Part shown: piece after piece, positions 1 to 63,216 of the stretch | Layout of the letters: each line of letters begins with the position of its first letter | Position numbering within the stretch: position 1 is the stretch's first letter | Virus record (IMG/VR): IMGVR_UViG_3300046517_001388 | Location: 1 to 63,216 of that record | Length of the DNA: 63,216 nt | Strand: one strand, 5' to 3' | Source: a virus | The notes under the pieces: generated by a model | The model's database searches: none | Told to the model about the DNA's origin: nothing | The model's input: the letters and a program-made list of their open reading frames with translations, nothing else | Position numbers and translations under genes: made by a program

Positions 1-127
1 CAGCTACGAAATTGCCAGCGGCCCGAGTGTACCTGTGTAACAAAGCGCGTAGAGTCTACCAATCCCTTCGGAAGGGTAAAACAGACCCGTGGGGTGCCCC
101 AAACCTTCTATTTGCGCCCTGAACTAC
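1..127. repeat. Direct terminal repeat, copy 1 (circular assembly overlap)
   Basis: The first 127 bases are identical to 63090-63216. 127 is a usual maximum k-mer length for short-read assemblers, so this is most likely the overlap left when a circular graph was written as a line. The gene running through it stays open across the join, which supports a true circle of about 63,089 bp. Confidence 0.95.
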
Positions 128-237
128 GTGACAAGCTCATAGATTATGCGACAACCGCACATGTCACTTTGAGCCGAGCCCTGACCGAATTAGTCGAATA
201 CGCCCTGGCCCACGGCATCGATCCCAAGGTCCGGTAA
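1..237 (+). CDS. Zinc-finger plus ribbon-helix-helix protein, 3' part (starts at 62883)
   Basis: This is the C-terminal part of a 147-residue protein whose start lies at 62883 on the other side of the circle join. Codons are in frame from base 1 to the TAA at 235-237. This part holds the last cysteines (CQRPECTC) and then a ribbon-helix-helix domain: a basic beta strand around VPQTFYLRPEL, helix 1, then a turn and helix 2 (HVTLSRALTELVEYALAHG). RHH proteins bind short palindromic operators as dimers and are common as plasmid and phage repressors. The GTAGANTCTAC palindrome at 49-59 lies inside its coding sequence, and the ParB-like gene follows downstream. Repressor or partition-accessory roles are inference. 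Confidence 0.8.
   Translation, partial: QLRNCQRPECTCVTKRVESTNPFGRVKQTRGVPQTFYLRPELRDKLIDYATTAHVTLSRALTELVEYALAHGIDPKVR
49..59. promoter_or_regulatory. GTAGANTCTAC palindrome, site 1
   Basis: Perfect 5-bp arms around a central base (GTAGAGTCTAC). The same palindrome is found at 2897, 41799 and 46590, and with one mismatch at 46864. This copy is inside the RHH gene and is repeated at 63138-63148 because of the terminal overlap. Confidence 0.6.
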
Positions 238-243
238 GTGTAG

Positions 244-288
244 GCATTGTACGCATTAGATGCGTTGTATGCGTTGTATGCACTAAGT
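244..288 (+). repeat. Five tandem 9-bp iterons (GCRTTGTAY-like)
   Basis: Five 9-bp units run head to tail: GCATTGTAC, GCATTAGAT, GCGTTGTAT, GCGTTGTAT, GCACTAAGT. They fill the gap between the RHH gene and the HTH gene at 340. A TATAAT hexamer follows at 312-317. Tandem 9-bp units in front of a DNA-binding gene may be initiator or regulator binding sites, but the period also equals three codons, so the open frame through them is not evidence of coding. Confidence 0.6.
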
Positions 289-339
289 CGCATTACCAGG
301 AATCACCCCGGTATAATTTGGTTGACGGTGATTCTAACA

Positions 340-756
340 ATGCAGTATCATCCCCTCGTCGGCGCACGGCACCGCAAGTCGGAGGGTAGGTTGGTTTACA
401 ACGACGATGCGGTACGTGCTCGTGGAGCCGGTGCCTGTAAAGCATTCCTCCACACCAATCCGCAGGGCAGGCGGGTTACCGGCTGGGAAGGCATCAGTGT
501 GACGTTACTAGCCGAAGAGGTGGGAGTCACATTCCGCTATTTGATTGAAATTCTTCAGGGCAGACGCCGCAACTGCACCTTGCAAATTCTGGACCGCACC
601 GCTACCGCACTGGGCATGACCGTGCCCAACCTCATGCGCCGGATCGAACGGGCTCATGAACTGTGGCTGGCGGAACTCCCGGCCAAGGAATACAGCCGGT
701 TCCTGCGCCACCGCCACCGTCACGTCCACCAGAAACTACTCAACAATGCCATGTGA
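340..756 (+). CDS. Helix-turn-helix (XRE-like) DNA-binding protein
   Basis: A 138-residue protein. The central part reads as an XRE-like helix-turn-helix (ISVTLLAEEVGVTFRYLIEI then LQGRRR), followed by a second helical stretch (LDRTATALGMTVPNLMRRIE) that also looks like a lambda-repressor-type helix pair. The C-terminus is rich in His and Arg (FLRHRHRHVH). The ATG at 340 has no clear Shine-Dalgarno. A TTG at 391 preceded by GGAGGG at 381-386 is a plausible alternative. The open frame continues upstream through the 9-bp iterons, but those codons are repeat-derived and were not used. It is followed 21 bp later by the ParB-like gene. It could be a replication or maintenance regulator acting at the iterons. 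Confidence 0.65.
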   Translation: MQYHPLVGARHRKSEGRLVYNDDAVRARGAGACKAFLHTNPQGRRVTGWEGISVTLLAEEVGVTFRYLIEILQGRRRNCTLQILDRTATALGMTVPNLMRRIERAHELWLAELPAKEYSRFLRHRHRHVHQKLLNNAM

Positions 757-777
757 AAACCATAGGGAACCTCGATA

Positions 778-1728
778 ATGTCCGATATCAAACACACCGC
801 AATTGGCGAGGAAACGCGCTATCTGCTGCCTCGCGAGATTAAGATCGAACCGAAATATGAAGCCCGCCCATTTTCCAGTCATTCCGAAGATGAAGACGAG
901 AAAGTTGAGGCACTTGCCCAGACCATCGATCAACTGGGCCAGCTTGATGCCTGCCTGATCACCCCGGATAACGTGTTAGTGGCTGGCAACCGCCGCCGCC
1001 GAGCCGTCATCCTCCTCAACCAAATCAGAACCAAAAACGGCCAGTCCCTGCTCAAGCTCCGGTGTACTGTCGATGCCTCTGGCGGGGATATGCGCCGGAA
1101 GGCCATTCTCAGCAACCTCCAGCGTGCCGACAATTCCAAGATGGATCTGGCCATGCTGATCGGCGGGTTGCGCCGGGACGGGCTGACCGGCTCTGCGGGC
1201 ACCAAGCGGATCGCCAGCTACCTGGGCGTGTCCATCTCCACCGTCACCCAGGCCGAGCGGCTGCTCTCAGTTGAAAAGGAACTCCAGCACAAGGTCCACA
1301 GTGGCGAACTCAGCATGCAATCCACCTATGACCTACTGCGCGAGATCGGCAGTCCTGGGGAGCGTACAGCGGTCCTCCAACGGGCCCGTGAGATCCAGGA
1401 GGAGAATCGTACCGATGATGCCCTGGACGCTTACCTGGGGGGCCATAGAAGCCAGGAATGGGCAACTCAGGCACTGGCTCCCAAAAGCCGCATTGAACAC
1501 CCTTCCATCACTGCTGCTATTGAGGAACACCGTGGCTCCCGCAATGGCTTCCACTGCGCCCACAAGCCCTCCCGCACCGATCTGCTCAATGAGTTTGAAG
1601 CCTACCGCCATCCGCCCTACCGGCCCGAGGTGTGCGCCTTCATCGATTACCTGATCGGGGAGTACGCTGCCGGTAAGGGCACCAGCCGGGACTTCAAGGC
1701 CAAGTTTGAGTCGATGATCCGGCAATGA
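778..1728 (+). CDS. ParB/KorB-like partition or nuclease-family protein
   Basis: A 316-residue protein. The N-terminal half matches the ParB/Srx-like domain: a long segment ending in VLVAGNRRRRA (residues 67-76), equivalent to the GERRxRA motif of ParB. A helix-turn-helix follows (about residues 136-165, IASYLGVSISTVTQAERLL) in the KorB-like position, and then a helical region with another pairing-type segment (SGELSMQSTYDLLREI). ParB proteins bind centromere-like DNA sites and spread along DNA. A ParB-type CTPase/nuclease activity cannot be told from sequence. The stop overlaps the ATG of the AAA+ ATPase (ATGA), so the two are translationally coupled. A GTAGANTCTAC palindrome lies on each side of the pair. 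No classical ParA is adjacent. Confidence 0.8.
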   Translation: MSDIKHTAIGEETRYLLPREIKIEPKYEARPFSSHSEDEDEKVEALAQTIDQLGQLDACLITPDNVLVAGNRRRRAVILLNQIRTKNGQSLLKLRCTVDASGGDMRRKAILSNLQRADNSKMDLAMLIGGLRRDGLTGSAGTKRIASYLGVSISTVTQAERLLSVEKELQHKVHSGELSMQSTYDLLREIGSPGERTAVLQRAREIQEENRTDDALDAYLGGHRSQEWATQALAPKSRIEHPSITAAIEEHRGSRNGFHCAHKPSRTDLLNEFEAYRHPPYRPEVCAFIDYLIGEYAAGKGTSRDFKAKFESMIRQ

Positions 1729-2888
1729 TCTTGCGACTCGTACCGACTCCCATCACACCGATTGAAACCCTGGCCGAGGAGATGCGGGCCTACTTGCACA
1801 TGCCCGATGCCACGCCGCTCTACGTGCTGATGGGCAGCGTAGCCGCCAACATGATCCAGGGCGATCCGGTATGGCTGATGTTTGTCGGCCCGCCCAGTTG
1901 CGGCAAAAGCGAACTGGTCAATTCCCTGCTCTCGATCCCGCGCATGTTTGAGCTTGCCGACATCTCTAGCGAGGGAGCGTTCCTATCCGGCACCACCCGC
2001 AAGGAGAAAGCCGCCGATGCCACCGGGGGCCTGCTGCAGCAGGTGGGCCTGCACGGTGGAGCGGTGCTCAATGACTTCACCAGCGTGCTCAGTAAGCCGC
2101 ATGAGAAGTGCCAGATGATCATGGCGGTACTCCGCGAGTGTTTCAGTGGCCGGTGGACCCGCACCATTGGCGGCGAGGGTGGCAGGACCATTTCCTGGAA
2201 GGGCAGGCTGGCACTGTTCGGGGGCGTGACCAACAAGATCGACCAATACGCCACGGTGTCTGCCGAGATGGGCGAGAGGTGGGTCTACTATCGCTTCGAC
2301 TACCGCCAGACCTGGGCCGAGGCCACTAAGAAGTGGGACAACGATGCCATCACCGATTGGCGCATCGATCTCCAGATGATTGTCAGAAGGTTCTTTGAGG
2401 ATCTGGACCTGGGCTTCGGCAGGCTCAAGGAGAAGCGAACCCACACCACCAAGGAGAAGGTCAGGCTCTACCGGCTGGCCGAGTTCGCTTCCCGGTGCCG
2501 GTCAGGGGTGGCGCGAGATCCCTACCATGGGGAGCCCACCTCTACCGTCGAGACCGAATTGCCGACACGGCTGGCCGGTGTGTTCAGCCAATTGCTGGTG
2601 GGCCTGGAAGCCATCGGCGTACACGAGGCTAAACGCTGGGCCATCCTCCGCAAGGTGGCTCTAGACTCGATGCCGCGCATGCGGAGTCAGGTCCTCGAAT
2701 ATCTATACACTTCACCGGACCACACTGCCACCGTCGAGGAGCTTGCCGCCCATATCGAGTCGAGTGCCAGGGCGGTGAAGCGGTGTATCGAGGATCTACA
2801 GATACAACGGGTAGTGGTGCGTAAGTCTGGGCAAATTCGCTTCACCGAGAAGATGGAAGAAGAGTACACAATCATCCGCCAGATGTGA
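1725..2888 (+). CDS. AAA+ ATPase with C-terminal winged helix
   Basis: A 387-residue P-loop ATPase. Walker A is GPPSCGKS (residues 55-62), a Walker-B-like strand is AVLNDF (113-118, lacking the usual second acidic residue), sensor I is probably LFGGVTN (164-170), and the arginine finger may be GERW (183-186). The last 60 residues look like a winged helix (TVEELAAHIESSARAVKRCI, then a hydrophobic beta wing). This resembles phage and plasmid MCM/DnaC-like replication ATPases rather than ParA, whose Walker A is deviant. It overlaps the ParB-like gene by 4 bp. A helicase-loader or replication-initiator ATPase is the likeliest role, and a partner ATPase for the ParB-like protein is the alternative. 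Confidence 0.7.
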   Translation: MILRLVPTPITPIETLAEEMRAYLHMPDATPLYVLMGSVAANMIQGDPVWLMFVGPPSCGKSELVNSLLSIPRMFELADISSEGAFLSGTTRKEKAADATGGLLQQVGLHGGAVLNDFTSVLSKPHEKCQMIMAVLRECFSGRWTRTIGGEGGRTISWKGRLALFGGVTNKIDQYATVSAEMGERWVYYRFDYRQTWAEATKKWDNDAITDWRIDLQMIVRRFFEDLDLGFGRLKEKRTHTTKEKVRLYRLAEFASRCRSGVARDPYHGEPTSTVETELPTRLAGVFSQLLVGLEAIGVHEAKRWAILRKVALDSMPRMRSQVLEYLYTSPDHTATVEELAAHIESSARAVKRCIEDLQIQRVVVRKSGQIRFTEKMEEEYTIIRQM

Positions 2889-3064
2889 CTGCCCGCGTAG
2901 ACTCTACGAGGGGATTTTGCTGCCTTTGCATACAAGCCAAAATAACTTTCTCCTAGCGTTGATCTTCAACCTTAACGGGCATACCATCGGAGTTGCTCAA
3001 GACGTTACGCCCGCAAGGCGCAATGCCAATAACAACAATCAATTAGCGAGGAGTAGCTATAAGT
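2889..3064 (+). other. Intergenic region carrying a palindromic site
   Basis: 176 bp without a gene between the AAA+ ATPase and the recombination module. It contains the GTAGANTCTAC palindrome at 2897-2907 right after the ATPase stop. A GAGGAG at about 3047-3052 is 12 nt from the next ATG. No clear terminator was seen, so this is the probable promoter region of the recombination operon. Confidence 0.5.
2897..2907. promoter_or_regulatory. GTAGANTCTAC palindrome, site 2
   Basis: GTAGACTCTAC, preceded by CCCGC as at the 41799 copy. It sits just downstream of the ParB/AAA+ pair and upstream of the recombination operon, a usual place for an operator or a parS-like site. Confidence 0.65.
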
Positions 3065-3961
3065 ATGCCGCGCCCAACAGGCTTAATGAACCCCGATAAT
3101 GCCGCTAAGTCAGCAGGCACTTTCAAAGAAGGTTTTGTGCGGGTGGATAAGAGTTGCTACAAGGTCTGGCAGGCCGAGGAGGTAGCAGGCCGCAAACAGA
3201 TGCTGCCGGTCACTGCCCTGGTCTGGAACGTAACCCGCCTCAATGAAGATCAGGTCCCGCTGGTCGATGAACACGATGAGCCGATTACTGAAGAGATCAA
3301 GTTCAGCTTCGGCACCAAAGCCCTGCCGTTTGTCCATCCGGCCAAGGCTGACTCGGTAGACGATGACGATCCCCAGGATATGGGCACCGAGGTCGGCGTC
3401 GAGGGCAATACCCTTTACACCACCGCTGCCGACTGGACACCGCATGAGCTTTCCGGCGTCATGCAGCTTACCACCAGCTTGAAACAGCAAGGCGTGGATA
3501 AGACCTATCTCAACCGTTGCTGGGCCCCGGATTGGGTGGGTTGCGTGTTCTTCATGAAGACCCATGTTAGCGATAACAAGATGGCTGACGACAAGGGTGT
3601 CGAGCGCAACGTGAATTACAAAGTAGTCAGCAAGATTGTGGTGGGCCCTGGTCAGGCCAAGCCCAGCCGAGTCCCCCGTGCCATCAAGTCCAACACCGAT
3701 GCGGAGAGCGTGCTGGCCCCGGTGATCGAGAACCTGAGTGAGACCCTGGATGGCCAGCAATTGACGCGCAAAGCCTTCCAGAATCGCGTGCGGGCGGCTC
3801 TTGAAGCCCGTGGCACCGACATCAAGATGCTGGTCCCCTGTCTCAGCCTGTGTAAGGACGAGAAGTGGCTGGCGATGAATGCCAACCGCTATGGCTTCTC
3901 GGTAGACTCCGACTCGATCACCTTCACCCCTGCTGCCGTAACCGCAGAAGAGACCGCATAG
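3065..3961 (+). CDS. Conserved phage protein at head of recombination module
   Basis: A 298-residue acidic protein that I cannot place in a family from sequence. It starts with MPRPTGLMNPDN and carries an Asp-rich loop (SVDDDDPQDMG, about residues 98-108). Beta-rich central segments include a YKVVSKIVVGPG strand. The C-terminal 80 residues look helical (QLTRKAFQNRVRAALEARG). It is the first gene before a RecB-like nuclease and a Sak4-like ATPase. In many phages that slot encodes a single-strand DNA-binding or annealing partner, so an SSB-type function is inferred from position only. The long 5' gap carries a palindromic site, suggesting it leads its own transcript. Confidence 0.6.
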   Translation: MPRPTGLMNPDNAAKSAGTFKEGFVRVDKSCYKVWQAEEVAGRKQMLPVTALVWNVTRLNEDQVPLVDEHDEPITEEIKFSFGTKALPFVHPAKADSVDDDDPQDMGTEVGVEGNTLYTTAADWTPHELSGVMQLTTSLKQQGVDKTYLNRCWAPDWVGCVFFMKTHVSDNKMADDKGVERNVNYKVVSKIVVGPGQAKPSRVPRAIKSNTDAESVLAPVIENLSETLDGQQLTRKAFQNRVRAALEARGTDIKMLVPCLSLCKDEKWLAMNANRYGFSVDSDSITFTPAAVTAEETA

Positions 3962-4004
3962 TTCCCTTTGCCTGGGTTTGGCGTCCGTAGCCCAGGCTTC
4001 ACTT

Positions 4005-4097
4005 GGGGAGAGTAGTTTATCCCTGTGAGAGCCAGACCTAGCTGGCTTTCGCCGGATTAGTAGCTTTAAACCATTTCAGTTACTAGTTACTCTCCCC
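4005..4097 (+). ncRNA. Candidate structured RNA: three-way junction
   Basis: The intergenic region 3962-4132 folds into three nested stems. P1 is a perfect 10-bp stem (GGGGAGAGTA 4005-4014 with TACTCTCCCC 4088-4097). P2 is AGCCAG 4030-4035 with CTGGCT 4042-4047, with possible further closing pairs. P3 is TAGTAGCT 4058-4065 with AGTTACTA 4078-4085, including one G-U pair. A separate terminator-like hairpin precedes it (GCCTGGG 3970-3976 with CCCAGGC 3991-3997, no U tract). The element ends 25 nt before the Shine-Dalgarno AGAGGA (4122-4127) of the nuclease gene. It may be a leader or a processed small RNA. I do not recognise a known riboswitch or hammerhead core (no CTGATGA/GAAA pair). Confidence 0.55.
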
Positions 4098-4132
4098 GAT
4101 TTTCTTAAGTTCGTTATCGCCAGAGGATCTGT

Positions 4133-4741
4133 GTGCCCAAGCTGATCGAGGAGAAGGAAATCGTCTTAGAGTTCACCGATATCGGCAAGCGTGTGATCAA
4201 GACACGCGAGTCTTCCATGCTGCGTTCTAGCGGCATCCATCTGAGCGGCGTGATCCGCTATGCCCTACGCAAGGCCGGATTGATGCAGCCCGAGGACCGG
4301 GACGAGGATATGCCGCTGATCATGTTGCTGGGCATGTTCTGGGAGGAGGGGATTGTCACCTTCTACCCGAGCCTGATCTGGCAACCCGGAGAGGTGGAGC
4401 GGGACGGCATCTTCGGCTCTCCTGACGGGATCACCAAGCTGGCCGATGGCGTCACGCGCCTGGAAGAGTTCAAGTTCACCAAGAAGAGCTACTGGACTCA
4501 CAAGGGAGACATGATCCTGGAAGAGCGGCTCTGGATGTGGCAGTTGATGGGTTACTGCTCAATGATGGGGCTGAACCTGATCCGTCTGCATGTCTGCTGG
4601 GACTGCGGCAATTACCGGGACCGGCGGATGCCCTTCTACTCCACCTATGTGATCGAGTTTAGCGATGAGGAATTGGCCCGCTTTTGGCAGAACATCATTC
4701 TGGTCAATAAGCATGGAGCCGTAGCAGAGGAGCATGGATGA
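4133..4741 (+). CDS. Cas4/RecB-like PD-(D/E)XK exonuclease
   Basis: A 202-residue protein with the RecB-family nuclease signature in order: a GSPDG motif (Asp98), ExK as EFK (Glu112, Lys114), and the QxxxY motif QLMGY (Gln137 to Tyr141). This is the arrangement of Cas4 and phage exonucleases that resect DNA ends. Four Cas4-type cluster cysteines are not evident; only a few Cys are present (CxxC in HVCWDCG). The start is GTG with AGAGGA five bases upstream. The stop overlaps the next start (ATGA). Paired with the Sak4-like ATPase it would form a phage recombination system. Confidence 0.8.
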   Translation: MPKLIEEKEIVLEFTDIGKRVIKTRESSMLRSSGIHLSGVIRYALRKAGLMQPEDRDEDMPLIMLLGMFWEEGIVTFYPSLIWQPGEVERDGIFGSPDGITKLADGVTRLEEFKFTKKSYWTHKGDMILEERLWMWQLMGYCSMMGLNLIRLHVCWDCGNYRDRRMPFYSTYVIEFSDEELARFWQNIILVNKHGAVAEEHG

Positions 4742-5571
4742 AAGAGATCGCGGTATCAGGTTTCACCGATAACACCACCAGTGACTACAAGCCTGCGGTG
4801 TGTGTGTTTGGCGAGGAAAACGTAGGTAAGAGCCGGTTCGGTTGCACGGCTCCCCATGAGGGCGGCAAGATCGGCTGGATTGCCCTGGATAAGAACAGCA
4901 AGGGGGCGGTGGAAGCCTACAAGGCCAGACATGAGACCAATCACATCCTGGTCAATACCAAGCCGCTCATGAGCCACGTAGAGGCCATCAAGATTGCCCT
5001 GAATGAGATGCCCGAGCAGACCAAGAAGATCTACACCGAGATCGTGGGCCGAGTCTTTGACCTGGGCATGGAGTTAGCCGGGAACAAGAACATCGAATCG
5101 ATTGTGCTGGATGACGGCACCATCTTTTTCGACTGGATTCTGTTCAGCCATTTCGGACGCCGCAACCAGATCGAGAGCTACCAGCGAGGCGGGCCCAACA
5201 ATGACTTCATCGAGTTTGTGAATGCCATGGGCAACAAGAACTTGGTGATGATCTGCCGGGGCACCGAGATCTGGGCCGATACCGGACAGGTGGATAACAA
5301 GGGAAAGAAAATCCAGGCTCCCACCGGCAAGTTGAAGCCCGAGGGTTTCGGCAAGCTGGGCAAGTTCATGACGGCAGTCATCGAGCTATCCGCCAAACGC
5401 AAGAAGACCGACATCGAGGATAGGACCGAAGCCCTGGCCGAGAAGTACCGCTGCCGTCTGGTCACCTGCAAGGGCAACACGCTGTTAGAAGGCCAGGATC
5501 TCAGCGAGTACGGAGTCTCGGGTGAGGACATCACCTGGGAAAACCTAATGGCAGTTATAGGAGTGGAATAG
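4738..5571 (+). CDS. Sak4-like RecA-fold recombination ATPase
   Basis: A 277-residue RecA-core ATPase. Walker A is GEENVGKS (residues 25-32) and Walker B is SIVLDD (121-126). The layout fits the AAA_24/Sak4 family of phage single-strand annealing or recombinase proteins: a short N-terminus, the P-loop, a conserved KIGWIALD strand after it, and a late ICRGTE strand. It follows the Cas4-like nuclease with a 4-bp overlap and is followed immediately by a small gene, so it is in one operon. Sak4 proteins usually need an SSB partner, and two candidates are nearby (3065 and 6802). Confidence 0.75.
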   Translation: MKEIAVSGFTDNTTSDYKPAVCVFGEENVGKSRFGCTAPHEGGKIGWIALDKNSKGAVEAYKARHETNHILVNTKPLMSHVEAIKIALNEMPEQTKKIYTEIVGRVFDLGMELAGNKNIESIVLDDGTIFFDWILFSHFGRRNQIESYQRGGPNNDFIEFVNAMGNKNLVMICRGTEIWADTGQVDNKGKKIQAPTGKLKPEGFGKLGKFMTAVIELSAKRKKTDIEDRTEALAEKYRCRLVTCKGNTLLEGQDLSEYGVSGEDITWENLMAVIGVE

Positions 5572-5835
5572 ATGGCACTTTACAAGATCACCGTCAGAAC
5601 GACTTCCGAGTATTACGGGGAGTTTGAATCAATCAGCAATGCCGAGGCAATCACCGCCGCCCAGAAAGAGGCCAAGGTTCACGGCATCATCACCCACCAG
5701 GAAACCACCATCGAGGTTGCCGACACCGAGTCGCTGCCCCTGGCCAGCATGGAAGACATGACTCAGGCTTCCGGGTCCAAGGTGGCTGGGCCCGAGCCCT
5801 ATGACTGGTTCACCGCCGATGAGGCCATACAGTAG
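5572..5835 (+). CDS. Small hypothetical protein in recombination operon
   Basis: An 87-residue protein starting right after the Sak4-like gene stop (TAG followed by ATG). The N-terminal half predicts a beta-alpha-beta fold (LYKITVRTTSEYYGEF, then a helix of Ala and Glu). The C-terminus is acidic and ends PYDWFTADEAIQ. I do not recognise the family. Confidence 0.6.
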   Translation: MALYKITVRTTSEYYGEFESISNAEAITAAQKEAKVHGIITHQETTIEVADTESLPLASMEDMTQASGSKVAGPEPYDWFTADEAIQ

Positions 5836-5841
5836 CCAGCC

Positions 5842-6603
5842 ATGACCGGGATCTCTCTCGACTATCGAACCGGCAGTGGCGAGTTAGAGCCCTACTTTGC
5901 CGCCTTTGGGATAGAGGTGGTTAAAAAGAAACTTGACTATGGTGACTTTTCTTTTGAGGGCCGGGGGCCGCACGGGCATTGCGCCATTGTGGTCGAGCGT
6001 AAGCGGATCGAGGAGTTGGTTGCCGCCATTCAGTCCCGGCGGTTGAGTGGCCACCAGCTTCCCGGTATGGCCGAGCAGTATGACTATTGCTACCTGATTG
6101 TGGAGGGCGTATGGCATCCAGATCCAGACGGTCAGTTAGAGATCGGGTACGGCAGCATGGACGGCGCAGGACGATATGGCGGGCAGTGGCGCACCAGTTT
6201 TGGCAAGGGGATGCACTATCGGGCGGTGGACAACTACCTCTCGACCCTGGAGCTACAGGCCGGGGTGATTTACCGGCGCACTATGAGTGCTGCGGAGACG
6301 GTGTTCCAGGTGGTGGATCTCTATCGCTGGTGGCAGGACAAGGAGTGGGCAGCGCATACCGCCCATCAGGCCGTCTACGCCCCGGCGGCGATGACCGGCA
6401 GGCGAATCCTGATGACGAGGCGGGACGTGAGCCTGCTAGAGAAGATCGCCATGCAGTTGCCGGGACTGGATGCCAAGGCGGAACGGGTAGCGGCTCACTT
6501 TGGCACCCTGAAGGCCATGGTTGCGGCCAGCGAGGCTGACTGGACCGAGATCAAGGGGATTGGCAAGGCTAGCGCCAAGAGGCTGGTAAGGGCACTGGGA
6601 TGA
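5842..6603 (+). CDS. ERCC4/XPF-type structure-specific nuclease
   Basis: A 253-residue protein with an N-terminal ERCC4 nuclease domain: LDYR near the start (Asp7), GDF (Gly34-Asp35) and the hallmark VERKR (Glu52-Arg53-Lys54). The C-terminus, from about residue 205, is a tandem helix-hairpin-helix domain (LPGLDAKAERVAAHFGTL and KGIGKASAKRLVRAL), as in Hef, Mus81 and XPF. Such enzymes cut branched DNA such as flaps and forks. In a phage it probably resolves recombination or packaging intermediates. The HhH domain is complete and the length is typical of a minimal nuclease plus HhH unit. It overlaps the next gene by 4 bp. Confidence 0.85.
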   Translation: MTGISLDYRTGSGELEPYFAAFGIEVVKKKLDYGDFSFEGRGPHGHCAIVVERKRIEELVAAIQSRRLSGHQLPGMAEQYDYCYLIVEGVWHPDPDGQLEIGYGSMDGAGRYGGQWRTSFGKGMHYRAVDNYLSTLELQAGVIYRRTMSAAETVFQVVDLYRWWQDKEWAAHTAHQAVYAPAAMTGRRILMTRRDVSLLEKIAMQLPGLDAKAERVAAHFGTLKAMVAASEADWTEIKGIGKASAKRLVRALG

Positions 6604-6830
6604 CACAAAAACAAGAAGAGCATCTAGAAGGGATCGTGGAAGAGTTCAACGCCATGATCGGCTGGAAGTATCCGAAGGGAGTCAAGGAGCATGGCGGCAA
6701 TCTGTGGGAGTTGAGTGCGCTCGAATTGGTCGAGCATGCACTTGAGGAAGCGGTGGATCAGGTGGCCTATCTGGTCAGCCTGAGAAGTGTGTTGGTGAAA
6801 CGTGACCAAGTCCCAGATCAAGGTGTTTAA
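6600..6830 (+). CDS. MazG-like small protein
   Basis: A 76-residue helical protein. The stretch KYPKGVKEHGGNLW followed by ELVEHALEEAVDQVAYL resembles small phage MazG-like nucleotide pyrophosphohydrolases, in which acidic residues on paired helices bind Mg. Only one helix pair fits here, so activity is unsure. Its 3' end overlaps the next gene by 29 bp in another frame. Confidence 0.5.
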   Translation: MTQKQEEHLEGIVEEFNAMIGWKYPKGVKEHGGNLWELSALELVEHALEEAVDQVAYLVSLRSVLVKRDQVPDQGV

Positions 6831-7113
6831 CAGGCTCAACCGGCTGAGTGGTAAGCGGCTGGATGTACGGGTAGTGGAATCGAGTGACCGCAGTGTAGTG
6901 ATCTACGTGCCGTTTCCTGGATTCTATCTGACCTATGACCAACTGGGAACGCTGATCAGGACCCAGACCATTCCCGAGCGGGAGAAGTCGGGAGAGAGTC
7001 TGGCCAGGGCCGATGGCAAGTGTCTGGTGATTGAAGGTGGGTTAGATGAGGGCCGGTATAACCAGAAGGGGAACCCGGATCTCTCGGTGGGAGATGATGA
7101 CGTGCCGTTCTGA
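6802..7113 (+). CDS. Protein with SSB-like acidic C-terminal tip
   Basis: A 103-residue protein with a probable GTG start inside the previous gene. The body is beta-rich (RLDVRVVESSDRSVVIYVPF). The tail is acidic and ends GDDDVPF, nearly the DDIPF tip that bacterial SSB uses to recruit recombination and repair partners. No OB-fold motif is certain at this length. It closes the recombination operon, so an SSB or an SSB-tip mimic is a reasonable inference. Confidence 0.55.
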   Translation: MTKSQIKVFNRLNRLSGKRLDVRVVESSDRSVVIYVPFPGFYLTYDQLGTLIRTQTIPEREKSGESLARADGKCLVIEGGLDEGRYNQKGNPDLSVGDDDVPF

Positions 7114-7136
7114 GATTGCATGACCGGCCAAGTCTT

Positions 7137-7192
7137 CTCCCGTAGATAGCGGGAGGGCGGGGAGAGCCGAAAGCCTTGCGTTGTGACAAGGC
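7137..7192 (+). promoter_or_regulatory. Two-hairpin leader or attenuator region
   Basis: Two perfect 6-bp hairpins lie in the 118-bp gap: CTCCCG 7137-7142 with CGGGAG 7150-7155 (7-nt loop), and GCCTTG 7173-7178 with CAAGGC 7187-7192 (8-nt loop). Neither has a U tract. They precede the gene at 7232 and could be a leader or processing site. Confidence 0.4.
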
Positions 7193-7231
7193 GAATGTCC
7201 ATGGGAACTCAGAACCACAGAGGGAGTTGGG

Positions 7232-7729
7232 ATGCCATTCATAGCCGAAGACCATAACGATATCGGCCAGCAGGACAAACAGCGGGAGGTCATGTCTAAG
7301 TGGCTGATCAAGGCCTGGGACTTTGCATCGGATGCGGGCATGGTGAACGTAGCCGATGACCTGACCGAGCTATTGAGCCACATGGATGAGCCGGACTATC
7401 CGGTGTGGGATGAAGCCAAGTGCCGGGGCTTGATTGGCAAGGGGAGGGTGGCCACATGTCTATGGTTGAACTGCGGCATGCCGCCCGAGGGGCCCACCCG
7501 CACCGGCTGGGAGAAGGAGATCAATTTTGCTCCGGTGATCTACCTGGAGGAAGCAGTCTGGCGCAAGATTCACGGGAGCCTGGGATGGGTCAACCGCAGT
7601 CACGATACCCGGATGCCGGGGCGCAATTTCTTTCTGTGGAGTGACGCCGGGAATGTGATCCGGTTTGCGATTGCGGAATACATGGACGTGCCGGTGGAGA
7701 CTCTGCCGGGAAGCGAAGAGGAGGAATAG
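7232..7729 (+). CDS. Hypothetical protein
   Basis: A 165-residue protein with a good Shine-Dalgarno (GAGGGAG) before ATG 7232. It has several Trp and a conserved-looking centre (GLIGKGRVATCLWLNCGMPP). The C-terminus is acidic (GSEEEE). No recognisable enzyme motif. It begins the block of small genes that leads to the glycosyltransferase island. Confidence 0.6.
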   Translation: MPFIAEDHNDIGQQDKQREVMSKWLIKAWDFASDAGMVNVADDLTELLSHMDEPDYPVWDEAKCRGLIGKGRVATCLWLNCGMPPEGPTRTGWEKEINFAPVIYLEEAVWRKIHGSLGWVNRSHDTRMPGRNFFLWSDAGNVIRFAIAEYMDVPVETLPGSEEEE

Positions 7730-7730
7730 T

Positions 7731-7931
7731 ATGCCGTTATTTGAAGTTGCAATTATCGAGAAACCGACCAAGAAGGAAGCCGAGGATGGCGCTATCGAGA
7801 AGCTGGTATTCGGGCCCAAGGCAGTCATTGCCAGGGATCATCAGGCCGCAGTGGTGGCTGCGATTCTGGGACCGGACCAGCCCCAGGTGGACATGAACAA
7901 AGCCGAGGTGCTGGTGCGCCCTTTCGCGTAG
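7731..7931 (+). CDS. Small hypothetical protein
   Basis: A 66-residue protein. The ATG at 7731 follows GAGGAGGAA and was chosen over an upstream in-frame start that would lie deep in the preceding gene. It is a compact beta-alpha-beta-like sequence (MPLFEVAIIEKPTK, then AVVAAILG). Small phage proteins of this length and opening often follow such operons, but the function is unknown. Confidence 0.6.
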   Translation: MPLFEVAIIEKPTKKEAEDGAIEKLVFGPKAVIARDHQAAVVAAILGPDQPQVDMNKAEVLVRPFA

Positions 7932-7960
7932 GCCACGCGCAACAACCTTACGACAGGCTC

Positions 7961-8104
7961 GTGGCATTAGCGCAGGCGAAGTTGAAAGAAGAACCTAATC
8001 GGGAAATGAATGCAGTGGGTGGCTGTTACACCGTAGGCAGCGCACCGGCCCAGGTGCAGTCGTATTCAGGTAGCAGTCTGGTCGGAATGACGGGAGGGAA
8101 GTGA
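7961..8104 (+). CDS. Possible 47-residue protein
   Basis: An open frame from GTG 7961 to a TGA whose last base is the first base of the next gene's ATG (TGATG). It encodes a short, helical then Ser/Gly-rich peptide. The Shine-Dalgarno (ACAGG) is weak. The overlap with the next start favours real translation, but the gap could also be untranslated. Confidence 0.35.
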   Translation: MALAQAKLKEEPNREMNAVGGCYTVGSAPAQVQSYSGSSLVGMTGGK

Positions 8105-8481
8105 TGGAACAGAAGGAATATGCCAAGCTCCCGCTGGTGGCCGAGATGCCGGATCGGTACCGCGACACCACCAGCCAACTGCTACACCAACTCGATGAGA
8201 CTGTGAAGCAAAGGAAGAAGCTGGAAGTCATCGAGGATGATCTCAAGGACCGGCTGGGTGACTTACAGCGCAAGGCCAACTTTCCGGGGATACGGGAGGG
8301 GGACCTGTGCTTTGTCTGGCAGATGGTCAAAGGCCGCAGGATGCTCAACAAGGATCTGCTCCTGCTCAACGGGGTACCGGCGGAAGTGATCGATGCCTCG
8401 ATGAAAGTCGGCAAGGCCACCGAGAGACGAACCTTCAAGCGGCTGGATGAAGTCGCGGAGGTGGCGGAGGTAGCCGAATGA
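8104..8481 (+). CDS. Hypothetical helical protein
   Basis: A 125-residue protein preceded by GGGAGGG at 8092. The first half is strongly helical and charged (probable coiled coil, LLHQLDETVKQRKKLEVIED). The end contains a repeated EVAEVAEVAE tail that runs to the stop, where the next gene overlaps by 4 bp. Function unknown. Confidence 0.6.
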   Translation: MEQKEYAKLPLVAEMPDRYRDTTSQLLHQLDETVKQRKKLEVIEDDLKDRLGDLQRKANFPGIREGDLCFVWQMVKGRRMLNKDLLLLNGVPAEVIDASMKVGKATERRTFKRLDEVAEVAEVAE

Positions 8482-8717
8482 CTGCCTGGACAACCGCCCT
8501 GATGCAAACCATCGATCATCTCACCAAGGTTCAACAGGAATGGCTGGGAATGGTGGCTATCGGTCTGAGCCGGGATATTCCCATCGCAATTGCCAGGGCA
8601 CTGGAGAGGCGGGAATTGATTGAACACGTGCCCTTCAGTGACCACTGGGTAGTGGCCAGTGTCCGAGTCCATTACGCATGGTGTGTCTGGTGTTCCAGGC
8701 AGAAAGAGGAAGAGTAA
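8478..8717 (+). CDS. Small hypothetical protein
   Basis: A 79-residue protein overlapping its upstream neighbour by ATGA. It is helical and may hold a winged-helix-like core (QQEWLGMVAIG, then ARALERRELIEH). It ends with a CxxC (AWCVWCSRQKEEE). The next gene starts immediately after its stop. Confidence 0.55.
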   Translation: MTAWTTALMQTIDHLTKVQQEWLGMVAIGLSRDIPIAIARALERRELIEHVPFSDHWVVASVRVHYAWCVWCSRQKEEE

Positions 8718-8924
8718 ATGGCGAGAAGCGGCGAACCCAAAATCAAGAAGGACCCAATGGCAGTCTTGTGGCTCAACACCCACCGCAACGTACTCAGTGA
8801 GGTTGCCAGGGCGTTAAAGGTATCGCCGCAATTCGTCTCCATGGTTCTGTATGGACGGCGTAAGAGCGAAGACCTGAGAGTGGAGCGGGCACTCAAGGAG
8901 AAGGGGGCCCCGATCAAGGTATGA
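8718..8924 (+). CDS. Small HTH DNA-binding protein
   Basis: A 68-residue protein with a clear helix-turn-helix: LSEVARALKVSPQFVSMVLY followed by GRRKSEDLRVERAL, as in XRE-type phage regulators. It sits directly before the glycosyltransferase island and overlaps it by 4 bp, so it may regulate that island or the phage switch. Confidence 0.65.
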   Translation: MARSGEPKIKKDPMAVLWLNTHRNVLSEVARALKVSPQFVSMVLYGRRKSEDLRVERALKEKGAPIKV

Positions 8925-10072
8925 GTGGGTTACAAAGCAACCAGCCTATCCCCATTCTCTTTTTGGGGGACGCGCCCGATTCGCACGGGGGACTCAGCCG
9001 GATTGGCCATGACCTAGCTTGGCTGGTGTCTTCCATGCCCGAGTTCCAGGTTGGGTACCTGGGCCGGGGAGCCGTGGGACGTGCCCGATTCCCGTGGGCC
9101 CAGTATTCGTATCCGGCTTACAGCGGGCAGTGGGGCGAGGATTATCTCGAAACCTGCTGGCAGGATCTGGCCGGGGACCGGAAGGGAATCATCTTCACCC
9201 TCTGGGATGCGTCGAGGCTCCTGTGGTTCGCTGATGGCCACGGCACCGGCATGGAGAAGTTCCTGGGCGGTGAAAGGTTTGAGCGGTGGGGATATTTCAT
9301 GGCCGATGCCAGTGGAGTCGAGCCCAATCTGCTGCCGATGGAACAGGGCAGTGTGCTGGGCAAGTACCGGCGGGTGGTCATGGCCAGCGAGTGGGCCTAC
9401 GGGCTCTACAGGCACGTTGCCGAAGGTGACCTGGACTGGCTTCCCCATCCGATCAACCGATCCATCTACAAGCCCGTGGACCGGCTCTACGCCCGCAGTG
9501 GCTGGGGAGTCGGGGAGAAGGAACTGGTGGTCGGGTGTGTCATGACCAACCAACAGAGGAAACTCTGGCCGGTGGTGCTCGATGCCGTCGCTGAGATGAA
9601 GGGCAGGCCCAAGCTCTGGATTCAGACCGACACGTTGACCGGCTACTGGAATCTGTATGCCCTGGCGGTGGAGTACGGGCTCCAGGATCGCATCCTGCAT
9701 GACCCCAGGCCGGTCAATGACCGGGAGATGGCCATGCGTTACTCAGCCTGCGATGTGACGGTGGTGATCAGTGGCGGCGAGGGGTTCTGCTATCCGGTGG
9801 CTGAGAGCCTGAGTTGCGGCACTCCGGTGGTGACCGGCGCGTATGGGGCCCAGGCCGAGTTGGTGCCGTGGACGGTCAAGCCGGTGGCCACCGTGATCGA
9901 GACCAGCCACAACGTGCGGCGGGCAGTCTACACGGCATACGGAGTGAGGACCGTGCTTGAGGCTGCTATCGGGGCCCGCTTCGATGTCGAGACCTGCGTC
10001 CATCTGGTCGAGCACCTGGACATGCCGAAGCTGGGTGTGCAGTGGAAGAGATGGTTTAGGAGGGGGTTATGA
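8921..10072 (+). CDS. GT-B glycosyltransferase (family 4-like)
   Basis: A 383-residue glycosyltransferase. The N-terminal half begins with a Rossmann strand and nucleotide-loop-like segment (PILFLGDAPDSHGGLSRIG). The C-terminal half holds the GT4/GT1 donor-binding motif EGFCYPVAESLSCGTPVV, where the Glu pair contacts the sugar nucleotide. A WLPHPINRSIYKP linker between domains is typical of the family. It would transfer a sugar to an acceptor that the sequence does not reveal (virion protein, DNA base or host surface glycan). It heads a run of modification genes linked by 4-bp overlaps. Confidence 0.85.
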   Translation: MSGLQSNQPIPILFLGDAPDSHGGLSRIGHDLAWLVSSMPEFQVGYLGRGAVGRARFPWAQYSYPAYSGQWGEDYLETCWQDLAGDRKGIIFTLWDASRLLWFADGHGTGMEKFLGGERFERWGYFMADASGVEPNLLPMEQGSVLGKYRRVVMASEWAYGLYRHVAEGDLDWLPHPINRSIYKPVDRLYARSGWGVGEKELVVGCVMTNQQRKLWPVVLDAVAEMKGRPKLWIQTDTLTGYWNLYALAVEYGLQDRILHDPRPVNDREMAMRYSACDVTVVISGGEGFCYPVAESLSCGTPVVTGAYGAQAELVPWTVKPVATVIETSHNVRRAVYTAYGVRTVLEAAIGARFDVETCVHLVEHLDMPKLGVQWKRWFRRGL

Positions 10073-10230
10073 ATTCAAAGTTTATTCAGATTGCAGCAAA
10101 CGCGGGTGGCCTATATGCGCTTGACGAAGACGGTGCTGTCTGGATCTACAGCCAATTCCTTCTATCCTGGATTCAACTGTCAGCCGAGCGCAAGGTGCAG
10201 CCAGCCGAGCGCAAGGTGAAGTCCCAATGA
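10069..10230 (+). CDS. 53-residue protein with internal repeat
   Basis: Start ATG 10069 overlaps the glycosyltransferase stop (ATGA), and its own stop overlaps the next start in the same way. The N-terminus looks like a single beta-propeller-type strand pair (GLYALDEDGAVWIYS). The C-terminus repeats AERKV twice (AERKVQPAERKV). Both overlaps strongly suggest a real gene. Function unknown. Confidence 0.6.
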   Translation: MNSKFIQIAANAGGLYALDEDGAVWIYSQFLLSWIQLSAERKVQPAERKVKSQ

Positions 10231-10931
10231 TTGCCCTCACCGCCACCACCAGTGAAGTTGTGCCCAACTACTTCCCGGCATCGTGTGAGAAGGGAGGGAT
10301 TGAGTATGCGGTCAACTACAACTTCGATCCCAACCGGGGTGTGGTCAAGGCGTACCACATACTCTGGCAGGAACACCCTGGCGAGGACGTGCTGATCTAC
10401 ATGCACGATGACGTGACCATCCATGACCCTGATTGGGTAAAGCGGATTGCGCTGGAGATGATGGACCCGCAGGTGGCGATCTGCGGCCTGGGTGGGGCAA
10501 CCAGCATCGGCTCTCCCAATATCTATAAGAAGCCCTATGACCTGATCCAGCTTGCCAGGGGCGGCTATGTGTCGAACCAGCGGGACTGGGAGGTACACGG
10601 GGACCGGGAGGTCAGCTCACGCAAGGTTTCGGTGGTTGATGGGTTCTTGATGGCAGTGCGCGGGAGTTTCCTGGGAGAGATCAGCGGCTGGGACTGGATC
10701 GAGAGCAACTTCCACTGCTATGACACGGCAATGTGTCTGATGGCGATCCGGCGTGGCTACGAGGTGCGGATGGCCGGTGTGGACTGTGAGCACCACGGGG
10801 GCAGGACTTCGACCAGCCCTGGTTACCGCGAGTGGTGTAAGGAGAACGGCACCACCGTGGAAGAGGAGCATTCCAAACCGCATCGCTGGCTCTATGAAGA
10901 ATTCAGGGATGTGTTGCCGGTGCAGATATGA
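10227..10931 (+). CDS. GT-A-fold glycosyltransferase (family 2-like)
   Basis: A 234-residue protein with the GT2 layout. A short Rossmann start is followed by a DxD-like metal site in LIYMHDDVTIHDPDW, a long insertion, and a C-terminal segment with the conserved W-D-W and the late HHGGRT histidines. It lacks a long C-terminal membrane anchor, so it probably acts in the cytoplasm. It is the second transferase of the island. Confidence 0.7.
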   Translation: MIALTATTSEVVPNYFPASCEKGGIEYAVNYNFDPNRGVVKAYHILWQEHPGEDVLIYMHDDVTIHDPDWVKRIALEMMDPQVAICGLGGATSIGSPNIYKKPYDLIQLARGGYVSNQRDWEVHGDREVSSRKVSVVDGFLMAVRGSFLGEISGWDWIESNFHCYDTAMCLMAIRRGYEVRMAGVDCEHHGGRTSTSPGYREWCKENGTTVEEEHSKPHRWLYEEFRDVLPVQI

Positions 10932-11167
10932 CTACCAAGCAACTAGCCGGGATTTGTGACGAGGCCTGCACTGCCTCGATGAGAGAGCGCGAGGAGATTG
11001 CCGTCGAGGCCATCAAGCGGCACGGGCAACCCACTCTCTCTGGAGCCGATGTCATCAGGGTGGGACTGATCCTCAACGAGATCCAGGACCAGACTTTCAA
11101 TCTGGGCGTGAGGTATGGCATGGACCTGCTCTTCAAAGCCTTGCGCCAATCAACGGAGACGCAATGA
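10928..11167 (+). CDS. Small hypothetical protein
   Basis: A 79-residue helical protein overlapping both neighbours by ATGA. One stretch (SGADVIRVGLILNEIQDQTFN) could be an amphipathic helix pair. No family recognised; it is placed in the island by the overlaps alone. Confidence 0.55.
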   Translation: MTTKQLAGICDEACTASMREREEIAVEAIKRHGQPTLSGADVIRVGLILNEIQDQTFNLGVRYGMDLLFKALRQSTETQ

Positions 11168-12636
11168 CAATCTGTCTGATCATTCCACCCAGCCCGTTCC
11201 TGCTCGATGAGCGGGTGTTCTTGAGCTTAGGCGTACTGAAGGTGGCCGGGAGCCTGGAGCAGGCCGGTCACCATGTGGACGTGCTCGACCTGAGTGGCGT
11301 CGAGAACTACCTGGATGCCGTGGACGATTACGTTGCCTCTCATCCCGATACCAATCGCTACGGCCTTACCGCCACCACGCCGCAGATGCCCGCCGCCCTC
11401 AAGATCAATGACCGGCTCCCCTGGTGGGCGATTCTGGGCGGGCCCCATGCCACCTTGGTTGCGGCGGCGGCACGCAACGAGGTGAAGAAGGGATCTCCGG
11501 GTCGGGCTACTGCGGCTCTCAACAAACTGATGGATCACTTCTGCGTGATCGTGGCCGGTGATGGCGAGAAGGCGATCCACCTTGCCATCGGGGAGGGAGC
11601 TCCCACTCTGATCGATGCCGACAACCCCAGGACCGATCTGTTCCTGACCCACTCTGGCTTCACCCAATCGCCCTGGCCCGCACGCCACCTAGTGGACTTC
11701 GATAGCTACCACTATGAGATCGAGGGGCACAAAGCCACCAGCATCATTGCCCAGTTGGGATGCCCGTTCGGCTGCAACTTCTGCGGGGGCCGGTTATCCC
11801 CGATGCTCAGGCAGATCCGGCTGCGCGACACCGAGAACATCGTGGCCGAGATGGAGCACCTGTATACCAAGTACGGCATCACCGGCTTCATGTTTTACGA
11901 CGATGAGTTGAACGTCAACCCGAAGCTGATTGAACTGATGATGGCCATCCTGGCATTACAGCGGTACCACAACGTGGAGTTCCGGCTGAGAGGGTTTGTG
12001 AAGGCTGAACTGTTCACCGCTTTGCAGGCCGCAGTCATGCATGAGGCAGGGTTCCAGTGGTTGCTCTGCGGGTTTGAATCGGGCAGCGAGAAGATCCTCC
12101 GCAACATCAACAAGAAGGCCACCAAGGCAGACAACTCGCGCATGCTGACGCTGGCTCATGCCGCCGGGATCAAGGTGAAAGCATTGATGTCTCTGGGGCA
12201 TCCCGGCGAGAGCCAAGAGACGGTTGCCGACACCACCCAGTGGCTGCTTGATAACAAGCCTGATGAGTTCGACTGCACGGTGATCACGGTCTATCCCGGC
12301 ACGCCTTACTACGACGATGCCAGACTCATTGCCGATGAGGCGTACTGTTTCGAGGTCAACCGGGACCGGCTCTACCACTGGGACATCGACTTCACCGAGG
12401 AGCAGGCCTACTACAAGGGGGCACCTGGGAAGTACCGGAGCTTTGTCTGGACCGATCACCTGATGGGCGAGGATCTGGTGGCGGCACGGGACTACCTGGA
12501 AGAGACGGTGCGGGAGCAATTGGGCCTGCCCTATCCCACGGTGGGGGCGGCGATCCGCTATGACCATTCCATGGGCCAGGGGTTGCCGGGAACGATTCTG
12601 AGAAGCAGCAAGCAGGCAAAGGAGAATATCAAATGA
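11164..12636 (+). CDS. B12-binding-type radical SAM enzyme
   Basis: A 490-residue enzyme. The N-terminal part matches a cobalamin-binding Rossmann domain (SLGVLKVAGSLEQAGHHVDV; ILGGPHATL at about 90-98). The lower-axial-histidine DxHxxG motif is not obvious, so it may bind B12 in the base-off form or not at all. The radical SAM cluster is CPFGCNFC (Cys200, Cys204, Cys207), and GE-rich and GHPGES segments follow. Such enzymes carry out difficult methylations or rearrangements. Flanked by glycosyltransferases and a methyltransferase, it probably alters the sugar or the glycan acceptor. A nucleobase substrate is the alternative. It overlaps both neighbours by 4 bp. Confidence 0.8.
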   Translation: MTICLIIPPSPFLLDERVFLSLGVLKVAGSLEQAGHHVDVLDLSGVENYLDAVDDYVASHPDTNRYGLTATTPQMPAALKINDRLPWWAILGGPHATLVAAAARNEVKKGSPGRATAALNKLMDHFCVIVAGDGEKAIHLAIGEGAPTLIDADNPRTDLFLTHSGFTQSPWPARHLVDFDSYHYEIEGHKATSIIAQLGCPFGCNFCGGRLSPMLRQIRLRDTENIVAEMEHLYTKYGITGFMFYDDELNVNPKLIELMMAILALQRYHNVEFRLRGFVKAELFTALQAAVMHEAGFQWLLCGFESGSEKILRNINKKATKADNSRMLTLAHAAGIKVKALMSLGHPGESQETVADTTQWLLDNKPDEFDCTVITVYPGTPYYDDARLIADEAYCFEVNRDRLYHWDIDFTEEQAYYKGAPGKYRSFVWTDHLMGEDLVAARDYLEETVREQLGLPYPTVGAAIRYDHSMGQGLPGTILRSSKQAKENIK

Positions 12637-13703
12637 CCCGTGAAGTAGTAAAGATTATCGCCGCCGCACTTGACGAGACCGATAGTGGAGAGATTGTCAT
12701 ACGCGGCGTCATCGACCCTGCCACTCTTAACCACATCCGCAGTGATGACTATCAGCGGGAGGTGCTGCCACTGGCTAGCCTGACTAAGCTAATCGGTGCC
12801 CTGCGTTGCAATGGGCCGGTGCCCCCTGTAGTGCTTGGGATGCGTGGCGAGGACTATAGCGCGAAAGATGGCGCGTACCTTCTTCACAACGATGTGTATG
12901 TGATCGATGGGCTCCAGCGCATCAGTGCCGCCCGCCATCTCATACTCACCCAGGAGAACTTAAAGCCGCGTCTCGGAGCAACCGTCTACTTCAACACCAC
13001 CAGCAAGGGAGAGCGCGAGTTGTTCAAGATCCTGGGAACCAGCGCAGTAAAGGTGAGCCCTAATATCCTGCTGCGGAACATGCGTGATGAGTCCGTGGGG
13101 GTCCATCTTCTATGGGAATTGAGCCGCGATCCCACCTCGTGCCTGAGTGATCGGGTCTGCTGGCAACAACGGCAGCGACGTGATGAGTTGATCACCGCCC
13201 TGATACTTCTTAAGACTTCGTTGATCCTGCACAGTGCTTTTGCACCGCTCAACATCACCAATATAGATCTAGCAGCAGAAACACTGAGTGCGTTGGTCCG
13301 CGACGGGATGGGCAAGAAGATCGTGTACCAGAACATCAAGACCTTTTTTGAGATCTTGGATGAGAACTGGGGGGTCCGGCTGGTGACGTATAAAGAGGGG
13401 GCGCTACACCTTCACAGCACGTTCATGGGCTCACTCGCCAAGGTCTTCGCCAGATACTCCACCTTCTGGGATCAGGACAGGAGACTGTTTGTTAGTGCCG
13501 ATCTTAAGCGCAAGCTCAAGCTGTTTCGGATGAGCGATCCCATGGTGCTATCGCTGATTAAGAACACTTCCAACAGGAACGAATCACTGGTTATGCTGAT
13601 CGCCGATCACCTGAACAGTGGCCGCAGAACTCGCCGGTTGGTGCCGTTCAAGCCCGCCGATGACAATCAGATCGAAGACAACGAGGAGGTTGCCGTAGTA
13701 TGA
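12633..13703 (+). CDS. DGQR-domain (ParB/DndB-like) protein
   Basis: A 356-residue protein with the DGQxR motif of DGQHR/ParB-superfamily proteins as VIDGLQRISAARH (residues 90-102). This domain is found in DndB regulators of DNA phosphorothioation and in ParB-like nucleases. The rest is helical with a conserved Leu-rich middle. Its presence inside a sugar-modification operon is unusual and could mean that the modification is on DNA, or that the gene is simply passing through as an operon member. The C-terminus is acidic. Confidence 0.65.
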   Translation: MTREVVKIIAAALDETDSGEIVIRGVIDPATLNHIRSDDYQREVLPLASLTKLIGALRCNGPVPPVVLGMRGEDYSAKDGAYLLHNDVYVIDGLQRISAARHLILTQENLKPRLGATVYFNTTSKGERELFKILGTSAVKVSPNILLRNMRDESVGVHLLWELSRDPTSCLSDRVCWQQRQRRDELITALILLKTSLILHSAFAPLNITNIDLAAETLSALVRDGMGKKIVYQNIKTFFEILDENWGVRLVTYKEGALHLHSTFMGSLAKVFARYSTFWDQDRRLFVSADLKRKLKLFRMSDPMVLSLIKNTSNRNESLVMLIADHLNSGRRTRRLVPFKPADDNQIEDNEEVAVV

Positions 13704-14323
13704 CTACCGCAGAACAGATGGTCGAGTGGAGTTTGAAGAATGCCGAGGGATGGGTGGACACGCAGGTTGGCAGGCCCACCTACTACCCCGATGAGTTGTT
13801 GAATCTGGCCGAGGCCGCACTGGAGGGGACCACCCCTGGCGGATTGATGGTGGAGATCGGCTGCTTCAGCGGCTTGAGCACTTCGATCCTGCTGCAGGTT
13901 GCGAGAGAGCGTATGGCGCGGGTGCTGTTGATTGATCCGTTCGTCTGGTGGCCCGAGTATGCCAAGCCCAGGCTGGAGACTCTGCTGCTACGGTTCGGGG
14001 ATGTGATGCTGCGGCTGGAGCAGGAAACCAGCGAAAAGGTTCACCAGATGTTCTACGGCCCAGCAGACCCCGAAGAAGACGAGGACCCACCCGAGGACGA
14101 TGCAATCGACTTCATTCATGTAGACGGCAATCATGAGTATCCCGGCGTGAAGCTCGACTGCGATCTCTGGCTTCCCCATCTCCGCAGTGGCGGCACCGTG
14201 GCCTTCCACGATTACTCGCCGCTCTATTCGGGAGTGACCCAGGCAGTCGATCAGACCACCCAGGACTGGCCGGTGATCCAACTCTGCGGGCAGCATGGAT
14301 GCATGACCAAGAGGAAGCCGTGA
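13700..14323 (+). CDS. Class I SAM-dependent methyltransferase
   Basis: A 207-residue protein of the Methyltransf_24 type. Motif I is VEIGCFSGLS (51-60), a post-I acidic strand is VLLIDPF, and the late FIHVDGNHEYPGV and GGTVAFHDY segments are characteristic. This family often methylates sugars or small molecules in glycan clusters. It fits between the DGQR gene and a GT2 gene with overlaps on both sides. Confidence 0.75.
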   Translation: MTTAEQMVEWSLKNAEGWVDTQVGRPTYYPDELLNLAEAALEGTTPGGLMVEIGCFSGLSTSILLQVARERMARVLLIDPFVWWPEYAKPRLETLLLRFGDVMLRLEQETSEKVHQMFYGPADPEEDEDPPEDDAIDFIHVDGNHEYPGVKLDCDLWLPHLRSGGTVAFHDYSPLYSGVTQAVDQTTQDWPVIQLCGQHGCMTKRKP

Positions 14324-14994
14324 TCAATATCGTGATGCTGGTGAAGGACCGGCCCAGGCTGACCCTCCAGACTCTCACCAGCCTGCGCGAGAACACGCTG
14401 GGCGAGTGGAGTTTGGTCCTGGTGGATGATGCGTCGAAGCCCGAGACCAGGGACATGTGCGTGATGTTCGCCAGGGCCGAGCAGAAGCGGGTGGCGCTAC
14501 TCCGCAATGAGACTTCTAGCGGGGTGACGGGGCTGGTCAGGAACCTGGGCGTGTATTGGGCCGAGAAGTATTTCAGCCGGGGTGAGTGGCTCTACCTGTC
14601 GGACAACGATGTGTTCTTCACCGATGGCTGGGATCGGACCCTCAAGAAGGCCAGCGATCTGGCTCCCCAGTTTGCTTTGATCGGCGGGCAGAACCATCCC
14701 TACCATCAGGCCTGCTGGCCTATCGATGGCATCCGCGAGTATCAGGATCTGGCAGGCACCAGTTGGCTCATGCGCTGGGCAGCGTGGGATCGGTATGGCC
14801 CGCTGGTTCCGGCGCAACCTGGGGTCTGCCAAGGCGAGGACACGGTGTTCTGTAAGGCCATCCGGCTCGACGGGTACAAGATCGGCGCGGTGTGGCCCGA
14901 GGTGGTGTACGACTGCGGCATCACCCAGACCGGCGGCACGCCCAGCCCTGGTGCCGAGTTGAAGCCGCGCCACAAAGGAGTGCTGTATGTCTAG
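14320..14994 (+). CDS. GT2-family glycosyltransferase
   Basis: A 224-residue transferase from GTG 14320, which overlaps the previous stop (GTGA) and has AGGA four bases upstream. A longer version from ATG 14299 lacks a good Shine-Dalgarno. The sequence opens INIVMLVKDRPRLTL, the nucleotide-binding strand, then LVDDASKPE, and the metal site LSDNDVFF (DND). A late WxxxxGPLVPAQPGVCQGEDT region is the catalytic-base zone of GT2. Confidence 0.75.
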   Translation: MINIVMLVKDRPRLTLQTLTSLRENTLGEWSLVLVDDASKPETRDMCVMFARAEQKRVALLRNETSSGVTGLVRNLGVYWAEKYFSRGEWLYLSDNDVFFTDGWDRTLKKASDLAPQFALIGGQNHPYHQACWPIDGIREYQDLAGTSWLMRWAAWDRYGPLVPAQPGVCQGEDTVFCKAIRLDGYKIGAVWPEVVYDCGITQTGGTPSPGAELKPRHKGVLYV

Positions 14995-15739
14995 GACCGA
15001 GTATCCCGATACCAAGGGGCTGGTGATCATGCTCTGTCGCAACGGGCTCCACCTGACCCGGAGATGCTTTGAGACCCTGCTCGATCTCGATGGCAATGTC
15101 ATGGTGCTGGCGGTGGACAATGCATCGGAGGACGGCACCGGCAGATGGCTGACCTCCATGCAGTCAAGGTGCAACCGGCTACTGCTCATCCATTACGGCG
15201 AGGTGCAGAGTGTGGCCCAGGCCTGGAACGATGCTCTCAATTGGGCATGGGACAGGGGCCAGACCGAGGCCCTGGTGGTCAACAACGACTGCGAACTACT
15301 GCCCTGCACATATGAGCTTCTACTGGGCCGGATGAAGACTGAGAAGCTGGGAATGGTCACGGCAGTGTCGATGGACCGGCTCCCCGATATTCCCACCCGC
15401 ATCACCACCAGCCCGCACCTGGACTACAGTTGCTACCTGATCAGCAAGGCCACCCACCGGCAGGTACCCTTCGATCCAGGCTATGTGGGTGCCTATTTCG
15501 AGGACAACGATCACCATGTGCGGCTGCATCATTCGGGCATCACTGCGGTGTCGCTTTCCCTGGGGTTTCTGCACCACAGATCGAGCACGCTGAAGTTCGC
15601 CAGCCCCGAGGAACAGAAGCGCATCAACGAGAACTTCGCCGCCAACAAGGAGAGGTTCCGCCGCCGCTATGGGGCAGTGCCGGGAACCAAGCGGTACGAG
15701 GCATTGTTTGCTCCCCATGTGAAGTCTGTTAATTTGTAA
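14987..15739 (+). CDS. GT2-family glycosyltransferase
   Basis: A 250-residue transferase. It opens with KGLVIMLCRNGLHLT, has VDNASEDGTGRW and the metal-binding NND (LVVNNDCELL), then ED in YFEDNDHHVRL for the catalytic base and a HHRSST near the end. It overlaps the previous gene by 8 bp. It is the last clear enzyme of the island. Confidence 0.75.
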   Translation: MSRTEYPDTKGLVIMLCRNGLHLTRRCFETLLDLDGNVMVLAVDNASEDGTGRWLTSMQSRCNRLLLIHYGEVQSVAQAWNDALNWAWDRGQTEALVVNNDCELLPCTYELLLGRMKTEKLGMVTAVSMDRLPDIPTRITTSPHLDYSCYLISKATHRQVPFDPGYVGAYFEDNDHHVRLHHSGITAVSLSLGFLHHRSSTLKFASPEEQKRINENFAANKERFRRRYGAVPGTKRYEALFAPHVKSVNL

Positions 15740-15741
15740 CC

Positions 15742-15912
15742 ATGTGGACTGTGTTTGTTTTTTTAGCGTTGCTGCCTTTTGCCTGCCTTGGCATCGGGAT
15801 TGTGCTCTGGGCCCTTGGGCACGTCCTGGTGGGCCTGCTCCTGCTTGGAGAGTGGTGGGATAAGCATGTGGTCCCCACCATGAAAGAGCCGCCCAACAAG
15901 TACCCGCTATGA
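15742..15912 (+). CDS. Small membrane protein (holin-like size)
   Basis: A 56-residue protein with a long hydrophobic stretch that could span the membrane once or twice (VFVFLALLPFACLGIGIVLW and HVLVGLLLLG). It starts 2 bp after the glycosyltransferase stop and its stop overlaps the next ATG. It may anchor the glycan enzymes, or be a holin. No lysin lies next to it. Confidence 0.55.
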   Translation: MWTVFVFLALLPFACLGIGIVLWALGHVLVGLLLLGEWWDKHVVPTMKEPPNKYPL

Positions 15913-16139
15913 CGATCCACTGCGGCATCATCCGCAAGCTTTATCCCCTGGCACCGGCCTGCTGCACCAGTTGCCATGAGGATGCGGAGGAGTTCGGCAT
16001 TCCCCTGGCCGGTGATGGCGGGTGGATGCTTTGCTGCGGAGTCCAACTCTTTGTCCAGGCCATCGGCTACAACACGTTTCATGATGTTCCTGTGGAGTTG
16101 ATGGAGCGGGCGGGCAAGCTACTGGACAAGGAAGGCTAA
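15909..16139 (+). CDS. Cys-rich small protein
   Basis: A 76-residue protein with ACCTSCHEDAEE and MLCCGV, a possible four-cysteine zinc or Fe-S site. It overlaps the membrane protein by 4 bp and is the last rightward gene before the convergent structural operon. Confidence 0.5.
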   Translation: MTIHCGIIRKLYPLAPACCTSCHEDAEEFGIPLAGDGGWMLCCGVQLFVQAIGYNTFHDVPVELMERAGKLLDKEG

Positions 16140-16144
16140 ATCAA

Positions 16145-16173
16145 AAGGGGAGCCGGTTTCCCGTGCCCCCCTT
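16145..16173. terminator. Convergent terminator-like hairpin
   Basis: AAGGGG 16145-16150 pairs with CCCCTT 16168-16173, and GC pairs inside the loop may extend it. It lies between two converging operons. There is no long U run on either strand, so strength is uncertain. Confidence 0.45.
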
Positions 16174-16197
16174 GGACTAACCTCTTGCTCTGTCTGG

Positions 16198-16767
16198 TTA
16201 CGCTGTCGGTGTCGCTGTCGGTGCCGGTGGCGTAGTCGCTTCCGGCGGGCGGTAGCACACCCAAACCCAGCCCTGCCCCGGCAAGAATCCCATCACCCAC
16301 GTGAAGCCGGGAGGGGCCTCAGTCGGCGGCGGGGTGTTGATCGGATGCGTGGGGAAGTTGCCGCTGGGCGGTTGCGGTCCACCGGGAGGTGTCACGGGGA
16401 ACCACGGGGGACCGGCAATGGGGAACTCAGGATGAGGCAGCGATCCGCCCCAGCCAGGGTATCCCGGCGAGGTTCCCGGCGGGTAGAAGATCGGGTGCGA
16501 CGGGTACGGATCTCCCGGCTTCCATCCACCGCCACCACCAGGAGGGACCGGCGGTTCAACGGGGAACCAGGGGGGCCCAGCAATGGGGAATTCCGGGTGG
16601 GGTCTAGAGCCGCCCCAGCCGGGGTAACCAGGACTCGTGCCTGGGGGATAGAAAATGGGATGGCTGGGGTAAGGATCTCCCGGTTGCCACCCGCCACCAC
16701 CGCCACCGCCGGGGGGAGTTACGGGATCGGTAACCTCCACCCAGCCGGATACGTGTTTCAAGGCCAT
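16198..16767 (-). CDS. Pro/Gly-rich repeat protein
   Basis: A 189-residue protein made of a nearly exact repeat of about 52 residues (each with GDPYPSHPIFYPPGTSPGYP and HPEFPIAGPPWFPV), joined by poly-Gly linkers. Repeats of HPI/FPI-PPG type are common in small phage structural or capsid-linked proteins. The start follows AAAGGAG at the upstream end. It is the distal gene of the leftward operon. The matching DNA copies suggest a recent internal duplication. Confidence 0.6.
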   Translation of the reverse strand: MALKHVSGWVEVTDPVTPPGGGGGGGWQPGDPYPSHPIFYPPGTSPGYPGWGGSRPHPEFPIAGPPWFPVEPPVPPGGGGGWKPGDPYPSHPIFYPPGTSPGYPGWGGSLPHPEFPIAGPPWFPVTPPGGPQPPSGNFPTHPINTPPPTEAPPGFTWVMGFLPGQGWVWVCYRPPEATTPPAPTATPTA

Positions 16768-16798
16768 ATTCGTATTGCTCCTTTTGTTGATTTAACAC

Positions 16799-17611
16799 TC
16801 AACCTTGTTGCAGGCCCCGTGAACCGGCTCTCATCTTACCCATGCGTCTGGATATGCCGCCACTGGTAATCAGACTGCTGCCGGGAGAGCCGGGGCCCTG
16901 TAAAATCTGAAACGGATTGATGTACATGGATGCCACTTCAGCCTGCTGCAATTCCCGAGACCAGAGAATGCTGTAGACCATGCCGGGAAAGACTTGAGCG
17001 ACAACCAAGTTGAAGTTACCCGCCACCGTTGTATCGGGCGTGCCTGAATTGAAATAGTAGGTGAACGCAACCGACTTGGCGTCATGGTACAGCGTGACTC
17101 CATTCACTCCACCATTCCAGGTGCCGGTGAACTGATGGAACTTCCCATCCACAAAGGTCTGGGCGTTGGTGGCCACGCACCGCTTGCCGCCGGTATTGGC
17201 GTTGTAGACGAAGATCCCGAATGCGCCAGGGCGGAAGTTGGAGCCATCGTTCTGGAGGTTGCAACTGAGATAGTTCTGGATGTTGCCGCCGCTCCCGTTC
17301 TTGTGGAGTGTGAGTGGCAAATCCACACTGGACGATACGGGATTGGCGTACACCATGAATGTCCTGGGAGAACTTCCCATATCGTAATTCGCTGTAGTGT
17401 AGGCCCAGGTGTCGGCGGTGGTGAAGTTCCGGCCCATTCCGATTGGCGTCTGAGCTCTTACGACATTGGTCAGGGAGGTGGGACGATCCTGGTTCACCAG
17501 ATTCTGCGTGCCGTAAGCCGGGAACACACAGAACATCATATTGCGTGTGATGGGATTGTTCCAGTTAATCCTCAACACAGTTGCGTTACTCAGAAAGCGA
17601 AGTGGGATCAT
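16799..17611 (-). CDS. LamG/concanavalin-like virion protein
   Basis: A 270-residue protein. The start was set at the ATG overlapping the upstream stop (17608-17611), not the longer frame that runs into that gene. The middle and C-terminus follow a concanavalin/LamG pattern: RTFMVYANPV, HQFTGTWNGGVNGVTLYHDA, then SILWSRELQQAEV near the end. This type often forms receptor-binding or fibre-tip parts in phage particles. Confidence 0.6.
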   Translation of the reverse strand: MIPLRFLSNATVLRINWNNPITRNMMFCVFPAYGTQNLVNQDRPTSLTNVVRAQTPIGMGRNFTTADTWAYTTANYDMGSSPRTFMVYANPVSSSVDLPLTLHKNGSGGNIQNYLSCNLQNDGSNFRPGAFGIFVYNANTGGKRCVATNAQTFVDGKFHQFTGTWNGGVNGVTLYHDAKSVAFTYYFNSGTPDTTVAGNFNLVVAQVFPGMVYSILWSRELQQAEVASMYINPFQILQGPGSPGSSLITSGGISRRMGKMRAGSRGLQQG

Positions 17612-18081
17612 GCAATATCCGTAGTAATACCGTTGTAAGAAACCACATGATTGCCGCCGGTTGCATCGAGGGCCACACCGGAACTGTTGACCACACCCGC
17701 TGCCCACTTTGCGCCAGGGTCATAGACCATGAAGTTGGCTTTCAAGACATCCCCGGTTGCAGCCGATGGTCCGGTTCCCAGCACGCCGATTAGCTGGGCA
17801 TTCTTCTGCGTCCAGCCTGCATCACTAGCTCCCGCGCTATCGTCGCGGATTGGGGTGCCGTCATTGTTGTCGCGAATCAGGTAGAGGTAGATCGCCGTAT
17901 TGGATGTGGGAGCGGTGCCCAGTTTGATGCTGGCCGAGATCTCGATGCGCTGGAAGCGATTGGTGGTGTTATCGACCAGGGTGGACTGTCTTCCCACACC
18001 AAGCGTAGAGGTGGCCAGACTGGCGAGTGTGATGGTGAGACCAACTGGTGCGTTATATGCCGAATCTTTTAAGGTAGACAT
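17608..18081 (-). CDS. Probable virion structural protein
   Basis: A 157-residue beta-rich protein (NRFQRIEISASIKLGTAP, then YLYLIRDNNDGTP). It resembles phage fibre or decoration segments. It overlaps the LamG gene by 4 bp and lies between it and an internal-virion-like gene. Confidence 0.5.
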   Translation of the reverse strand: MSTLKDSAYNAPVGLTITLASLATSTLGVGRQSTLVDNTTNRFQRIEISASIKLGTAPTSNTAIYLYLIRDNNDGTPIRDDSAGASDAGWTQKNAQLIGVLGTGPSAATGDVLKANFMVYDPGAKWAAGVVNSSGVALDATGGNHVVSYNGITTDIA

Positions 18082-18097
18082 AAGAAGTCCTAAGTAA

Positions 18098-20485
18098 TTA
18101 CCACTCCGGTGGCGGGGGCAAATTGGGCTGTTGTTCCCGAGTCACTCCCTGAACCATGTTGAGAATCTGGTGGTAGTCATCCATCATCTGGTCCCTAGTG
18201 TAAGCGGGATCTTTCATTCCTGTAAGACTGGGACGATGCGCCAGAATCCAATTCGACACATCCTTGTGATGCTGTTTTGAATTTCTGCCATTCGCTACGC
18301 TGTATGGATCTTTCAGCCCAGTCTTTGCCTGCATGTATTTCTTCCAGGCATCGTGAAGCCACTGCCGTCCCAGAGTTTCCGGGTCGGTCTGATCATCCTT
18401 TGCCGACTTCTCCAGATGTTCCACGCTGACTTTCTTGCCGCGAGTACCGGACACATCAGCCATCTCATGCAGGGGCAGTGCGCCGGGATCTTGCACCGTG
18501 GGTTCTGCCGGGGGCGGCGGTGGCAAGTTGGGTTCCGCCGTTGGTGGTGCCGCTGGTGGTGGTGTAATAATCGGACCCTTCGATGAAGTCTTCATCCTGG
18601 CGGCGATCTGGGCCTCTGCCATGGTCGGGGTGATCAGGACCGGCTTACCGTCTGCGCCAGTAACCACCACCGTCCCCTCAGGCATCCCGGTGGTCCCGGT
18701 GTCCTCCTTGCCCTTACCCTTGGCTTTGCCCTTACCGGCGTTCTTTGCTGCTTCCTGGTCAGCCAGAACCTGCGCCAGGGACCGGCTCTCGATCCCGTAG
18801 TCGGGTGTGGTGGGCGGTTGTTTCTCAAGCTCGAATTGGCCGGGGTAGAGTTCCTCCTCAGGATTGTTGACCACGGGGCCTTTGGGCAGATCCTCCACTG
18901 CCGGTGGGGGCGGTGGCAGGGTAGGTTGCTGGCCGTATAGTTCAGACGGGTTGAGGGTGGTACGCGGGTTGTTCGGTGTCGAGGGGACTAGGCTGCTGCC
19001 GAAGCCGCCGGTACGCACGGTGGGGATCGGCGTGGCATTGGCCGGTGCCGGTGCAGCCGTGGGGTCCTGGCCGTAGAGTTCCCATGGCCTGAGTGTGGTG
19101 ATCGGTTCGCCAGGGCCGGTCCTGCCCAGCGCACTCGATCCGAAGCCGCCGACATTCAAGCTGGGAGAGGGCAGGTTACGGTTCTGCGGAAGGTTCTCAC
19201 CACCGGGAAGAGAGCTTGGTAGGTCAGGCATGGGCTTGCCCTGCATGGAATTACGCCGCAGGGAATCCGCCATGTTGGCAATGTCCATATCGCCAGGGTT
19301 TTCATACCCACTACTTTGCAGGTATGCTTTGGCCTGATTGAATTGGACTTCAAGCGGTAGCTCATCGAAGCGAAACGGTTTCGCCTGCTCTCTCGGCAGG
19401 TTGCCCTGGCGCACCGTCGAGGCCGGATCGGGCATGCCGACAAGCTCCTCAGGGTTGTAGGTGGTGGTTGCCGGTCCCGGCTCTGTCCTGCCGATTGCAC
19501 TGCTGCCGAATCCTCCTACCCGCATCCTGGCCTCTGGTGGTGCCGGTGCTTCGGGCGGGCCCATGGGCCGAGGCAACATGGTGGGTCGAGGGACTGGGTT
19601 GAAGAGCGATCCCGGTGCGCGACGGCCACCCGCTGCCATACCCGATGCAAAGCCTTCAAGAGGGGGTGCCTCTGCCGGTAGCGGAGGTAGGCTGCTGGGG
19701 AGCCGCATCTCGACGCCATTACGCATCACCGTGGCCCCAGGTTCTGGCGCTATGGGAGACTGAACGCCGAGACGGAAGACACCCTCCGCAGTCCGAGGAC
19801 CGGCAATTTCAGTGTTGTACTTGTTTAGGGTATGACTCCATGCAGCCAAGTTCTTAAAAGGGGTTTGCCGTAATCCTTTAACGGGAACACCGGGAGTTTT
19901 CAGGTAGAACGGATTGCGAACCTTGGCACCCGCCACTGCACCAGTAGCAAGCCCAAGAGCGTCTCCCAATGCATGGAAGGTTCCAGGGATGGTTGTGTAG
20001 TCACCGAGCTTGTCCATGCCCTGCTGGACACCACTGCCGACACCGAGCCCAGTCAACGTGCCCACGGGATTGGCGGCGAGTGCCGGGAGGATCGAGGGGC
20101 TCATGGCGGTACCGATCAGACGAGCCTCATCACTCAGGCCGTACAGCTTGGCATCCAGACTATTCGGGTTGTCACCGGCAGCGGCCATGCCAGGGTAGAC
20201 CGGCTCTGCTGCACCCAGTTGTTCCTGAGTGCGACTGCCCTTCAGTTTCAAGTTGCCGTGCTTGTCGTACTCACTGGTGTTGTGAACCTTGGGTGCTGCG
20301 GGCGGTGGCGCACCATTGAGATGGTCGATGATCTCTCCCGCTGAGTAACCGGCATCCATTGCTGCCTTGATCCTGGGCCCCATCTCCGCAGACCCGCCCA
20401 GTGCCTGGAGGATCTCATCATCCGAGTAACCCTCCTTGCGGGCAGCGGCGATCCTAGCGGGATAGGGATTGGCAGCAGGGTCCAT
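18098..20485 (-). CDS. Large Pro-rich internal-virion-like protein
   Basis: A 795-residue protein. The N-terminus has two similar helical repeats (EGYSDDEILQALGG and AGYSAGEIIDHLNG), which are seen in large podovirus internal proteins. The middle is Pro/Gly-rich with three copies of a GGFGSSxxGRT-like unit followed by ELYGQ or ELVG. A helical C-terminal domain contains HEMADVSGTRG and ends QPNLPPPPEW. In this slot, two genes from the tail proteins, an ejected or inner-core protein is likely. Confidence 0.55.
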   Translation of the reverse strand: MDPAANPYPARIAAARKEGYSDDEILQALGGSAEMGPRIKAAMDAGYSAGEIIDHLNGAPPPAAPKVHNTSEYDKHGNLKLKGSRTQEQLGAAEPVYPGMAAAGDNPNSLDAKLYGLSDEARLIGTAMSPSILPALAANPVGTLTGLGVGSGVQQGMDKLGDYTTIPGTFHALGDALGLATGAVAGAKVRNPFYLKTPGVPVKGLRQTPFKNLAAWSHTLNKYNTEIAGPRTAEGVFRLGVQSPIAPEPGATVMRNGVEMRLPSSLPPLPAEAPPLEGFASGMAAGGRRAPGSLFNPVPRPTMLPRPMGPPEAPAPPEARMRVGGFGSSAIGRTEPGPATTTYNPEELVGMPDPASTVRQGNLPREQAKPFRFDELPLEVQFNQAKAYLQSSGYENPGDMDIANMADSLRRNSMQGKPMPDLPSSLPGGENLPQNRNLPSPSLNVGGFGSSALGRTGPGEPITTLRPWELYGQDPTAAPAPANATPIPTVRTGGFGSSLVPSTPNNPRTTLNPSELYGQQPTLPPPPPAVEDLPKGPVVNNPEEELYPGQFELEKQPPTTPDYGIESRSLAQVLADQEAAKNAGKGKAKGKGKEDTGTTGMPEGTVVVTGADGKPVLITPTMAEAQIAARMKTSSKGPIITPPPAAPPTAEPNLPPPPPAEPTVQDPGALPLHEMADVSGTRGKKVSVEHLEKSAKDDQTDPETLGRQWLHDAWKKYMQAKTGLKDPYSVANGRNSKQHHKDVSNWILAHRPSLTGMKDPAYTRDQMMDDYHQILNMVQGVTREQQPNLPPPPEW

Positions 20486-22516
20486 TTATCTCCCACCCAA
20501 GATGTCGGTTAGTGGCTTGCGGGCGGCTGGCGGCGGTGGTACCAGAGCAGGGCCGGGAGGAGGTGTGAGGCTGGAGTTGAACGCAGGCGCACTGCCGGGG
20601 ACGGTCAGGCCGGGATTGGTACGCTCCCAGGTGTTGACCGCATCCGCTGAGTCCTGCATGTTCTTGTAGATCAGCGACATCTTCTGGTACATGTTCTTGC
20701 GCGAGTCTTTCCACGCAATCGGGGTGTGGATCTGGGCTTCGTTGAATAGCTTGACCGCTTTCGACATGCCCTTGATCGCATTGCCAGCCTGACCAATCGA
20801 ACTCAGGGATAGCTGGGAAAGAAAGTCTCCCTGATCACCAGCCCGTCCAAAGCGGTAGGACAGGTAGGGAAGCAATTCGGTAGCCGGGGTGTCATCGTTC
20901 TTGTAGGGCTTCAACTCATCGAGCAGCCGCTTGACCATGAGCATCCTGGGCTGAAGTTCTTCCATGGTCTTCTGGCCTGCTGGAGTGTACTGGTTCTCCA
21001 TCCGCAACTTGTAGCTGGCCGGGGTCTCGCCAATGATTCGAGAGCCAGCGGGCAGGCCGTTGGGAGTCCCGGCGGCAGGGGCGGCGGCAGGCGTAGGCGC
21101 GGGTGCGGCCACGGGGCCCTTGGGCGTGTTGACCGGGGGACGGGGTGGAGCGGCAGCGGTTCCGGCAGCGGGCGCAGCAGAGGCTCCAGGGGGCGGCGGC
21201 AATGCCCTGGCAGGGGCACCGGCAGGAGGTGCGGCAACACGCTGGGTTTTGGTCTCGTTAGAGTGTGGGCTTGGAATCTGAACGACGGTATTGCCAACCG
21301 GGATGTTCTGAAGCGTGGTACCGGAACTCGATGTCACCTGGGGAGCGAACATCGGATTGAAGCCTTCGATCTCCGAGATGTGCCGCCCATCGGTGGTGAT
21401 GCCGGTGTACTGGTCATACGCCACATTCTTGACCGTGCCGTCCCGCTGGGTTTCCTTACCCACCCGCAGGCTGGCTTCCACCGGCACTCCAAAGGTCTTG
21501 CCATTGGCACTGGCGATGCGGATCGCGGTCCCTGGTTTGATCGGGGCACCATTCATGTCCACCATTCCAGGTTGCGACTGAGTCACGCCGGGGATGTTGT
21601 AGTGCGGTTCGGGAGTTACGTTCTGGCCGGTCAGGAAGGAAAGTTTCTCGCGATCAGTCAGGTGTTGATAGGCCGGATCGCTGGCCAGCAGTTCCTTGCG
21701 CTGTTCGTAATTGCGGCGAGTCAGGTCGAGTGCAGCCTGGGTGTCAGCGGTCTTCTGCTGGGTGTAGAGCGGCATGTCCCGAGCGGCTTTGCGGCGTCCC
21801 AGCGATTCGGGAGTGTAGCGCAGGCCCTCGACCTGATCCGCAGTCGGCAATTGAGCCATGAGCCCAGCAGGGGCCGTAGGAGGTGTAGCAGGCGCGGGGT
21901 TGGCCCAGCGTGCTTCAGGTTGAATCTGCGGTCCACCAAATCCCGTTGCCGCAGTGCTCTGTCCCAGATCGGCTAAGGTCTTGGGAGTGCTGACGGGGCC
22001 GGTCTGTTGTTGCTGCCCATCAGGTCCCGCTGGAAGAGGGGGCGGTGACCCCATTTTCTGAGGAGGTGGAGCCGCAGTCCCGCTCAGATCGAAGCCGGTG
22101 GGTGGAGGGGCCTGTTGAGCCTGAGCCGCAGCATTGGGATCGACGCCGACAACGCCGGGGGAAGCTTGCCGCATGAAGCCGGTCTGCGAGGGGGTGATGG
22201 CCATCGGGGGAGTGCCACCCGCCGGGATCGCGGGAGTGCCGGTGTTGGGCTGGGTGCCAGAGAGCATGTCTTGCCGCTTACTCAGGTTGTCATGCGCGGT
22301 CTTGAAGCCGAGAGCACTGTCCCATCCCTGATAGAGTTCATCGGGGATATATTTCTTCAGCCCCTTGAGCACCAACGCTGCCGTTTCGGGCGGCATGTCG
22401 CTCTCACCCTTGAGATAGGAGGTCAACATCTTCATCGACCAGTCGGCGGTTTCCCGCTGGTTGTGAATCTGTTCGGCGTGATGCCGCCCGATCAACCCTC
22501 CGATGATTCCACCCAT
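20486..22516 (-). CDS. Large internal-virion-like protein
   Basis: A 676-residue protein. It begins MGGIIGGLIGRHHAE, with a short hydrophobic Gly-rich head as in podovirus internal or ejection proteins. The middle is Pro/Ala-rich (PPPPGASAAPAAG and similar) and the last 170 residues are helical. It may pass into the cell with the DNA. The start abuts the neighbouring genes. Confidence 0.5.
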   Translation of the reverse strand: MGGIIGGLIGRHHAEQIHNQRETADWSMKMLTSYLKGESDMPPETAALVLKGLKKYIPDELYQGWDSALGFKTAHDNLSKRQDMLSGTQPNTGTPAIPAGGTPPMAITPSQTGFMRQASPGVVGVDPNAAAQAQQAPPPTGFDLSGTAAPPPQKMGSPPPLPAGPDGQQQQTGPVSTPKTLADLGQSTAATGFGGPQIQPEARWANPAPATPPTAPAGLMAQLPTADQVEGLRYTPESLGRRKAARDMPLYTQQKTADTQAALDLTRRNYEQRKELLASDPAYQHLTDREKLSFLTGQNVTPEPHYNIPGVTQSQPGMVDMNGAPIKPGTAIRIASANGKTFGVPVEASLRVGKETQRDGTVKNVAYDQYTGITTDGRHISEIEGFNPMFAPQVTSSSGTTLQNIPVGNTVVQIPSPHSNETKTQRVAAPPAGAPARALPPPPGASAAPAAGTAAAPPRPPVNTPKGPVAAPAPTPAAAPAAGTPNGLPAGSRIIGETPASYKLRMENQYTPAGQKTMEELQPRMLMVKRLLDELKPYKNDDTPATELLPYLSYRFGRAGDQGDFLSQLSLSSIGQAGNAIKGMSKAVKLFNEAQIHTPIAWKDSRKNMYQKMSLIYKNMQDSADAVNTWERTNPGLTVPGSAPAFNSSLTPPPGPALVPPPPAARKPLTDILGGR

Positions 22517-22529
22517 ATTGGTTTCCTTT

Positions 22530-23411
22530 CTACTTATTCATCTGCGAGACGTTATAGCCCTGGCTGATATCGCCGGTCAGGGCAGTCAACCCATGGGTCA
22601 GGTTGTTGATGTTATTCATATCGACCTGAGTGTTCTGTCCACGCCGCGCCGTTGCGAGTCCACCGGACTGGTTGAGCAGGTTGGCTCCCAGGCTCGACTG
22701 CGAGATACCGAGTTGACCGAGGATGTTGGCGATCTGCGAGTAGAGTCCGCCGATCTGGCCCTGCGTGCCTGCGATGTTGTTCTGCAAGCCGCCGATCTGA
22801 CCCTGCGTCCCGGCAATGGTGTTCAGGTTGGTAGCAGCCTGGGGTTGCAGACTGAACAGTTGGTTGTTCACATCCCGGTTCAAAGCGAAGGGCAGGTTGG
22901 CACTCATGGCAGCGGCATACCCGCCACGGGGCGCATTCATCTGGGCCTGGGAGGTGGCATTGGCGTAGTTGGTCCCGGCCTGGGTGGCGTAGGGCGCGAT
23001 GGCTTTGTCCATCGTGTCCTGGTCACCGGAGAGAATCTTCTCCCAGTAGGACTGGGCAGGCTTCAAAGTGTTGAGGGCGGTATTCGAGGTGTCGAGGGCA
23101 GTGCCGGTGGTGCCCATTGCGGTACCGGCAGCGGTATCGGCCTTGCCGCCGGGGAGCAGTTCGGATGCGGCGTAGTTGGTCTTGTCCTCGCCCTGGCCAT
23201 AGCTCGACTTGCCTGTGGTGGCAAGGTAGTTCTGCATGGATCTCAGGAACTGGGTGAGAGAGTCCTGGGAATTGTCCACACCTTCAGTTGCAATGTCACC
23301 GACTTTGTAGGTGTTGCCCTGGCCGGTGTAGCTGGACTTGTCCTTGACCCCGTTACCTACGATGCCTTTATAGATGCCGTAGCCGGGAACCAAAGTAGAT
23401 AACAGATCCAT
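22530..23411 (-). CDS. Virion structural protein, Gln/Asn/Ala-rich
   Basis: A 293-residue protein. The start at 23411 was chosen because GAGGGAG lies just upstream; an in-frame ATG 33 bp further out lacks one. It has a duplicated IAGTQGQIGGL (two copies in the C-terminal third) and a predicted helical Ala/Asn core, like podovirus tail-associated or internal proteins. Confidence 0.5.
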   Translation of the reverse strand: MDLLSTLVPGYGIYKGIVGNGVKDKSSYTGQGNTYKVGDIATEGVDNSQDSLTQFLRSMQNYLATTGKSSYGQGEDKTNYAASELLPGGKADTAAGTAMGTTGTALDTSNTALNTLKPAQSYWEKILSGDQDTMDKAIAPYATQAGTNYANATSQAQMNAPRGGYAAAMSANLPFALNRDVNNQLFSLQPQAATNLNTIAGTQGQIGGLQNNIAGTQGQIGGLYSQIANILGQLGISQSSLGANLLNQSGGLATARRGQNTQVDMNNINNLTHGLTALTGDISQGYNVSQMNK

Positions 23412-23447
23412 GGTTTCTCCCTCAAATAAGAGTGTCTCATCCAATCT

Positions 23448-24521
23448 CTAAGCCGTCAGCCCATGACCCCCGGAAGCCGCCGAAAGTATGGCAAGGATGG
23501 AGTTAATCGCTGTCTGCAAATTGTTCACGTCGCCATTGAGTTGCGACACCGCAGCCTTGAGTGTGTTGAGCATGCCCTGTTCGGTTGCCGTGTAGGTTGC
23601 GCCTGCCGTAGTAAAGATGCCGGTGGTGGCGATGATAGGGGGTGTTACCGCTGCCAGCCGAGGGCCCACCACCTGGGTGCCAGCCACCTGATAAACCCCA
23701 GGAGTGTTCACGTTGCCGTTGGCCAGATTGACCGAGAACAGGAAGTTTAGAGCGGTGGGCGCGATACCCACGGTGTTGCCGACTCCCCCGTACATCTGAA
23801 AGAAGCCAGCGTTCTTGAAGGTGGTACAGATCCCGGCATGGCGTGCAATGTAACCACCGCCGGTCCAGTCCAGGTCATAAAAGACAAACTGGGCATCCAC
23901 TCCCTTGTTGCACAACCCCATGACGCCCACTGAATTGTTGGTGATTTTGAGTTGCAGTTCGGGCGGGGGAGTACCGGCCTCTTCGAGGTGCAGGGGCAAG
24001 GTGCCGCTGACGATGGAGCCGCTGTCGGTCAGGCTGGATTCAACCAGGACGCCTGGGGTAGAGACCTTGGGGATTGCGCCCGCATGGGTCAGGTTGCTGG
24101 CCCCTCTGACACCGTCGAGCGTGTCCCAGGATGTGCCATTCCAGCGGTAATCCGAGGCATTGGTTGCGCTGTAGAGGAAGTCGGTGTCGTTGGGGCCCAG
24201 GTCGGCAGGCCGATTCGCCAGGAGCCCGCGCATGAAGCCGTAGAGCAGGACCCAGGCATGGGCCGCATTGACCACCATCACCATGTAGATGGCATCGCTA
24301 CGGTCAGTCTCGATATACCAGGAGCCCAGGTTCTCGTTGATGGCCGGATACAGGTTGTTGCGGTTGACGTGGAGATCCTGGTAGACCACACCCGAGCCCA
24401 CGGTGGCGTCTAGCTGGGAGATATACTCGTAAGCCCGCCGGATGGCTTGCAGGATGGTATAGGGCAGAGTCCGGTCTTCATTGACCTTGACTCCATCGAG
24501 TTGGGGAAACTTAACTGTCAT
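23448..24521 (-). CDS. Tail/fibre structural protein
   Basis: A 357-residue protein. It has a helical N-terminus (YTILQAIRRAYEYISQLD), then a beta-rich part including VNTPGVYQVAGTQVVGPRL, and a C-terminal coiled-coil-like heptad (LKAAVSQLNGDVNNLQTAIN), a pattern found in trimeric phage fibres. It overlaps the giant tail gene by 4 bp. Confidence 0.55.
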   Translation of the reverse strand: MTVKFPQLDGVKVNEDRTLPYTILQAIRRAYEYISQLDATVGSGVVYQDLHVNRNNLYPAINENLGSWYIETDRSDAIYMVMVVNAAHAWVLLYGFMRGLLANRPADLGPNDTDFLYSATNASDYRWNGTSWDTLDGVRGASNLTHAGAIPKVSTPGVLVESSLTDSGSIVSGTLPLHLEEAGTPPPELQLKITNNSVGVMGLCNKGVDAQFVFYDLDWTGGGYIARHAGICTTFKNAGFFQMYGGVGNTVGIAPTALNFLFSVNLANGNVNTPGVYQVAGTQVVGPRLAAVTPPIIATTGIFTTAGATYTATEQGMLNTLKAAVSQLNGDVNNLQTAINSILAILSAASGGHGLTA

Positions 24522-27500
24522 ATGCTGGCCCCACGGGCACGGCTCTCATCACCGAAGGGATGGGCCGATTCAAACTGGGCAGGGTAGACACCCTTATCAC
24601 TCCAGTTCTTCACTCGGACTTCGGTGTCCTTCACAAACAGGCGCAGGCCGTTCGCTGCCGTCACCGAGTAGGACCGCCACTTAGCCTTCTGCGGCTGGAG
24701 CATCAGGTGGGCCCTGGTGAAGACGCCGTTACTCACCGGCAGGGGATAGGTGATGGTGCTGTATTCGGTGGTGATCGAAAAGAGCGGCTGGGAGTCGGTG
24801 CCGATGTACGCAACGTAGGCATCGAACATGTAATGGAAACCGGGAAGGTCATGGTCGGTCTCCTGGGTAGTCCACACCGGCACCAGTTCGGGCACCGGCT
24901 CCCAGATCCACTTGAACTCTTCCGGCCAATCGCGCACGGGACCGTTGGGAGTGATCTGGAATTGGTGGCAGATAAATGGAACCGGGAAGGAGAAGGGCAG
25001 GCTGGTCTTGGTGCCAGCGATGGTCGAGAAGGGCCCGATGGGATGGACCTCGCCGGTATCGAGGATCATGGCGTAGGTGATCGAACGAGAGAGCCCGCCG
25101 GTATCCAGACTGACGATCACGCCTTGCATGAACTTGGCACTGGGAGTTCCGGCATTCAACCATTCCGAGCGGCCCGCCGAGTATTCCGGCCAGGGCTCAA
25201 AGTCCCACTTCACTTCCTTCCACCAGACGCGGGCCGGGGACACGGCCTGGATCTGGAACTCATGGGCGATGATCGGCGCGGCGGGCGTCATGGGGAAGAC
25301 GTTCTTGCTGAGTGGGGCGGTGACTACGGCGGGGAACACCTCGATACTGGTGGCACCGGCATTGCCGATCTGGGTGTCGTAGAGCAGGCGCAGCACCACA
25401 GGGTTACCGTTGGTCTCGATGGGAAGCTCAAAGCCGCGCAGGTATTTGGCTCCCCTGGTGCCCGCATCATCGACGGGCCCGTATTCCGCGATCAGTTCGG
25501 GCCACTCTTCGGCATCCCAGACGATCTCATCCCACCAGAGGCGCACTGCCTTGTTGGGGAAGAGTTGGACTTCATGAGCCAGGAGCGGCGGGTTGAAGGC
25601 AAAGGATGCGGTGGTCTTCTTACTCGCGGAGGGAGGAGTGACGGTGGTCGAGGGGATGTAGTTGGGGTTGCCGTCGCTGATGATGTTCATCGAGGTGGCA
25701 ACCGGCGCACCGGCAATCGGGATGGTGAAGCCGCGAATGTACTTGGCATGAGTCGAGCCCATGCTCATGAAGGGGCTGTACTCGATGGTCTGATCTGGCC
25801 ACTTCTCCCAGACCCAACGAATCTGGAAGACTTCCCAACCGGCGGTGGATGCATCGGTAGAGTCAATGGCGATCTGCATCTCGTAAGCCACCACCGGCAG
25901 GACGGCGAAGGGGACTTCTAGCTGGCCATCGTTGTTGACCGTGAAGATCTGAGTCGAGTCGGCAGTGTTGGTCTGCGCCACGCCATCGACCAGGACTTTG
26001 ATCTGGCGAGGTTGAGCGAAGGTGTTGGCCTCGATGCAGAAGCCGCGCAGATACTTGGCCCCGTTATAGCCGTCATCGGTTTTATCCAGGGCGCGAAGGC
26101 CGGTGATCTCAGGCTTGTCCACCCAACTGAGGGCCCACTGGTAGAGAGCGCAGGGAGTGGAAGGGGTGTCTTCGGTCCAGGTGATGTCCAGGCCGAAGCT
26201 CTTCGACAAGATGCCCAGGCCGGTAGGGGTGGGTTCCCCGATGAACCTGGACCGGCCCTGCTGCGGCAACGTGTAGGTCAGGCCAGCGGTAGCACCGTAG
26301 TTTGTCCAGAACTTGCTCTTGAAGACAGTGGAGCCGGGGGTGGCGCAATCGAGCCAGTAGTCGCCATAGAGCTTCTCGATGCGGCCATCATCAGAAATGT
26401 CCTGGCGGGTGACCACACGGCATGCGATGTTAGCCCCGAAGTCACTGGTGCCGGTGTAATCGCAAACCACACCACCGACTCCCACCTTGAGATTGTTGGC
26501 GGCGATCTCGATGCCCCGGCTGACCGGATTGGTGCCCGCGCTAAAGCGGTCAAAGCTGACCCAGGCGGCTGCGTTTTTCGAGTCGTACACCAGGGTCGAG
26601 TAGAGTCCACCGCCCACTGGATAGTCGTAATAGAGCATGCCCTGGAACCAGCAAAGCCGGTGGTACTTGAGCACGCTGGTCTGGCAGTTGGGAGCACCGA
26701 TGGTTTCGGCACTGAGCATCGGGTAGATGGTGGCCGGATCGACGCCGGTCTGGTTGTCATGGGGAAAGATGGGGAACAGGTCCCGGTCACTGAGGCAGCG
26801 CACGCCCTGAGAGTTGCTGTAATCGTAGATGCCGTCCTTACCTACCCAAGAGACCGACTGATCGCTGATGCCGTTGCTCTGCACGGTGAGAGAGTATTCG
26901 GCCAGGATGCCCTTGCCGCCGGGAAGCTCCTGCACCGTGAACTGGCCGGGGACGTTGCCCGCGTAGACTCTGAACATTCTCTCGGTAGACCAGACGAAAC
27001 AGGTGCCGTCATAGATGCAGCCGCTTCTCAACGGTTCGCTGGGCGAGGTGACCACCAGCGAGTTGACCAGATCGGCGCTGTCGGGATCGTTGCCGTTCGT
27101 CCAATAGAGCGTGCCCATTGAGTTGGGATCGCCGCAACCGAAGATGTAGGCACCGGCCTCGCCCAGGCCCCACGGTCCCCAGATATGGGGCAAGGGCGTG
27201 CCAGCCTTCAGAGTGCCGGTCTGAGTGGCCCAGGCGTAATTGCCCGCGCCGGGAGAGGAAGCACTCTCGGTCAATTCGAGGGTGGTAGAGGTGTGGACCT
27301 GATAGATGGTGAAGACGGCGTTGTTGATTGAAATGATCGACCCCGGCAACCAATCGAGATTGAAGGTATCGGGGCCGGTGGCACTGAGCCGCCAGTGGCC
27401 GTTGATGTCCTGGAACAGGGTGCCGAGGTGACCGGCAGAATTGTAGGCGGCATTGTCGGCGGTGACAAAGGGCCGGAAGAGCGGGTAACGGGTGACGCCG

Positions 27501-28411
27501 GTTGTAGCGTCGGTGATCTCGGGCGGGGTGATGCCGGTGATGATGGCCGAGTCGGGCGTGTTGTCGGTGAAGCCGCCAGCCGCAGGAGCGGTCCCCACCA
27601 GCCGCCAGTCGTTGACCGTGCCGCCATAGCGGTAGATGTCGATGACGATGTTCGGATCACCGGCACCTGAGATCGGGTCGATAGGGGCATTGGGCAGAAA
27701 GAGCAGGACCGCATTGTTGACGCAGGGTAGGGCGGGATGAGTGGGAACAGCGGCATTGGTGCGGGTTGCCGCAGAAGGATTGGAGCGGGCCCCGGTGAAC
27801 TTGTTGCGGTATGCGAACCGCCATTGGTAGTTGCCGTTGAGTACGCCTGCGCCGATGGTGCCGGGAGGAGTGATCGGTGTGGTCGGCGGGGTCATCCCCA
27901 TGGTCAGGGCCCGCGCCATTCCATTGGCGTTGTTGCCGGTGCCCACCTGATCGTCGCCAGGGTAGTAGCCAACGCTCAGATTCATTGCGGCGTCCCCGAT
28001 GTACTTCCAGGCGAAGGTTCCGCCCACGGGGCTCATATCGACCATGGTCAGCGGGTTGCCGGATAGGGTGGTGGTTGCGCCAGCGGGAGGAAGCTTGACC
28101 GGATTGGCCGCGCCCAGCAGGTTAGCCGAGGTGGGGCCCACGTAGAGTTTATTGTCTTCCCCAATCACATAGGCCAGGGCATCGTTGACCAACTGCGTGT
28201 TGAAGTTGTTGAGGCGGGCAATCGAGTGGGTCCAGGTACCGCCGATGGCCGCGAAGACGGTCAGGCCGGGGCGTGAGGTGATCGAGCCGTCCTCCACCAC
28301 CCGGATGTTGCGGCCAAAGGCGATCTGGTCTTCCTGGATGGATTCGATGTTGCGGTTGAGTTGAATCCCCCGGTGGACAAAGCGAACTGTCTTACGCTTG
28401 AAAGCTCCCAT
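24518..28411 (-). CDS. Large tail protein (T7 gp12/nozzle-like)
   Basis: A 1297-residue protein, the largest here. The N-terminus has the signature seen in podovirus tail nozzle proteins and relatives: a segment with FGRNIRVVEDGSITSRPGLTV. Aromatic beta-propeller-like repeats follow. The C-terminal half has at least five similar blocks ending in YLRGF and a W-x-x-x-x-W-P-x-x-x-x-E unit (such as VWEKWPDQTIEYSPFM), so it is internally repeated. It would form the tail tube end or a tail spike. It begins 1 bp after the signal-peptide fibre gene. Confidence 0.65.
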   Translation of the reverse strand: MGAFKRKTVRFVHRGIQLNRNIESIQEDQIAFGRNIRVVEDGSITSRPGLTVFAAIGGTWTHSIARLNNFNTQLVNDALAYVIGEDNKLYVGPTSANLLGAANPVKLPPAGATTTLSGNPLTMVDMSPVGGTFAWKYIGDAAMNLSVGYYPGDDQVGTGNNANGMARALTMGMTPPTTPITPPGTIGAGVLNGNYQWRFAYRNKFTGARSNPSAATRTNAAVPTHPALPCVNNAVLLFLPNAPIDPISGAGDPNIVIDIYRYGGTVNDWRLVGTAPAAGGFTDNTPDSAIITGITPPEITDATTGVTRYPLFRPFVTADNAAYNSAGHLGTLFQDINGHWRLSATGPDTFNLDWLPGSIISINNAVFTIYQVHTSTTLELTESASSPGAGNYAWATQTGTLKAGTPLPHIWGPWGLGEAGAYIFGCGDPNSMGTLYWTNGNDPDSADLVNSLVVTSPSEPLRSGCIYDGTCFVWSTERMFRVYAGNVPGQFTVQELPGGKGILAEYSLTVQSNGISDQSVSWVGKDGIYDYSNSQGVRCLSDRDLFPIFPHDNQTGVDPATIYPMLSAETIGAPNCQTSVLKYHRLCWFQGMLYYDYPVGGGLYSTLVYDSKNAAAWVSFDRFSAGTNPVSRGIEIAANNLKVGVGGVVCDYTGTSDFGANIACRVVTRQDISDDGRIEKLYGDYWLDCATPGSTVFKSKFWTNYGATAGLTYTLPQQGRSRFIGEPTPTGLGILSKSFGLDITWTEDTPSTPCALYQWALSWVDKPEITGLRALDKTDDGYNGAKYLRGFCIEANTFAQPRQIKVLVDGVAQTNTADSTQIFTVNNDGQLEVPFAVLPVVAYEMQIAIDSTDASTAGWEVFQIRWVWEKWPDQTIEYSPFMSMGSTHAKYIRGFTIPIAGAPVATSMNIISDGNPNYIPSTTVTPPSASKKTTASFAFNPPLLAHEVQLFPNKAVRLWWDEIVWDAEEWPELIAEYGPVDDAGTRGAKYLRGFELPIETNGNPVVLRLLYDTQIGNAGATSIEVFPAVVTAPLSKNVFPMTPAAPIIAHEFQIQAVSPARVWWKEVKWDFEPWPEYSAGRSEWLNAGTPSAKFMQGVIVSLDTGGLSRSITYAMILDTGEVHPIGPFSTIAGTKTSLPFSFPVPFICHQFQITPNGPVRDWPEEFKWIWEPVPELVPVWTTQETDHDLPGFHYMFDAYVAYIGTDSQPLFSITTEYSTITYPLPVSNGVFTRAHLMLQPQKAKWRSYSVTAANGLRLFVKDTEVRVKNWSDKGVYPAQFESAHPFGDESRARGASI

Positions 28412-28412
28412 G

Positions 28413-30704
28413 TCAGTTGCCTACGCAGATGAATGAGACTTGATCGGTGCCGGTGCCGGTGATGACAAAGGTGGAAGCGGAAGTGATCACTACCCTGGTC
28501 GGAGCAGCCGTAGTGTTGTCGGTTGCCGTGCAGGAGTAATTACTCGCATTGCTGAATGCGGAAGGGCCCACCAAGGTGACGTTGCAGGTTGAGCCAATGT
28601 TGCAGGTCCCAATGGTGGTGTGGGCGTTTTGAAAGACGGTCCCTGGATAGGAGATCCATTCGGGAGAAGCGGTGAACCAGATCTTGGTGCCGTCATACCA
28701 ATACTGGTAGGGCATCCCGGCGCGAGTGGTGATGGAGTTGCCGATGGTCGCGCCTGCCACAAAGGTCTGCTGCGAACTGGTGATCAGGCTTCCCGATACA
28801 TAGGGGGTGAGACCGCTGACTGCGGTGATGCCGCCGCCCACCGTGCCGCCGTTGATTACGCTTTGCTGGGCTATCGGGTAGTTGGTCTTGGGGATGGTGA
28901 TGGTTGCTCCCGCTGTCACTGCCGTGTTGGCATAGGACACCGGGAAGGACGCTTGGAACAGGGTGGCCGCATCCAGAGTGGCCTTAGAGATGGAATACAA
29001 ATTAGTGAAGGTCCCGGCGGGTGCAATGTCCATGTTCTCGACTCTCAGCTTGCCCCCGAGGGTGGTCACGAAGGAAACCAGATTGGTGACTACCATGCCC
29101 ACGTCGGCCTGGACCTGACCGTCTCTCAACGTGATCTGGTAGAAGCCCGTGCCGTTAATATCGAACATGCTGTTGAGCACGGTTCCATGCACACTCAAGA
29201 TGCCGCCGCTCATCTTCACGATTGCGCCTGCGCCGGTAACACTCAAGATGGGGGAGTTCGTATCGTTGGGCTCGTAGTGGGTTCCGTAGCTCTCCCAGTA
29301 GATGTCGTTGCCGGTGATGGCACCAGAGACTTGGCCACCGAAGAACTGGAGCGGGTTACTGTCGAAGCCCGTATCGTCCATCTGCACTGCTGCGCCGGTA
29401 TTGACGGTCAACAGGGTGCCGTAGAATTCCAAGGGCTGGTGCTCACCGCCACCTGTCGAGGGGATTAACAGGGCGCGATTCAGGCCAGCAAACGCACAGT
29501 TGTTATAGATAACGAAATTGCCTCTGTTATGGGTCAGGGCATTGTTGAAGTACAGAACCGAGACTTCCTCGAATCGGGTGTAGCTTCCGGTCCAGGCCGC
29601 ATTCAGTCCAGCCGCACCACCGCCCACCCAAAGACCCGATCCAGAACTGGGGCCCATCAGAGTGTATTTGGAATGGATGCCCAGGCCCTGGAAAGTCGCC
29701 GTCCCCAGGCCGTCCGCGATTACCATGCAGGGGTTCGCCGCCGCCACACAGGAGAGGATCGATCCCTGTGAAGTGTTGGCCGAGCCGGAACCCTTGCCCA
29801 GCAGGCTCACGGTGGTGGGAAGGACTATCGAGGCGTAGATGTTCATGGTCGCCACGGGAAGGTTGACGACGCCGACACCACCCACATATTTGACGGCTTC
29901 CACGATGCCTGCGCTGGCACTTTGAACTGTCCATGCGCCCACATGGTTGTTCACGGCAGAGAAGCTGATTGTCCCGGCAGGCGCACCCGAGGTACAGGTA
30001 CCGCCGATGATCAGCACGGCTTCTGCGGTCCCGGTCCCTCCAGAGATGTAGAGGTAATGGTTGAGATCGCCACCGGCTACACCCAAGGGACAGGGCGTGA
30101 GAGCAACCGTGTTGATCCCGCTGGTCAAGCTACCTCCCGGCGTCTGTGGGGCGAACATGAAGTCGTTAGAGGTGACGGTGGGGTTGGTGGCGAACTGGAG
30201 CGTGTTGTTGTTGCCAGCGTTGGGGGCGGAACGCAGAAGCTGGAGTTGGGCGGTGGCCAGGGGCAGGTAGTCGGTCTGGATCGGCAGGACCGCCCCGGTG
30301 CGCCCATTGAAGCTGGTGACCGCTGTTACCGGGGTGATCGAGGAGGGATCGGCCAGGAGCACGTCGCCCAGAGTGACCGGCGCAGGCAGACCGCCGCTCG
30401 ACATGGTCACGTCATAGCGCCCATTGGCCGCATAGAAATAGAAACTGCCGGTGGTCGATGAGGTGAAGGGATTGGCCAGAGGGGTGTTGCTGTTGTCGGA
30501 GTAGATGGTGGCTACGGTCAGAGTGCCAGCGAGGTAAACGGTCACGCGGCACTGCGGATAACTGCCCATCACTTTTGGGGTGCCACTGACGCCGCTGGTG
30601 ACGACGTTCTTGCCGCCTTGCATGCAGTTGTTCTGGTAACGCTGATTGGCGAATGCAATGGGGCCCAACAACAGGGCGAGGATGATGACAAGGTTATGCC
30701 GCAT
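28413..30704 (-). CDS. Tail fibre/spike with N-terminal signal peptide
   Basis: A 763-residue protein. The first 20 residues are a textbook Sec signal: basic MRHN, hydrophobic LVIILALLLG, then PIAFA. A phage fibre motif FNGRTGAV follows (about residue 131), and the rest is beta-strand repeat with Gly/Asn turns, consistent with a parallel beta-helix (spike or depolymerase-like). The near neighbours are tail proteins and it overlaps the upstream gene, so it is part of the tail operon. A signal peptide on a particle protein is unexpected. Confidence 0.65.
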   Translation of the reverse strand: MRHNLVIILALLLGPIAFANQRYQNNCMQGGKNVVTSGVSGTPKVMGSYPQCRVTVYLAGTLTVATIYSDNSNTPLANPFTSSTTGSFYFYAANGRYDVTMSSGGLPAPVTLGDVLLADPSSITPVTAVTSFNGRTGAVLPIQTDYLPLATAQLQLLRSAPNAGNNNTLQFATNPTVTSNDFMFAPQTPGGSLTSGINTVALTPCPLGVAGGDLNHYLYISGGTGTAEAVLIIGGTCTSGAPAGTISFSAVNNHVGAWTVQSASAGIVEAVKYVGGVGVVNLPVATMNIYASIVLPTTVSLLGKGSGSANTSQGSILSCVAAANPCMVIADGLGTATFQGLGIHSKYTLMGPSSGSGLWVGGGAAGLNAAWTGSYTRFEEVSVLYFNNALTHNRGNFVIYNNCAFAGLNRALLIPSTGGGEHQPLEFYGTLLTVNTGAAVQMDDTGFDSNPLQFFGGQVSGAITGNDIYWESYGTHYEPNDTNSPILSVTGAGAIVKMSGGILSVHGTVLNSMFDINGTGFYQITLRDGQVQADVGMVVTNLVSFVTTLGGKLRVENMDIAPAGTFTNLYSISKATLDAATLFQASFPVSYANTAVTAGATITIPKTNYPIAQQSVINGGTVGGGITAVSGLTPYVSGSLITSSQQTFVAGATIGNSITTRAGMPYQYWYDGTKIWFTASPEWISYPGTVFQNAHTTIGTCNIGSTCNVTLVGPSAFSNASNYSCTATDNTTAAPTRVVITSASTFVITGTGTDQVSFICVGN

Positions 30705-32142
30705 GGGATTCGGACTCCTGGGTTTTGGCCGGATTGAGTAGCTGGGTATAGTTGGGGGCTTCGTAGGCCATGAGCTTGGACCGCTGGGCCGCGCCCCTCA
30801 GGAAGTTGTCGTAAAGGGGAGCCGTCTGGACAAACTCGGTGCCGCCCAACTTGAGGCAGAGGATGTGTCGGCAGTAATCGAACAGGTAAGGGATCTCTTC
30901 CCGGCCCAGGTCGATGGGATCTGTGGGGTTCACCGGCAGAGGCGCGGTCTCGGAAACGTCGCAGGTGATCGAGTAGACCCCATCGGGCACCTTGTAGAGA
31001 CCGAGCAGATCGTAAGCCGTGCAGGCCGCTTGGGGAGTGCCGGTGCCGGTCTGCCAGAAGGGGCGTGAACTGTCCATTGCGGCCAGCGTGCCGAGCGGGA
31101 CCAGCTTGCCGTTGACCTGCACCCGGATGATCGACTGCTGGAGCTTGGTAACTTCTAGCGCCGAGACGTAACGGGCAGCGCAGTATTTGCTGCGGATCGG
31201 ATCGTAGCCGGGGGAGTTGGTCGAGAACATCTCGTACATCGCGCCGTATTTCACGGCACAGGCGAACTCATCGGGGATGGCCAGGGGATCGGTGCCGCCC
31301 ACTACCTGGGTCTTGGCATAGATCATCGAGAACTGGCCGGAAGCCAGAGGCGGCGGGATCAGTTGTAACTGCCAGGGCGTGGCCTGGGTCTGCGAGTAAG
31401 CGAAGGGTTTGCCGGGAGCAATGTTCCACACGGGGTTCGCGGCCTGGGAGGTGAATGCGTCAGTTCGCCGCAGTGGCGTTGTGATGCGGCTGGTTGCATC
31501 CATCCAGGCCATCCGCTGGATCAGGGCGATATCGCGGGAGAGTTCCACCAAGCCTTCGGGAGAGGGCGTAGTGAGGTCGAAGGTGGCGAAGGTGAGAGGG
31601 AGCCGGGAATCGATCTGGAAGATGTTGCGGCGGCGGGCCAGTGCGCTCAGATTCTGCTGGAGGGTGAACTGATCGGTTGCGCCGGTTCCACCACCAGCGA
31701 CTCCGGTAGCGGGTTCAAAGATGTGATACTGCACTTCCCGGTAGATCTGGTCGAAGGTGTAGTTGCGGCGGCGAAGCGTGGGCAGTTGGACGTTCAGATC
31801 GTAGAAGGGAGTTCTGATTACGGTGGAGAAGAGGCCACGGGCAATCCAGCGAGAGGTGAGAGAGCCCCAGTGCAGCAGGCCCTCGCAGACGATGCGGTTG
31901 AGTTCATCCTGGGCCCAGTAGACGTGGTTGGGATCGCTCATGGCCGAAGCTAGCTCCGAGGTGAAGCTGGCCAGCGTGTAGGCGTAGGAGAAGTCGGGGG
32001 GAGTGGGGATCGGGTACGGGATCGGCGGCGGATCGGGAGGTGTGATGTTGCTGATCGGGAAGGGATAGCCAATGGCGATCTGGGCGCGTTGAATCTCAGG
32101 GATCGAGCCGGATGGCGCATTGGGGAACCAGATTCGATTCAC
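30694..32142 (-). CDS. Structural protein, tail/connector region
   Basis: A 482-residue protein with a Pro-rich N-terminus (ITPPDPPPIPYPIPTPPDF) and a mixed helical/beta core with several Trp. It lies between the tail adaptor-like gene (33055) and the fibre. Function is inferred from position: a neck or tail component. Confidence 0.5.
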   Translation of the reverse strand: MNRIWFPNAPSGSIPEIQRAQIAIGYPFPISNITPPDPPPIPYPIPTPPDFSYAYTLASFTSELASAMSDPNHVYWAQDELNRIVCEGLLHWGSLTSRWIARGLFSTVIRTPFYDLNVQLPTLRRRNYTFDQIYREVQYHIFEPATGVAGGGTGATDQFTLQQNLSALARRRNIFQIDSRLPLTFATFDLTTPSPEGLVELSRDIALIQRMAWMDATSRITTPLRRTDAFTSQAANPVWNIAPGKPFAYSQTQATPWQLQLIPPPLASGQFSMIYAKTQVVGGTDPLAIPDEFACAVKYGAMYEMFSTNSPGYDPIRSKYCAARYVSALEVTKLQQSIIRVQVNGKLVPLGTLAAMDSSRPFWQTGTGTPQAACTAYDLLGLYKVPDGVYSITCDVSETAPLPVNPTDPIDLGREEIPYLFDYCRHILCLKLGGTEFVQTAPLYDNFLRGAAQRSKLMAYEAPNYTQLLNPAKTQESESHAA

Positions 32143-32144
32143 AG

Positions 32145-32780
32145 TTAGCCCATCTCGCCATGGGTGAAGGTGGTGCCGTCATCGCTTACCGCAGCAGTTC
32201 CGAGGGTGGTGACGGCATCTTCCTTGAATGCGGTTTCGACGGAAGCGGTGACCGTGCGCTTGTTGCGGAAGTATTGGAAGAGGAAGCCGAGCTTCTGCCG
32301 GATGGAGCCGGTGGTAGAGGGCACCGAGGCAAGCTCCGTACCGGCGGCATCGAAGGCCGTATTCACCTGGGTCAGGACAGTGGCGCTAGAGATATCGTTG
32401 AGCGCATCGAGCGTGGTCTTGGTGCCAGCGATGGAATAGCCAGTCTTGTCGGTGTTGCTCCCCACCGTGACTGAACCCGTCACCGAAGCCACGGTTGCAC
32501 CGGGGAGATCGACCACCACCTGATCCCTGACATCGGTAGGGTCGGCCAGGGTGCCGGTGACGTGCAGGCAGAGATCTCCGAGCGTGTTGGTATGGGTGGT
32601 GGTGAGGGCCAAGTTGTACCAGCCGGTCCCCAGGTCAGTGACTACCGGGGTGATCGTGGCGAATGCTCCACCGTCCTTGCTGACCGTGATGGTTAAGGTC
32701 AGGCCAGACTTGCCGGTGATGTGGTCCGAGGAGTCAATCATTAGCACTTCAAAGTTTCTGGCCGTTGATTGTTTAAGCAT
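32145..32780 (-). CDS. Tail/fibre-type structural protein
   Basis: A 211-residue beta-rich protein. It opens MLKQSTARNFEVLMIDSSDH and continues with GKSGLTLTITVSKDGGAF, an N-terminal pattern found in several tailed-phage structural proteins. The C-terminus is helical (RQKLGFLFQYFRNKR). No enzyme motif. Confidence 0.5.
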   Translation of the reverse strand: MLKQSTARNFEVLMIDSSDHITGKSGLTLTITVSKDGGAFATITPVVTDLGTGWYNLALTTTHTNTLGDLCLHVTGTLADPTDVRDQVVVDLPGATVASVTGSVTVGSNTDKTGYSIAGTKTTLDALNDISSATVLTQVNTAFDAAGTELASVPSTTGSIRQKLGFLFQYFRNKRTVTASVETAFKEDAVTTLGTAAVSDDGTTFTHGEMG

Positions 32781-32820
32781 TTCTCAATGTCCTCGAATGC
32801 ATTCGCCACGCTTCCGCTGG

Positions 32821-33042
32821 TTAGTACTTCTTGTTGGTGCCCGAGATCTTGATACCGGCGTTCCAGCAACCGTGCATGCCGGGGCCTTCGATCTCAGCGT
32901 TGCCGCTCTTATCGAGGTTCATCGTGCCCTTGAACTTTTCGACTTTGCCGTCGCCTTTGTTCTGGACGTTGGTCGGGTTCATCGAGGTCATGATGTCCTT
33001 GTTGTCATCGCCAGGAAGCATCGGTCCTTTAATATCAGCCAT
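32821..33042 (-). CDS. Small structural-region protein
   Basis: A 73-residue protein (MADIKGPMLPGDDNKDIMTS) between the tail adaptor and a fibre-like gene. The body is rich in Gly and Lys (GPGMHGCWNAGIKISGT). It may be a minor capsid or decoration protein. No motif seen. Confidence 0.45.
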   Translation of the reverse strand: MADIKGPMLPGDDNKDIMTSMNPTNVQNKGDGKVEKFKGTMNLDKSGNAEIEGPGMHGCWNAGIKISGTNKKY

Positions 33043-33054
33043 GGTGAATTCTCC

Positions 33055-34275
33055 TTACGGGTTGTAGATTGCGTGGGTTTGGAGCCAACTGCCATCGTGC
33101 CAGGGCCCCATGAAAGGCAGACCGGAGTAGGACAGATCCTTGATCGCGGTCTCGTCATCCTTCTTTTCGAGTTCGTAGATCATGCGTTCGGCGGTGACGC
33201 GATGGGCATTGCTGACACCCGGATCGCGGTAGGTGTTGGGACTGGCTTCGCTTCCCGGCCAGAGAGCCGCATTGGTCAGAGCCATCTCGAGCAACACGTC
33301 GCCCCGGCGCGAGAACGGCGGCGGAAGCTGGGGCTGGGCATCGCTCAGTTCGGGGATGCGCGAGATGTACTGGAACGGGTACACGGCATTGTCGGCGGGC
33401 CGGGGCCAGAGTTCATAGCGCGGGACACCGGCAACCGACTGGGCATTGCACTGGATGACAAATACATCCCCCAGTTCGTAGATGCCGTCTGGGAAGTAGA
33501 CCTGGACGCCGTTACTTAGATCGAAGGGGTCGGACTGCGAAACGATCCCCGTCCCCTGGACAGACCCGTCTTGACTCCACTTGTACTGGGCCGCGCCAAC
33601 AGCCCCGCCCGAGGTGATTTCGAGCGAGTAGAGGGAGTCGATTGGATAAGAATATCCGAGTGTCGTGGTCGAGACCGGGACAGAGCCTGATCCACGGACC
33701 CTGACGGTTTCGGAGATAATTCCGATTTGACTTTGACTGTAGTCATAGAAGGCACACGCATAGGCGATACCAAACTGGGCCCGTTGCGGATCGTGAGAGT
33801 TGAGTTCCGATTGCGAGGCCAGATGGTTCAGCCGGTAGTTGTTGGTCGGGTTGGTCACCACAATGAAGTACTGGAAGTCATTGGGCACCGAATAGTAGCT
33901 CTGGAAGATCTGATAGCCGTAATTAGAAAGAGCCGGTCCATTCCAGGCCCGATCCAGCACCAGGGACGTGGGTGAGACTACCTGGAGGATGGTGTAGGTC
34001 GGGTAGTTGACCGCAATGCGCCACTGCCTGCCGATCATGCTGCCATCGAATGCAGTGCCGATGCCGGTCACGATAGGGCTACCGGAGGTGGTTGAGACCG
34101 TGCCCCCGGTAACGATTACGGGAATGTAAAACGAGTTGGTCCTGGTCAGCCAACTCCACTCGCGCCGTTCGCAAAGTTGGTTGAACGCATCGCGAATGAG
34201 ATCCTGGGCCAGATCGGGTCCGAGCGCAGGTACGCGCAGTAAGATCCGGTTCCAGAGTGTGGTGAAAGTGTCCAC
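33055..34275 (-). CDS. Tail tube/adaptor protein (gp11-like)
   Basis: A 406-residue protein. The N-terminus (WNRILLRVPALGPDLAQDLI, then AFNQLCERREWSWLT) is the conserved head of podovirus tail-tube A or head-tail adaptor proteins. Beta-strand regions follow. It sits between the capsid-side genes and the tail genes, as expected for an adaptor linking portal and tail. Confidence 0.6.
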   Translation of the reverse strand: MDTFTTLWNRILLRVPALGPDLAQDLIRDAFNQLCERREWSWLTRTNSFYIPVIVTGGTVSTTSGSPIVTGIGTAFDGSMIGRQWRIAVNYPTYTILQVVSPTSLVLDRAWNGPALSNYGYQIFQSYYSVPNDFQYFIVVTNPTNNYRLNHLASQSELNSHDPQRAQFGIAYACAFYDYSQSQIGIISETVRVRGSGSVPVSTTTLGYSYPIDSLYSLEITSGGAVGAAQYKWSQDGSVQGTGIVSQSDPFDLSNGVQVYFPDGIYELGDVFVIQCNAQSVAGVPRYELWPRPADNAVYPFQYISRIPELSDAQPQLPPPFSRRGDVLLEMALTNAALWPGSEASPNTYRDPGVSNAHRVTAERMIYELEKKDDETAIKDLSYSGLPFMGPWHDGSWLQTHAIYNP

Positions 34276-34278
34276 AAG

Positions 34279-34524
34279 CTAGTTGCCCGTCACCCGGATA
34301 TCGGTGTTGTTCATGGTGCCGGTCAGAGTGATCACGCTGGTGCCGGGGACAGTGCCTGCGGCCACCGTGTAAGCCGTGATGACGCCCCCGCCCGAATCCA
34401 CGATGTTGACCTTGTTGAAGCCCACCGGGAGAGTCGAGCCGGATGCGCCGGTCACGTTGTAGTAGTACTCGCGCAGGAAGCCGTTCACGTTGCGCTTTAC
34501 GCTGTTGATAGTCACGTCAGCCAT
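34279..34524 (-). CDS. Small beta-rich structural protein
   Basis: An 81-residue protein. The start at 34524 follows AAGGAGA on the minus strand. It reads as two beta-strand blocks (VKRNVNGFLREYYYNVTGAS, then VITAYTVAAGTVPGTSVITL) and could be a small capsid cement or tail accessory. It is next to the decoration-like gene. Confidence 0.5.
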   Translation of the reverse strand: MADVTINSVKRNVNGFLREYYYNVTGASGSTLPVGFNKVNIVDSGGGVITAYTVAAGTVPGTSVITLTGTMNNTDIRVTGN

Positions 34525-34534
34525 AGCGTCTCCT

Positions 34535-35101
34535 TTAGGGGATGTTGGGGATGTCCAGATCGGCCACACAGACGTTGGCTACGGTGGCGGAAATGACCAC
34601 TCCAAAATCGAGGACCGCAGGAGCCGTGCCGATAGCGGTGCCAAGAGCATCGGCGGCGGTGGTCGAGGTGTTGGCCACCAGGAGCATGCCTTCGGTTGCC
34701 GAGCCCGCTTCCTTCACGCTGATGCCACGGCCACGCTGAAGCAGGAAGCACTGGTTCCCGGCGGGGACGGCACTGCGGAAGACACCGGCCACGTTATTGC
34801 GCCAACTGTTGGCCACGCCATTGAACATGGCAAAGCGCGTGTCGTTGGTGACGATGTAATTGCCGCGATCCTTCCAGTAGGCAAGCATGTTGGCCGCGAC
34901 TGCCCCAGCCGGGGTAGCCGAGGTAGCACCCGAATCCAGGCGCACCTTCTGGTATTCCTTGTCGTTCCAGTCCACGCTGTTACCGAGATCGCCACCGGCA
35001 TAGGGGCTGTAACTGCCGGGAGTGGTGCTGACTGCTTCGGTGAAGGTGTCCGGGTTGCCAGTGCCCACATAGGGGCTCATAATGCGATTCACATTAGGCA
35101 T
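34535..35101 (-). CDS. Capsid-associated protein
   Basis: A 188-residue protein starting MPNVNRIMSPYVGTG. It has an Asp/Gly-rich opening and a beta-rich body. It lies directly next to the major capsid gene, where decoration or minor-capsid proteins occur. No specific family recognised. Confidence 0.5.
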   Translation of the reverse strand: MPNVNRIMSPYVGTGNPDTFTEAVSTTPGSYSPYAGGDLGNSVDWNDKEYQKVRLDSGATSATPAGAVAANMLAYWKDRGNYIVTNDTRFAMFNGVANSWRNNVAGVFRSAVPAGNQCFLLQRGRGISVKEAGSATEGMLLVANTSTTAADALGTAIGTAPAVLDFGVVISATVANVCVADLDIPNIP

Positions 35102-35130
35102 AGTTGTTCTCCTCTATTGAGTCCTTTCTG

Positions 35131-36240
35131 TTAACTGGCAAACCCGTAGATCTGCTTGTGGTAACGCGGGTGGACGGTCAACTGGTGGGCGAGAAGCACT
35201 TGGCCAACCAGAATGGTGTTCCCGGCAGAGGGGATGAAGTCCCTAAACCCGCCACCAAAAGTGGGATCGTTAGAGACGTAGTAGTTCAGGAACGGCTTGC
35301 GGCAATTGAGGATGAAGAGGGACTCGCGATTGGTCGAGAGGTTGCCGTTGGGATAGGCCGTAACTGATCCATTCGAGGTCTCGGACAGGTAGGTGGTGGC
35401 CACCGGATCGGCAGTGCCCGCGCCTGCTGGGCCGGTCATATACTGGCCAGGGCAGTAGCGGCTGGCAACCATGACGGCACCGTTGAAGCTCAGACCCCGG
35501 AAGCCTACGCCGACTTCCAGCTTGGCATCCTGGAACCTCTGCTGGGTCTGGAACTTCGACTTAACGAAGCTGAAGCCCTTGGCGGTGGTGACCATGATGT
35601 TGGGCTCATAGTCGCCGGAACCGTAGAAGGCATCCATGTAGCCTGCGTCGATGGTGTCGTACTCAATGGAGTTGCCGTTGAGGTTGACCGGCACGCTGGT
35701 CAGGGAGGGGCTGTACGTGGCGCGGGTGAGGCCACCGTAGGTCAGGTAGGTGTTGCCATCCCAACTGGCGGTGGTGCCATCGTTCAAGGCTTCGGCCAGC
35801 CCGTTGATGTTGGCGTTGTAGCCGGGGTTGATGCCGTTGAGGTAAGTGGCGATAGAGACCATCGCGCCAAGCGACATGTAGCCCTGGTCGATGCGGGCCT
35901 TGAGCAGTTTGATCGCGGCCAGTTCGCCCTTGTTGAGAACCTGGATGTCCTCCTGGTACAGGGGCACCGAGACCTGTTGCAACTTCACGTCGAAGCGCAA
36001 CTGCTGTTCAGTTTGACGCTGGGCAATGTTGAAGTTTTTGCCCTTCAAGTATCCGCCACCGATCATGGACGCATAGATGAAGTCTTCGTTGATGCTGGAA
36101 CCGCCGGTAAAGTCCTCACGCAGGTTTTGGCGCAGGAAATAGTTGAGGGGGTCCTGGTTGTAGATGTTATCGACCAGGGCTGGGTTTTTGCGGATGTACC
36201 GCCGAGTGGTTACGTTAATCTGGTCTAGATTGTCAGGCAT
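35131..36240 (-). CDS. Major capsid protein
   Basis: A 369-residue protein preceded on the minus strand by GGGAGAATCCGAAATG. The N-terminal arm (MPDNLDQINVTTRRYIRKNP) and the beta/alpha layout agree with an HK97-fold capsid: an extended arm, a hydrophobic spine region (IKLLKARIDQGYMSLGAMVS), and an A-domain-like end. It lies next to the scaffold-like gene and two capsid-associated genes, which fixes the assignment. Confidence 0.85.
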   Translation of the reverse strand: MPDNLDQINVTTRRYIRKNPALVDNIYNQDPLNYFLRQNLREDFTGGSSINEDFIYASMIGGGYLKGKNFNIAQRQTEQQLRFDVKLQQVSVPLYQEDIQVLNKGELAAIKLLKARIDQGYMSLGAMVSIATYLNGINPGYNANINGLAEALNDGTTASWDGNTYLTYGGLTRATYSPSLTSVPVNLNGNSIEYDTIDAGYMDAFYGSGDYEPNIMVTTAKGFSFVKSKFQTQQRFQDAKLEVGVGFRGLSFNGAVMVASRYCPGQYMTGPAGAGTADPVATTYLSETSNGSVTAYPNGNLSTNRESLFILNCRKPFLNYYVSNDPTFGGGFRDFIPSAGNTILVGQVLLAHQLTVHPRYHKQIYGFAS

Positions 36241-36282
36241 TTCGGATTCTCCCGGCCCCGGTCTAAGTGCTTGCGGGGGCGA

Positions 36283-37014
36283 TTAAACTTTCTGCGGCAC
36301 GCTACGCCATGTGCTTAGAAGATCGGCGTCAATGTCTTTGGGCAGATCGTCCTTGCTCTGGCGGTTGTACACAGGCGCGGTCTCTGTGGGTACGCTTTCA
36401 GCGGGCAGATGATAACGGGACCGGACATCCCGCTCGATCTCTTCACGCTGTTGCTTCTTCCACTCTTCCTGCGCCTTCCCTTCCCGTTCTTTGACTCTGG
36501 GCTCGATCCACTTTTCGTAGGCCGCAACCAGGGGCAGGTTCTGCTTCATTGCCAGTTCATCGATGGCCTGTAGGTCAGGCTCTTCCTGGAAACGGGCAAC
36601 GTGGGAAGCGGTGATCTTGGCAGTGTCTTTGAGGACACCGGCAAAACGGATTCCCATGTCCTGCTGCATGCGGGCCAGATCCTCGCGACTGACGTATTTG
36701 GATGCGTCGAAATCGGGAGGGGCCCCACCCCGTTGCATCTGCTGCTGGGCTTGAGCCAGTTCCCCCAGCACACGCTGATACTCCGCATTCGCCGCCGGAT
36801 ACCATTCCTTTTCGAGCTTGTCGATACGGGACTGGGCGGCGGCTGCGCGTCCTACCTGCGCGTTGTAGTCTTCAGTGGCGGTCTTGACCAAGCCGTTGAG
36901 CTTGGAGGAGACCTTCTCGTTGTTGTACAGCTTCTCCATGGCAGCGGTGATTTCAGCATCAGTCAGCCCTGCTTCAGAGAAGGTTTGAACCATGTATTCG
37001 CGGAATGAGTTCAC
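36283..37014 (-). CDS. Scaffold-like protein
   Basis: A 243-residue protein with long charged helices (VKTATEDYNAQVGRAAAAQS and RVKEREGKAQEEWKKQQREE) that predict coiled coils. The acidic and basic clusters and the placement between portal-side genes and the major capsid fit a capsid scaffold. It overlaps the upstream gene by 4 bp. Confidence 0.6.
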   Translation of the reverse strand: MNSFREYMVQTFSEAGLTDAEITAAMEKLYNNEKVSSKLNGLVKTATEDYNAQVGRAAAAQSRIDKLEKEWYPAANAEYQRVLGELAQAQQQMQRGGAPPDFDASKYVSREDLARMQQDMGIRFAGVLKDTAKITASHVARFQEEPDLQAIDELAMKQNLPLVAAYEKWIEPRVKEREGKAQEEWKKQQREEIERDVRSRYHLPAESVPTETAPVYNRQSKDDLPKDIDADLLSTWRSVPQKV

Positions 37015-37349
37015 ATTGCACCTTGCGGCGGTGATGGGAGCGCAGTCGGATTCTGACCCATCCCAGTGATCGCAGGACCAGTGGGACCGCCAGAGGGGCC
37101 GCTACTTGCATCAGCACCAATTGCTTGTGGAACTGCCGTGCGCAACTGAGAAATCATCTGGGCGCACATTGGGAGAAGGCTAGGGACCGAGGTCGCCAGC
37201 GTCTTCAACCCGTCTTCGATTTGCTTGAGTGCCGCAATCGTCGGCGGCATGCCACCGGAGAAAGCGGAACCTGTTGGAGGTGGCGCACTACCGCCGGATG
37301 GCTTCTGATCCGTGATCTCTGTGGGTAGTGGGGGCAGCGAGGATGGCAT
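37011..37349 (-). CDS. Structural-region protein, Pro/Gly-rich N-terminus
   Basis: A 112-residue protein: a Pro-rich head, then a helical segment (TIAALKQIEDGLKTLATSVP), and a Ser/Gly/Pro-rich tail. It overlaps the scaffold start by ATGA. A minor head protein is possible. Confidence 0.45.
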   Translation of the reverse strand: MPSSLPPLPTEITDQKPSGGSAPPPTGSAFSGGMPPTIAALKQIEDGLKTLATSVPSLLPMCAQMISQLRTAVPQAIGADASSGPSGGPTGPAITGMGQNPTALPSPPQGAM

Positions 37350-37484
37350 CTAATACCTGCTGGGCTTTTTGGTTTTTCCGAAGGGGGTTTTGGTTGAGGA
37401 GGGCTTGCTCATGACCGAGCCTTGTTTGGCCGGACTCTTCATGCCGGACTCCTGCTTCTCTTCGGCTGACTTATTGAATGCCAT
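37350..37484 (-). CDS. 44-residue basic protein
   Basis: A Lys/Ser-rich peptide (MAFNKSAEEKQESGMKSPAK and so on, ending KTKKPSRY). Its stop abuts the next gene's ATG directly, consistent with an operon member. Small basic proteins near the portal are common; the role may be DNA-binding or a minor head part. Confidence 0.5.
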   Translation of the reverse strand: MAFNKSAEEKQESGMKSPAKQGSVMSKPSSTKTPFGKTKKPSRY

Positions 37485-37570
37485 AGATACAAGCGAATAT
37501 AACGGTCAAGTATGAAACTGGAAAACTTAAACAGACAGAGTAAGTTTCGTTACAACGAATGCGGTGGGGG

Positions 37571-38413
37571 CTATTTGGCTTTCTTCCCGGTCAAAAGCGA
37601 TACCTGCTTCATGTTCACCGGAGGAGCCTGGGGAGCCGGTGGAGGAGTGGACCGGATGTACTGGCTTTCCAGCCAATCCGGGGAATTCGCTTCCAGGTAG
37701 AATCCATTCTTCGGGTACTGGTTCCGCATCATCTGCATGTACCTGTTGAATGACTCCTGCATCACCGGACGCATTGGAACCACATCGTTGGGGTCGGGCT
37801 TGAAGTCTGCGGGCCGCTGTAGATAGGGGATCTGATCGCTCTTGCTCCCAGGCCGGATGGTAGTTTCACTGGGGGCCGGGGGAGCCGCCCGAGAGAACAG
37901 ATAAGCCGGGGCTTCATACTGCGGGCTGCTACCGACTGGAGAATCTGCCGGGACTGTCCTCAACCAGTTTTGGAATGCCGCTTTGGGGACCATCTGCTCT
38001 GGAGCCAGTCCGTTGTTGAGCATCATCTGGCCAGTGTGAATCCGCTCATGAGCCTGAACCTCCGCACGGTCATCGGGGAACTGGAGAGCGGATGTCCGGT
38101 AGACGACAACAGGAACATTGGTCTTGCCGGTTTTCGCCCGCAGGTAAGCGTAGTCGGGGTGCGAGTTGTATTCATCGACAGGAACCGTGATGGCCTTGGC
38201 ATCCGCGCTAGATGCAGGCAACTGACCAGAGACTAGTTCCGGGTAGTGGAGCGGCGATTGAGTCACCCCAACCTCACCGGCATCCGCATTCTGCCAAGCC
38301 GCGCCCAGAGAGCCTGGGATGTAGCCGCTATTAGCTGGATTGGCTCCCACCAAACGCTGGAAAATGGAGCCTGCATCAAACGCGCTTTTTGGTGGCTTGG
38401 GCAGATCGGCCAC
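37571..38413 (-). CDS. Zincin-type metallopeptidase-like protein in head operon
   Basis: A 280-residue protein containing HERIH (His122, Glu123, His126), the HExxH zincin motif, and a later EAPAY (Glu167) that could supply the third zinc ligand. This spacing fits DUF4157-like or M48-type metallopeptidases. The N- and C-termini are Pro-rich, as for a particle-associated protein. It lies immediately downstream of the portal gene (1 bp apart). Candidate roles are cleavage of head proteins or cell-wall peptides. No other lysin was recognised in the phage. Confidence 0.55.
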   Translation of the reverse strand: MADLPKPPKSAFDAGSIFQRLVGANPANSGYIPGSLGAAWQNADAGEVGVTQSPLHYPELVSGQLPASSADAKAITVPVDEYNSHPDYAYLRAKTGKTNVPVVVYRTSALQFPDDRAEVQAHERIHTGQMMLNNGLAPEQMVPKAAFQNWLRTVPADSPVGSSPQYEAPAYLFSRAAPPAPSETTIRPGSKSDQIPYLQRPADFKPDPNDVVPMRPVMQESFNRYMQMMRNQYPKNGFYLEANSPDWLESQYIRSTPPPAPQAPPVNMKQVSLLTGKKAK

Positions 38414-40405
38414 TTAGCTCTCCTTGACTACGGCGCGAGGCGGGGACTGGCCACTGGCTTTGCGGCCTGCGGCGTTGACTTGCCCGTTGAGTCCGAGTTG
38501 CTCCTGGTAGAGCAGCCGTTCGGGGATGGTACGGACGTTGTCGGGCAGGACGCCGATGTTGGGGATGCCCAGGATCTCCCAGAGGGTAAAGATGTCCATC
38601 CAACCGGCGCGGGCCAGTTGCAGGTAGATCATCTTCTGCTCGATCTGAGCCGAGTTCAACCAACTGCCGGGGGAGATCTTGAAGACGAACCGGCGCAGGA
38701 ATTCCTTCGATCTGTCCCAGCGGGGGAGCGGGCCGCGCAACAGGGCTTCGGGAGTGAGTTCCCCGGTGGTTGCGTTGTAGTCCTTGTCATGGACGTAGTC
38801 GGGCAGCATGGAGCCGGGATCGAAGTCGAAGTCGTCCTGCGTTACGCCACCAGGGCCCAGTTCGACCACACGCATGGGCAGGGTATAGAACTGAGAAAAG
38901 TTGTAGGCCAACTGCATGGCCAGTTCGCGGGTGAAGGCTTCCAAGATGCGGGAGCGGAAGCGCAGGGCCGGGGTCATCGAGTGCATGATGGCCTCGACGG
39001 AGTCGTTGCTGGGGATTTGTTTCAGCGTCATTAGCTGAGACAGATCAGCCGCTCCCGAGAGTTCCTTCATCTCATCCTGAATCCATTTGATGTGGGCCCA
39101 GATGGCTTGGTCGAGCGGCGGGGGAGTAACGATCTGGATGCCCTTCCCGGCCAGCGGATTCTGGTAGAGCTTCCAGCCCGAGCGGCGGGTGTCGAAGGCA
39201 TTGTAGTCGGCGCGGGAGACCGAGTTCTTGTCATGGATCGATCCCGGCTGGGCCACTTGGCTGGCATGATCGTCCACTACCCGCAGGAGCCGGTTCAGTG
39301 AGGTTTGCAGGCGCAACAGATCGTGTACCGGGGCCTTGCCGAGCCAGGACCAGGGCTGGGGATTCAAAGTCAGCTTGAGGACCGGGAAGTGGGCGTGCCA
39401 GTAGTAGCTGGGGCCATCGTAGAGCTTGTGGTTGGCTACCCAGACGATCATGCGCCGGTTGGGGTAGAGGGCTTCACCGACTTCGACTTTGTAGCTCCAG
39501 TTGTTCTGGGCCTTGTATTCGCCGGTCACCTCATCCTTGGCCCATTCGCCCAGGTAGAGCGGCTTGTTGGTGAAGCTTTCACGCATGTCCTTGCGAGTGT
39601 TGCGCCGGTCATCTTTCAGGTAGCAGGTGTAGAGGGTGGCGGTAGGGATGCGGGGGAGTTCGGTGTCCGAGGATTTGGCGTTGTTGCGGAACCGCCAGAT
39701 GGGAGAGAGGACATCGGCGGCTGAGTCGCGCATCTTGTTCAGCCATGTGATCGAGGAGCCATCGGACTCGCTCTTGATATCCAGCCCGTACTTGTCGCGG
39801 ATGTAGTTGATGGGGACCTTGCGCTTAACGATCACGCCCAGGCAGGACTCGCAGGATTCATAGCCCAAGGGGCGGATGGGCAGGACGTTGCGCGGGTCTT
39901 CGGCAATGGCGTCGATGTCCTCCATGTCAGGGTTCCAGAACAGGTGCAGGTAGCCGGTGCCGCCCACTAGGTAGTATTTGATGGCATCGGCCAAACGCAG
40001 ATCGACGTTGCGCCGTTGATACCAGAAAGTGGCCAGCTTGCCGTAGATCGAGGCGTGCTGTTCAAACCGCCGGTTGGCTACCGAGTAATCCCAGAAGGGC
40101 TTGGTGTCGGTCAGCATGGCCGCGAGATCTTCGGAGATCTTGGCAATGCGGTTGGTGCGGGTGGAGGAAAGGACGGCCTTTAAATCGAACTTGGAGGTGG
40201 TCTCATCCACCGACATGATGGCGTCGATGGCCGCGCCGATCTGATCGTATCCAGGCTGGGCTTGCAGGAAGGCTTCGGCTTCGGCCAGGGCTTCCGATAA
40301 CCACTGGAGAGTCGGATCGCCCACGGTGGAGGACTTGGGGTCGGCGGGGTTGAGCGGGGGGATGTTGGGCAGGCGCGGTGGCGTAGGGGGCGCGGCGGTG
40401 GCCAT
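38414..40405 (-). CDS. Portal protein
   Basis: A 663-residue protein of portal size, in the portal position between the packaging and scaffold genes. It has a Pro-rich N-terminus, a long helical core (LAEAEAFLQAQPGYDQIGAA) and typical mid-region segments (KYYLVGGTGYLHLFWNPDM and LGKAPVHDLLRLQTSLNRLL), with a helical C-terminus. The architecture resembles the P22-type head-tail connector family of short-tailed phages. Confidence 0.8.
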   Translation of the reverse strand: MATAAPPTPPRLPNIPPLNPADPKSSTVGDPTLQWLSEALAEAEAFLQAQPGYDQIGAAIDAIMSVDETTSKFDLKAVLSSTRTNRIAKISEDLAAMLTDTKPFWDYSVANRRFEQHASIYGKLATFWYQRRNVDLRLADAIKYYLVGGTGYLHLFWNPDMEDIDAIAEDPRNVLPIRPLGYESCESCLGVIVKRKVPINYIRDKYGLDIKSESDGSSITWLNKMRDSAADVLSPIWRFRNNAKSSDTELPRIPTATLYTCYLKDDRRNTRKDMRESFTNKPLYLGEWAKDEVTGEYKAQNNWSYKVEVGEALYPNRRMIVWVANHKLYDGPSYYWHAHFPVLKLTLNPQPWSWLGKAPVHDLLRLQTSLNRLLRVVDDHASQVAQPGSIHDKNSVSRADYNAFDTRRSGWKLYQNPLAGKGIQIVTPPPLDQAIWAHIKWIQDEMKELSGAADLSQLMTLKQIPSNDSVEAIMHSMTPALRFRSRILEAFTRELAMQLAYNFSQFYTLPMRVVELGPGGVTQDDFDFDPGSMLPDYVHDKDYNATTGELTPEALLRGPLPRWDRSKEFLRRFVFKISPGSWLNSAQIEQKMIYLQLARAGWMDIFTLWEILGIPNIGVLPDNVRTIPERLLYQEQLGLNGQVNAAGRKASGQSPPRAVVKES

Positions 40406-40464
40406 ATACGGCTAGGTTATCCGCCGCTTACTTAAACTACTTAGTTATACGGGGGGTGTAAGTG

Positions 40465-40638
40465 CTATTTCACCGGGGCCCCGAATACTCCCCAGCCCAG
40501 GATGGCCAGCAGGATGAACATGAAGAAATGCCCGAGGCCGCGAAAGAACGGGTAGGGCTGGCCGGGAACGTATTCGCTCCATGCGCCGAGAGCCAGCCAA
40601 ACAATCATCAGGACCCAAAACAGGACGGCGAGAGTCAT
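40465..40638 (-). CDS. Two-span small membrane protein, holin candidate
   Basis: A 57-residue protein with AAGGAG upstream. Two membrane spans (LAVLFWVLMIVWLALGAW and HFFMFILLAILGWGVFGA) are joined by a short polar loop (SEYVPGQPYPFFRG). That topology and size fit a class II holin. It lies between the portal and the zinc-ribbon protein; no lysin is adjacent. Confidence 0.6.
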   Translation of the reverse strand: MTLAVLFWVLMIVWLALGAWSEYVPGQPYPFFRGLGHFFMFILLAILGWGVFGAPVK

Positions 40639-40650
40639 TGTCGTTGCTCC

Positions 40651-41007
40651 TTAAGTGCTGCCGGTATCGCGTTCTGCGGCACCGGAATTGTTGTAGTTGC
40701 TGGCCTCATGCACCAGATTCTTCTTCTTTTCGAGATCGCGGATACCGGCAGCGGTGTTGATGGTTTCCCGGCGGTAACCGGCAGCGGCGAGTTTGGGGTG
40801 GATGGGCCGGTCCCCTCTGCCGGGAATCTTGATGTCGCCGGTCTCAGGGTTGGTGAAGACGGTGACCGCTTCCGAGGTGTGGATCGCGGAGTCGCCATGC
40901 CAGAACGATCCCAGTTCATGGCCCAGACCGGCGCAGGGATAAGGCCAGTCACCAATCTCGAAGTGCTTGCCGCAATCGGGGCAGATGTTACCAGCCAGCG
41001 TAGTCAT
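40651..41007 (-). CDS. Zinc-ribbon small protein
   Basis: A 118-residue protein. The N-terminus has CPDCGKHFEIGDWPYPCAG (CxxC, then one more Cys), a zinc-ribbon fragment. The C-terminus is polar. It overlaps the neighbouring gene by 20 bp. Role unknown. Confidence 0.5.
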   Translation of the reverse strand: MTTLAGNICPDCGKHFEIGDWPYPCAGLGHELGSFWHGDSAIHTSEAVTVFTNPETGDIKIPGRGDRPIHPKLAAAGYRRETINTAAGIRDLEKKKNLVHEASNYNNSGAAERDTGST

Positions 41008-41284
41008 GGAGTTGCTTTATCACGGTCTCGGTCAACCAGCGGGGGAAGTTGTTCTTGTCCAGGCAGCGGGTCTTGAGGCGGGTCAGCAGGCCCTCTTCCA
41101 GGGTGATCTTGACGCCTTCCACGCTGACCGTGTTGAGAGCCTCGACTGCGCGGATCAGTTGCTCTTTGGTCTGCACGTTGCGGCGAAGCAGTTTGGCCAG
41201 ACGGCTTACCTCGCCCACGGTCAGCACCATGGCCGGTTCATCGAAGGAATCAGTTTGCGGAGCGGGAGCGGATTTGACTGCCAT
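40988..41284 (-). CDS. Hypothetical protein in packaging region
   Basis: A 98-residue helical protein (VGEVSRLAKLLRRNVQTKEQ) between the terminase nuclease part and the zinc-ribbon gene. No motif recognised. It could be a terminase-associated helper. Confidence 0.45.
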   Translation of the reverse strand: MAVKSAPAPQTDSFDEPAMVLTVGEVSRLAKLLRRNVQTKEQLIRAVEALNTVSVEGVKITLEEGLLTRLKTRCLDKNNFPRWLTETVIKQLHDYAGW

Positions 41285-41303
41285 ATGAGTGTAAGTTTAA
41301 CCG

Positions 41304-42134
41304 TCATCTGTACAGACGGTCCAGCGTCTCAGCCCAATCGGCGCGGATCTCATCGTATTGCATGTCGGAAGTTTGCCAGTCTACTTCGGGAGTGGTGGCT
41401 ACGATTTCCTGGGTGCGCTCGATGTTCATGCTCCAGGAGTTGGCGATCCACAGAGCTAGGTTGAAGGCGCGAACCCTGTCATCGTGGCCACCGGGATTCT
41501 CGCCGTAGTTCTTGTCCAGGTTCATGCGGCAGTCGGCAAACTCTTCAGTCAGCCAGGGCGAGTTGACGATGACGTTATCGAGCACCAAATGGCGGGAAGC
41601 CTTGACCCATAGATCGCGATTGGTGCGATTGGAAGCGTGCCAGCCAAGAGCCTTGGTGGGGGTGGCGGGAGAATCGCCGTAGTATTCCCAGCGGAAGTGA
41701 TTGGTGTAGCCGAGTTCTAGACATTGCTGGAGTGTTCCAGCACCAGGGCCGGGAGAAACCTCGATGATGGTTTTGCATTGGTCCTCCTCCTCGCCCGCGT
41801 AGAGTCTACCGAGAGTGTTGATCACATAGGCTAAGTCGAAGGCATCAATCGGTGCGGCGAATTCGGCAACCTGCACATCGCGAATTCCGTTGGCTCCCAC
41901 CCGGATGACCTCGATAGCTCCGTTGTCGGTCTTGGCGTCTTCCCGGCAGCGGTCATAACGGTTCCAGCCGGTACGGCCTACGCTGGGATCGCAACCGAGG
42001 ACATAGCGGCGGCGGGGATCGGGCGGCTCCCACATCCAGACGATGCCCCGAGGATCGCCATCGTACTCGCTGGGCTCCATCCTGATTAACTTGCCGCGTT
42101 TGCCGATGCTGTAGAGCGAACTGAATGCGCTCAT
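41304..42134 (-). CDS. TerL nuclease part (split terminase)
   Basis: A 276-residue protein. It matches the C-terminal RNase H-like nuclease of large terminases: YVLGCDPSVGRTG (Asp49), then a region with HDDRVRAFNLALW whose paired Asp residues fit the metal site. Its ATG overlaps the TGA of the ATPase gene by 4 bp. Together the two ORFs total 684 residues, as for one TerL. A GTAGANTCTAC palindrome is in its coding sequence at 41799. Confidence 0.75.
   Translation of the reverse strand: MSAFSSLYSIGKRGKLIRMEPSEYDGDPRGIVWMWEPPDPRRRYVLGCDPSVGRTGWNRYDRCREDAKTDNGAIEVIRVGANGIRDVQVAEFAAPIDAFDLAYVINTLGRLYAGEEEDQCKTIIEVSPGPGAGTLQQCLELGYTNHFRWEYYGDSPATPTKALGWHASNRTNRDLWVKASRHLVLDNVIVNSPWLTEEFADCRMNLDKNYGENPGGHDDRVRAFNLALWIANSWSMNIERTQEIVATTPEVDWQTSDMQYDEIRADWAETLDRLYR
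41799..41809. promoter_or_regulatory. GTAGANTCTAC palindrome, site 3
   Basis: GTAGAGTCTAC inside the TerL nuclease gene, with flanks CCCGC and CGAG like those at the 2897 and 46590 copies. An intragenic copy argues for a centromere-like or silencing role over simple promoter control. Confidence 0.5.
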
Positions 42135-43357
42135 GCGGCGATCCTAGAGGCTTCCACCGCATAGGGCATGCCCAGCCGGGACGTGGAGCGCATCCGCTCG
42201 ATGACTTCTAGCGGGAGGGCCGAGCGGGTCGAGTGCTGGAAGCTCTGGGCCGGTGTGGCGCAGTAGTTCGACAAGAAGATGTGGAGCGTGTTCTCTTTGC
42301 GGTGGAGTTGATACTCGGTCTGCCACCAGTAGAGTTGGTTGCGGTTGAGAATGACTTTCTTCCCGCAGTATTCGGGGCTGGTGCGTTCCACCAGTTCGGC
42401 GTGCTCGACGGTGGTCTGGTTGGGGGTCCAGTCTTCCGGGGCACTGCGCCGGTACTTCTTGTCTTCGATGTACCAGGGAGTGAAGATGTAAACCCAGTGC
42501 TCGAAACCCTCATGGCGCATGCGGATGTCTTCAGTGAACTCATGCCAGAAGTTGCCCCGGCCATTGGCGGTGGATTCGAGAGCCACAAAGACTTTGGGCG
42601 ATTGCGGGACGGCGGGCAGGAAGTCGAACTTCAATCTCTCGGCCCATTCCCAGAGAGCGACTTCGGTCATGTGGGAGATGTCGAACTGCTGGCCGGTGCC
42701 GACTCCCGCACGCTGGTTGGCCTGCTGGTAGGTGAGACGGGACTTGAGAGACTCGAATGCGATGTGGGAGTCTTTTACGTCGAACTCGATGGTGGGAGCC
42801 AGGAAGGGGGGCAGGTTATCGATGACGGTTTTGTCGCGCACGTATAGCTCGTGGATCTTGTCGATATCGAGAGAGCCAGCGATGGCGCGGGTATTGCGGA
42901 ACAGGAGCATGCGGTGCATGGTGATCAGCCGCATGATGGCAGTGGCACCGAGTTGCCGGGACTTGTGCCAGACGGTCAGGATGCCATCCGAGAAACCGTC
43001 GCGGGCAAAGAGAGCGTGGATCTCCTCCTCGCGTTTGGCAATCAGTTCCAGGGCGCGTTGCTGGCTGGCCCAGAAATCCATCGGGCCCACACCACCGCCG
43101 GTTGAGGCATCGAGTTCGATGTTGCCATAGCGGGCGGCGAAGTATTGGAAGCTGGTGCGGCAGAGGACCGTCTCGTCGCGGATGAATTTCTTTTCGTTGG
43201 TTGAAAGGGGGCGAGTGTACTTGCCGGTGGCGGGATGGATGAGCTTGCGGAGACGCTGGCTGGCTTCGCGGCAATAGTCCGGGGCAGAGGGCTTGGCAAC
43301 GATACCGGCGGCTTTGAGAGCGTGCAGGGCCTTATCAGTTACGAGTTCTGAGTACAC
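42131..43357 (-). CDS. TerL ATPase part (split terminase)
   Basis: A 408-residue protein. The Walker-A-like P-loop is KSRQLGATA (residues 132-140), and the Walker-B-like strand ends FDISHMTEVALW with an acidic residue near 231-232. STANGRGNFWHEF is the coupling-motif region. This is the packaging motor of tailed phages. The nuclease is encoded as a separate overlapping ORF (see 41304). The C-terminus ends LGMPYAVEASRIAA. Confidence 0.8.
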   Translation of the reverse strand: MYSELVTDKALHALKAAGIVAKPSAPDYCREASQRLRKLIHPATGKYTRPLSTNEKKFIRDETVLCRTSFQYFAARYGNIELDASTGGGVGPMDFWASQQRALELIAKREEEIHALFARDGFSDGILTVWHKSRQLGATAIMRLITMHRMLLFRNTRAIAGSLDIDKIHELYVRDKTVIDNLPPFLAPTIEFDVKDSHIAFESLKSRLTYQQANQRAGVGTGQQFDISHMTEVALWEWAERLKFDFLPAVPQSPKVFVALESTANGRGNFWHEFTEDIRMRHEGFEHWVYIFTPWYIEDKKYRRSAPEDWTPNQTTVEHAELVERTSPEYCGKKVILNRNQLYWWQTEYQLHRKENTLHIFLSNYCATPAQSFQHSTRSALPLEVIERMRSTSRLGMPYAVEASRIAA

Positions 43358-43372
43358 CTAAGCTTGAGGCTA

Positions 43373-43558
43373 TCACTCATCTGGAAAAACGTCGGTGGTG
43401 TACGACATCTCGGCTTGATCGGAAAGGTTGGGGCGGGTCAGGACGATGCCGCGAGAGGCGAGGTCGGCTTCATAGAGGGCATCCAGCTTTTCGAGCGAGG
43501 TGGCAATGCGGTTCAAGTTGCGGATGAACAGGCGCAGGATTTTGATGGTGGCCCACAT
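43373..43558 (-). CDS. Small hypothetical protein
   Basis: A 61-residue helical protein (IKILRLFIRNLNRIATSLEK). Its start overlaps the stop of the upstream small-terminase-like gene (TGATG). Unknown function, probably part of the packaging operon. Confidence 0.5.
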   Translation of the reverse strand: MWATIKILRLFIRNLNRIATSLEKLDALYEADLASRGIVLTRPNLSDQAEMSYTTDVFPDE

Positions 43559-44439
43559 CAGTCGTCATCCTCAGGGAGGGCCGGTGGGAGGTCGATGACC
43601 GGCGTGATGCGGTCCAGTTCATCGATCACCGATTCGACCCCTTGGGCATTCTGCTGGACGTTGACGGTGACGTTGCCCGAGCCGCCGCTCTTGACCATGC
43701 CGATGGCGTGGAAGACCAGATCGCGGGAAGCCTTGTCGCCGGGACGCCGCACCGCTCCAGTGGACTCGCAGGTGGGGCAGTCGATCCAGGCCTGCTCGTT
43801 ATCGCGGCGGGTCACCAGGATCACCCCGGCACCATCGCAACGGGGGCAGCAGATCTTGATCGACTCGGCATCCTTGGCCACATGACCGGCAAGATTCGGG
43901 GCGGCATCGATGTAGACGCCGAGGGCATGACTCAACTTGTACGAACGCCAAATTTCCATCATCTCGGTCTGGCCGATGCCACGTTGCTTTGCCAGGGTGG
44001 TGATGTTCGTATCCGCCTTGATCGGGTTCACGAGGTCGGAGAGGAACTGGACAACCTTGAGCGAATTGGGTTGCAGGGAGAGAGCGAATTTCAGTTCATC
44101 GAGATCGAGCGTGTGGAGGTATTTGTCATAAACCGGATCGAGTTCACCAGTGGTCCCCATCATGCCCCGGCCCTCGTCGCGGGTGAGGCGTGCCAGACCC
44201 TGAATGGGGAGTTCCATGGGTTCGCCATTCCAGGTGTAGGCATCGGGCACAACAACGTCGGTGTAGGGTCGGTACTCGCCGGTTGGTTCGGGGGCGGGAG
44301 CGGGCCGGGGGACCTCCTCGACGGCATGGATCACGATGGGCGAAGGTGGGGCGGGCGGGTTCTTTTTGTCCTCCTCATCGAGGGCCTTCCGCATCTTCAA
44401 AATCGTCTTCCGGTTCAACGTGCCCTTGGGCCTCGCCAT
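43558..44439 (-). CDS. Small terminase-like protein with zinc-ribbon
   Basis: A 293-residue protein upstream of TerL. The N-terminus (MARPKGTLNRKTILKMRKAL) is typical of phage small terminase subunits, and a helical centre follows. The C-terminal third carries a DnaJ-like zinc site: CCPRCDGAGV and CPTCESTGAV. A zinc domain is not usual in TerS, so this could be a fusion or a different DNA-recognition protein. Confidence 0.6.
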   Translation of the reverse strand: MARPKGTLNRKTILKMRKALDEEDKKNPPAPPSPIVIHAVEEVPRPAPAPEPTGEYRPYTDVVVPDAYTWNGEPMELPIQGLARLTRDEGRGMMGTTGELDPVYDKYLHTLDLDELKFALSLQPNSLKVVQFLSDLVNPIKADTNITTLAKQRGIGQTEMMEIWRSYKLSHALGVYIDAAPNLAGHVAKDAESIKICCPRCDGAGVILVTRRDNEQAWIDCPTCESTGAVRRPGDKASRDLVFHAIGMVKSGGSGNVTVNVQQNAQGVESVIDELDRITPVIDLPPALPEDDD

Positions 44440-44441
44440 GG

Positions 44442-44606
44442 TTACGATCTTACCTTGCGCGGAAGGCCGGATGTTTTGGTGCGGGCGAAGTCGCGGAGTT
44501 GCGATTTGCTCATCTTGAGCAGGCCCTGATTCTTCGCGGAAAGTTTGGACGGGGAGTGTTCGGCTATGGCCATGGCCTTCTGTTGATTCGCACTCACTGC
44601 GGGCAT
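44442..44606 (-). CDS. 54-residue DUF3008-like small protein
   Basis: It reads MPAVSANQQKAM, then a short helix and LRDFARTKTSGLPRKVRS. The MPAVSxxQQ opening and GLPxKV ending match DUF3008-like small proteins known in bacteria and phages. It lies directly upstream of the TerS-like gene. Confidence 0.55.
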   Translation of the reverse strand: MPAVSANQQKAMAIAEHSPSKLSAKNQGLLKMSKSQLRDFARTKTSGLPRKVRS

Positions 44607-44624
44607 AAAAAGTTTTCCTCTCGA

Positions 44625-44837
44625 CTAGTAGTTTTGATCTGCTTCGGGGGTCACGGGTGGAGTGGGGGCCAGAGGTGCATCGGGGTAGATGCTGGCCAGA
44701 ATTCGATTCGCCGCTGCCTGGAAATTTGCAGACTCTTCTTGGGTGATGTTGTGATGCTGAACGACGAGGTCCACCACGTTGGCCACGATGGTCAGATCGT
44801 CGCGAAGCAAGAGCTCATGGGAGCCGTGTTGATTCAC
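44625..44837 (-). CDS. Small hypothetical protein, first gene of leftward operon
   Basis: A 70-residue protein starting at GTG 44837, preceded by AAGGGG seven bases upstream. A longer open frame continues upstream, but its codons come from the CCGGGGAATG repeats and lack a ribosome site. Helical core (DDLTIVANVVDLVVQHHNIT), Pro-rich tail. Function unknown. Confidence 0.45.
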   Translation of the reverse strand: MNQHGSHELLLRDDLTIVANVVDLVVQHHNITQEESANFQAAANRILASIYPDAPLAPTPPVTPEADQNY

Positions 44838-45087
44838 GGTAGTGCCCCTTGCGGTGATGGTCTCAGCACTGTCAAGCCGGGGCCAGAACCGCCGGGGAAT
44901 GCCGGGGAATGGACCGGGGAATGGAGACAAACCAGACCACGCTGAATGACGCCATACCCGCATATTGTTGCTATTTTGCTTGATTTCCTGTTTAAATAAC
45001 TCATAACAAGGCACATGAAAACAAAGGACTTACACCAAATCAGCGATTTTGCCGGGGAATGGCGGGGAATGGTGGTATATTCGATCC
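44838..45087. promoter_or_regulatory. Divergent control region before the late operon and integrase
   Basis: 250 bp without a supported gene between the leftward virion operon and the rightward integrase. The centre (about 44960-45050) is AT-rich, and repeat copies lie at both ends. I cannot assign -10/-35 boxes with confidence. Confidence 0.45.
44892..45071 (+). repeat. Five-copy SCGGGGAATG direct repeat
   Basis: CCGGGGAATG occurs at 44892-44901, 44902-44911, 44914-44923 and 45052-45061, and GCGGGGAATG at 45062-45071. Three copies sit next to the late-operon start and two overlap the region just before the integrase ATG (45088). Such spaced direct repeats are consistent with arm-type recombinase sites or operators. 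Confidence 0.6.
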
Positions 45088-46317
45088 ATGCCCCTGAACC
45101 TCTATCGAAGACACCGTAACGACTGCATTGCCAACCACAAGCTGGACTCCCAGACCTACGAGTCCGATGAGCTTCGGCCCAAGTGGAAGAAGTGCGGTTG
45201 CGAGATCTACGCCAGCGGAAAACTGGGTGACAATCCGAAGTTCCGCAAGAACACTAAACGGATCGCCTGGGCCGAAGCACGCGAGGTCGCACAAGGCTGG
45301 GAGCGTGGCGATCTCAACCCGCCGCCGCCGCCGGTTCCCACCGCACCGGCCAAGCCGCCCAAAGGTCGCGTCACCCTGGCCGAAGCCATCGAAGCTTTGC
45401 TGACTGACTACAAGGGCAACGGCTCCAGCAAGTCCACTTGGCGGCGGTACAAAATCACGCTCAAAAAGTTCAGCCGTTTTGCCGCCGAGGTCAAAGGCTA
45501 CGTCTACCTCGATGACGATTGGACGAGACGGGATCTGAGCGAATTCCGCAAGTGGTGTACAACCTGCAAAAGCGAACGCACCCTCAACGCGAACGAGCAG
45601 AATGTGAAGTCGCTATTCAACTGGTGCGTGGATGAAAAGATGCTGGCCAGAACTCCTTTTGAGGGACGCAGGCGTCGGCGCAATCGCACGCAGATGGAAG
45701 CCGCCGAAATCAAACAACGCTACCCCTTCTCGGACGATGAATTGGACCGCATGCTGAAGGCGTGTGACCGCTTCAACGTGCCCGATGTACCGTGGGCTTT
45801 CACCGGCAAGGATCTCAAAGAATTCATCCTGATCGACTGCTACACCGGCCTCCGCATTTCCGATATGGCCGTCTTCAACGTGAACCGTTTGACCCCGGAA
45901 GGATTCGTTCACGTCCGCGCCATCAAGAACCGGGGATGGGTCGATACCTGGGTGCCGGAATACATTGCCGACATCATCCGCAAGCGGGCGGAAAAGTTTG
46001 GACCCTTCATCTTCGGAAAGCGCGACACAACCGATCCCCAGGTGTTGGGTGCCCCGTGGCGTGACCGTCTCAATAAACTGTGGGCCATGTGCGGTCCCTG
46101 GGAGGAGAAGCCCGAGCCCCATCGGTTCCGCCACACCTTTGCCCGCATCCTCCTGGAGAACGGCACTCCGATTCCTGAGGTAGCGGCTCTGCTGGGTGAT
46201 ACCGAAGAAGTGGTCGCGGCCTGCTATGCAACCTGGAACCAGGAACGCAATGAGCGGGTCCGCAACACCGTGAAGCAGGCTTTCAAGAGCAAGGCCAAAC
46301 TCTTTGCGGTGAAGTAG
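45088..46317 (+). CDS. int: Tyrosine integrase
   Basis: A 409-residue recombinase. The start is ATG 45088; the longer frame from 45049 runs through the SCGGGGAATG repeats. N-terminus: YRRHRNDC (Cys13) and KKCGCEIY (Cys36, Cys38), a probable zinc site, then a SAM-like core-binding domain from about residue 96. The catalytic residues appear as Arg255 (TGLRISD), His345/Arg348 (PHRFRHTFA) and Tyr380 (ACYATW). The second His (LGH) is replaced by Asp371 (LLGD), which should be noted for activity. It would integrate and excise the phage. HTH genes lie convergently downstream. Confidence 0.85.
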   Translation: MPLNLYRRHRNDCIANHKLDSQTYESDELRPKWKKCGCEIYASGKLGDNPKFRKNTKRIAWAEAREVAQGWERGDLNPPPPPVPTAPAKPPKGRVTLAEAIEALLTDYKGNGSSKSTWRRYKITLKKFSRFAAEVKGYVYLDDDWTRRDLSEFRKWCTTCKSERTLNANEQNVKSLFNWCVDEKMLARTPFEGRRRRRNRTQMEAAEIKQRYPFSDDELDRMLKACDRFNVPDVPWAFTGKDLKEFILIDCYTGLRISDMAVFNVNRLTPEGFVHVRAIKNRGWVDTWVPEYIADIIRKRAEKFGPFIFGKRDTTDPQVLGAPWRDRLNKLWAMCGPWEEKPEPHRFRHTFARILLENGTPIPEVAALLGDTEEVVAACYATWNQERNERVRNTVKQAFKSKAKLFAVK

Positions 46318-46320
46318 AGG

Positions 46321-46548
46321 TCAGCGTGCTGCTACGCTCTGCGGCTTGCGCTTCGGAGTGATCAGTACAGTGTGAATGCGACGGGCTACCGATTCTGGAA
46401 CTCGGTGGCTCGTCTTCCCCGAGATGCCGGTCAATCGAACCACTCCCTCCTCCTGAACCACGATCCGATGTACCGCCGAAATGCTCAGTCCCCAAAGCTT
46501 GGCTAATTCACTGATGGTGTAGTGCTTCTCAAATGCTGTATCGCTCAT
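46321..46548 (-). CDS. Excisionase-like HTH protein
   Basis: A 75-residue protein with a MerR/excisionase-like HTH: YTISELAKLWGLSISAVHRI, then a wing-like VVRLTGISGKTSHRV. It is convergent with the integrase. A GTAGANTCTAC site (46590) lies 42 bp upstream of its start, as for an autoregulator or directionality factor. Confidence 0.7.
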   Translation of the reverse strand: MSDTAFEKHYTISELAKLWGLSISAVHRIVVQEEGVVRLTGISGKTSHRVPESVARRIHTVLITPKRKPQSVAAR

Positions 46549-46589
46549 AGCTGGATTCCCTGGTGAGCCCTGGATTGTCTGGACTCTGA

Positions 46590-46600
46590 GTAGAGTCTAC
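46590..46600. promoter_or_regulatory. GTAGANTCTAC palindrome, site 4
   Basis: GTAGAGTCTAC in the gap upstream of the excisionase-like gene at 46548, followed by CGAG as at 41799. Candidate operator. Confidence 0.65.
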
Positions 46601-46630
46601 CGAGGGTTTTCAATTCTGGCCAGTGAGCGA

Positions 46631-46846
46631 TCAGGCAATGGGCTTGAGCGTAGACCGCCGCATGATTCGGTCAACCACACCGGCCTCGATGCGGATCATC
46701 GGCTTCTTGGTAGAACCAGGGGTGAACCAGACATGGACGCCGCTCGATTCACTCCTGGCAATCCTCCGAGCGGTCTCTAAACTCACACCCAGCCTGCGGG
46801 CGAATTCCTTGACGGTGATCATTTCTGTCGGAGCATTCGGCGTCAT
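46631..46846 (-). CDS. Excisionase-like HTH protein, second copy
   Basis: A 71-residue protein starting at ATG 46846, with AGAGGAAG upstream; an earlier in-frame ATG (46864) lacks one. The HTH is ITVKEFARRLGVSLETARRI, with a wing-like GSTKKPMIRI. Similar in design to its downstream neighbour, so the two may be paralogous regulators or excisionases. Confidence 0.7.
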   Translation of the reverse strand: MTPNAPTEMITVKEFARRLGVSLETARRIARSESSGVHVWFTPGSTKKPMIRIEAGVVDRIMRRSTLKPIA

Positions 46847-46863
46847 GTGAGGCTTCCTCTGCA

Positions 46864-46874
46864 TTAGAGTCTAC
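46864..46874. promoter_or_regulatory. GTAGANTCTAC palindrome, site 5 (one mismatch)
   Basis: TTAGAGTCTAC, one base off the consensus, 18 bp upstream of the second HTH gene's start. Together with site 4 it makes both HTH genes carry the palindrome in their leaders. Confidence 0.55.
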
Positions 46875-46906
46875 TGAGCACACCGGCCCTCCGCAAGTCA
46901 GTGGTT

Positions 46907-46940
46907 TCTTGGGGGTGTCTTGGGGGTGTCTTGGGGGGTG
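46907..46940 (+). repeat. Three tandem TCTTGGGGG(G)TG units
   Basis: Two 11-bp units and one 12-bp unit run head to tail upstream of the second HTH gene. They pass directly into the 35-bp repeat unit at 46936. Confidence 0.55.
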
Positions 46941-47014
46941 TAGAAAACTGGGCGGCAATTATTTACACCCGCATTTGAGGGGTGTAGAAAACTGGCCGGG
47001 ATTTATCTACAGCC
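46936..47014 (+). repeat. Two 35-bp direct repeats, each an imperfect inverted repeat
   Basis: Units 46936-46970 and 46980-47014 match at 30 of 35 bases. Each begins GGGTGTAGAAAACTGG and ends with TTTACACCC or TCTACAGCC, so each is also an imperfect inverted repeat with TGTAGA-type arms about 20 bp apart. This layout is typical of recombinase core sites or iterons. The stretch 46875-47124 holds no supported gene. Confidence 0.6.
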
Positions 47015-47021
47015 ACAATTC

Positions 47022-47051
47022 TCGCGGAACTTTAGCTAACTTTCGCGGAAC
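47022..47051 (+). repeat. Paired TCGCGGAAC repeats around TTAGCTAA
   Basis: TCGCGGAAC at 47022-47030 and 47043-47051, 21 bp apart (about two helical turns), with the palindrome TTAGCTAA at 47032-47039 between them. Possible regulator binding site. Confidence 0.4.
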
Positions 47052-47124
47052 CGTACCCTGCTCTCCAGACCCCTGTTTTATTCAGTTTCGCTGGCCAAAG
47101 TTGCGAGTTTAATTTTGGCGTGAT

Positions 47125-47370
47125 TCAGAGCCACACTTCCAGGATCGCCGGATCGTCTTCCTCGAATCGCCCCAGGCAGTACAAGCCCAACTGCGCCAGA
47201 TCGTGCCGCAGGACTCCCAGGCCTCTGTCATCGACTGCCACTCCCCAGATCGGCCCCGGCTCATACGTTTCGCCCTTGCCCTCCCAGAGCCTCACTACGA
47301 AGCGATATTCGGGAAGATCGTAGGGGTCGCGGTAGACCACGTACTGGGGTGGGTAGGGACTAGTTGTCAT
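47125..47370 (-). CDS. Small hypothetical protein
   Basis: An 81-residue protein with an aromatic N-terminus (YPPQYVVYRDPYDLPEYRFV) and a hydrophobic end (LARFEEDD-type acidic patch, then ILEVWL). Overlaps the next gene by 11 bp. No motif recognised. Confidence 0.5.
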   Translation of the reverse strand: MTTSPYPPQYVVYRDPYDLPEYRFVVRLWEGKGETYEPGPIWGVAVDDRGLGVLRHDLAQLGLYCLGRFEEDDPAILEVWL

Positions 47371-47632
47371 TGATCACTCCCACGTCGCCCAGGATCTCTT
47401 CCTTGGTGGGGATACCGACCTCGTAAGACCGTTCCGGCAGGGCTTGGCCCATCTTGAGGCCGCAATCCACGCAGAGCATCTTGAAGCCGTTCTTGATTCG
47501 CTTCTGGCCGCTTCGCGAGACGCGCACATCGCGCAGGCATTGAGGGCATGTCATTCGGATCGAGCCGGGAAGATTGCCGGTGGCCGGATCGTGGAAGAGT
47601 CCGCAGAAAAGGAAGTTCTCTTCAGGTTGCAT
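47360..47632 (-). CDS. Zinc-ribbon small protein
   Basis: A 90-residue protein with two CxxC pairs (TCPQCLRDVRV and MLCVDCGLK), a standard zinc ribbon, and a Shine-Dalgarno AGAGGTG upstream. It diverges from the secreted beta-helix gene. Possibly a small nucleic-acid binder. Confidence 0.55.
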   Translation of the reverse strand: MQPEENFLFCGLFHDPATGNLPGSIRMTCPQCLRDVRVSRSGQKRIKNGFKMLCVDCGLKMGQALPERSYEVGIPTKEEILGDVGVINDN

Positions 47633-47690
47633 GGGTCACCTCTAAGTGAATTAAATATACAGATCGAATTAGGGATATTACCCTCTGTTT
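47633..47690. promoter_or_regulatory. Divergent promoter gap before the secreted protein
   Basis: 58 bp between divergent genes, with an imperfect palindrome AGGGATATTACCCT just before the ATG. No recognisable Shine-Dalgarno precedes the 47691 start. Confidence 0.35.
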
Positions 47691-49532
47691 ATGAGCAGCA
47701 AAATTCTGGCAGTAGTTCTGTTTGCGGTCAGTGTGGCGCAGGCCGCGAAGCCGAGTAGCGGGTGGAGCATCGGTGCAGCCGCCAAGGGGCCCAATCAGAT
47801 CAATTTGACCTGGGGCGCGGTGCAGGCACCGGGATATGGCTACATTGTCGAGATCCAGTCGGACACCGATACGCGCTATAGGGTGTTCACTGAAGTGAAG
47901 CCGGTGCCGGATGGCCGGGGCTATGTGTGCAACCCCAACATCGATTGGCTGGGTGCCGGGACCGGCTGCACGGTCAGCGATCCCAACGGGGCCTACATCT
48001 ACAACCTGCCGATCAATGGCGTGCCGGTGTGGGTGACCGAGCCGCAGTATATCGATCCCCAGGACGGGACCAGGGCCCAGTTCCTCATGGCGGGCCTCAG
48101 GAGCAACACCAAGTACAGCTTCCGGGTCAGAACCTTCACCGGCATGACGCAGACCATCTACGGGGCTTATTCGAGCGTTGCAACGGCAACCACCGCCAAC
48201 TACCCGATCCGATGGATCTCGCCCACCGGCAACGATGCCAATAGTGGAACGGCGGCAGATGATGCTCACGCCTGGAGGACACTGGGCAAGGCCGGTGCCG
48301 CGAGTTGCGGAACCCTGGTGCTGGTCAAAGGTGGAAACTACGCGAACGAGCATTTCTTCTGGCGGAATCAGTGTTCGGCTGGAGCCAAGCTGGTAGTGCA
48401 GGCCAACTATGGGGAGAAGCCGAAGCTGGTGAGCAACTCGCACCCGGACTGGAACGGGGCCTTCAATTTGAGTGGGAGCTATGTGGTGGTCGATGGGTTG
48501 TCGTTCAGCGAGGAACAGCAGACGGGTTACGTGATGGTGGTGGCCGGTGATCACAATGCGCTGTTCAACTTGAATGTGGGGCCGGATCGCGTGCCGACCA
48601 GCTACGGCGGGGTCAGTTTGCAGGGCAGCTATCTGTTGCTGTACGGATGCTGGATTCATGACTTCGGAAGTCCCGATGTGAGGCAGAACGATAGCGGAGG
48701 TGGTGGGTTTGCGCTTGAGATCGGATATGGCGGCGGGCACAACATGGTCTGGAGTAATCACATCAGCCGGGGAGCGCATGATACGACTCTGATCAAAAAT
48801 TCGAGTTGGAATACTTCTCTCAATAACACCTACGATGGCGGCTGGGGCATGGCCTTCGAGACGGTGTACGGCGGGTCGCAGCATAATCTGTTTGAGGGAG
48901 CGATTGGCCGCTATCCGGGTCGGCTGGAAGCAGCGTACAAGCCGAATTTTGAATTGAGCTATTCCAACAACACGGTGCGCCGTGGCGTGTTCATGGACGC
49001 GGTGACGGCCATCGAGATCAGCGCATACGACGATGCCCGATACAATCTGGTCTATAACAACGTGTTTTGGGGTGTGGGGACCTGCTACTTCCAGAGTCAT
49101 AACGGCGGGCCCATCATGTATGACGGGGTCAAGGTCCAGAACAACATTTGCCGCACCACGATGTTCAATACGGATGCGGCTATGCGGCTGTATGTGGGCA
49201 ACACAACGCAGCAGGCCATTGCCAATAATTCGGTGGTCAAGATCGGCGGTGGCCCAGGTCCGGTGATCTGGAACCAGGATGGCGGGAGTGTATATGCCTA
49301 TCCGGTGTCTCTCGACTTTGCCGAGCGCAATTATGGGGCGGCTACTTCTACTTGGGATGAAAATGCCATCCTTTCGCAGAAGGAACTGGTGTTCGCTGAT
49401 CCAGGCAATATGGACTTTCACTTGTTGCCAAATTCCGGGTTGGTGAGTACGGGGTTGCTGGTTGCCGATCCCGATTGGGCCATAGCCCTGGCGCAGAAGA
49501 CAGTGGACCTGGGAATATTTGGGCTTAGGTAA
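47691..49532 (+). CDS. Secreted beta-helix protein with FN3 domain (cargo gene)
   Basis: A 613-residue protein. It starts with a signal peptide (SSKILAVVLFAVSVAQA) followed by a fibronectin-III-like part to about residue 165 (AKGPNQINLTWGAVQAP and a FRVRTFTGMTQ strand). The rest is a right-handed parallel beta-helix (ISPTGNDANSGTAADD, then repeated NN/GG turns such as NLVYNNVFWGVG). This family includes pectate-lyase-like and other polysaccharide-cleaving enzymes, but the catalytic residues cannot be assigned here. It is alone on the plus strand between leftward genes and probably has its own promoter, so it is likely a host-benefit (moron) gene. Confidence 0.7.
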   Translation: MSSKILAVVLFAVSVAQAAKPSSGWSIGAAAKGPNQINLTWGAVQAPGYGYIVEIQSDTDTRYRVFTEVKPVPDGRGYVCNPNIDWLGAGTGCTVSDPNGAYIYNLPINGVPVWVTEPQYIDPQDGTRAQFLMAGLRSNTKYSFRVRTFTGMTQTIYGAYSSVATATTANYPIRWISPTGNDANSGTAADDAHAWRTLGKAGAASCGTLVLVKGGNYANEHFFWRNQCSAGAKLVVQANYGEKPKLVSNSHPDWNGAFNLSGSYVVVDGLSFSEEQQTGYVMVVAGDHNALFNLNVGPDRVPTSYGGVSLQGSYLLLYGCWIHDFGSPDVRQNDSGGGGFALEIGYGGGHNMVWSNHISRGAHDTTLIKNSSWNTSLNNTYDGGWGMAFETVYGGSQHNLFEGAIGRYPGRLEAAYKPNFELSYSNNTVRRGVFMDAVTAIEISAYDDARYNLVYNNVFWGVGTCYFQSHNGGPIMYDGVKVQNNICRTTMFNTDAAMRLYVGNTTQQAIANNSVVKIGGGPGPVIWNQDGGSVYAYPVSLDFAERNYGAATSTWDENAILSQKELVFADPGNMDFHLLPNSGLVSTGLLVADPDWAIALAQKTVDLGIFGLR

Positions 49533-49538
49533 GTCGGG

Positions 49539-49700
49539 TCAGAGTTCCTCGTGGATCGTGCCTTGCTGCCAACGTAGAAGGTTGGGCAACGGCTGGCCGA
49601 CAAACTTCCGCACGATAGGCGCGGCCCAGATGATGATGCCGAGATGGTTGGCGTTCACCTGGACCGTGAACCTCGCGCAGGACACCCAGTATTTCTTCAT
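49539..49700 (-). CDS. Small hypothetical protein
   Basis: A 53-residue protein starting at 49700 with AAGGATAA upstream (MKKYWVSCARFTVQVNANHL). It ends 7 bp from the stop of the converging secreted-protein gene. No motif. Confidence 0.5.
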   Translation of the reverse strand: MKKYWVSCARFTVQVNANHLGIIIWAAPIVRKFVGQPLPNLLRWQQGTIHEEL

Positions 49701-49705
49701 AGCGG

Positions 49706-49879
49706 TTATCCTTTCATGGCGAGAGCGTAAGCAAGCTGGCACCGCTCGACTGCGGCACCATGCTCTTTCATGGCTTCTTCAAAGGTTGACCACCGGCCCA
49801 TGACTTCGGTGGAGACAGAAAGGATCGCCGTCTCAAACAGGATGGGCGGGGACTCCTCGACGGAGAGATCGAGGCCCAT
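49706..49879 (-). CDS. Small hypothetical protein
   Basis: A 57-residue protein (MGLDLSVEESPPILFETAIL, then a helical MGRWSTFEEAMKEHG). No Shine-Dalgarno is obvious and it overlaps the previous gene by 47 bp, so the start is uncertain. Confidence 0.4.
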   Translation of the reverse strand: MGLDLSVEESPPILFETAILSVSTEVMGRWSTFEEAMKEHGAAVERCQLAYALAMKG

Positions 49880-50156
49880 GGCCAAGTGGTTGTGATCGAA
49901 TGTCGAAGATGGCGTTAGCTACCGCGATCTTCTGCTCATCGGTGAATACTGGAACCTGCCGCTTTGCGGGTGAGGTAAACGAAATTGAGCCAAGTTTGAT
50001 CTCCAATTCAACAGCGAAGAGAATCCTGGATCGGGTGTCGATCGTCCAGCACACTCGGCATTCACATTTCCCGTCAGGGTGGAGTTCGGTGTGCGCTCCA
50101 TAGACGCCAATCTCGTTAGCCAGTCTTTCGATTACGTCATCAAGCGTGGCAATCAT
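49833..50156 (-). CDS. Small protein with CxCxxC
   Basis: A 107-residue protein. DVIERLANEIGVYGAHTELH precedes CECRVC, a short Cys cluster that may bind metal. Ends with a basic tail (RSLRRGVPAHPV). Overlaps the next gene by ATGA. Confidence 0.5.
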   Translation of the reverse strand: MIATLDDVIERLANEIGVYGAHTELHPDGKCECRVCWTIDTRSRILFAVELEIKLGSISFTSPAKRQVPVFTDEQKIAVANAIFDIRSQPLGHGPRSLRRGVPAHPV

Positions 50157-50353
50157 CTGCTCTTCTCCTTCGCGGCGAGGGCCGACCGTGGCGTAGTCGC
50201 GTCCTTTTGCTCAGACACAGTAGAATCCGCAGTTGGGTCCGTAATCAGGGACATTGATTTCACCATCTCGGCCAAGGCACGGCTATCAGCCTTTGAGGTT
50301 GCACGCACCGAGACGCTGGCTCCGAATTTCCGTTTCTTGATTGTGAGCTTCAT
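50153..50353 (-). CDS. Small basic protein
   Basis: A 66-residue Lys/Arg/Ser-rich protein (MKLTIKKRKFGASVSVRATS), which may bind nucleic acid. Overlaps its neighbour by ATGA. Confidence 0.45.
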   Translation of the reverse strand: MKLTIKKRKFGASVSVRATSKADSRALAEMVKSMSLITDPTADSTVSEQKDATTPRSALAAKEKSR

Positions 50354-50377
50354 CCTTCTCTCCGTTAACTGCCATAG

Positions 50378-50584
50378 TCAATTGCTACTAGGGAATGCGG
50401 TGAACCATTGGTTGATCTGCCGCACCAAGCCCAGGAAGATGGTGGACACTGCATAGCCGGTGCCGATCACGGTGAAGGCTACGGTGGCAGGATATTCGAC
50501 GCTGTCGAGCCACTCCTCCAGGCCTGCCAGGGGCACTGGGGTGTGTTCGGCCAGGATGTAGTAGAAGGGCCGCTTGCCGCTCAT
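50378..50584 (-). CDS. Small membrane protein
   Basis: A 68-residue protein with one hydrophobic span (YPATVAFTVIGTGYAVSTIF). Could be a minor membrane or lysis-related protein; no lysin is adjacent. Confidence 0.45.
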   Translation of the reverse strand: MSGKRPFYYILAEHTPVPLAGLEEWLDSVEYPATVAFTVIGTGYAVSTIFLGLVRQINQWFTAFPSSN

Positions 50585-50907
50585 GGGGTCACCGGCTGGC
50601 GAGGCTCCTTGGCCTTGCGGTAGTTGCGGAACCCACGGTGGAGATCGAAGACGGCGTTGAGAGCTTGCTTCTGGCCCATCAGATCAGCCAGGAGCTTGGC
50701 GGTGGGAGTGAGCAGGCCCCGGCGGGCCAGGAGAGCCCACTGGCCTTCTTCGATGTGGCGGGCGCAGGATTCGCATGCCAGCCAGCCTTCTTGCACCTCA
50801 GTACGGACACCATGAAGGTCGAGTTCGTAAGTGGCGCAGGGATAGTTCCAAATGGGATTGGGATCGGAGCAGAAGTCGCAAATAGGAGTCGTTATTGCGG
50901 AGGTCAT
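50581..50907 (-). CDS. Zinc-finger-like small protein
   Basis: A 108-residue protein starting at 50907 (MTSAITTPICDFCSDPNPIW). Two Cys pairs: CDFC and later CESC (GWLACESCARH). A pattern of CxxC, aromatic stretch and CxxC appears often in small phage and plasmid proteins. The longer in-frame start lies inside the next gene. Confidence 0.55.
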   Translation of the reverse strand: MTSAITTPICDFCSDPNPIWNYPCATYELDLHGVRTEVQEGWLACESCARHIEEGQWALLARRGLLTPTAKLLADLMGQKQALNAVFDLHRGFRNYRKAKEPRQPVTP

Positions 50908-51122
50908 GATTCCACCTTGCTTCCGGGGCCATGCCCTGGTTGGCCTGCTTTCAAGTCGCAGGAGATACAGTTGCCGTCCAGGTCCACCATGATGATGCCG
51001 CAACCTTCGCAGATCGCGACAAAGCCGGTGCCTTCGGGAATGGGTCCTTCTCCGAGACCGGCCAAGTCACCGAAGTCCTGGCCAAAATTCTCGATAGAAC
51101 ACTGCTTGCAAAAGTCAGCCAT
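50904..51122 (-). CDS. Zinc-ribbon small protein
   Basis: A 72-residue protein. The start at 51122 has GGAGGT upstream and overlaps the previous stop (TGATG). Three CxxC pairs: FCKQC, ICEGCG and CISCDL. A zinc-binding adaptor-type protein. Confidence 0.55.
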   Translation of the reverse strand: MADFCKQCSIENFGQDFGDLAGLGEGPIPEGTGFVAICEGCGIIMVDLDGNCISCDLKAGQPGHGPGSKVES

Positions 51123-51325
51123 CAATACCTCCGATGATTGAGCTTCTGGTGGTCGGTTACGTCGATACAGTTGTTGTAGTGGCCATCAACGAAATGGTCA
51201 TCGCACTCACGGCAGTAATTGGGCCAGATTTGAGCACTACAGTGCTGGCAGAAGGTGGGGATAAGGGCCGCAGACTTCTGCCGGTCACGCAGTTCAGAGA
51301 GGTCGGTTTGGCTGAGTAGCGGCAT
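51122..51325 (-). CDS. Zinc-ribbon-like small protein
   Basis: A 67-residue protein. FCQHC and later YCRECDDHF form two Cys pairs. Helical N-terminus. Part of the accessory operon. Confidence 0.5.
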   Translation of the reverse strand: MPLLSQTDLSELRDRQKSAALIPTFCQHCSAQIWPNYCRECDDHFVDGHYNNCIDVTDHQKLNHRRY

Positions 51326-51588
51326 TATAATGGCGAGTCCTTCAGTTGTTTCTCGGCCTCTCGGAACTCGCCTCGCATCATCACGCTCATGGCTTCGATG
51401 CGCTGCCCCTCAACCAGCTTGGCGGCAATGGCAAGCTCCAGGTAGTGACGCTCCTCGCGAGTGCCGCTGGCGGCATGGTCGGAGATGATCTCGTTGATGG
51501 ATGCCAGGGCCATGGTGACGATGCGCTGGCGGATGAAGTCTCTACGATCTGATTCAGAGTCGAAGAGGATGTCAGTGTTTTGGGGCAT
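51325..51588 (-). CDS. Small helical protein
   Basis: An 87-residue Ala/Arg-rich helical protein (IVTMALASINEIISDHAASG). No motif seen. Confidence 0.45.
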   Translation of the reverse strand: MPQNTDILFDSESDRRDFIRQRIVTMALASINEIISDHAASGTREERHYLELAIAAKLVEGQRIEAMSVMMRGEFREAEKQLKDSPL

Positions 51589-51824
51589 CAGTTTTCCTTC
51601 TTATTCTCCCCACAGGCGCAGAGGCCGGGAACTTCAGCAAGCCACCCAGCCCATGATGTTGCGATCTCGGACTCAGGTGCTCCAAAAGGATGGATGAAAA
51701 TATCCACCCCCTTGGGAAAATTAGACTCTGGTTTCGGACGTATGGTGACAACCCGATTGGTCCGCGAAGCCAAGAGTTGGAAAGCATCGAGCACGCATGC
51801 GTTGCATATCAATAAAATACTCAC
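51588..51824 (-). CDS. Zinc-binding small protein
   Basis: A 78-residue protein with a CxxC near the start (LLICNACVLD) and a CxC near the end (PGLCACGENKKEN). A middle of alternating strands suggests a small metal-bound fold. Overlaps both neighbours. Confidence 0.5.
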   Translation of the reverse strand: MSILLICNACVLDAFQLLASRTNRVVTIRPKPESNFPKGVDIFIHPFGAPESEIATSWAGWLAEVPGLCACGENKKEN

Positions 51825-52093
51825 GATTGAGTCCCCTGGGCTGGCATTACGTTGACCCGAGCGGCGGGCGCGGGCACCGGCTTGGCAGGGCTGGCGGCGG
51901 CTCTCTTGCGCTTGGCCCAGCGTTTCTTGGCGGCTTCGGAACGGATGGTGTGGGCCGGATCGGGATCGGGATCAGGGCTCCCCACTATGCGGCTCTCTAT
52001 TTCCTTCAGTTCAGAGATGTGGTCGAAGAGGGCTTGCTGGCGTCCTTCCAGACGCGCTATTTGAATGCGAATTTCGGCTAGGATGTCTTGCAT
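51821..52093 (-). CDS. Coiled-coil small protein
   Basis: A 90-residue protein. Its first 40 residues are a charged helix (ILAEIRIQIARLEGRQQALF), followed by Asp-Pro repeats (DPDPDP) and a basic Ala/Lys tail. A good Shine-Dalgarno (AAAGGAG) lies upstream. Confidence 0.5.
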   Translation of the reverse strand: MQDILAEIRIQIARLEGRQQALFDHISELKEIESRIVGSPDPDPDPAHTIRSEAAKKRWAKRKRAAASPAKPVPAPAARVNVMPAQGTQS

Positions 52094-52107
52094 TGGTCGA
52101 GGCTCCT

Positions 52108-52458
52108 TTAAGCAGCCGAGTTGTTTTTCATGGCCACGATGTTGCGCGTCATCTTGAGGAGACGCATGGTTCTGTCGGTGAGGTCATGTTCCACTTTGCG
52201 TTCGGGCAGGATGGCATGCTCGTAGGAGCGCAGTTCCTCCTCGCCCTTGGCGGTAAGAACGATGGCGGCATCCTCACCGGCACCGAGCTTGCGTATCCAG
52301 TCATGGTAGGCGAGGGAACTGATGGTCCCGGCATGAGCCATGCGGAGAGACCTCAGAGTGACGTTGTTGTCGCCAATAAAGCGCAAGGCCCCGTATTGAT
52401 TGCGGGAGAGGTTGCGTAGCGGTTCCTGGTGCGTCATGAGTGTGAGTTTCCTTTTCAT
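52108..52458 (-). CDS. Possible winged-helix protein
   Basis: A 116-residue protein: NQYGALRFIGDNNVTLRSLR, then ISSLAYHDWIRKLG, and a helix near the end (TDRTMRLLKMTRNIV). The order fits a winged-helix fold, but no key residue can be shown. It overlaps its upstream gene by ATGA. Confidence 0.45.
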   Translation of the reverse strand: MKRKLTLMTHQEPLRNLSRNQYGALRFIGDNNVTLRSLRMAHAGTISSLAYHDWIRKLGAGEDAAIVLTAKGEEELRSYEHAILPERKVEHDLTDRTMRLLKMTRNIVAMKNNSAA

Positions 52459-53315
52459 ATGAGGCCCTGCTTTAGCCGGGAGAGGAGTTCCACGATCTCG
52501 CCGTAGAAATCCTTCTTCACTTGGATTACGTTGATGGCATCGTCCAAGGTGACGACACGAGCGGGCTGGGGTTGCGGTTGCATGTGGACAACCGGGGATT
52601 GGCGTTTGGCCGGTCTCCCGCGCTTTGCTGCCGGGGGAGGGGCGGTAGGGGCTGAGTAGGGGACCAGTGCAGTAGAGGGGCTGGTGGTGCCATTGAGAAG
52701 GTGTCTAAGCGGAGGGGGGATCTTGCTTTTGTGGACCCACTCCCACATCTGCTGACGGGTGGCGTTGTATTGGGCAGCGTAGGCACCTTTGTCGGCAGCG
52801 GCTGAGTATCCGGCCTTGATGACTTCTAGCGATGGGTTGGTTGAGTAGATCTGAGCCCGAGCTTTCGAGCGGGTTGAGGTTGGGTGAGTGGCCTTGCCTT
52901 CCTTCTTCATTCTGAGCCGGTAGTAGGTGAGGAGGGCATTGTCTGAGGCATCGGCACCAATGCCATGAGCCACCTTCCAGGTCTGGCGTTCGGAGGATCT
53001 TTCAGGCAGACTGTCATACTCGCGGATCATGGCGAACTTCTCTTCGGTAGTGGCATCCCGAAAGCGAAGAACGGCGGGGTTCATGGGGGGCTGAGTTTGG
53101 AGTAGATCGCGAACAGATGCAGCCTGGGGAGACAACATCTCGGGGTGCTCTTTGCGGAATTTCTTCCGCATGTTGTAGAACCAGGATTCGCCCACCCTCT
53201 GCGTCTTGAGGAAGATCTTCTGGTCGTCGGCGGATTCGGCCCCGATGATCAAGCTTGCCTTTTGGGCATCGGTCCACATGCGGCGTGTCGGTGTCTTAGT
53301 GATTCGTTTAGCCAA
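52455..53315 (-). CDS. Triple transposase-type HTH protein with AT-hook
   Basis: A 286-residue protein from a TTG start (53315) with AAGGAGA upstream. Three related helix-turn-helix blocks like those of transposase/IS3 OrfA proteins occur in a row, at about residues 14-50, 88-142 and 162-200 (e.g. RQQMWEWVHKSKIPP). An AT-hook-like KRGRPAKR follows at about 230, then a helical tail. Several DNA-contact domains in one chain suggest a silencer or a regulator of the accessory operon. Confidence 0.6.
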   Translation of the reverse strand: MAKRITKTPTRRMWTDAQKASLIIGAESADDQKIFLKTQRVGESWFYNMRKKFRKEHPEMLSPQAASVRDLLQTQPPMNPAVLRFRDATTEEKFAMIREYDSLPERSSERQTWKVAHGIGADASDNALLTYYRLRMKKEGKATHPTSTRSKARAQIYSTNPSLEVIKAGYSAAADKGAYAAQYNATRQQMWEWVHKSKIPPPLRHLLNGTTSPSTALVPYSAPTAPPPAAKRGRPAKRQSPVVHMQPQPQPARVVTLDDAINVIQVKKDFYGEIVELLSRLKQGLI

Positions 53316-53415
53316 TTGCGTTTCTCCTTGTTGAAGTTTAACTGAATATTCTACTTCAGAAAGACTTCGGAGATGGCAACCGGCAGGGCAAACCGTAGCT
53401 CAGGGCCGAGGCACT

Positions 53416-53697
53416 TTAGTGGGTGCCGTAGACCGCCGAGTATTTGTCGGTGCCGGAAGCGAAGCAGAAGACCTGGGCGAGATCCAGGTATTGCGTGTCC
53501 CCGATGGCCCAGAGAGTTGCGCTGGTGCCCTTGGGGACGATGATGCCTGACGTTGCCGAGGTGGTCGAGTCGCCAATCCTGATGTCGGCGGCATTGGCGG
53601 TGATCGCGGAGATGGTGACCCAATTGGCGGGCGTGCGCGTGGCCTTGAGGGCTACGGCTACGGCACCAGGGATCGTATCGGCAATGTTATGCACCAT
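53416..53697 (-). CDS. Small virion-like protein
   Basis: A 93-residue beta-rich protein (WVTISAITANAADIRIGDST, then GIIVPKGTSATLWAIG). The pattern resembles short phage head or fibre proteins, although the gene lies in the accessory operon. No motif. Confidence 0.4.
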   Translation of the reverse strand: MVHNIADTIPGAVAVALKATRTPANWVTISAITANAADIRIGDSTTSATSGIIVPKGTSATLWAIGDTQYLDLAQVFCFASGTDKYSAVYGTH

Positions 53698-53708
53698 AAT
53701 TGACCAAA

Positions 53709-53933
53709 TTAACGCAGGGGGAGTAGAGGGGGATTCTTACACTGGAGGTAGAAGAGCTTGTCCCGTGTTTCATCGGCAGACACCGTCCGCTGTAATGAGA
53801 TCTCCCCATTCACCATGCAGGACAAGCCCCCTTCGATATCGAAGGCAGTCCCATTATGCCAGACCGTCAAGGAGGTTTGGCAAGGGGGTTCGGGGGAGGG
53901 ATTGGGATGGGGGTTTGCATACTGGTCAATCAT
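53709..53933 (-). CDS. Small hypothetical protein
   Basis: A 74-residue protein (HPNPSPEPPCQTSLTVWHNG, then a hydrophobic core). A Pro-rich lead, two Cys. No motif. Confidence 0.4.
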   Translation of the reverse strand: MIDQYANPHPNPSPEPPCQTSLTVWHNGTAFDIEGGLSCMVNGEISLQRTVSADETRDKLFYLQCKNPPLLPLR

Positions 53934-54216
53934 CCCGGCGGGGGCCGAGAAATATCTCTTCCTTCTCGATAGGGTTCATCATTTGCCACCGGCAGGCCGC
54001 GAGTTGGGCCGCTTGCCGAATGGAAAGGTAGGAGGGGTCACCTTTCTCGCTGCCGGGGATAAAGCAGTCGCACCGCTTGTCCAGATGGGCAATGGAGCCC
54101 ACGGCAAGCCGCAGGCCGCATTCATAGTGCATGGGCGGGTCTACCGGGGCCCGCTGGTCGAGATCGAGCACCGGCTCCTTGCAGTGCAGGCAAATTGGGT
54201 CAGTCTTTGTCGCCAT
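53926..54216 (-). CDS. Zinc-binding small protein
   Basis: A 96-residue protein. CLHCKEPVLDL, then YECG and RCDCF, could make two metal sites. The helical end reads QAAQLAACRWQMM. Overlaps the RHH-like gene by 17 bp. Confidence 0.5.
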   Translation of the reverse strand: MATKTDPICLHCKEPVLDLDQRAPVDPPMHYECGLRLAVGSIAHLDKRCDCFIPGSEKGDPSYLSIRQAAQLAACRWQMMNPIEKEEIFLGPRRDD

Positions 54217-54541
54217 GGCCGTCTTTAGAGGTCTTGCTGCGCGGGTGGGTCATGCGCCAGAGGGATTCCAGGTGGAGATTGATCTTGACCTGATCGTGGG
54301 GGCCGGAAGTGAGCACGAGGTCGAGCAGATTACTGAGTCGCTCCCGTTGTTCGACACTGAGCCGGTCCAGGCGGGCTGTAAAGTCCTCGCGCAGGGCCGA
54401 GGGGCGGTTGCCATCCGCATGAGCGATGGCGGCGGCTTCTAAATAGGCTTGAACCGTCAATCCCCGTTCTACTGCTGCTTTTTTTGTGAGTTGGTAACTC
54501 CTTTTGGGGAAACGGACAGTAATAGTCTCGATGGTAGCCAT
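54200..54541 (-). CDS. Ribbon-helix-helix-like protein
   Basis: A 113-residue protein. The N-terminus reads TITVRFPKRSYQLTKKAAVE, then a helix LTVQAYLEAAAIAHAD, which matches a ribbon-helix-helix. Its upstream region holds AAAGGAGACACC, close to the box used by the plus-strand operon. It may be a regulator of the accessory genes. Confidence 0.55.
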   Translation of the reverse strand: MATIETITVRFPKRSYQLTKKAAVERGLTVQAYLEAAAIAHADGNRPSALREDFTARLDRLSVEQRERLSNLLDLVLTSGPHDQVKINLHLESLWRMTHPRSKTSKDGHGDKD

Positions 54542-54586
54542 GAAAACTCGGTGTCTCCTTTGATAGGGGATAAAAATGGGACCGGA

Positions 54587-54853
54587 TCACTGGGCGGTCT
54601 CTTTCAGGTGCTTCAGGATGATATTTCGGGCTATGTTCAGGTCTTCCCAGGCCGGTGACCGGCGAATATGGGCGAGTTGCTCCTCAGTAGCTTCCCAGAT
54701 GGTGTATTTCGCTCTCGAATTGAGCCGGTACATGACCAGCACACTCCCGCAGCCCTCGCAGACCACCGGGGCCAGATCGGGAATGGCTTCCCCCTCTTCC
54801 AGGCCCATGGTGGCGAATGCCCCGAAGTGGAATTTACACCGGGGACAGTTCAT
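54587..54853 (-). CDS. Zinc-ribbon small protein
   Basis: An 88-residue protein with MNCPRCKF and VCEGCGSVL, a two-CxxC zinc ribbon, and a helical C-terminus. Overlaps the next gene by 20 bp. Confidence 0.55.
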   Translation of the reverse strand: MNCPRCKFHFGAFATMGLEEGEAIPDLAPVVCEGCGSVLVMYRLNSRAKYTIWEATEEQLAHIRRSPAWEDLNIARNIILKHLKETAQ

Positions 54854-55499
54854 GCGCCCCTTCCTGCGGTAACCAGCGCACTAATCGGGCTTCGGCGCGG
54901 GCCAGGGCGGCAAGTCCCCCCTCTTCGGTGCGGGCCACGGCTTCAAGGATGGGCATGCCGGTCTCAATCGACTCGATCACCTGGGCGCGGGTGGCGGGCT
55001 GGCCCAGGGTGTACCACTCAACGGATTCGGGTTCGCCCATGGTCATGAGATAGCCGTTGTCGGCGCGGAAGATCTCGTAACTGCGGGTGATCCATAACAT
55101 AGCCACGCCGGGATTGCGGGTGAGGGCGAGGCCGGGGGTATTCTCCACCAGCTTGCTGTTGTCGATCAGTTCATCCTCGCGCCGGATCATGCGGGGATTG
55201 GACAGGAACGGGCAGTTGCGGGCTGACCAGCGGGCGCAGTCGACATGGCTGGGAGGTTCGGAGGAGGTGCGATTGACGCCGCACATGGGGCCCGCCACAA
55301 AACACTTATAGACACCGAGAGTTTGGCCGCAGACCCAGCAGAGACGCTGGCGGATGGCGGCTTGGAATTTTTGGGGATCGAGGGCCCGGAATTCGGGCTT
55401 GCCGTCCAGCCATGCGACAAACCAGGGCACCGGATAACCCCTCTCATCTATGGGGAGTCCGGTCATGCGCGAGGGCCTGGGCTCCAGTTCAGGAAGCAT
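54834..55499 (-). CDS. Conserved phage/plasmid protein with Cys-rich centre
   Basis: A 221-residue protein. The start at 55499 was chosen for its GGAGGG. It carries a sequence pattern known in phages and plasmids: LPIDERGYPVPWFVAW, CWVCGQTLGVYKCFVAGPMC and PPSHVDCARWSARNCPFL, with a later RNPGVAMLWITRSY. The cysteines likely form a metal site. Function is unknown to me. Confidence 0.65.
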   Translation of the reverse strand: MLPELEPRPSRMTGLPIDERGYPVPWFVAWLDGKPEFRALDPQKFQAAIRQRLCWVCGQTLGVYKCFVAGPMCGVNRTSSEPPSHVDCARWSARNCPFLSNPRMIRREDELIDNSKLVENTPGLALTRNPGVAMLWITRSYEIFRADNGYLMTMGEPESVEWYTLGQPATRAQVIESIETGMPILEAVARTEEGGLAALARAEARLVRWLPQEGAHELSPV

Positions 55500-55532
55500 C
55501 TCCCGCCCTCCTTTCTTTTTGTTCACCGATAC

Positions 55533-55549
55533 TGTAACAAACTGTCACA
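55533..55549. promoter_or_regulatory. Tandem TGTNACA operator-like pair
   Basis: TGTAACA 55533-55539 and TGTCACA 55543-55549, centres 10 bp apart, upstream of the leftward operon start (55499). RHH repressors typically bind such pairs, and at least two RHH-like proteins are encoded here. Confidence 0.4.
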
Positions 55550-55875
55550 GGGCTGGCTAGTAAAAATGTCATGGAACTACTACGGAATTCCGCAATTCAG
55601 TTCGCTAGCTCACAAGGGGCCTTGTATGCAAATGCCTACAAAAAAAGGGGTAGCTAACAGAAGATAGAGGCTTGACCAGCTAGTTGCTTACTAGTACGGC
55701 AGAGTACGGGACAAAGTTAGGCCGGGGGAGTAAGTCGGTTTAAGTGAAACTACTCTCTTTTACTTTTTTTGGGGCATATACGAAGTCAGGCCCGCGCGAC
55801 AATATGCCACCCCCACCCCTTGGACAATCGCCTGAGAACAATGGGCCGGAACGATAATCGCCATTATCAGTCTTT

Positions 55876-55916
55876 GGAATCGTCGGCCAGGATGTCGGCC
55901 AGGAATCGTCGGCCAG
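55876..55916 (+). repeat. GTCGGCCAG repeat cluster
   Basis: GTCGGCCAG at 55882, 55894 and 55908. The longer GGAATCGTCGGCCAG occurs at 55876 and 55902, 26 bp apart. A GGGCCAGGAT variant continues to about 55940. Possible iterons or chance low-complexity sequence. Confidence 0.4.
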
Positions 55917-56061
55917 CATGCAGGATGGGCCAGGATGGGGCTGTAGTGGCCTGTGGTGGTCTCCTGATAGCGGTTTGAGCCTGCCTATCCTGCCTAACTC
56001 CCAGTAACTCCCAGCCTGTCTGAAGTGTAACCCGGTGGCGTAGCACGATTAGTGGTGGGAA

Positions 56062-56076
56062 TAGCAACTGTTGCTA
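56062..56076. promoter_or_regulatory. 15-bp palindrome upstream of plus-strand operon
   Basis: TAGCAAC-T-GTTGCTA, perfect 7-bp arms, about 175 bp upstream of the first plus-strand gene's start. Candidate operator. Confidence 0.45.
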
Positions 56077-56235
56077 CGAAGGCTGGTCAATCGTATTACT
56101 TTTCCTTCAAAAAGCCCAATGTTTAACGCTAACGTCAATAAATCTCAAAAAGACGGTAACTATTATCCATCTTGAGCGTCTTAATAACTTGGATACACGG
56201 TACGGCGAAACGAGATCGCCAATCAAAATCAAATC

Positions 56236-56245
56236 AAAGGACACC
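56236..56245 (+). promoter_or_regulatory. AAAGGACACC ribosome-binding box (six exact copies)
   Basis: Exact copies lie at 56236, 57316, 57867, 58730, 60620 and 61301, each 2-7 nt before an ATG (56252, 57328, 57879, 58742, 60632, 61318). Variants are AAAAGACACC before 60198 and AAATGACACC at 59160-59169. Several are preceded by an A-rich AATCAAAATCAA stretch. AAGGA is the Shine-Dalgarno core; the conserved CACC is unusual. Confidence 0.7.
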
Positions 56246-56251
56246 GAACTA

Positions 56252-57025
56252 ATGAAACGCCAAACGAAACAACCCAACGGTTACATACTGCACGAGACCA
56301 ACAACGTAGCTATCATCGCCACTGGTCTTAAAGGCTCTGCAAATGCCAAGACAGGGTCTATGGTTCAGATCTGGATCATTCCTCGCAATGTAGAGCCTCA
56401 CAAAGCCGTCAAATCTGGTCAGGACTCCATTGTCTGTTTTGATTGCAAGCACCGTCCTACCCTGGCCAGGAAAACAGGCGATGCCCCATGTTATGTAACG
56501 ACCTTCCAAGCGCCGTTATCGATCCACCGTGCCTATCATCGCGGCACCTACTCTCACCTGTCAGTGAGTCGCTACCCTGAGGTATTCAGTGGACGTGTGG
56601 TCCGGTTTGGCGCATGGGGTGAGCCTGTCCTGTTACCCGTTTCTAAGTTTCGCGCCATTGTCGCGGTATGTGCTGGTCACACTGGTTATACACATCAGTG
56701 GACTAAGCCGAAATATGCCGCTTATCGCGAGTTCCTCATGGCGTCCGTTGATACCGTTTCCGAAGCTGATCTGGCACGCGCTAATGGCTGGCGGTATTTC
56801 AGGATTCGCGAGTGGTCCGAAGCTTACAAAGTCCCCGCAGGTGAAATGGTTTGTCCTGCTAGCAATGAATTCGAATACACACGCGGCAAACGTCTGGACT
56901 GTGCAACGTGCCAAAGGTGCAATGGTTCGGCGTCGGGTGGTAACAGTGTCGCGATCTACAAGCACGGTGCTGGCAGGAAATGGTCCGATTCGCAGAAACT
57001 AATTCAGATTGGACAGGCGGCATAA
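56252..57025 (+). CDS. Conserved accessory protein with late Cys pairs
   Basis: A 257-residue protein starting at 56252 behind the AAAGGACACC box. It has HETNNVAIIATGLKGSANAK early and a Cys-containing C-terminus (MVCPASNEFEYTRGKRLDC, then ATCQRCNG). The centre is hydrophobic beta/alpha. Proteins like this occur in phages and plasmids; the metal-type end suggests nucleic-acid binding, but no function can be given. Confidence 0.6.
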   Translation: MKRQTKQPNGYILHETNNVAIIATGLKGSANAKTGSMVQIWIIPRNVEPHKAVKSGQDSIVCFDCKHRPTLARKTGDAPCYVTTFQAPLSIHRAYHRGTYSHLSVSRYPEVFSGRVVRFGAWGEPVLLPVSKFRAIVAVCAGHTGYTHQWTKPKYAAYREFLMASVDTVSEADLARANGWRYFRIREWSEAYKVPAGEMVCPASNEFEYTRGKRLDCATCQRCNGSASGGNSVAIYKHGAGRKWSDSQKLIQIGQAA

Positions 57026-57026
57026 C

Positions 57027-57194
57027 ATGCAGGCTCTAACTTTCATCTCTCTTATCCTCGCGCTAGTCATTCTATGCGCTGTTATCGTGCATCACATCAT
57101 GCGGCTAGTTAGTCGCGAACTGACAATCAGACGGTCTAACGCCCTGTTACGGGCATTCCTGGCCACATTGCCGAAAGGGGACCAGCTTGTATGA
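57027..57194 (+). CDS. Small membrane protein
   Basis: A 55-residue protein with one clear span (LTFISLILALVILCAVIVHH) then a basic cytoplasmic part. It starts one base after the previous stop. The ORF after it overlaps by ATGA. Confidence 0.55.
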   Translation: MQALTFISLILALVILCAVIVHHIMRLVSRELTIRRSNALLRAFLATLPKGDQLV

Positions 57195-57256
57195 TTCACA
57201 CCCTGACATCCCTGGTACGCCTGCTAATCCTGGTACGGAAACTGTATCGAGGCTAG
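57191..57256 (+). CDS. Possible 21-residue hydrophobic peptide
   Basis: A short ATGA-overlapping frame (MIHTLTSLVRLLILVRKLYR). It is amphipathic and basic, as some short membrane or leader peptides. Low confidence; no separate support. Confidence 0.25.
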   Translation: MIHTLTSLVRLLILVRKLYRG

Positions 57257-57269
57257 ATGCGTGACTTTC

Positions 57270-57325
57270 GGGCATTCTCACCAATGCCCCTAAGCCGGTA
57301 TCTAACCGGACATCGAAAGGACACC
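57270..57325 (+). ncRNA. Two-hairpin leader, copy A
   Basis: Hairpin 1: GGGCATT 57270-57276 with AATGCCC 57283-57289, loop CTCACC. Hairpin 2: CCGGT 57295-57299 with ACCGG 57305-57309, loop ATCTA. The AAAGGACACC box (57316-57325) and ATG 57328 follow. Copy B has the same shape with paired base changes, so the fold is under selection. Candidate cis-acting translation or processing element. Confidence 0.65.
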
Positions 57326-57327
57326 AA

Positions 57328-57570
57328 ATGAATACGTATAGCTTTGCAGTCTATGTGGGGCCCACTCAGGTGCACGTGCTGGCCGATGCATTTGAGGATG
57401 CCGGTGCAGTGGTCACTACTCGCGGTACGGAGCGAGTCTTTGTGGTCGAAGTGGGCGCAACCCCTGATGATGCACGCGGGCAATTCCTGGCACTCCTGAG
57501 GGCTCAATACGGGCATACCTTTGGCGTGACTTACCGGGACATGCGGTTTAATCGCGAAGTGGTGAACTAA
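57328..57570 (+). CDS. Small accessory protein
   Basis: An 80-residue protein behind leader A. It opens MNTYSFAVYVGPTQVHVLAD, a beta-alpha start, and looks like a compact alpha/beta fold (RVFVVEVGATPDDARGQFL). No motif. Confidence 0.6.
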   Translation: MNTYSFAVYVGPTQVHVLADAFEDAGAVVTTRGTERVFVVEVGATPDDARGQFLALLRAQYGHTFGVTYRDMRFNREVVN

Positions 57571-57572
57571 CC

Positions 57573-57803
57573 ATGGCACCTAAGCCTGTTCGCCTCGCAC
57601 GTACCCTTAACGGCTGGTCTGACGGCAACCTTGTGATCGTATTCCAGTCCTATAACCCGCCCGATACGCAACGGTGGTTCGCATCCTGGAAGGACATCTT
57701 CGGAGTCCAGCGCACCGTGCGGGAGTACACCCGCGAACGTCTTATGGAGCGACTCAGACCCTACGGCATGGGGCGGTACACGTTCGCACGGGAAACCAAG
57801 TAG
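57573..57803 (+). CDS. Small accessory protein
   Basis: A 76-residue protein following its neighbour by 2 bp. Basic and aromatic (PPDTQRWFASWKDIFGVQRT). It ends RYTFARETK. No motif. Confidence 0.55.
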   Translation: MAPKPVRLARTLNGWSDGNLVIVFQSYNPPDTQRWFASWKDIFGVQRTVREYTRERLMERLRPYGMGRYTFARETK

Positions 57804-57816
57804 GTATGTGACCTGT

Positions 57817-57876
57817 GGGCACTCTAACCAGTGCCCCATGGCCGATATCTAATCGGGGAAAGATCAAAAGGACACC
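57817..57876 (+). ncRNA. Two-hairpin leader, copy B
   Basis: Hairpin 1: GGGCACT 57817-57823 with AGTGCCC 57830-57836, loop CTAACC. Hairpin 2: CCGAT 57842-57846 with ATCGG 57852-57856, loop ATCTA. The box at 57867-57876 and ATG 57879 follow. Relative to copy A, one pair in each hairpin has changed with its partner (T:A to C:G; G:C to A:T). Confidence 0.65.
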
Positions 57877-57878
57877 AC

Positions 57879-58715
57879 ATGAAACTTACTTATAACGGCA
57901 TCAACTACAACCTGACCAGGGCCCAACTGGAAGGGCTCTGCAATGCGGCTGCTATGCAGTCCGGTACGTTCAGCATGGAACGCGCCAATGATCGCACCGA
58001 TGCGTACCTCAGCACGTTGGGCATCCTGGAAGAGGCCTATGTTGTTCGCGACCAGGACACGCGCAAGGTTCAAATGGACAGCGTGATACTGGACCTCGAA
58101 ACCGCTGCCGGTTTCATCGCACTGGGAGACCTGGAAAGCGCCGAAGAGAAGTCCAGCGATGCCCTGTATGCCCTCCGCGCATTGAACCGCAAGCGTTACT
58201 ACCTGACCGAGGTGGGTTACGGGATTGTGCGTACCCATTTCCCCATGGCGCTATGTTTCCTCCCTGGTAAGTACTCACACTTGGCCGGTCCCCTGTGCAC
58301 CTGTGGAGAGGGCAACGGGCCGGGACTGGCACACTGCCAGGGTTGTGCGCGGTACGTGGAACCCGTCCAGCCTGCCAAGCCCGTGGAGAGCCCCGTAGAG
58401 CCCGTGCAGCCCTGGCCTACGATCCATGCGGTTGCCGCCCAGCCGCTGCCCGCCACTGTCCTGGAACGGCTCATGAGCGATGAGCAGACCATCCTGGCCA
58501 CTCGCGAACCGGCAGACCGCATCCTGGTCTACAGCACCACCGGCCAGCCCGTCATGAATGGTGACACCGCTACCTTGCGCGATGGCGAAGTCGTCACGGT
58601 GGTCGGCATCCAGCTTCCCCGGCATGCTGGCTCCACAGGGCGGGTTGAAGTTAAACTACAGAACGGCCAGACCTGCGAGTATTACCCCGGCGTCATCGGG
58701 GCGGAATGGCGGTAA
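57879..58715 (+). CDS. Accessory protein with Cys-rich centre
   Basis: A 278-residue protein behind leader B. It has a helical N-terminus (TRAQLEGLCNAAAMQSGTFS), a metal-type centre CTCGEGNGPGLAHCQGCARY, and then an acidic, Pro-rich linker (EPVQPAKPVESPVEPVQPWP). The C-terminal part is beta-rich (DGEVVTVVGIQLPRHAGSTG), like an SH3-type domain. Possible nucleic-acid or glycan-binding scaffold. Confidence 0.55.
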   Translation: MKLTYNGINYNLTRAQLEGLCNAAAMQSGTFSMERANDRTDAYLSTLGILEEAYVVRDQDTRKVQMDSVILDLETAAGFIALGDLESAEEKSSDALYALRALNRKRYYLTEVGYGIVRTHFPMALCFLPGKYSHLAGPLCTCGEGNGPGLAHCQGCARYVEPVQPAKPVESPVEPVQPWPTIHAVAAQPLPATVLERLMSDEQTILATREPADRILVYSTTGQPVMNGDTATLRDGEVVTVVGIQLPRHAGSTGRVEVKLQNGQTCEYYPGVIGAEWR

Positions 58716-58741
58716 GGAATCAGACCATCAAAGGACACCAT

Positions 58742-59086
58742 ATGCGAATCGTAAATCAAGCTACTGAAACAGACGCCAAGCTCACCGGCATGGCATTTCC
58801 GGCCAATGATTGGGAGGCGCGGTCTAAGGCCCGCCAAGCCGCTGCCAAGGCCATCGTAGACGCACTGGGGGCACCGATTGACCTGTCCCGGCCTGCCAAG
58901 GTTGCCCATGATGCCAAGACAGATCGCTACCAGATCACCTGGACTGTGGGGGACGCTACCCTGACCCTCAAGGCTACCGATGAGGTGGCGGCATTTGTAG
59001 CGCAGCACGTTCGCATGGCGGGCACCTGGATTGGCCGCATGGAAGCGGGCGTATTGGTTGACGTGTACCTGATCACTGTCTGCTAG
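58742..59086 (+). CDS. Small accessory protein
   Basis: A 114-residue protein behind an exact AAAGGACACC box. It reads as an alpha/beta fold (RQAAAKAIVDALGAPIDLS, then YQITWTVGDATLTLKATDEV). No motif recognised. Confidence 0.5.
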   Translation: MRIVNQATETDAKLTGMAFPANDWEARSKARQAAAKAIVDALGAPIDLSRPAKVAHDAKTDRYQITWTVGDATLTLKATDEVAAFVAQHVRMAGTWIGRMEAGVLVDVYLITVC

Positions 59087-59098
59087 GCATGTACCTTC

Positions 59099-59145
59099 GG
59101 GCTCTTATCACCGAGAGCCCCTTGGCCTGCGCCTATCACGCCAGG
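59099..59145 (+). ncRNA. Two-hairpin leader, copy C (divergent)
   Basis: Hairpin 1: GGGCTCT 59099-59105 with AGAGCCC 59114-59120 (loop TATCACCG, whose end bases may add a U-G pair). A second, weaker CCTG/CAGG hairpin lies at 59126-59145. The ATG of the next gene is at 59162, or 59171 behind AAATGACACC. This stem 1 again keeps pairing with changed bases. Confidence 0.5.
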
Positions 59146-59161
59146 AGAAACGAGTTATCAA

Positions 59162-59467
59162 ATGACACCGATGGAAACCAAGATCAACAAGGGCCTGCTG
59201 GAACACGCTGCCGGGACGCACATCTTTTGCCCCCGCTGCCGCCAGATCATGGACTGCCGCCGCACCGTGCTGGTCACCTTCACTCAGACCAATGGCGGCA
59301 TGAAGACCTGGACTATGTGCGCGGCCTGCTATGACCGCATCAAACTGGAACTCCATGACCTTGTCCTGGGCATGAAGGGCACTCTGGATGTGGTTGATGG
59401 CCGGGAAGTGTTTGCCCGTGCCCCTCGCACCCGCAAAGCCACCACCGCCGTTCAGGAGGTCCAGTAA
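59162..59467 (+). CDS. Zinc-ribbon accessory protein
   Basis: A 101-residue protein. CPRCRQIMDCRRTV and the later MCAACYDRI give two CxxC pairs. The start could be 59162 or the second ATG at 59171, which follows AAATGACACC. Likely metal-binding. Confidence 0.55.
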   Translation: MTPMETKINKGLLEHAAGTHIFCPRCRQIMDCRRTVLVTFTQTNGGMKTWTMCAACYDRIKLELHDLVLGMKGTLDVVDGREVFARAPRTRKATTAVQEVQ

Positions 59468-59469
59468 CC

Positions 59470-59871
59470 ATGGCCACACCGAAACTAAGCACCAAAGCAT
59501 GGGCCGAGCTTGCCAAGTTAGCCGCACGCACTCAGCCTTTCGAGCGGTACGCGACTGATCCCAGCTTGCTCTCACAATTGGAAGATGCTGGGATGGTTCA
59601 CGCCATGGAAGGGATTGCCGCCCTGGCCGAGGTCCACACGCGCTTACGTGCCGGGATCACCGCTGCCATCCAAGCCGCCCACGCCGCACTGGATGCCGGT
59701 GACTATGCCGAGGTCAAACGGCTGATGTCCGATGCCGAGTACAACCAAGTGCTGATCAATCACGCCACTGATGACGGTGACGGGTGCCCCATGTTCTATC
59801 TGGTCTCCTATGCTGGCCGATTCCAACTCGCGCAGCATGAGAGCCGCAAGCGCAACAAGGGGGTCCAGTAA
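59470..59871 (+). CDS. Small helical accessory protein
   Basis: A 133-residue Ala-rich helical protein (AWAELAKLAARTQPFERYAT, then AAIQAAHAALDAGDYAEVKR). No motif. Follows the zinc-ribbon gene by 2 bp. Confidence 0.5.
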   Translation: MATPKLSTKAWAELAKLAARTQPFERYATDPSLLSQLEDAGMVHAMEGIAALAEVHTRLRAGITAAIQAAHAALDAGDYAEVKRLMSDAEYNQVLINHATDDGDGCPMFYLVSYAGRFQLAQHESRKRNKGVQ

Positions 59872-59873
59872 CC

Positions 59874-60095
59874 ATGCCCGCCAATCGCGCTACCAGCCCC
59901 TCCAGGCCCCCGGTTCAGGTCCCCACCATGCACGAGGTGCGCGTTGCCCTCGCGAGGCACTGGGGACTCCGCAACGGGCTCAAATGCAACAAGGGCGGAT
60001 GGGTTCGCTCCACCGTCAACAACCGTGTGATCGGGCAGGGATGGTGCACCGTGTATCGCCGCCACTACCAGACCATCTGGGCTCAGTTCCAATAG
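59874..60095 (+). CDS. Small basic accessory protein
   Basis: A 73-residue protein rich in Arg and aromatic residues (VRVALARHWGLRNGLKCNKG). May bind nucleic acid. Follows its neighbour by 2 bp. Confidence 0.45.
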   Translation: MPANRATSPSRPPVQVPTMHEVRVALARHWGLRNGLKCNKGGWVRSTVNNRVIGQGWCTVYRRHYQTIWAQFQ

Positions 60096-60197
60096 GCCGG
60101 TAGCTCACTAGCGCATCCTGTCGCAGCAGGGTGCCCAGTGGGGGCTGCTACGCCACCCAATAAAGCGTTACATTTAAACAGGAGATCAAAAGACACC

Positions 60198-60434
60198 ATG
60201 ACCAAACAGACAGTGACCAACGCACGGGTGATTTGGGATACCGATCACGGTGCCGAGAACCAGGGCTGGTATGTCCGGTTCAGCCTGGACGACGGCCAGG
60301 AACGCGACGTACCGTTTGAGGCACGCCGGGATATCGGCCTGGACCGCGCACGCAAGCAGGCCCGTCTAGAGGCTCGTAACGAGGGCTTCCACATGCCCAA
60401 CGGCACACCGGTCCAGATTGAAGGTCAGGCATAA
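60198..60434 (+). CDS. Small accessory protein
   Basis: A 78-residue protein starting at 60198 behind AAAAGACACC. Its pattern (TNARVIWDTDHGAENQGWYV) resembles a short beta-rich domain. No motif. Confidence 0.5.
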   Translation: MTKQTVTNARVIWDTDHGAENQGWYVRFSLDDGQERDVPFEARRDIGLDRARKQARLEARNEGFHMPNGTPVQIEGQA

Positions 60435-60437
60435 CCC

Positions 60438-60635
60438 ATGAGCAGGCGCATCCGGTTTAGCGTCAAGGAACTGGACCTCATTGCCGACATGTGCGCCATC
60501 GCATCCGCCGCCGCATGGGGTGAAGGCGACTACCAGGATTGGAACGAATCCACCGGCAAGGTCTACGACTCCCTGCGTGACAAAGTAAGTGAACTGTTAA
60601 GCCGTAAACAATCTCAATCAAAGGACACCAAATGA
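60438..60635 (+). CDS. Small accessory protein
   Basis: A 65-residue helical protein (FSVKELDLIADMCAIASAAA). Its end overlaps the next gene by 4 bp. Confidence 0.5.
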   Translation: MSRRIRFSVKELDLIADMCAIASAAAWGEGDYQDWNESTGKVYDSLRDKVSELLSRKQSQSKDTK

Positions 60636-61027
60636 ACTCTTACGAACAAGATCAGAAACTGGTACAGGATGCCGCCGCGCTATTCCCTGCCACCTTCGGC
60701 TTACGAGCCTTCCCCGGCGACACCTTTCGCATCGGCTTGAGATCCTCCTACACGAGCGGCTCCCAGGTCATGCTCTACACCGAACGGCTGGCCGCTGATG
60801 GCCGGTGGCAGTCATTCGCCAAGGGCACCCCTGCCGAGTTGCAGGCCGAGGTCATCGCCGCACCCAAGCCGGGAGTCTACGTTGTCCGTTACCGTCAGGT
60901 GAAAGATAGCTCTCAGGGTACCTACGATGTCATCCACGCTCCCACCGGCAACTACATGGACTGCTTTGATGTCCGTAGCTGGGCACAAGCGCATGCTGAC
61001 CACCTGAACTCTTTGGAGGGCAAGTAA
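60632..61027 (+). CDS. Small accessory protein
   Basis: A 131-residue protein behind an exact AAAGGACACC box. Mixed alpha/beta (ALFPATFGLRAFPGDTFRIG, then GVYVVRYRQVKDSSQGTYDV). No motif. Confidence 0.5.
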   Translation: MNSYEQDQKLVQDAAALFPATFGLRAFPGDTFRIGLRSSYTSGSQVMLYTERLAADGRWQSFAKGTPAELQAEVIAAPKPGVYVVRYRQVKDSSQGTYDVIHAPTGNYMDCFDVRSWAQAHADHLNSLEGK

Positions 61028-61029
61028 CC

Positions 61030-61287
61030 ATGACCCTACCCACCATCCATTTGAACGGCACGCATCCCCGTGATCTGCTGGAAGACCAGATGGCCGTTAC
61101 CAATGCCCTGAGGGCCGCGATTGAATCGATGCAACGCGCCTGTCCGAATGGCCGGGACTACTACCCGCAAAGCTCCACGGCCTTCCAGGCTGCAATGGAT
61201 GAGCACCGGGACCGCATCCTGAAACTGACCAACGTACTCCGCGAAGTGGAAGCCATCATGGATCACCTCGCCAGCAACCAACGGTAA
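61030..61287 (+). CDS. Small accessory protein
   Basis: An 85-residue protein, helical (EHRDRILKLTNVLREVEAIM), last of the small genes before the recombinase. No motif. Confidence 0.5.
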   Translation: MTLPTIHLNGTHPRDLLEDQMAVTNALRAAIESMQRACPNGRDYYPQSSTAFQAAMDEHRDRILKLTNVLREVEAIMDHLASNQR

Positions 61288-61317
61288 CCAAATCAAAATC
61301 AAAGGACACCGAAAACT

Positions 61318-62319
61318 ATGAGCCAAGATCTAATTCCCTCCCCTCAGGTTGACCTGCTCAAATTGGTTGACCTAGCCGTGGCCACCTGCCCGAGCCGTCA
61401 CACGCGCAGAGCCTATGCCAGCCGCATCACTGAGTTTTTGAAGACCGGCCTCTCCTTGGACCGGGACGGGCTGGCCACCCACCTCCAGGCCCTCCAGAAG
61501 GCCGGGAAAGGCAAGCCAGAACAGAGGCTGACCATGGCCGCGATCCGCAAGCTGGCCAGCGAGGCTCAGTTGCGCGGTCTGATCTCTCACGGGACCTTGG
61601 CCAGCATGGTCAGCGTGAGCCCTGGCCGGTACACCTCGACTAAGAGCGGGCAGTGGTTGACGGTGGAGGAGCTGCAGCAACTCTCAGCCGCACCGGATCG
61701 CACCACCTACTGGGGCCTGCGGGATGCCGCCGTTCTCAGTGTCCTGGCCGGTTGCGGCCTGCGCCGGTCAGAGGCGGCGGAACTGCCCTGGTCCTGCTAC
61801 GCCTCACGCGAGGGCCGGATGTGTTTGGTGGACTTTGTCGGCAAGGGCGGCAAGGTTCGCACGGTGCCGGTGCCCAAGTGGGCCGAGCGCGATATCGACG
61901 CCTGGAAGAAAGCTTTCCCCAACGTCCCCACCGATTCTGCCCACACCAATCTGGGCGCAACCAAGCGGCACTCGGAACGCCGCGATACCCGTCTGATGTT
62001 TGGGGGCCTGGGTGACCAGGGCATCTCTAAGGCCGTAAGCAGGTACGCAGAGGTCCTGGGCTATGACCTGAGCCCTCATGACCTGCGCCGTACCCTGGCC
62101 AAGCTCCTGCGGTCTGCCGGGGCCCCTCTGGAGCAGATCCAATACACGCTGGGCCATGCCGACATCAAGACCACCATGATCTACCTGGGCCACCACATCA
62201 GCCTGCGGGCCGGTGAGGCAGCGGTGGACAAGATCCTGATGGGCTACGAGGTGGAGCGCAACCCTGAGAGCCGCGACGATATCGCCCGAGGCATCGTGCC
62301 GGTGGAGGTGGGCGCATGA
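61318..62319 (+). CDS. XerC/D-like tyrosine recombinase
   Basis: A 333-residue recombinase with the full tyrosine-recombinase set: Arg149 (CGLRRSE), Lys176 (VGKGGKV), His254/Arg257 (PHDLRRTL), His280 (LGHADIKTT) and Tyr289 (MIYLGHH). It opens behind an AAAGGACACC box. This type resolves multimers or acts in plasmid/phage integration. A second, non-identical recombinase (45088) is in the same phage, so the roles may be divided: one for integration, one for dimer resolution. Confidence 0.85.
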   Translation: MSQDLIPSPQVDLLKLVDLAVATCPSRHTRRAYASRITEFLKTGLSLDRDGLATHLQALQKAGKGKPEQRLTMAAIRKLASEAQLRGLISHGTLASMVSVSPGRYTSTKSGQWLTVEELQQLSAAPDRTTYWGLRDAAVLSVLAGCGLRRSEAAELPWSCYASREGRMCLVDFVGKGGKVRTVPVPKWAERDIDAWKKAFPNVPTDSAHTNLGATKRHSERRDTRLMFGGLGDQGISKAVSRYAEVLGYDLSPHDLRRTLAKLLRSAGAPLEQIQYTLGHADIKTTMIYLGHHISLRAGEAAVDKILMGYEVERNPESRDDIARGIVPVEVGA

Positions 62320-62513
62320 CCCATAAATGGCTGGTCTATTACGAGGCTCAGTATCTGCGGGCCCTCGATACCGCCACCGTGCTGGGGTGCCGCCTGGACT
62401 TGATCCACTGCTGCGCCGTCTGGAATCTGGATGCCGAGGAATACGAGTGGCTCAGGCACTATCTGGAGATCCGGGGGATTGCCACTCAGTGGCCGGTGGA
62501 GGTGGCTGCATGA
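62316..62513 (+). CDS. Small protein
   Basis: A 65-residue protein starting 4 bp inside the recombinase gene. Aromatic helical pattern (HKWLVYYEAQYLRALDTATV). No motif. Confidence 0.5.
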   Translation: MTHKWLVYYEAQYLRALDTATVLGCRLDLIHCCAVWNLDAEEYEWLRHYLEIRGIATQWPVEVAA

Positions 62514-62641
62514 ACACTGCCGAGATGGAGCAGTGGATCGCCACCTGGACGCCATCGGAACGCGCCTGGGTGCTGGGAACCATCCTGTTCCTGGGAGTCA
62601 TGGGATGGGTCATCCTCATCCGGGGCTTGAAACAGAAGTAA
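62510..62641 (+). CDS. 43-residue membrane protein
   Basis: A short protein with a C-terminal hydrophobic span (WVLGTILFLGVMGWVILIRG) then GLKQK. It overlaps the previous stop by ATGA, and the terminator follows. Could be a small membrane anchor or lysis-related peptide. Confidence 0.55.
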   Translation: MNTAEMEQWIATWTPSERAWVLGTILFLGVMGWVILIRGLKQK

Positions 62642-62670
62642 CCCGCCACTAACCAGTGTTCCGCATCACA

Positions 62671-62702
62671 GGGGGGAGTCCATCGGGCTTACCCCCTTTT
62701 TT
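62671..62702 (+). terminator. Rho-independent terminator
   Basis: GGGGGG 62671-62676 pairs with CCCCC 62692-62696, with some further pairing, followed by six T at 62697-62702. It ends the rightward accessory operon. Confidence 0.75.
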
Positions 62703-62882
62703 ACTGCCCTTTTTCATTTTCCGGTACCTTTTCCGGCCATTTTCCCAGTCAATCCACCCACCTATTGCAATCTGCTAAAGTTGGACTCTCCCTAAACACT
62801 AGTAGTTTAATGAAATAGACACTAACATACTTACAGATATACATACACACTATACCTAGACCCCTGTTTTTGGAGAAAACCC
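62703..62882 (+). promoter_or_regulatory. AT-rich promoter region before the RHH gene
   Basis: 180 bp without a gene; AT-rich from about 62765. A TTGGAC at 62781 and a TATACC at 62851 are weak promoter-like hits with poor spacing. GGAGAAAA before the ATG at 62883 fits a ribosome site. Confidence 0.4.
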
Positions 62883-63216
62883 ATGTCTGAACCGCTTCCC
62901 CTGATCCAACCGGCACCTATCCGCTGGGGGCATATCACCTTACTCAAGAGGAGGATAGAGCCCCTCTATGCCACCGGCCCCGGCGGCGAACAATACGTTG
63001 CCGACACCCATGGATACGAATTCATGGACCTGCGATGCGATTGCGGCTTTGAGTTCTCAATCGAGGCTAAGTCATTCACAGGCAAGAGCCAGCTACGAAA
63101 TTGCCAGCGGCCCGAGTGTACCTGTGTAACAAAGCGCGTAGAGTCTACCAATCCCTTCGGAAGGGTAAAACAGACCCGTGGGGTGCCCCAAACCTTCTAT
63201 TTGCGCCCTGAACTAC
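62883..63216 (+). CDS. Zinc-finger plus ribbon-helix-helix protein, 5' part (continues at 1..237)
   Basis: Start of the protein described at 1-237: 69 unique codons before the terminal overlap, then the shared codons, for 147 residues once the ends are joined. MSEPLPLIQPAPIRWGHITL opens; RCDCG, then CQRPECTC, is the cysteine region. It follows GGAGAAAACCC. Confidence 0.8.
   Translation, partial: MSEPLPLIQPAPIRWGHITLLKRRIEPLYATGPGGEQYVADTHGYEFMDLRCDCGFEFSIEAKSFTGKSQLRNCQRPECTCVTKRVESTNPFGRVKQTRGVPQTFYLRPEL
63090..63216. repeat. Direct terminal repeat, copy 2 (circular assembly overlap)
   Basis: Identical to 1-127. See that entry. Confidence 0.95.

Follow-up and report, generated by a model that had tools for sequence, protein, structure and literature searches.

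Repeated two-hairpin leaders ahead of start codons in a phage small-gene operon: a well-supported RNA fold with a possible role in translation initiation

In phage T7, the RNase III sites are hairpins placed between early genes, just before the ribosome-binding sites, and they are formed by long helices (about two turns) with internal loops. Start-associated boxes with upstream extensions are already known from the cluster K mycobacteriophages, in which they are still unexplained. The authors who described the ESAS of these phages found no support for RNA pairing in its base changes and proposed a function at the DNA level (PMC3203893), and a SigA-like promoter was later proposed within the ESAS repeat (PMC11373665). 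The put RNA of phage HK022, which is present in early transcripts, comprises about 70 nt with two stem-loops; it lies downstream of the early promoters and binds the beta' zinc-binding domain (PMC9378689).

The stretch analyzed here, referred to as the window, is an IMG/VR virus record of 63,216 bp, which represents a tailed, integrase-bearing and probably temperate phage, most likely of soil bacteria. The right end of the window (about 56,190-62,510) is occupied by a small-gene operon that runs rightward and includes a tyrosine integrase close to its end. The first gene of this operon (56252-57025, + strand) was assigned to phrog_2554, a family of unknown function; it carries conserved cysteines, and its relatives, with identities up to 48%, come from Mycobacterium, Gordonia, Klebsiella, Caulobacter and Roseobacter phages. 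In the left part of the window, a ParB-like protein (778-1728, +) and a glycosyltransferase-like protein (8921-10072, +) were observed. A search with the portal protein retrieved 29 related viral contigs. Tunturiibacter (Acidobacteriota) is the host of the nearest named phages, but their portal identity is 22%, so that a soil Acidobacteriota host is considered likely with low confidence only. These Tunturi phages are distant and organized differently. The right-arm plan of the window is common to two relatives, G005 (78% identity in the portal protein, 47% in the integrase and 37% in the homologue of the gene after leader C) and G019 (portal 70%, integrase 40%).

Within the operon, three leaders, termed A, B and C, span the whole interval from the stop codon of the previous gene to the start of the next one, on the sense strand, and each ends in a ATCRAAAGGACACC-type box followed by an ATG. 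Leader A (57258-57327, +) extends from the stop codon of a small upstream ORF to the ATG at 57328 and comprises hairpin 1 (57270-57289, +; GGGCATT-ctcacc-AATGCCC, 7 bp, loop CTCACC), hairpin 2 (57295-57309, +; CCGGT-atcta-ACCGG, 5 bp, loop ATCTA) and the start-associated box ATCGAAAGGACACC (57312-57325, +). Leader B (57804-57878, +), between the stop codon of the gene at 57573-57803 and the ATG at 57879, has the same parts, namely hairpin 1 (57817-57836, +; GGGCACT-ctaacc-AGTGCCC, 7 bp, loop CTAACC), hairpin 2 (57842-57856, +; CCGAT-atcta-ATCGG, 5 bp, loop ATCTA) and the box ATCAAAAGGACACC (57863-57876, +). The two leaders are duplicates (76% identity, E 5.6e-11), and the coordinates and sequences given for them in the initial annotation, with the common ATCTA loop, the box and the ATG, were all recovered. 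Leader C (59087-59170, +) is a more diverged copy that matches the covariance model built from A-C and fills the gap from the stop codon of the gene at 58742-59086 to the ATG at 59171 (or 59162). Its hairpin 1 (59099-59120, +; GGGCTCT-tatcaccg-AGAGCCC) is followed by a weaker hairpin 2 (59126-59145, +), paired in another register. Across both strands of the 63 kb, the tandem of perfect 7-bp and 5-bp hairpins was found only at A and B, where it stands ahead of the box and ATG, and perfect 7-bp hairpins starting with GGGC (loop of 5-8) occur in the window only at A, B and C. A further leader, D (60096-60197, +), is structured and unrelated to A-C; it ends in the variant box ATCAAAAGACACC (60185-60197), immediately before the ATG at 60198.

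The comparison between copies provides the main evidence for a fold acting as RNA. Of the 40 bases of the hairpin region, 8 are different between A and B, 4 in stems and 4 unpaired, and the stem differences correspond to exactly two compensated pairs (T:A to C:G in hairpin 1 and G:C to A:T in hairpin 2, from A to B, as the initial annotation had described), with no uncompensated stem difference. By Monte Carlo simulation, the chance of such compensation was about 0.0003 for 8 random substitutions and 0.0009 when 4 were placed in stems. The stem GGGCTCT/AGAGCCC reported for copy C was likewise verified, with 7 of 7 hairpin 1 pairs kept, and over A-C hairpin 1 presents two pairs altered on both sides. 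When the three copies were considered together, 4 pairs had changed on both sides versus 1.4 expected by shuffling (4 was reached in 7 of 500 shuffles), although 1 of the 4, in hairpin 2 of C, rests on an alignment unlike C's own fold, so that 3 is the safer count. Shifting the structure by 1-3 columns abolished every both-side change. An independent instance was found in G019, in which a pair of leaders (L213, 9694-9730 and 10283-10319) has the flanks GCGCCTAG and ACTGGCG unchanged but encloses between them 7-bp stems of different sequence; here 4 of 4 changed stem pairs are still paired, one G-U pair included. As this pair consists of two sequences, its shuffle control is weak (40 of 500), and sliding the structure breaks the compensation.

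Due to these within-genome compensated changes and to the independent 4/4 instance in the leaders of a related phage, the proposal that the leaders form a selected RNA fold, already put forward in the initial annotation, is well supported. The opposite reading, that a stretch forming hairpins by chance was recently duplicated and has no function, could draw on the small number of sequences, with only three sequence-similar copies; however, it accounts poorly for compensated changes in two phages and for a box and leader layout that recurs in relatives, and it is given very little credence.

The box ATCAAAGGACACC follows each of the copies A-C, in mutated form in C. In the window, six exact AAAGGACACC boxes were found between 56236 and 61310, all of them on the + strand and before starts, and the exact box occurs nowhere else. 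Lone boxes, devoid of hairpins, are located on the + strand at 56233-56245 (before the ATG at 56252), 58727-58739 (before 58742), 60617-60629 (before 60632) and 61298-61310 (before the integrase ATG at 61318). Copy C does carry the box, mutated to ATCAAATGACACC (59157-59169, +), and GATG comes next. This arrangement points to the ATG at 59162 as a product of the box mutation and to 59171 as the original start, so that the gene may begin at 59171 rather than at 59162. The box core AAAGGA can pair with the 3' end of the 16S rRNA, whereas the flanking ATC and CACC are not expected to do so; the conservation of the box thus exceeds that of a plain ribosome-binding site, and the same reasoning has been applied to the SAS of cluster K phages (PMC3203893). 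In the window and in G005, the presence of hairpins follows the length of the gap: gaps of about 23-30 nt contain the box alone, and those of at least 70 nt contain hairpins too.

In both relatives, the box and structured leaders lie ahead of the integrase in the same operon, and their hairpin sequences differ from those of the window. G005 carries, all in the right arm, five boxes that read AATCGAAAGGACAC(C) or are close to it, two of them alone after short gaps and three behind hairpin-rich leaders. G019 has one AAAGGACAC box behind two hairpins, and several more structured leaders. On the other hand, the box is absent from the relatives G020, G017, G012 and G018, all of which were examined, indicating that only part of the lineage has the system; the box was not found in the 43 kb of Tunturi_2 examined either. 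In another relative (G013, L231, about 22604 and 24631), the palindromic hairpin GGCGGCTCGCGAGCCGCC occurs twice, each time between the same flanks and upstream of a small-gene start close to the integrase.

The loops of these leaders raise the possibility that the stem-loops are sites for a phage-encoded RNA-binding protein, which would turn early genes up or down jointly through phage-specific loops (ATCTA here, CTGTTA in G005). In fact, the hairpin loops and the box are better conserved between copies than the linkers, and two G005 leaders have in common the loop GCTGTTA and the box over different stems, GAGC/GCTC and GGGG/CCCC (a 1-base loop difference being allowed). However, no candidate protein was identified, and the shared loops could result from recent duplication by itself, which makes this reading unlikely, even if it comes first among the possible alternatives, ahead of RNA processing, DNA operators and put-like antitermination, in this order. 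A broader version, in which the leaders of a soil-phage lineage are read by such a protein through phage-specific loops and constitute a translational regulon of small early genes, is also regarded as doubtful.

The folding energies were in line with structured leaders. For 13 operon leaders from the three phages, the mean z was -2.9, versus -0.17 for 120 random stretches from the same arms (p 1.8e-7), in a test that was not blind, since the leaders were chosen by eye from the gaps of the three operons. Single leaders gave z of -3.9 (A), -1.9 (C), -1.2 (B) and -1.0 (D), those of B and D being not significant. A cruder genome-wide gap scan based on a custom gene caller pointed in the same direction, and it missed A and B because the caller extended genes upstream. 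Additionally, the hairpins leave the box uncovered, and opening the box and the start codon costs only 2.4-3.4 kcal/mol. A Shine-Dalgarno-masking switch, in which a 5' strand of the leader pairs with the box, was attractive in A but was rejected, because the best pairing was no better than in shuffled sequences (19%, 36% and 96% of trials for A, B and C, respectively). A conserved leader peptide was also discarded, given that the frame is open in A and C and is broken by a TAA in B.

No further copy or known family was retrieved by sequence. The covariance model of A-C matched only its own three training copies, apart from a weak match within small-gene sequence of G020 that looks like chance. 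Therefore, the claim of a wider family is founded on position, box and structure and not on similarity of hairpin sequence: the model search proposed in the initial annotation yielded no additional sequence-alike copy, whereas relatives do have analogous leaders with the same box in the same place, so that the annotation withstood its own refuting test only by half. In Rfam, nothing reached the gathering score, and a relaxed threshold gave a single chance-level match (E 1.1). When public viral contigs were scanned with leader and box patterns, one match lay in the coding sequence of a terminase and another was a terminator-like hairpin of an unrelated phage, both dismissed as chance; another such scan gave zero matches, and a box scan gave, among the matches listed, only single scattered ones at chance level. 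A pattern scan of genome contigs returned six isolated matches, all lacking hairpin 1. In the genomes of two Nonomuraea species (L168 and L170), the exact hairpin 2 GCCGGTATCTAACCGG was observed within a larger inverted repeat ending in GTGAAAGGA, with no hairpin 1, which is probably a coincidence. The genes after copies A and B had no detectable relatives in the searches made, and with the first gene of the operon as query, the phages retrieved lacked the box and no relative was obtained among genomes. As far as Rfam, patterns in public viral and genome contigs and the model beyond A-C can tell, the element is thus undescribed, as had been supposed. Finally, no promoter pattern was found in the leaders, and no terminator-like site (a G+C-rich hairpin plus a T run) was found at them.

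While the structure is well supported, the function that we infer is that these repeated cis-acting mRNA leaders are insulated translation-initiation sites, one per gene in a polycistronic message, a reading held with about even confidence. It is based on the compensated stems, the position of the hairpins, the boxes before starts, the leaders of relatives, the better folding, the cheap opening and the lack of promoter or terminator. The leader is duplicated within the rightward small-gene operon and presents, in order, two stable stem-loops, a box ATCAAAGGACACC read here as a phage-specific extended Shine-Dalgarno sequence, and an ATG. According to this proposal, the stem-loops would hold the box single-stranded, block the neighboring coding sequence from pairing with it and give ribosomes a fixed landing place, so that a gene behind a long gap would be translated independently inside the polycistronic message; genes behind short gaps carry the box alone. 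The effect would then be on translation initiation rather than on mRNA stability, and a dedicated trans-acting factor would be unnecessary. If true, this would offer a tractable system for studying how translation of the numerous small genes of one operon is adjusted in phages. The observation from which the analysis started was confirmed, and its interpretation, as a selected RNA fold that may be an undescribed translation or processing element, was partly supported.

Regarding the known systems, the leaders resemble the T7-type RNase III sites in that their hairpins are also intergenic and directly ahead of ribosome-binding sites. The hairpins could accordingly be seen as processing or stabilizing elements that split the operon into protected units, as in T7 early mRNA, considering the intercistronic location and the long imperfect hairpins of the G005 and G019 leaders. 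However, such longer helices are found only in those relatives; with 7 and 5 bp, the A-C stems are short as RNase III substrates, making processing of A-C by this enzyme unlikely, and the box-only gaps have no hairpin. Translation is tentatively favored over RNA processing as the level of action, and the processing reading is considered quite unlikely as a whole. The HK022 put RNA offers another likeness, since here too two stem-loops lie in about 70 nt and are repeated in a phage operon, and a put-like antiterminator would imply that the two-hairpin RNA, while still nascent, attaches to RNA polymerase and takes it past operon terminators. Nevertheless, HK022 put follows early promoters, whereas the present leaders, in more than two copies, lie in mid-operon beside start codons and against ribosome-binding sites, with short perfect stems; this siting argues against a put-type element, which is judged very improbable.

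The closest likeness is to SAS/ESAS. In both cases, the box is short, asymmetric and more extended than a plain ribosome-binding site; it precedes by a few bases the start codons of some of the non-structural genes, in one orientation and within one genome arm, and some boxes have an upstream inverted-repeat extension, which is favored at long gaps. The elements differ in the box itself, whose 13-bp consensus is GGGATAGGAGCCC in cluster K, and in the extension, since ESAS consists of paired 17-bp imperfect repeats and the leaders of two separate short hairpins with arms of 7 and 5 bp. As argued for ESAS (PMC3203893, PMC11373665), the inverted repeats could act as DNA, either as operators or as promoters, and palindromes upstream of a start-associated box are indeed ESAS-like. 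However, no SigA-like or other promoter-like site was seen in the leaders, and their base changes are compensated: stem sequence varies while pairing is kept, including the G-U pair of G019, which fits an RNA better than a sequence-specific DNA site and leaves the DNA-level reading improbable. The leaders would therefore be analogous to SAS/ESAS but built on RNA structure and, if they are insulated initiation sites, a SAS-like layout would recur in an unrelated phage lineage, this time with a clear RNA structure.
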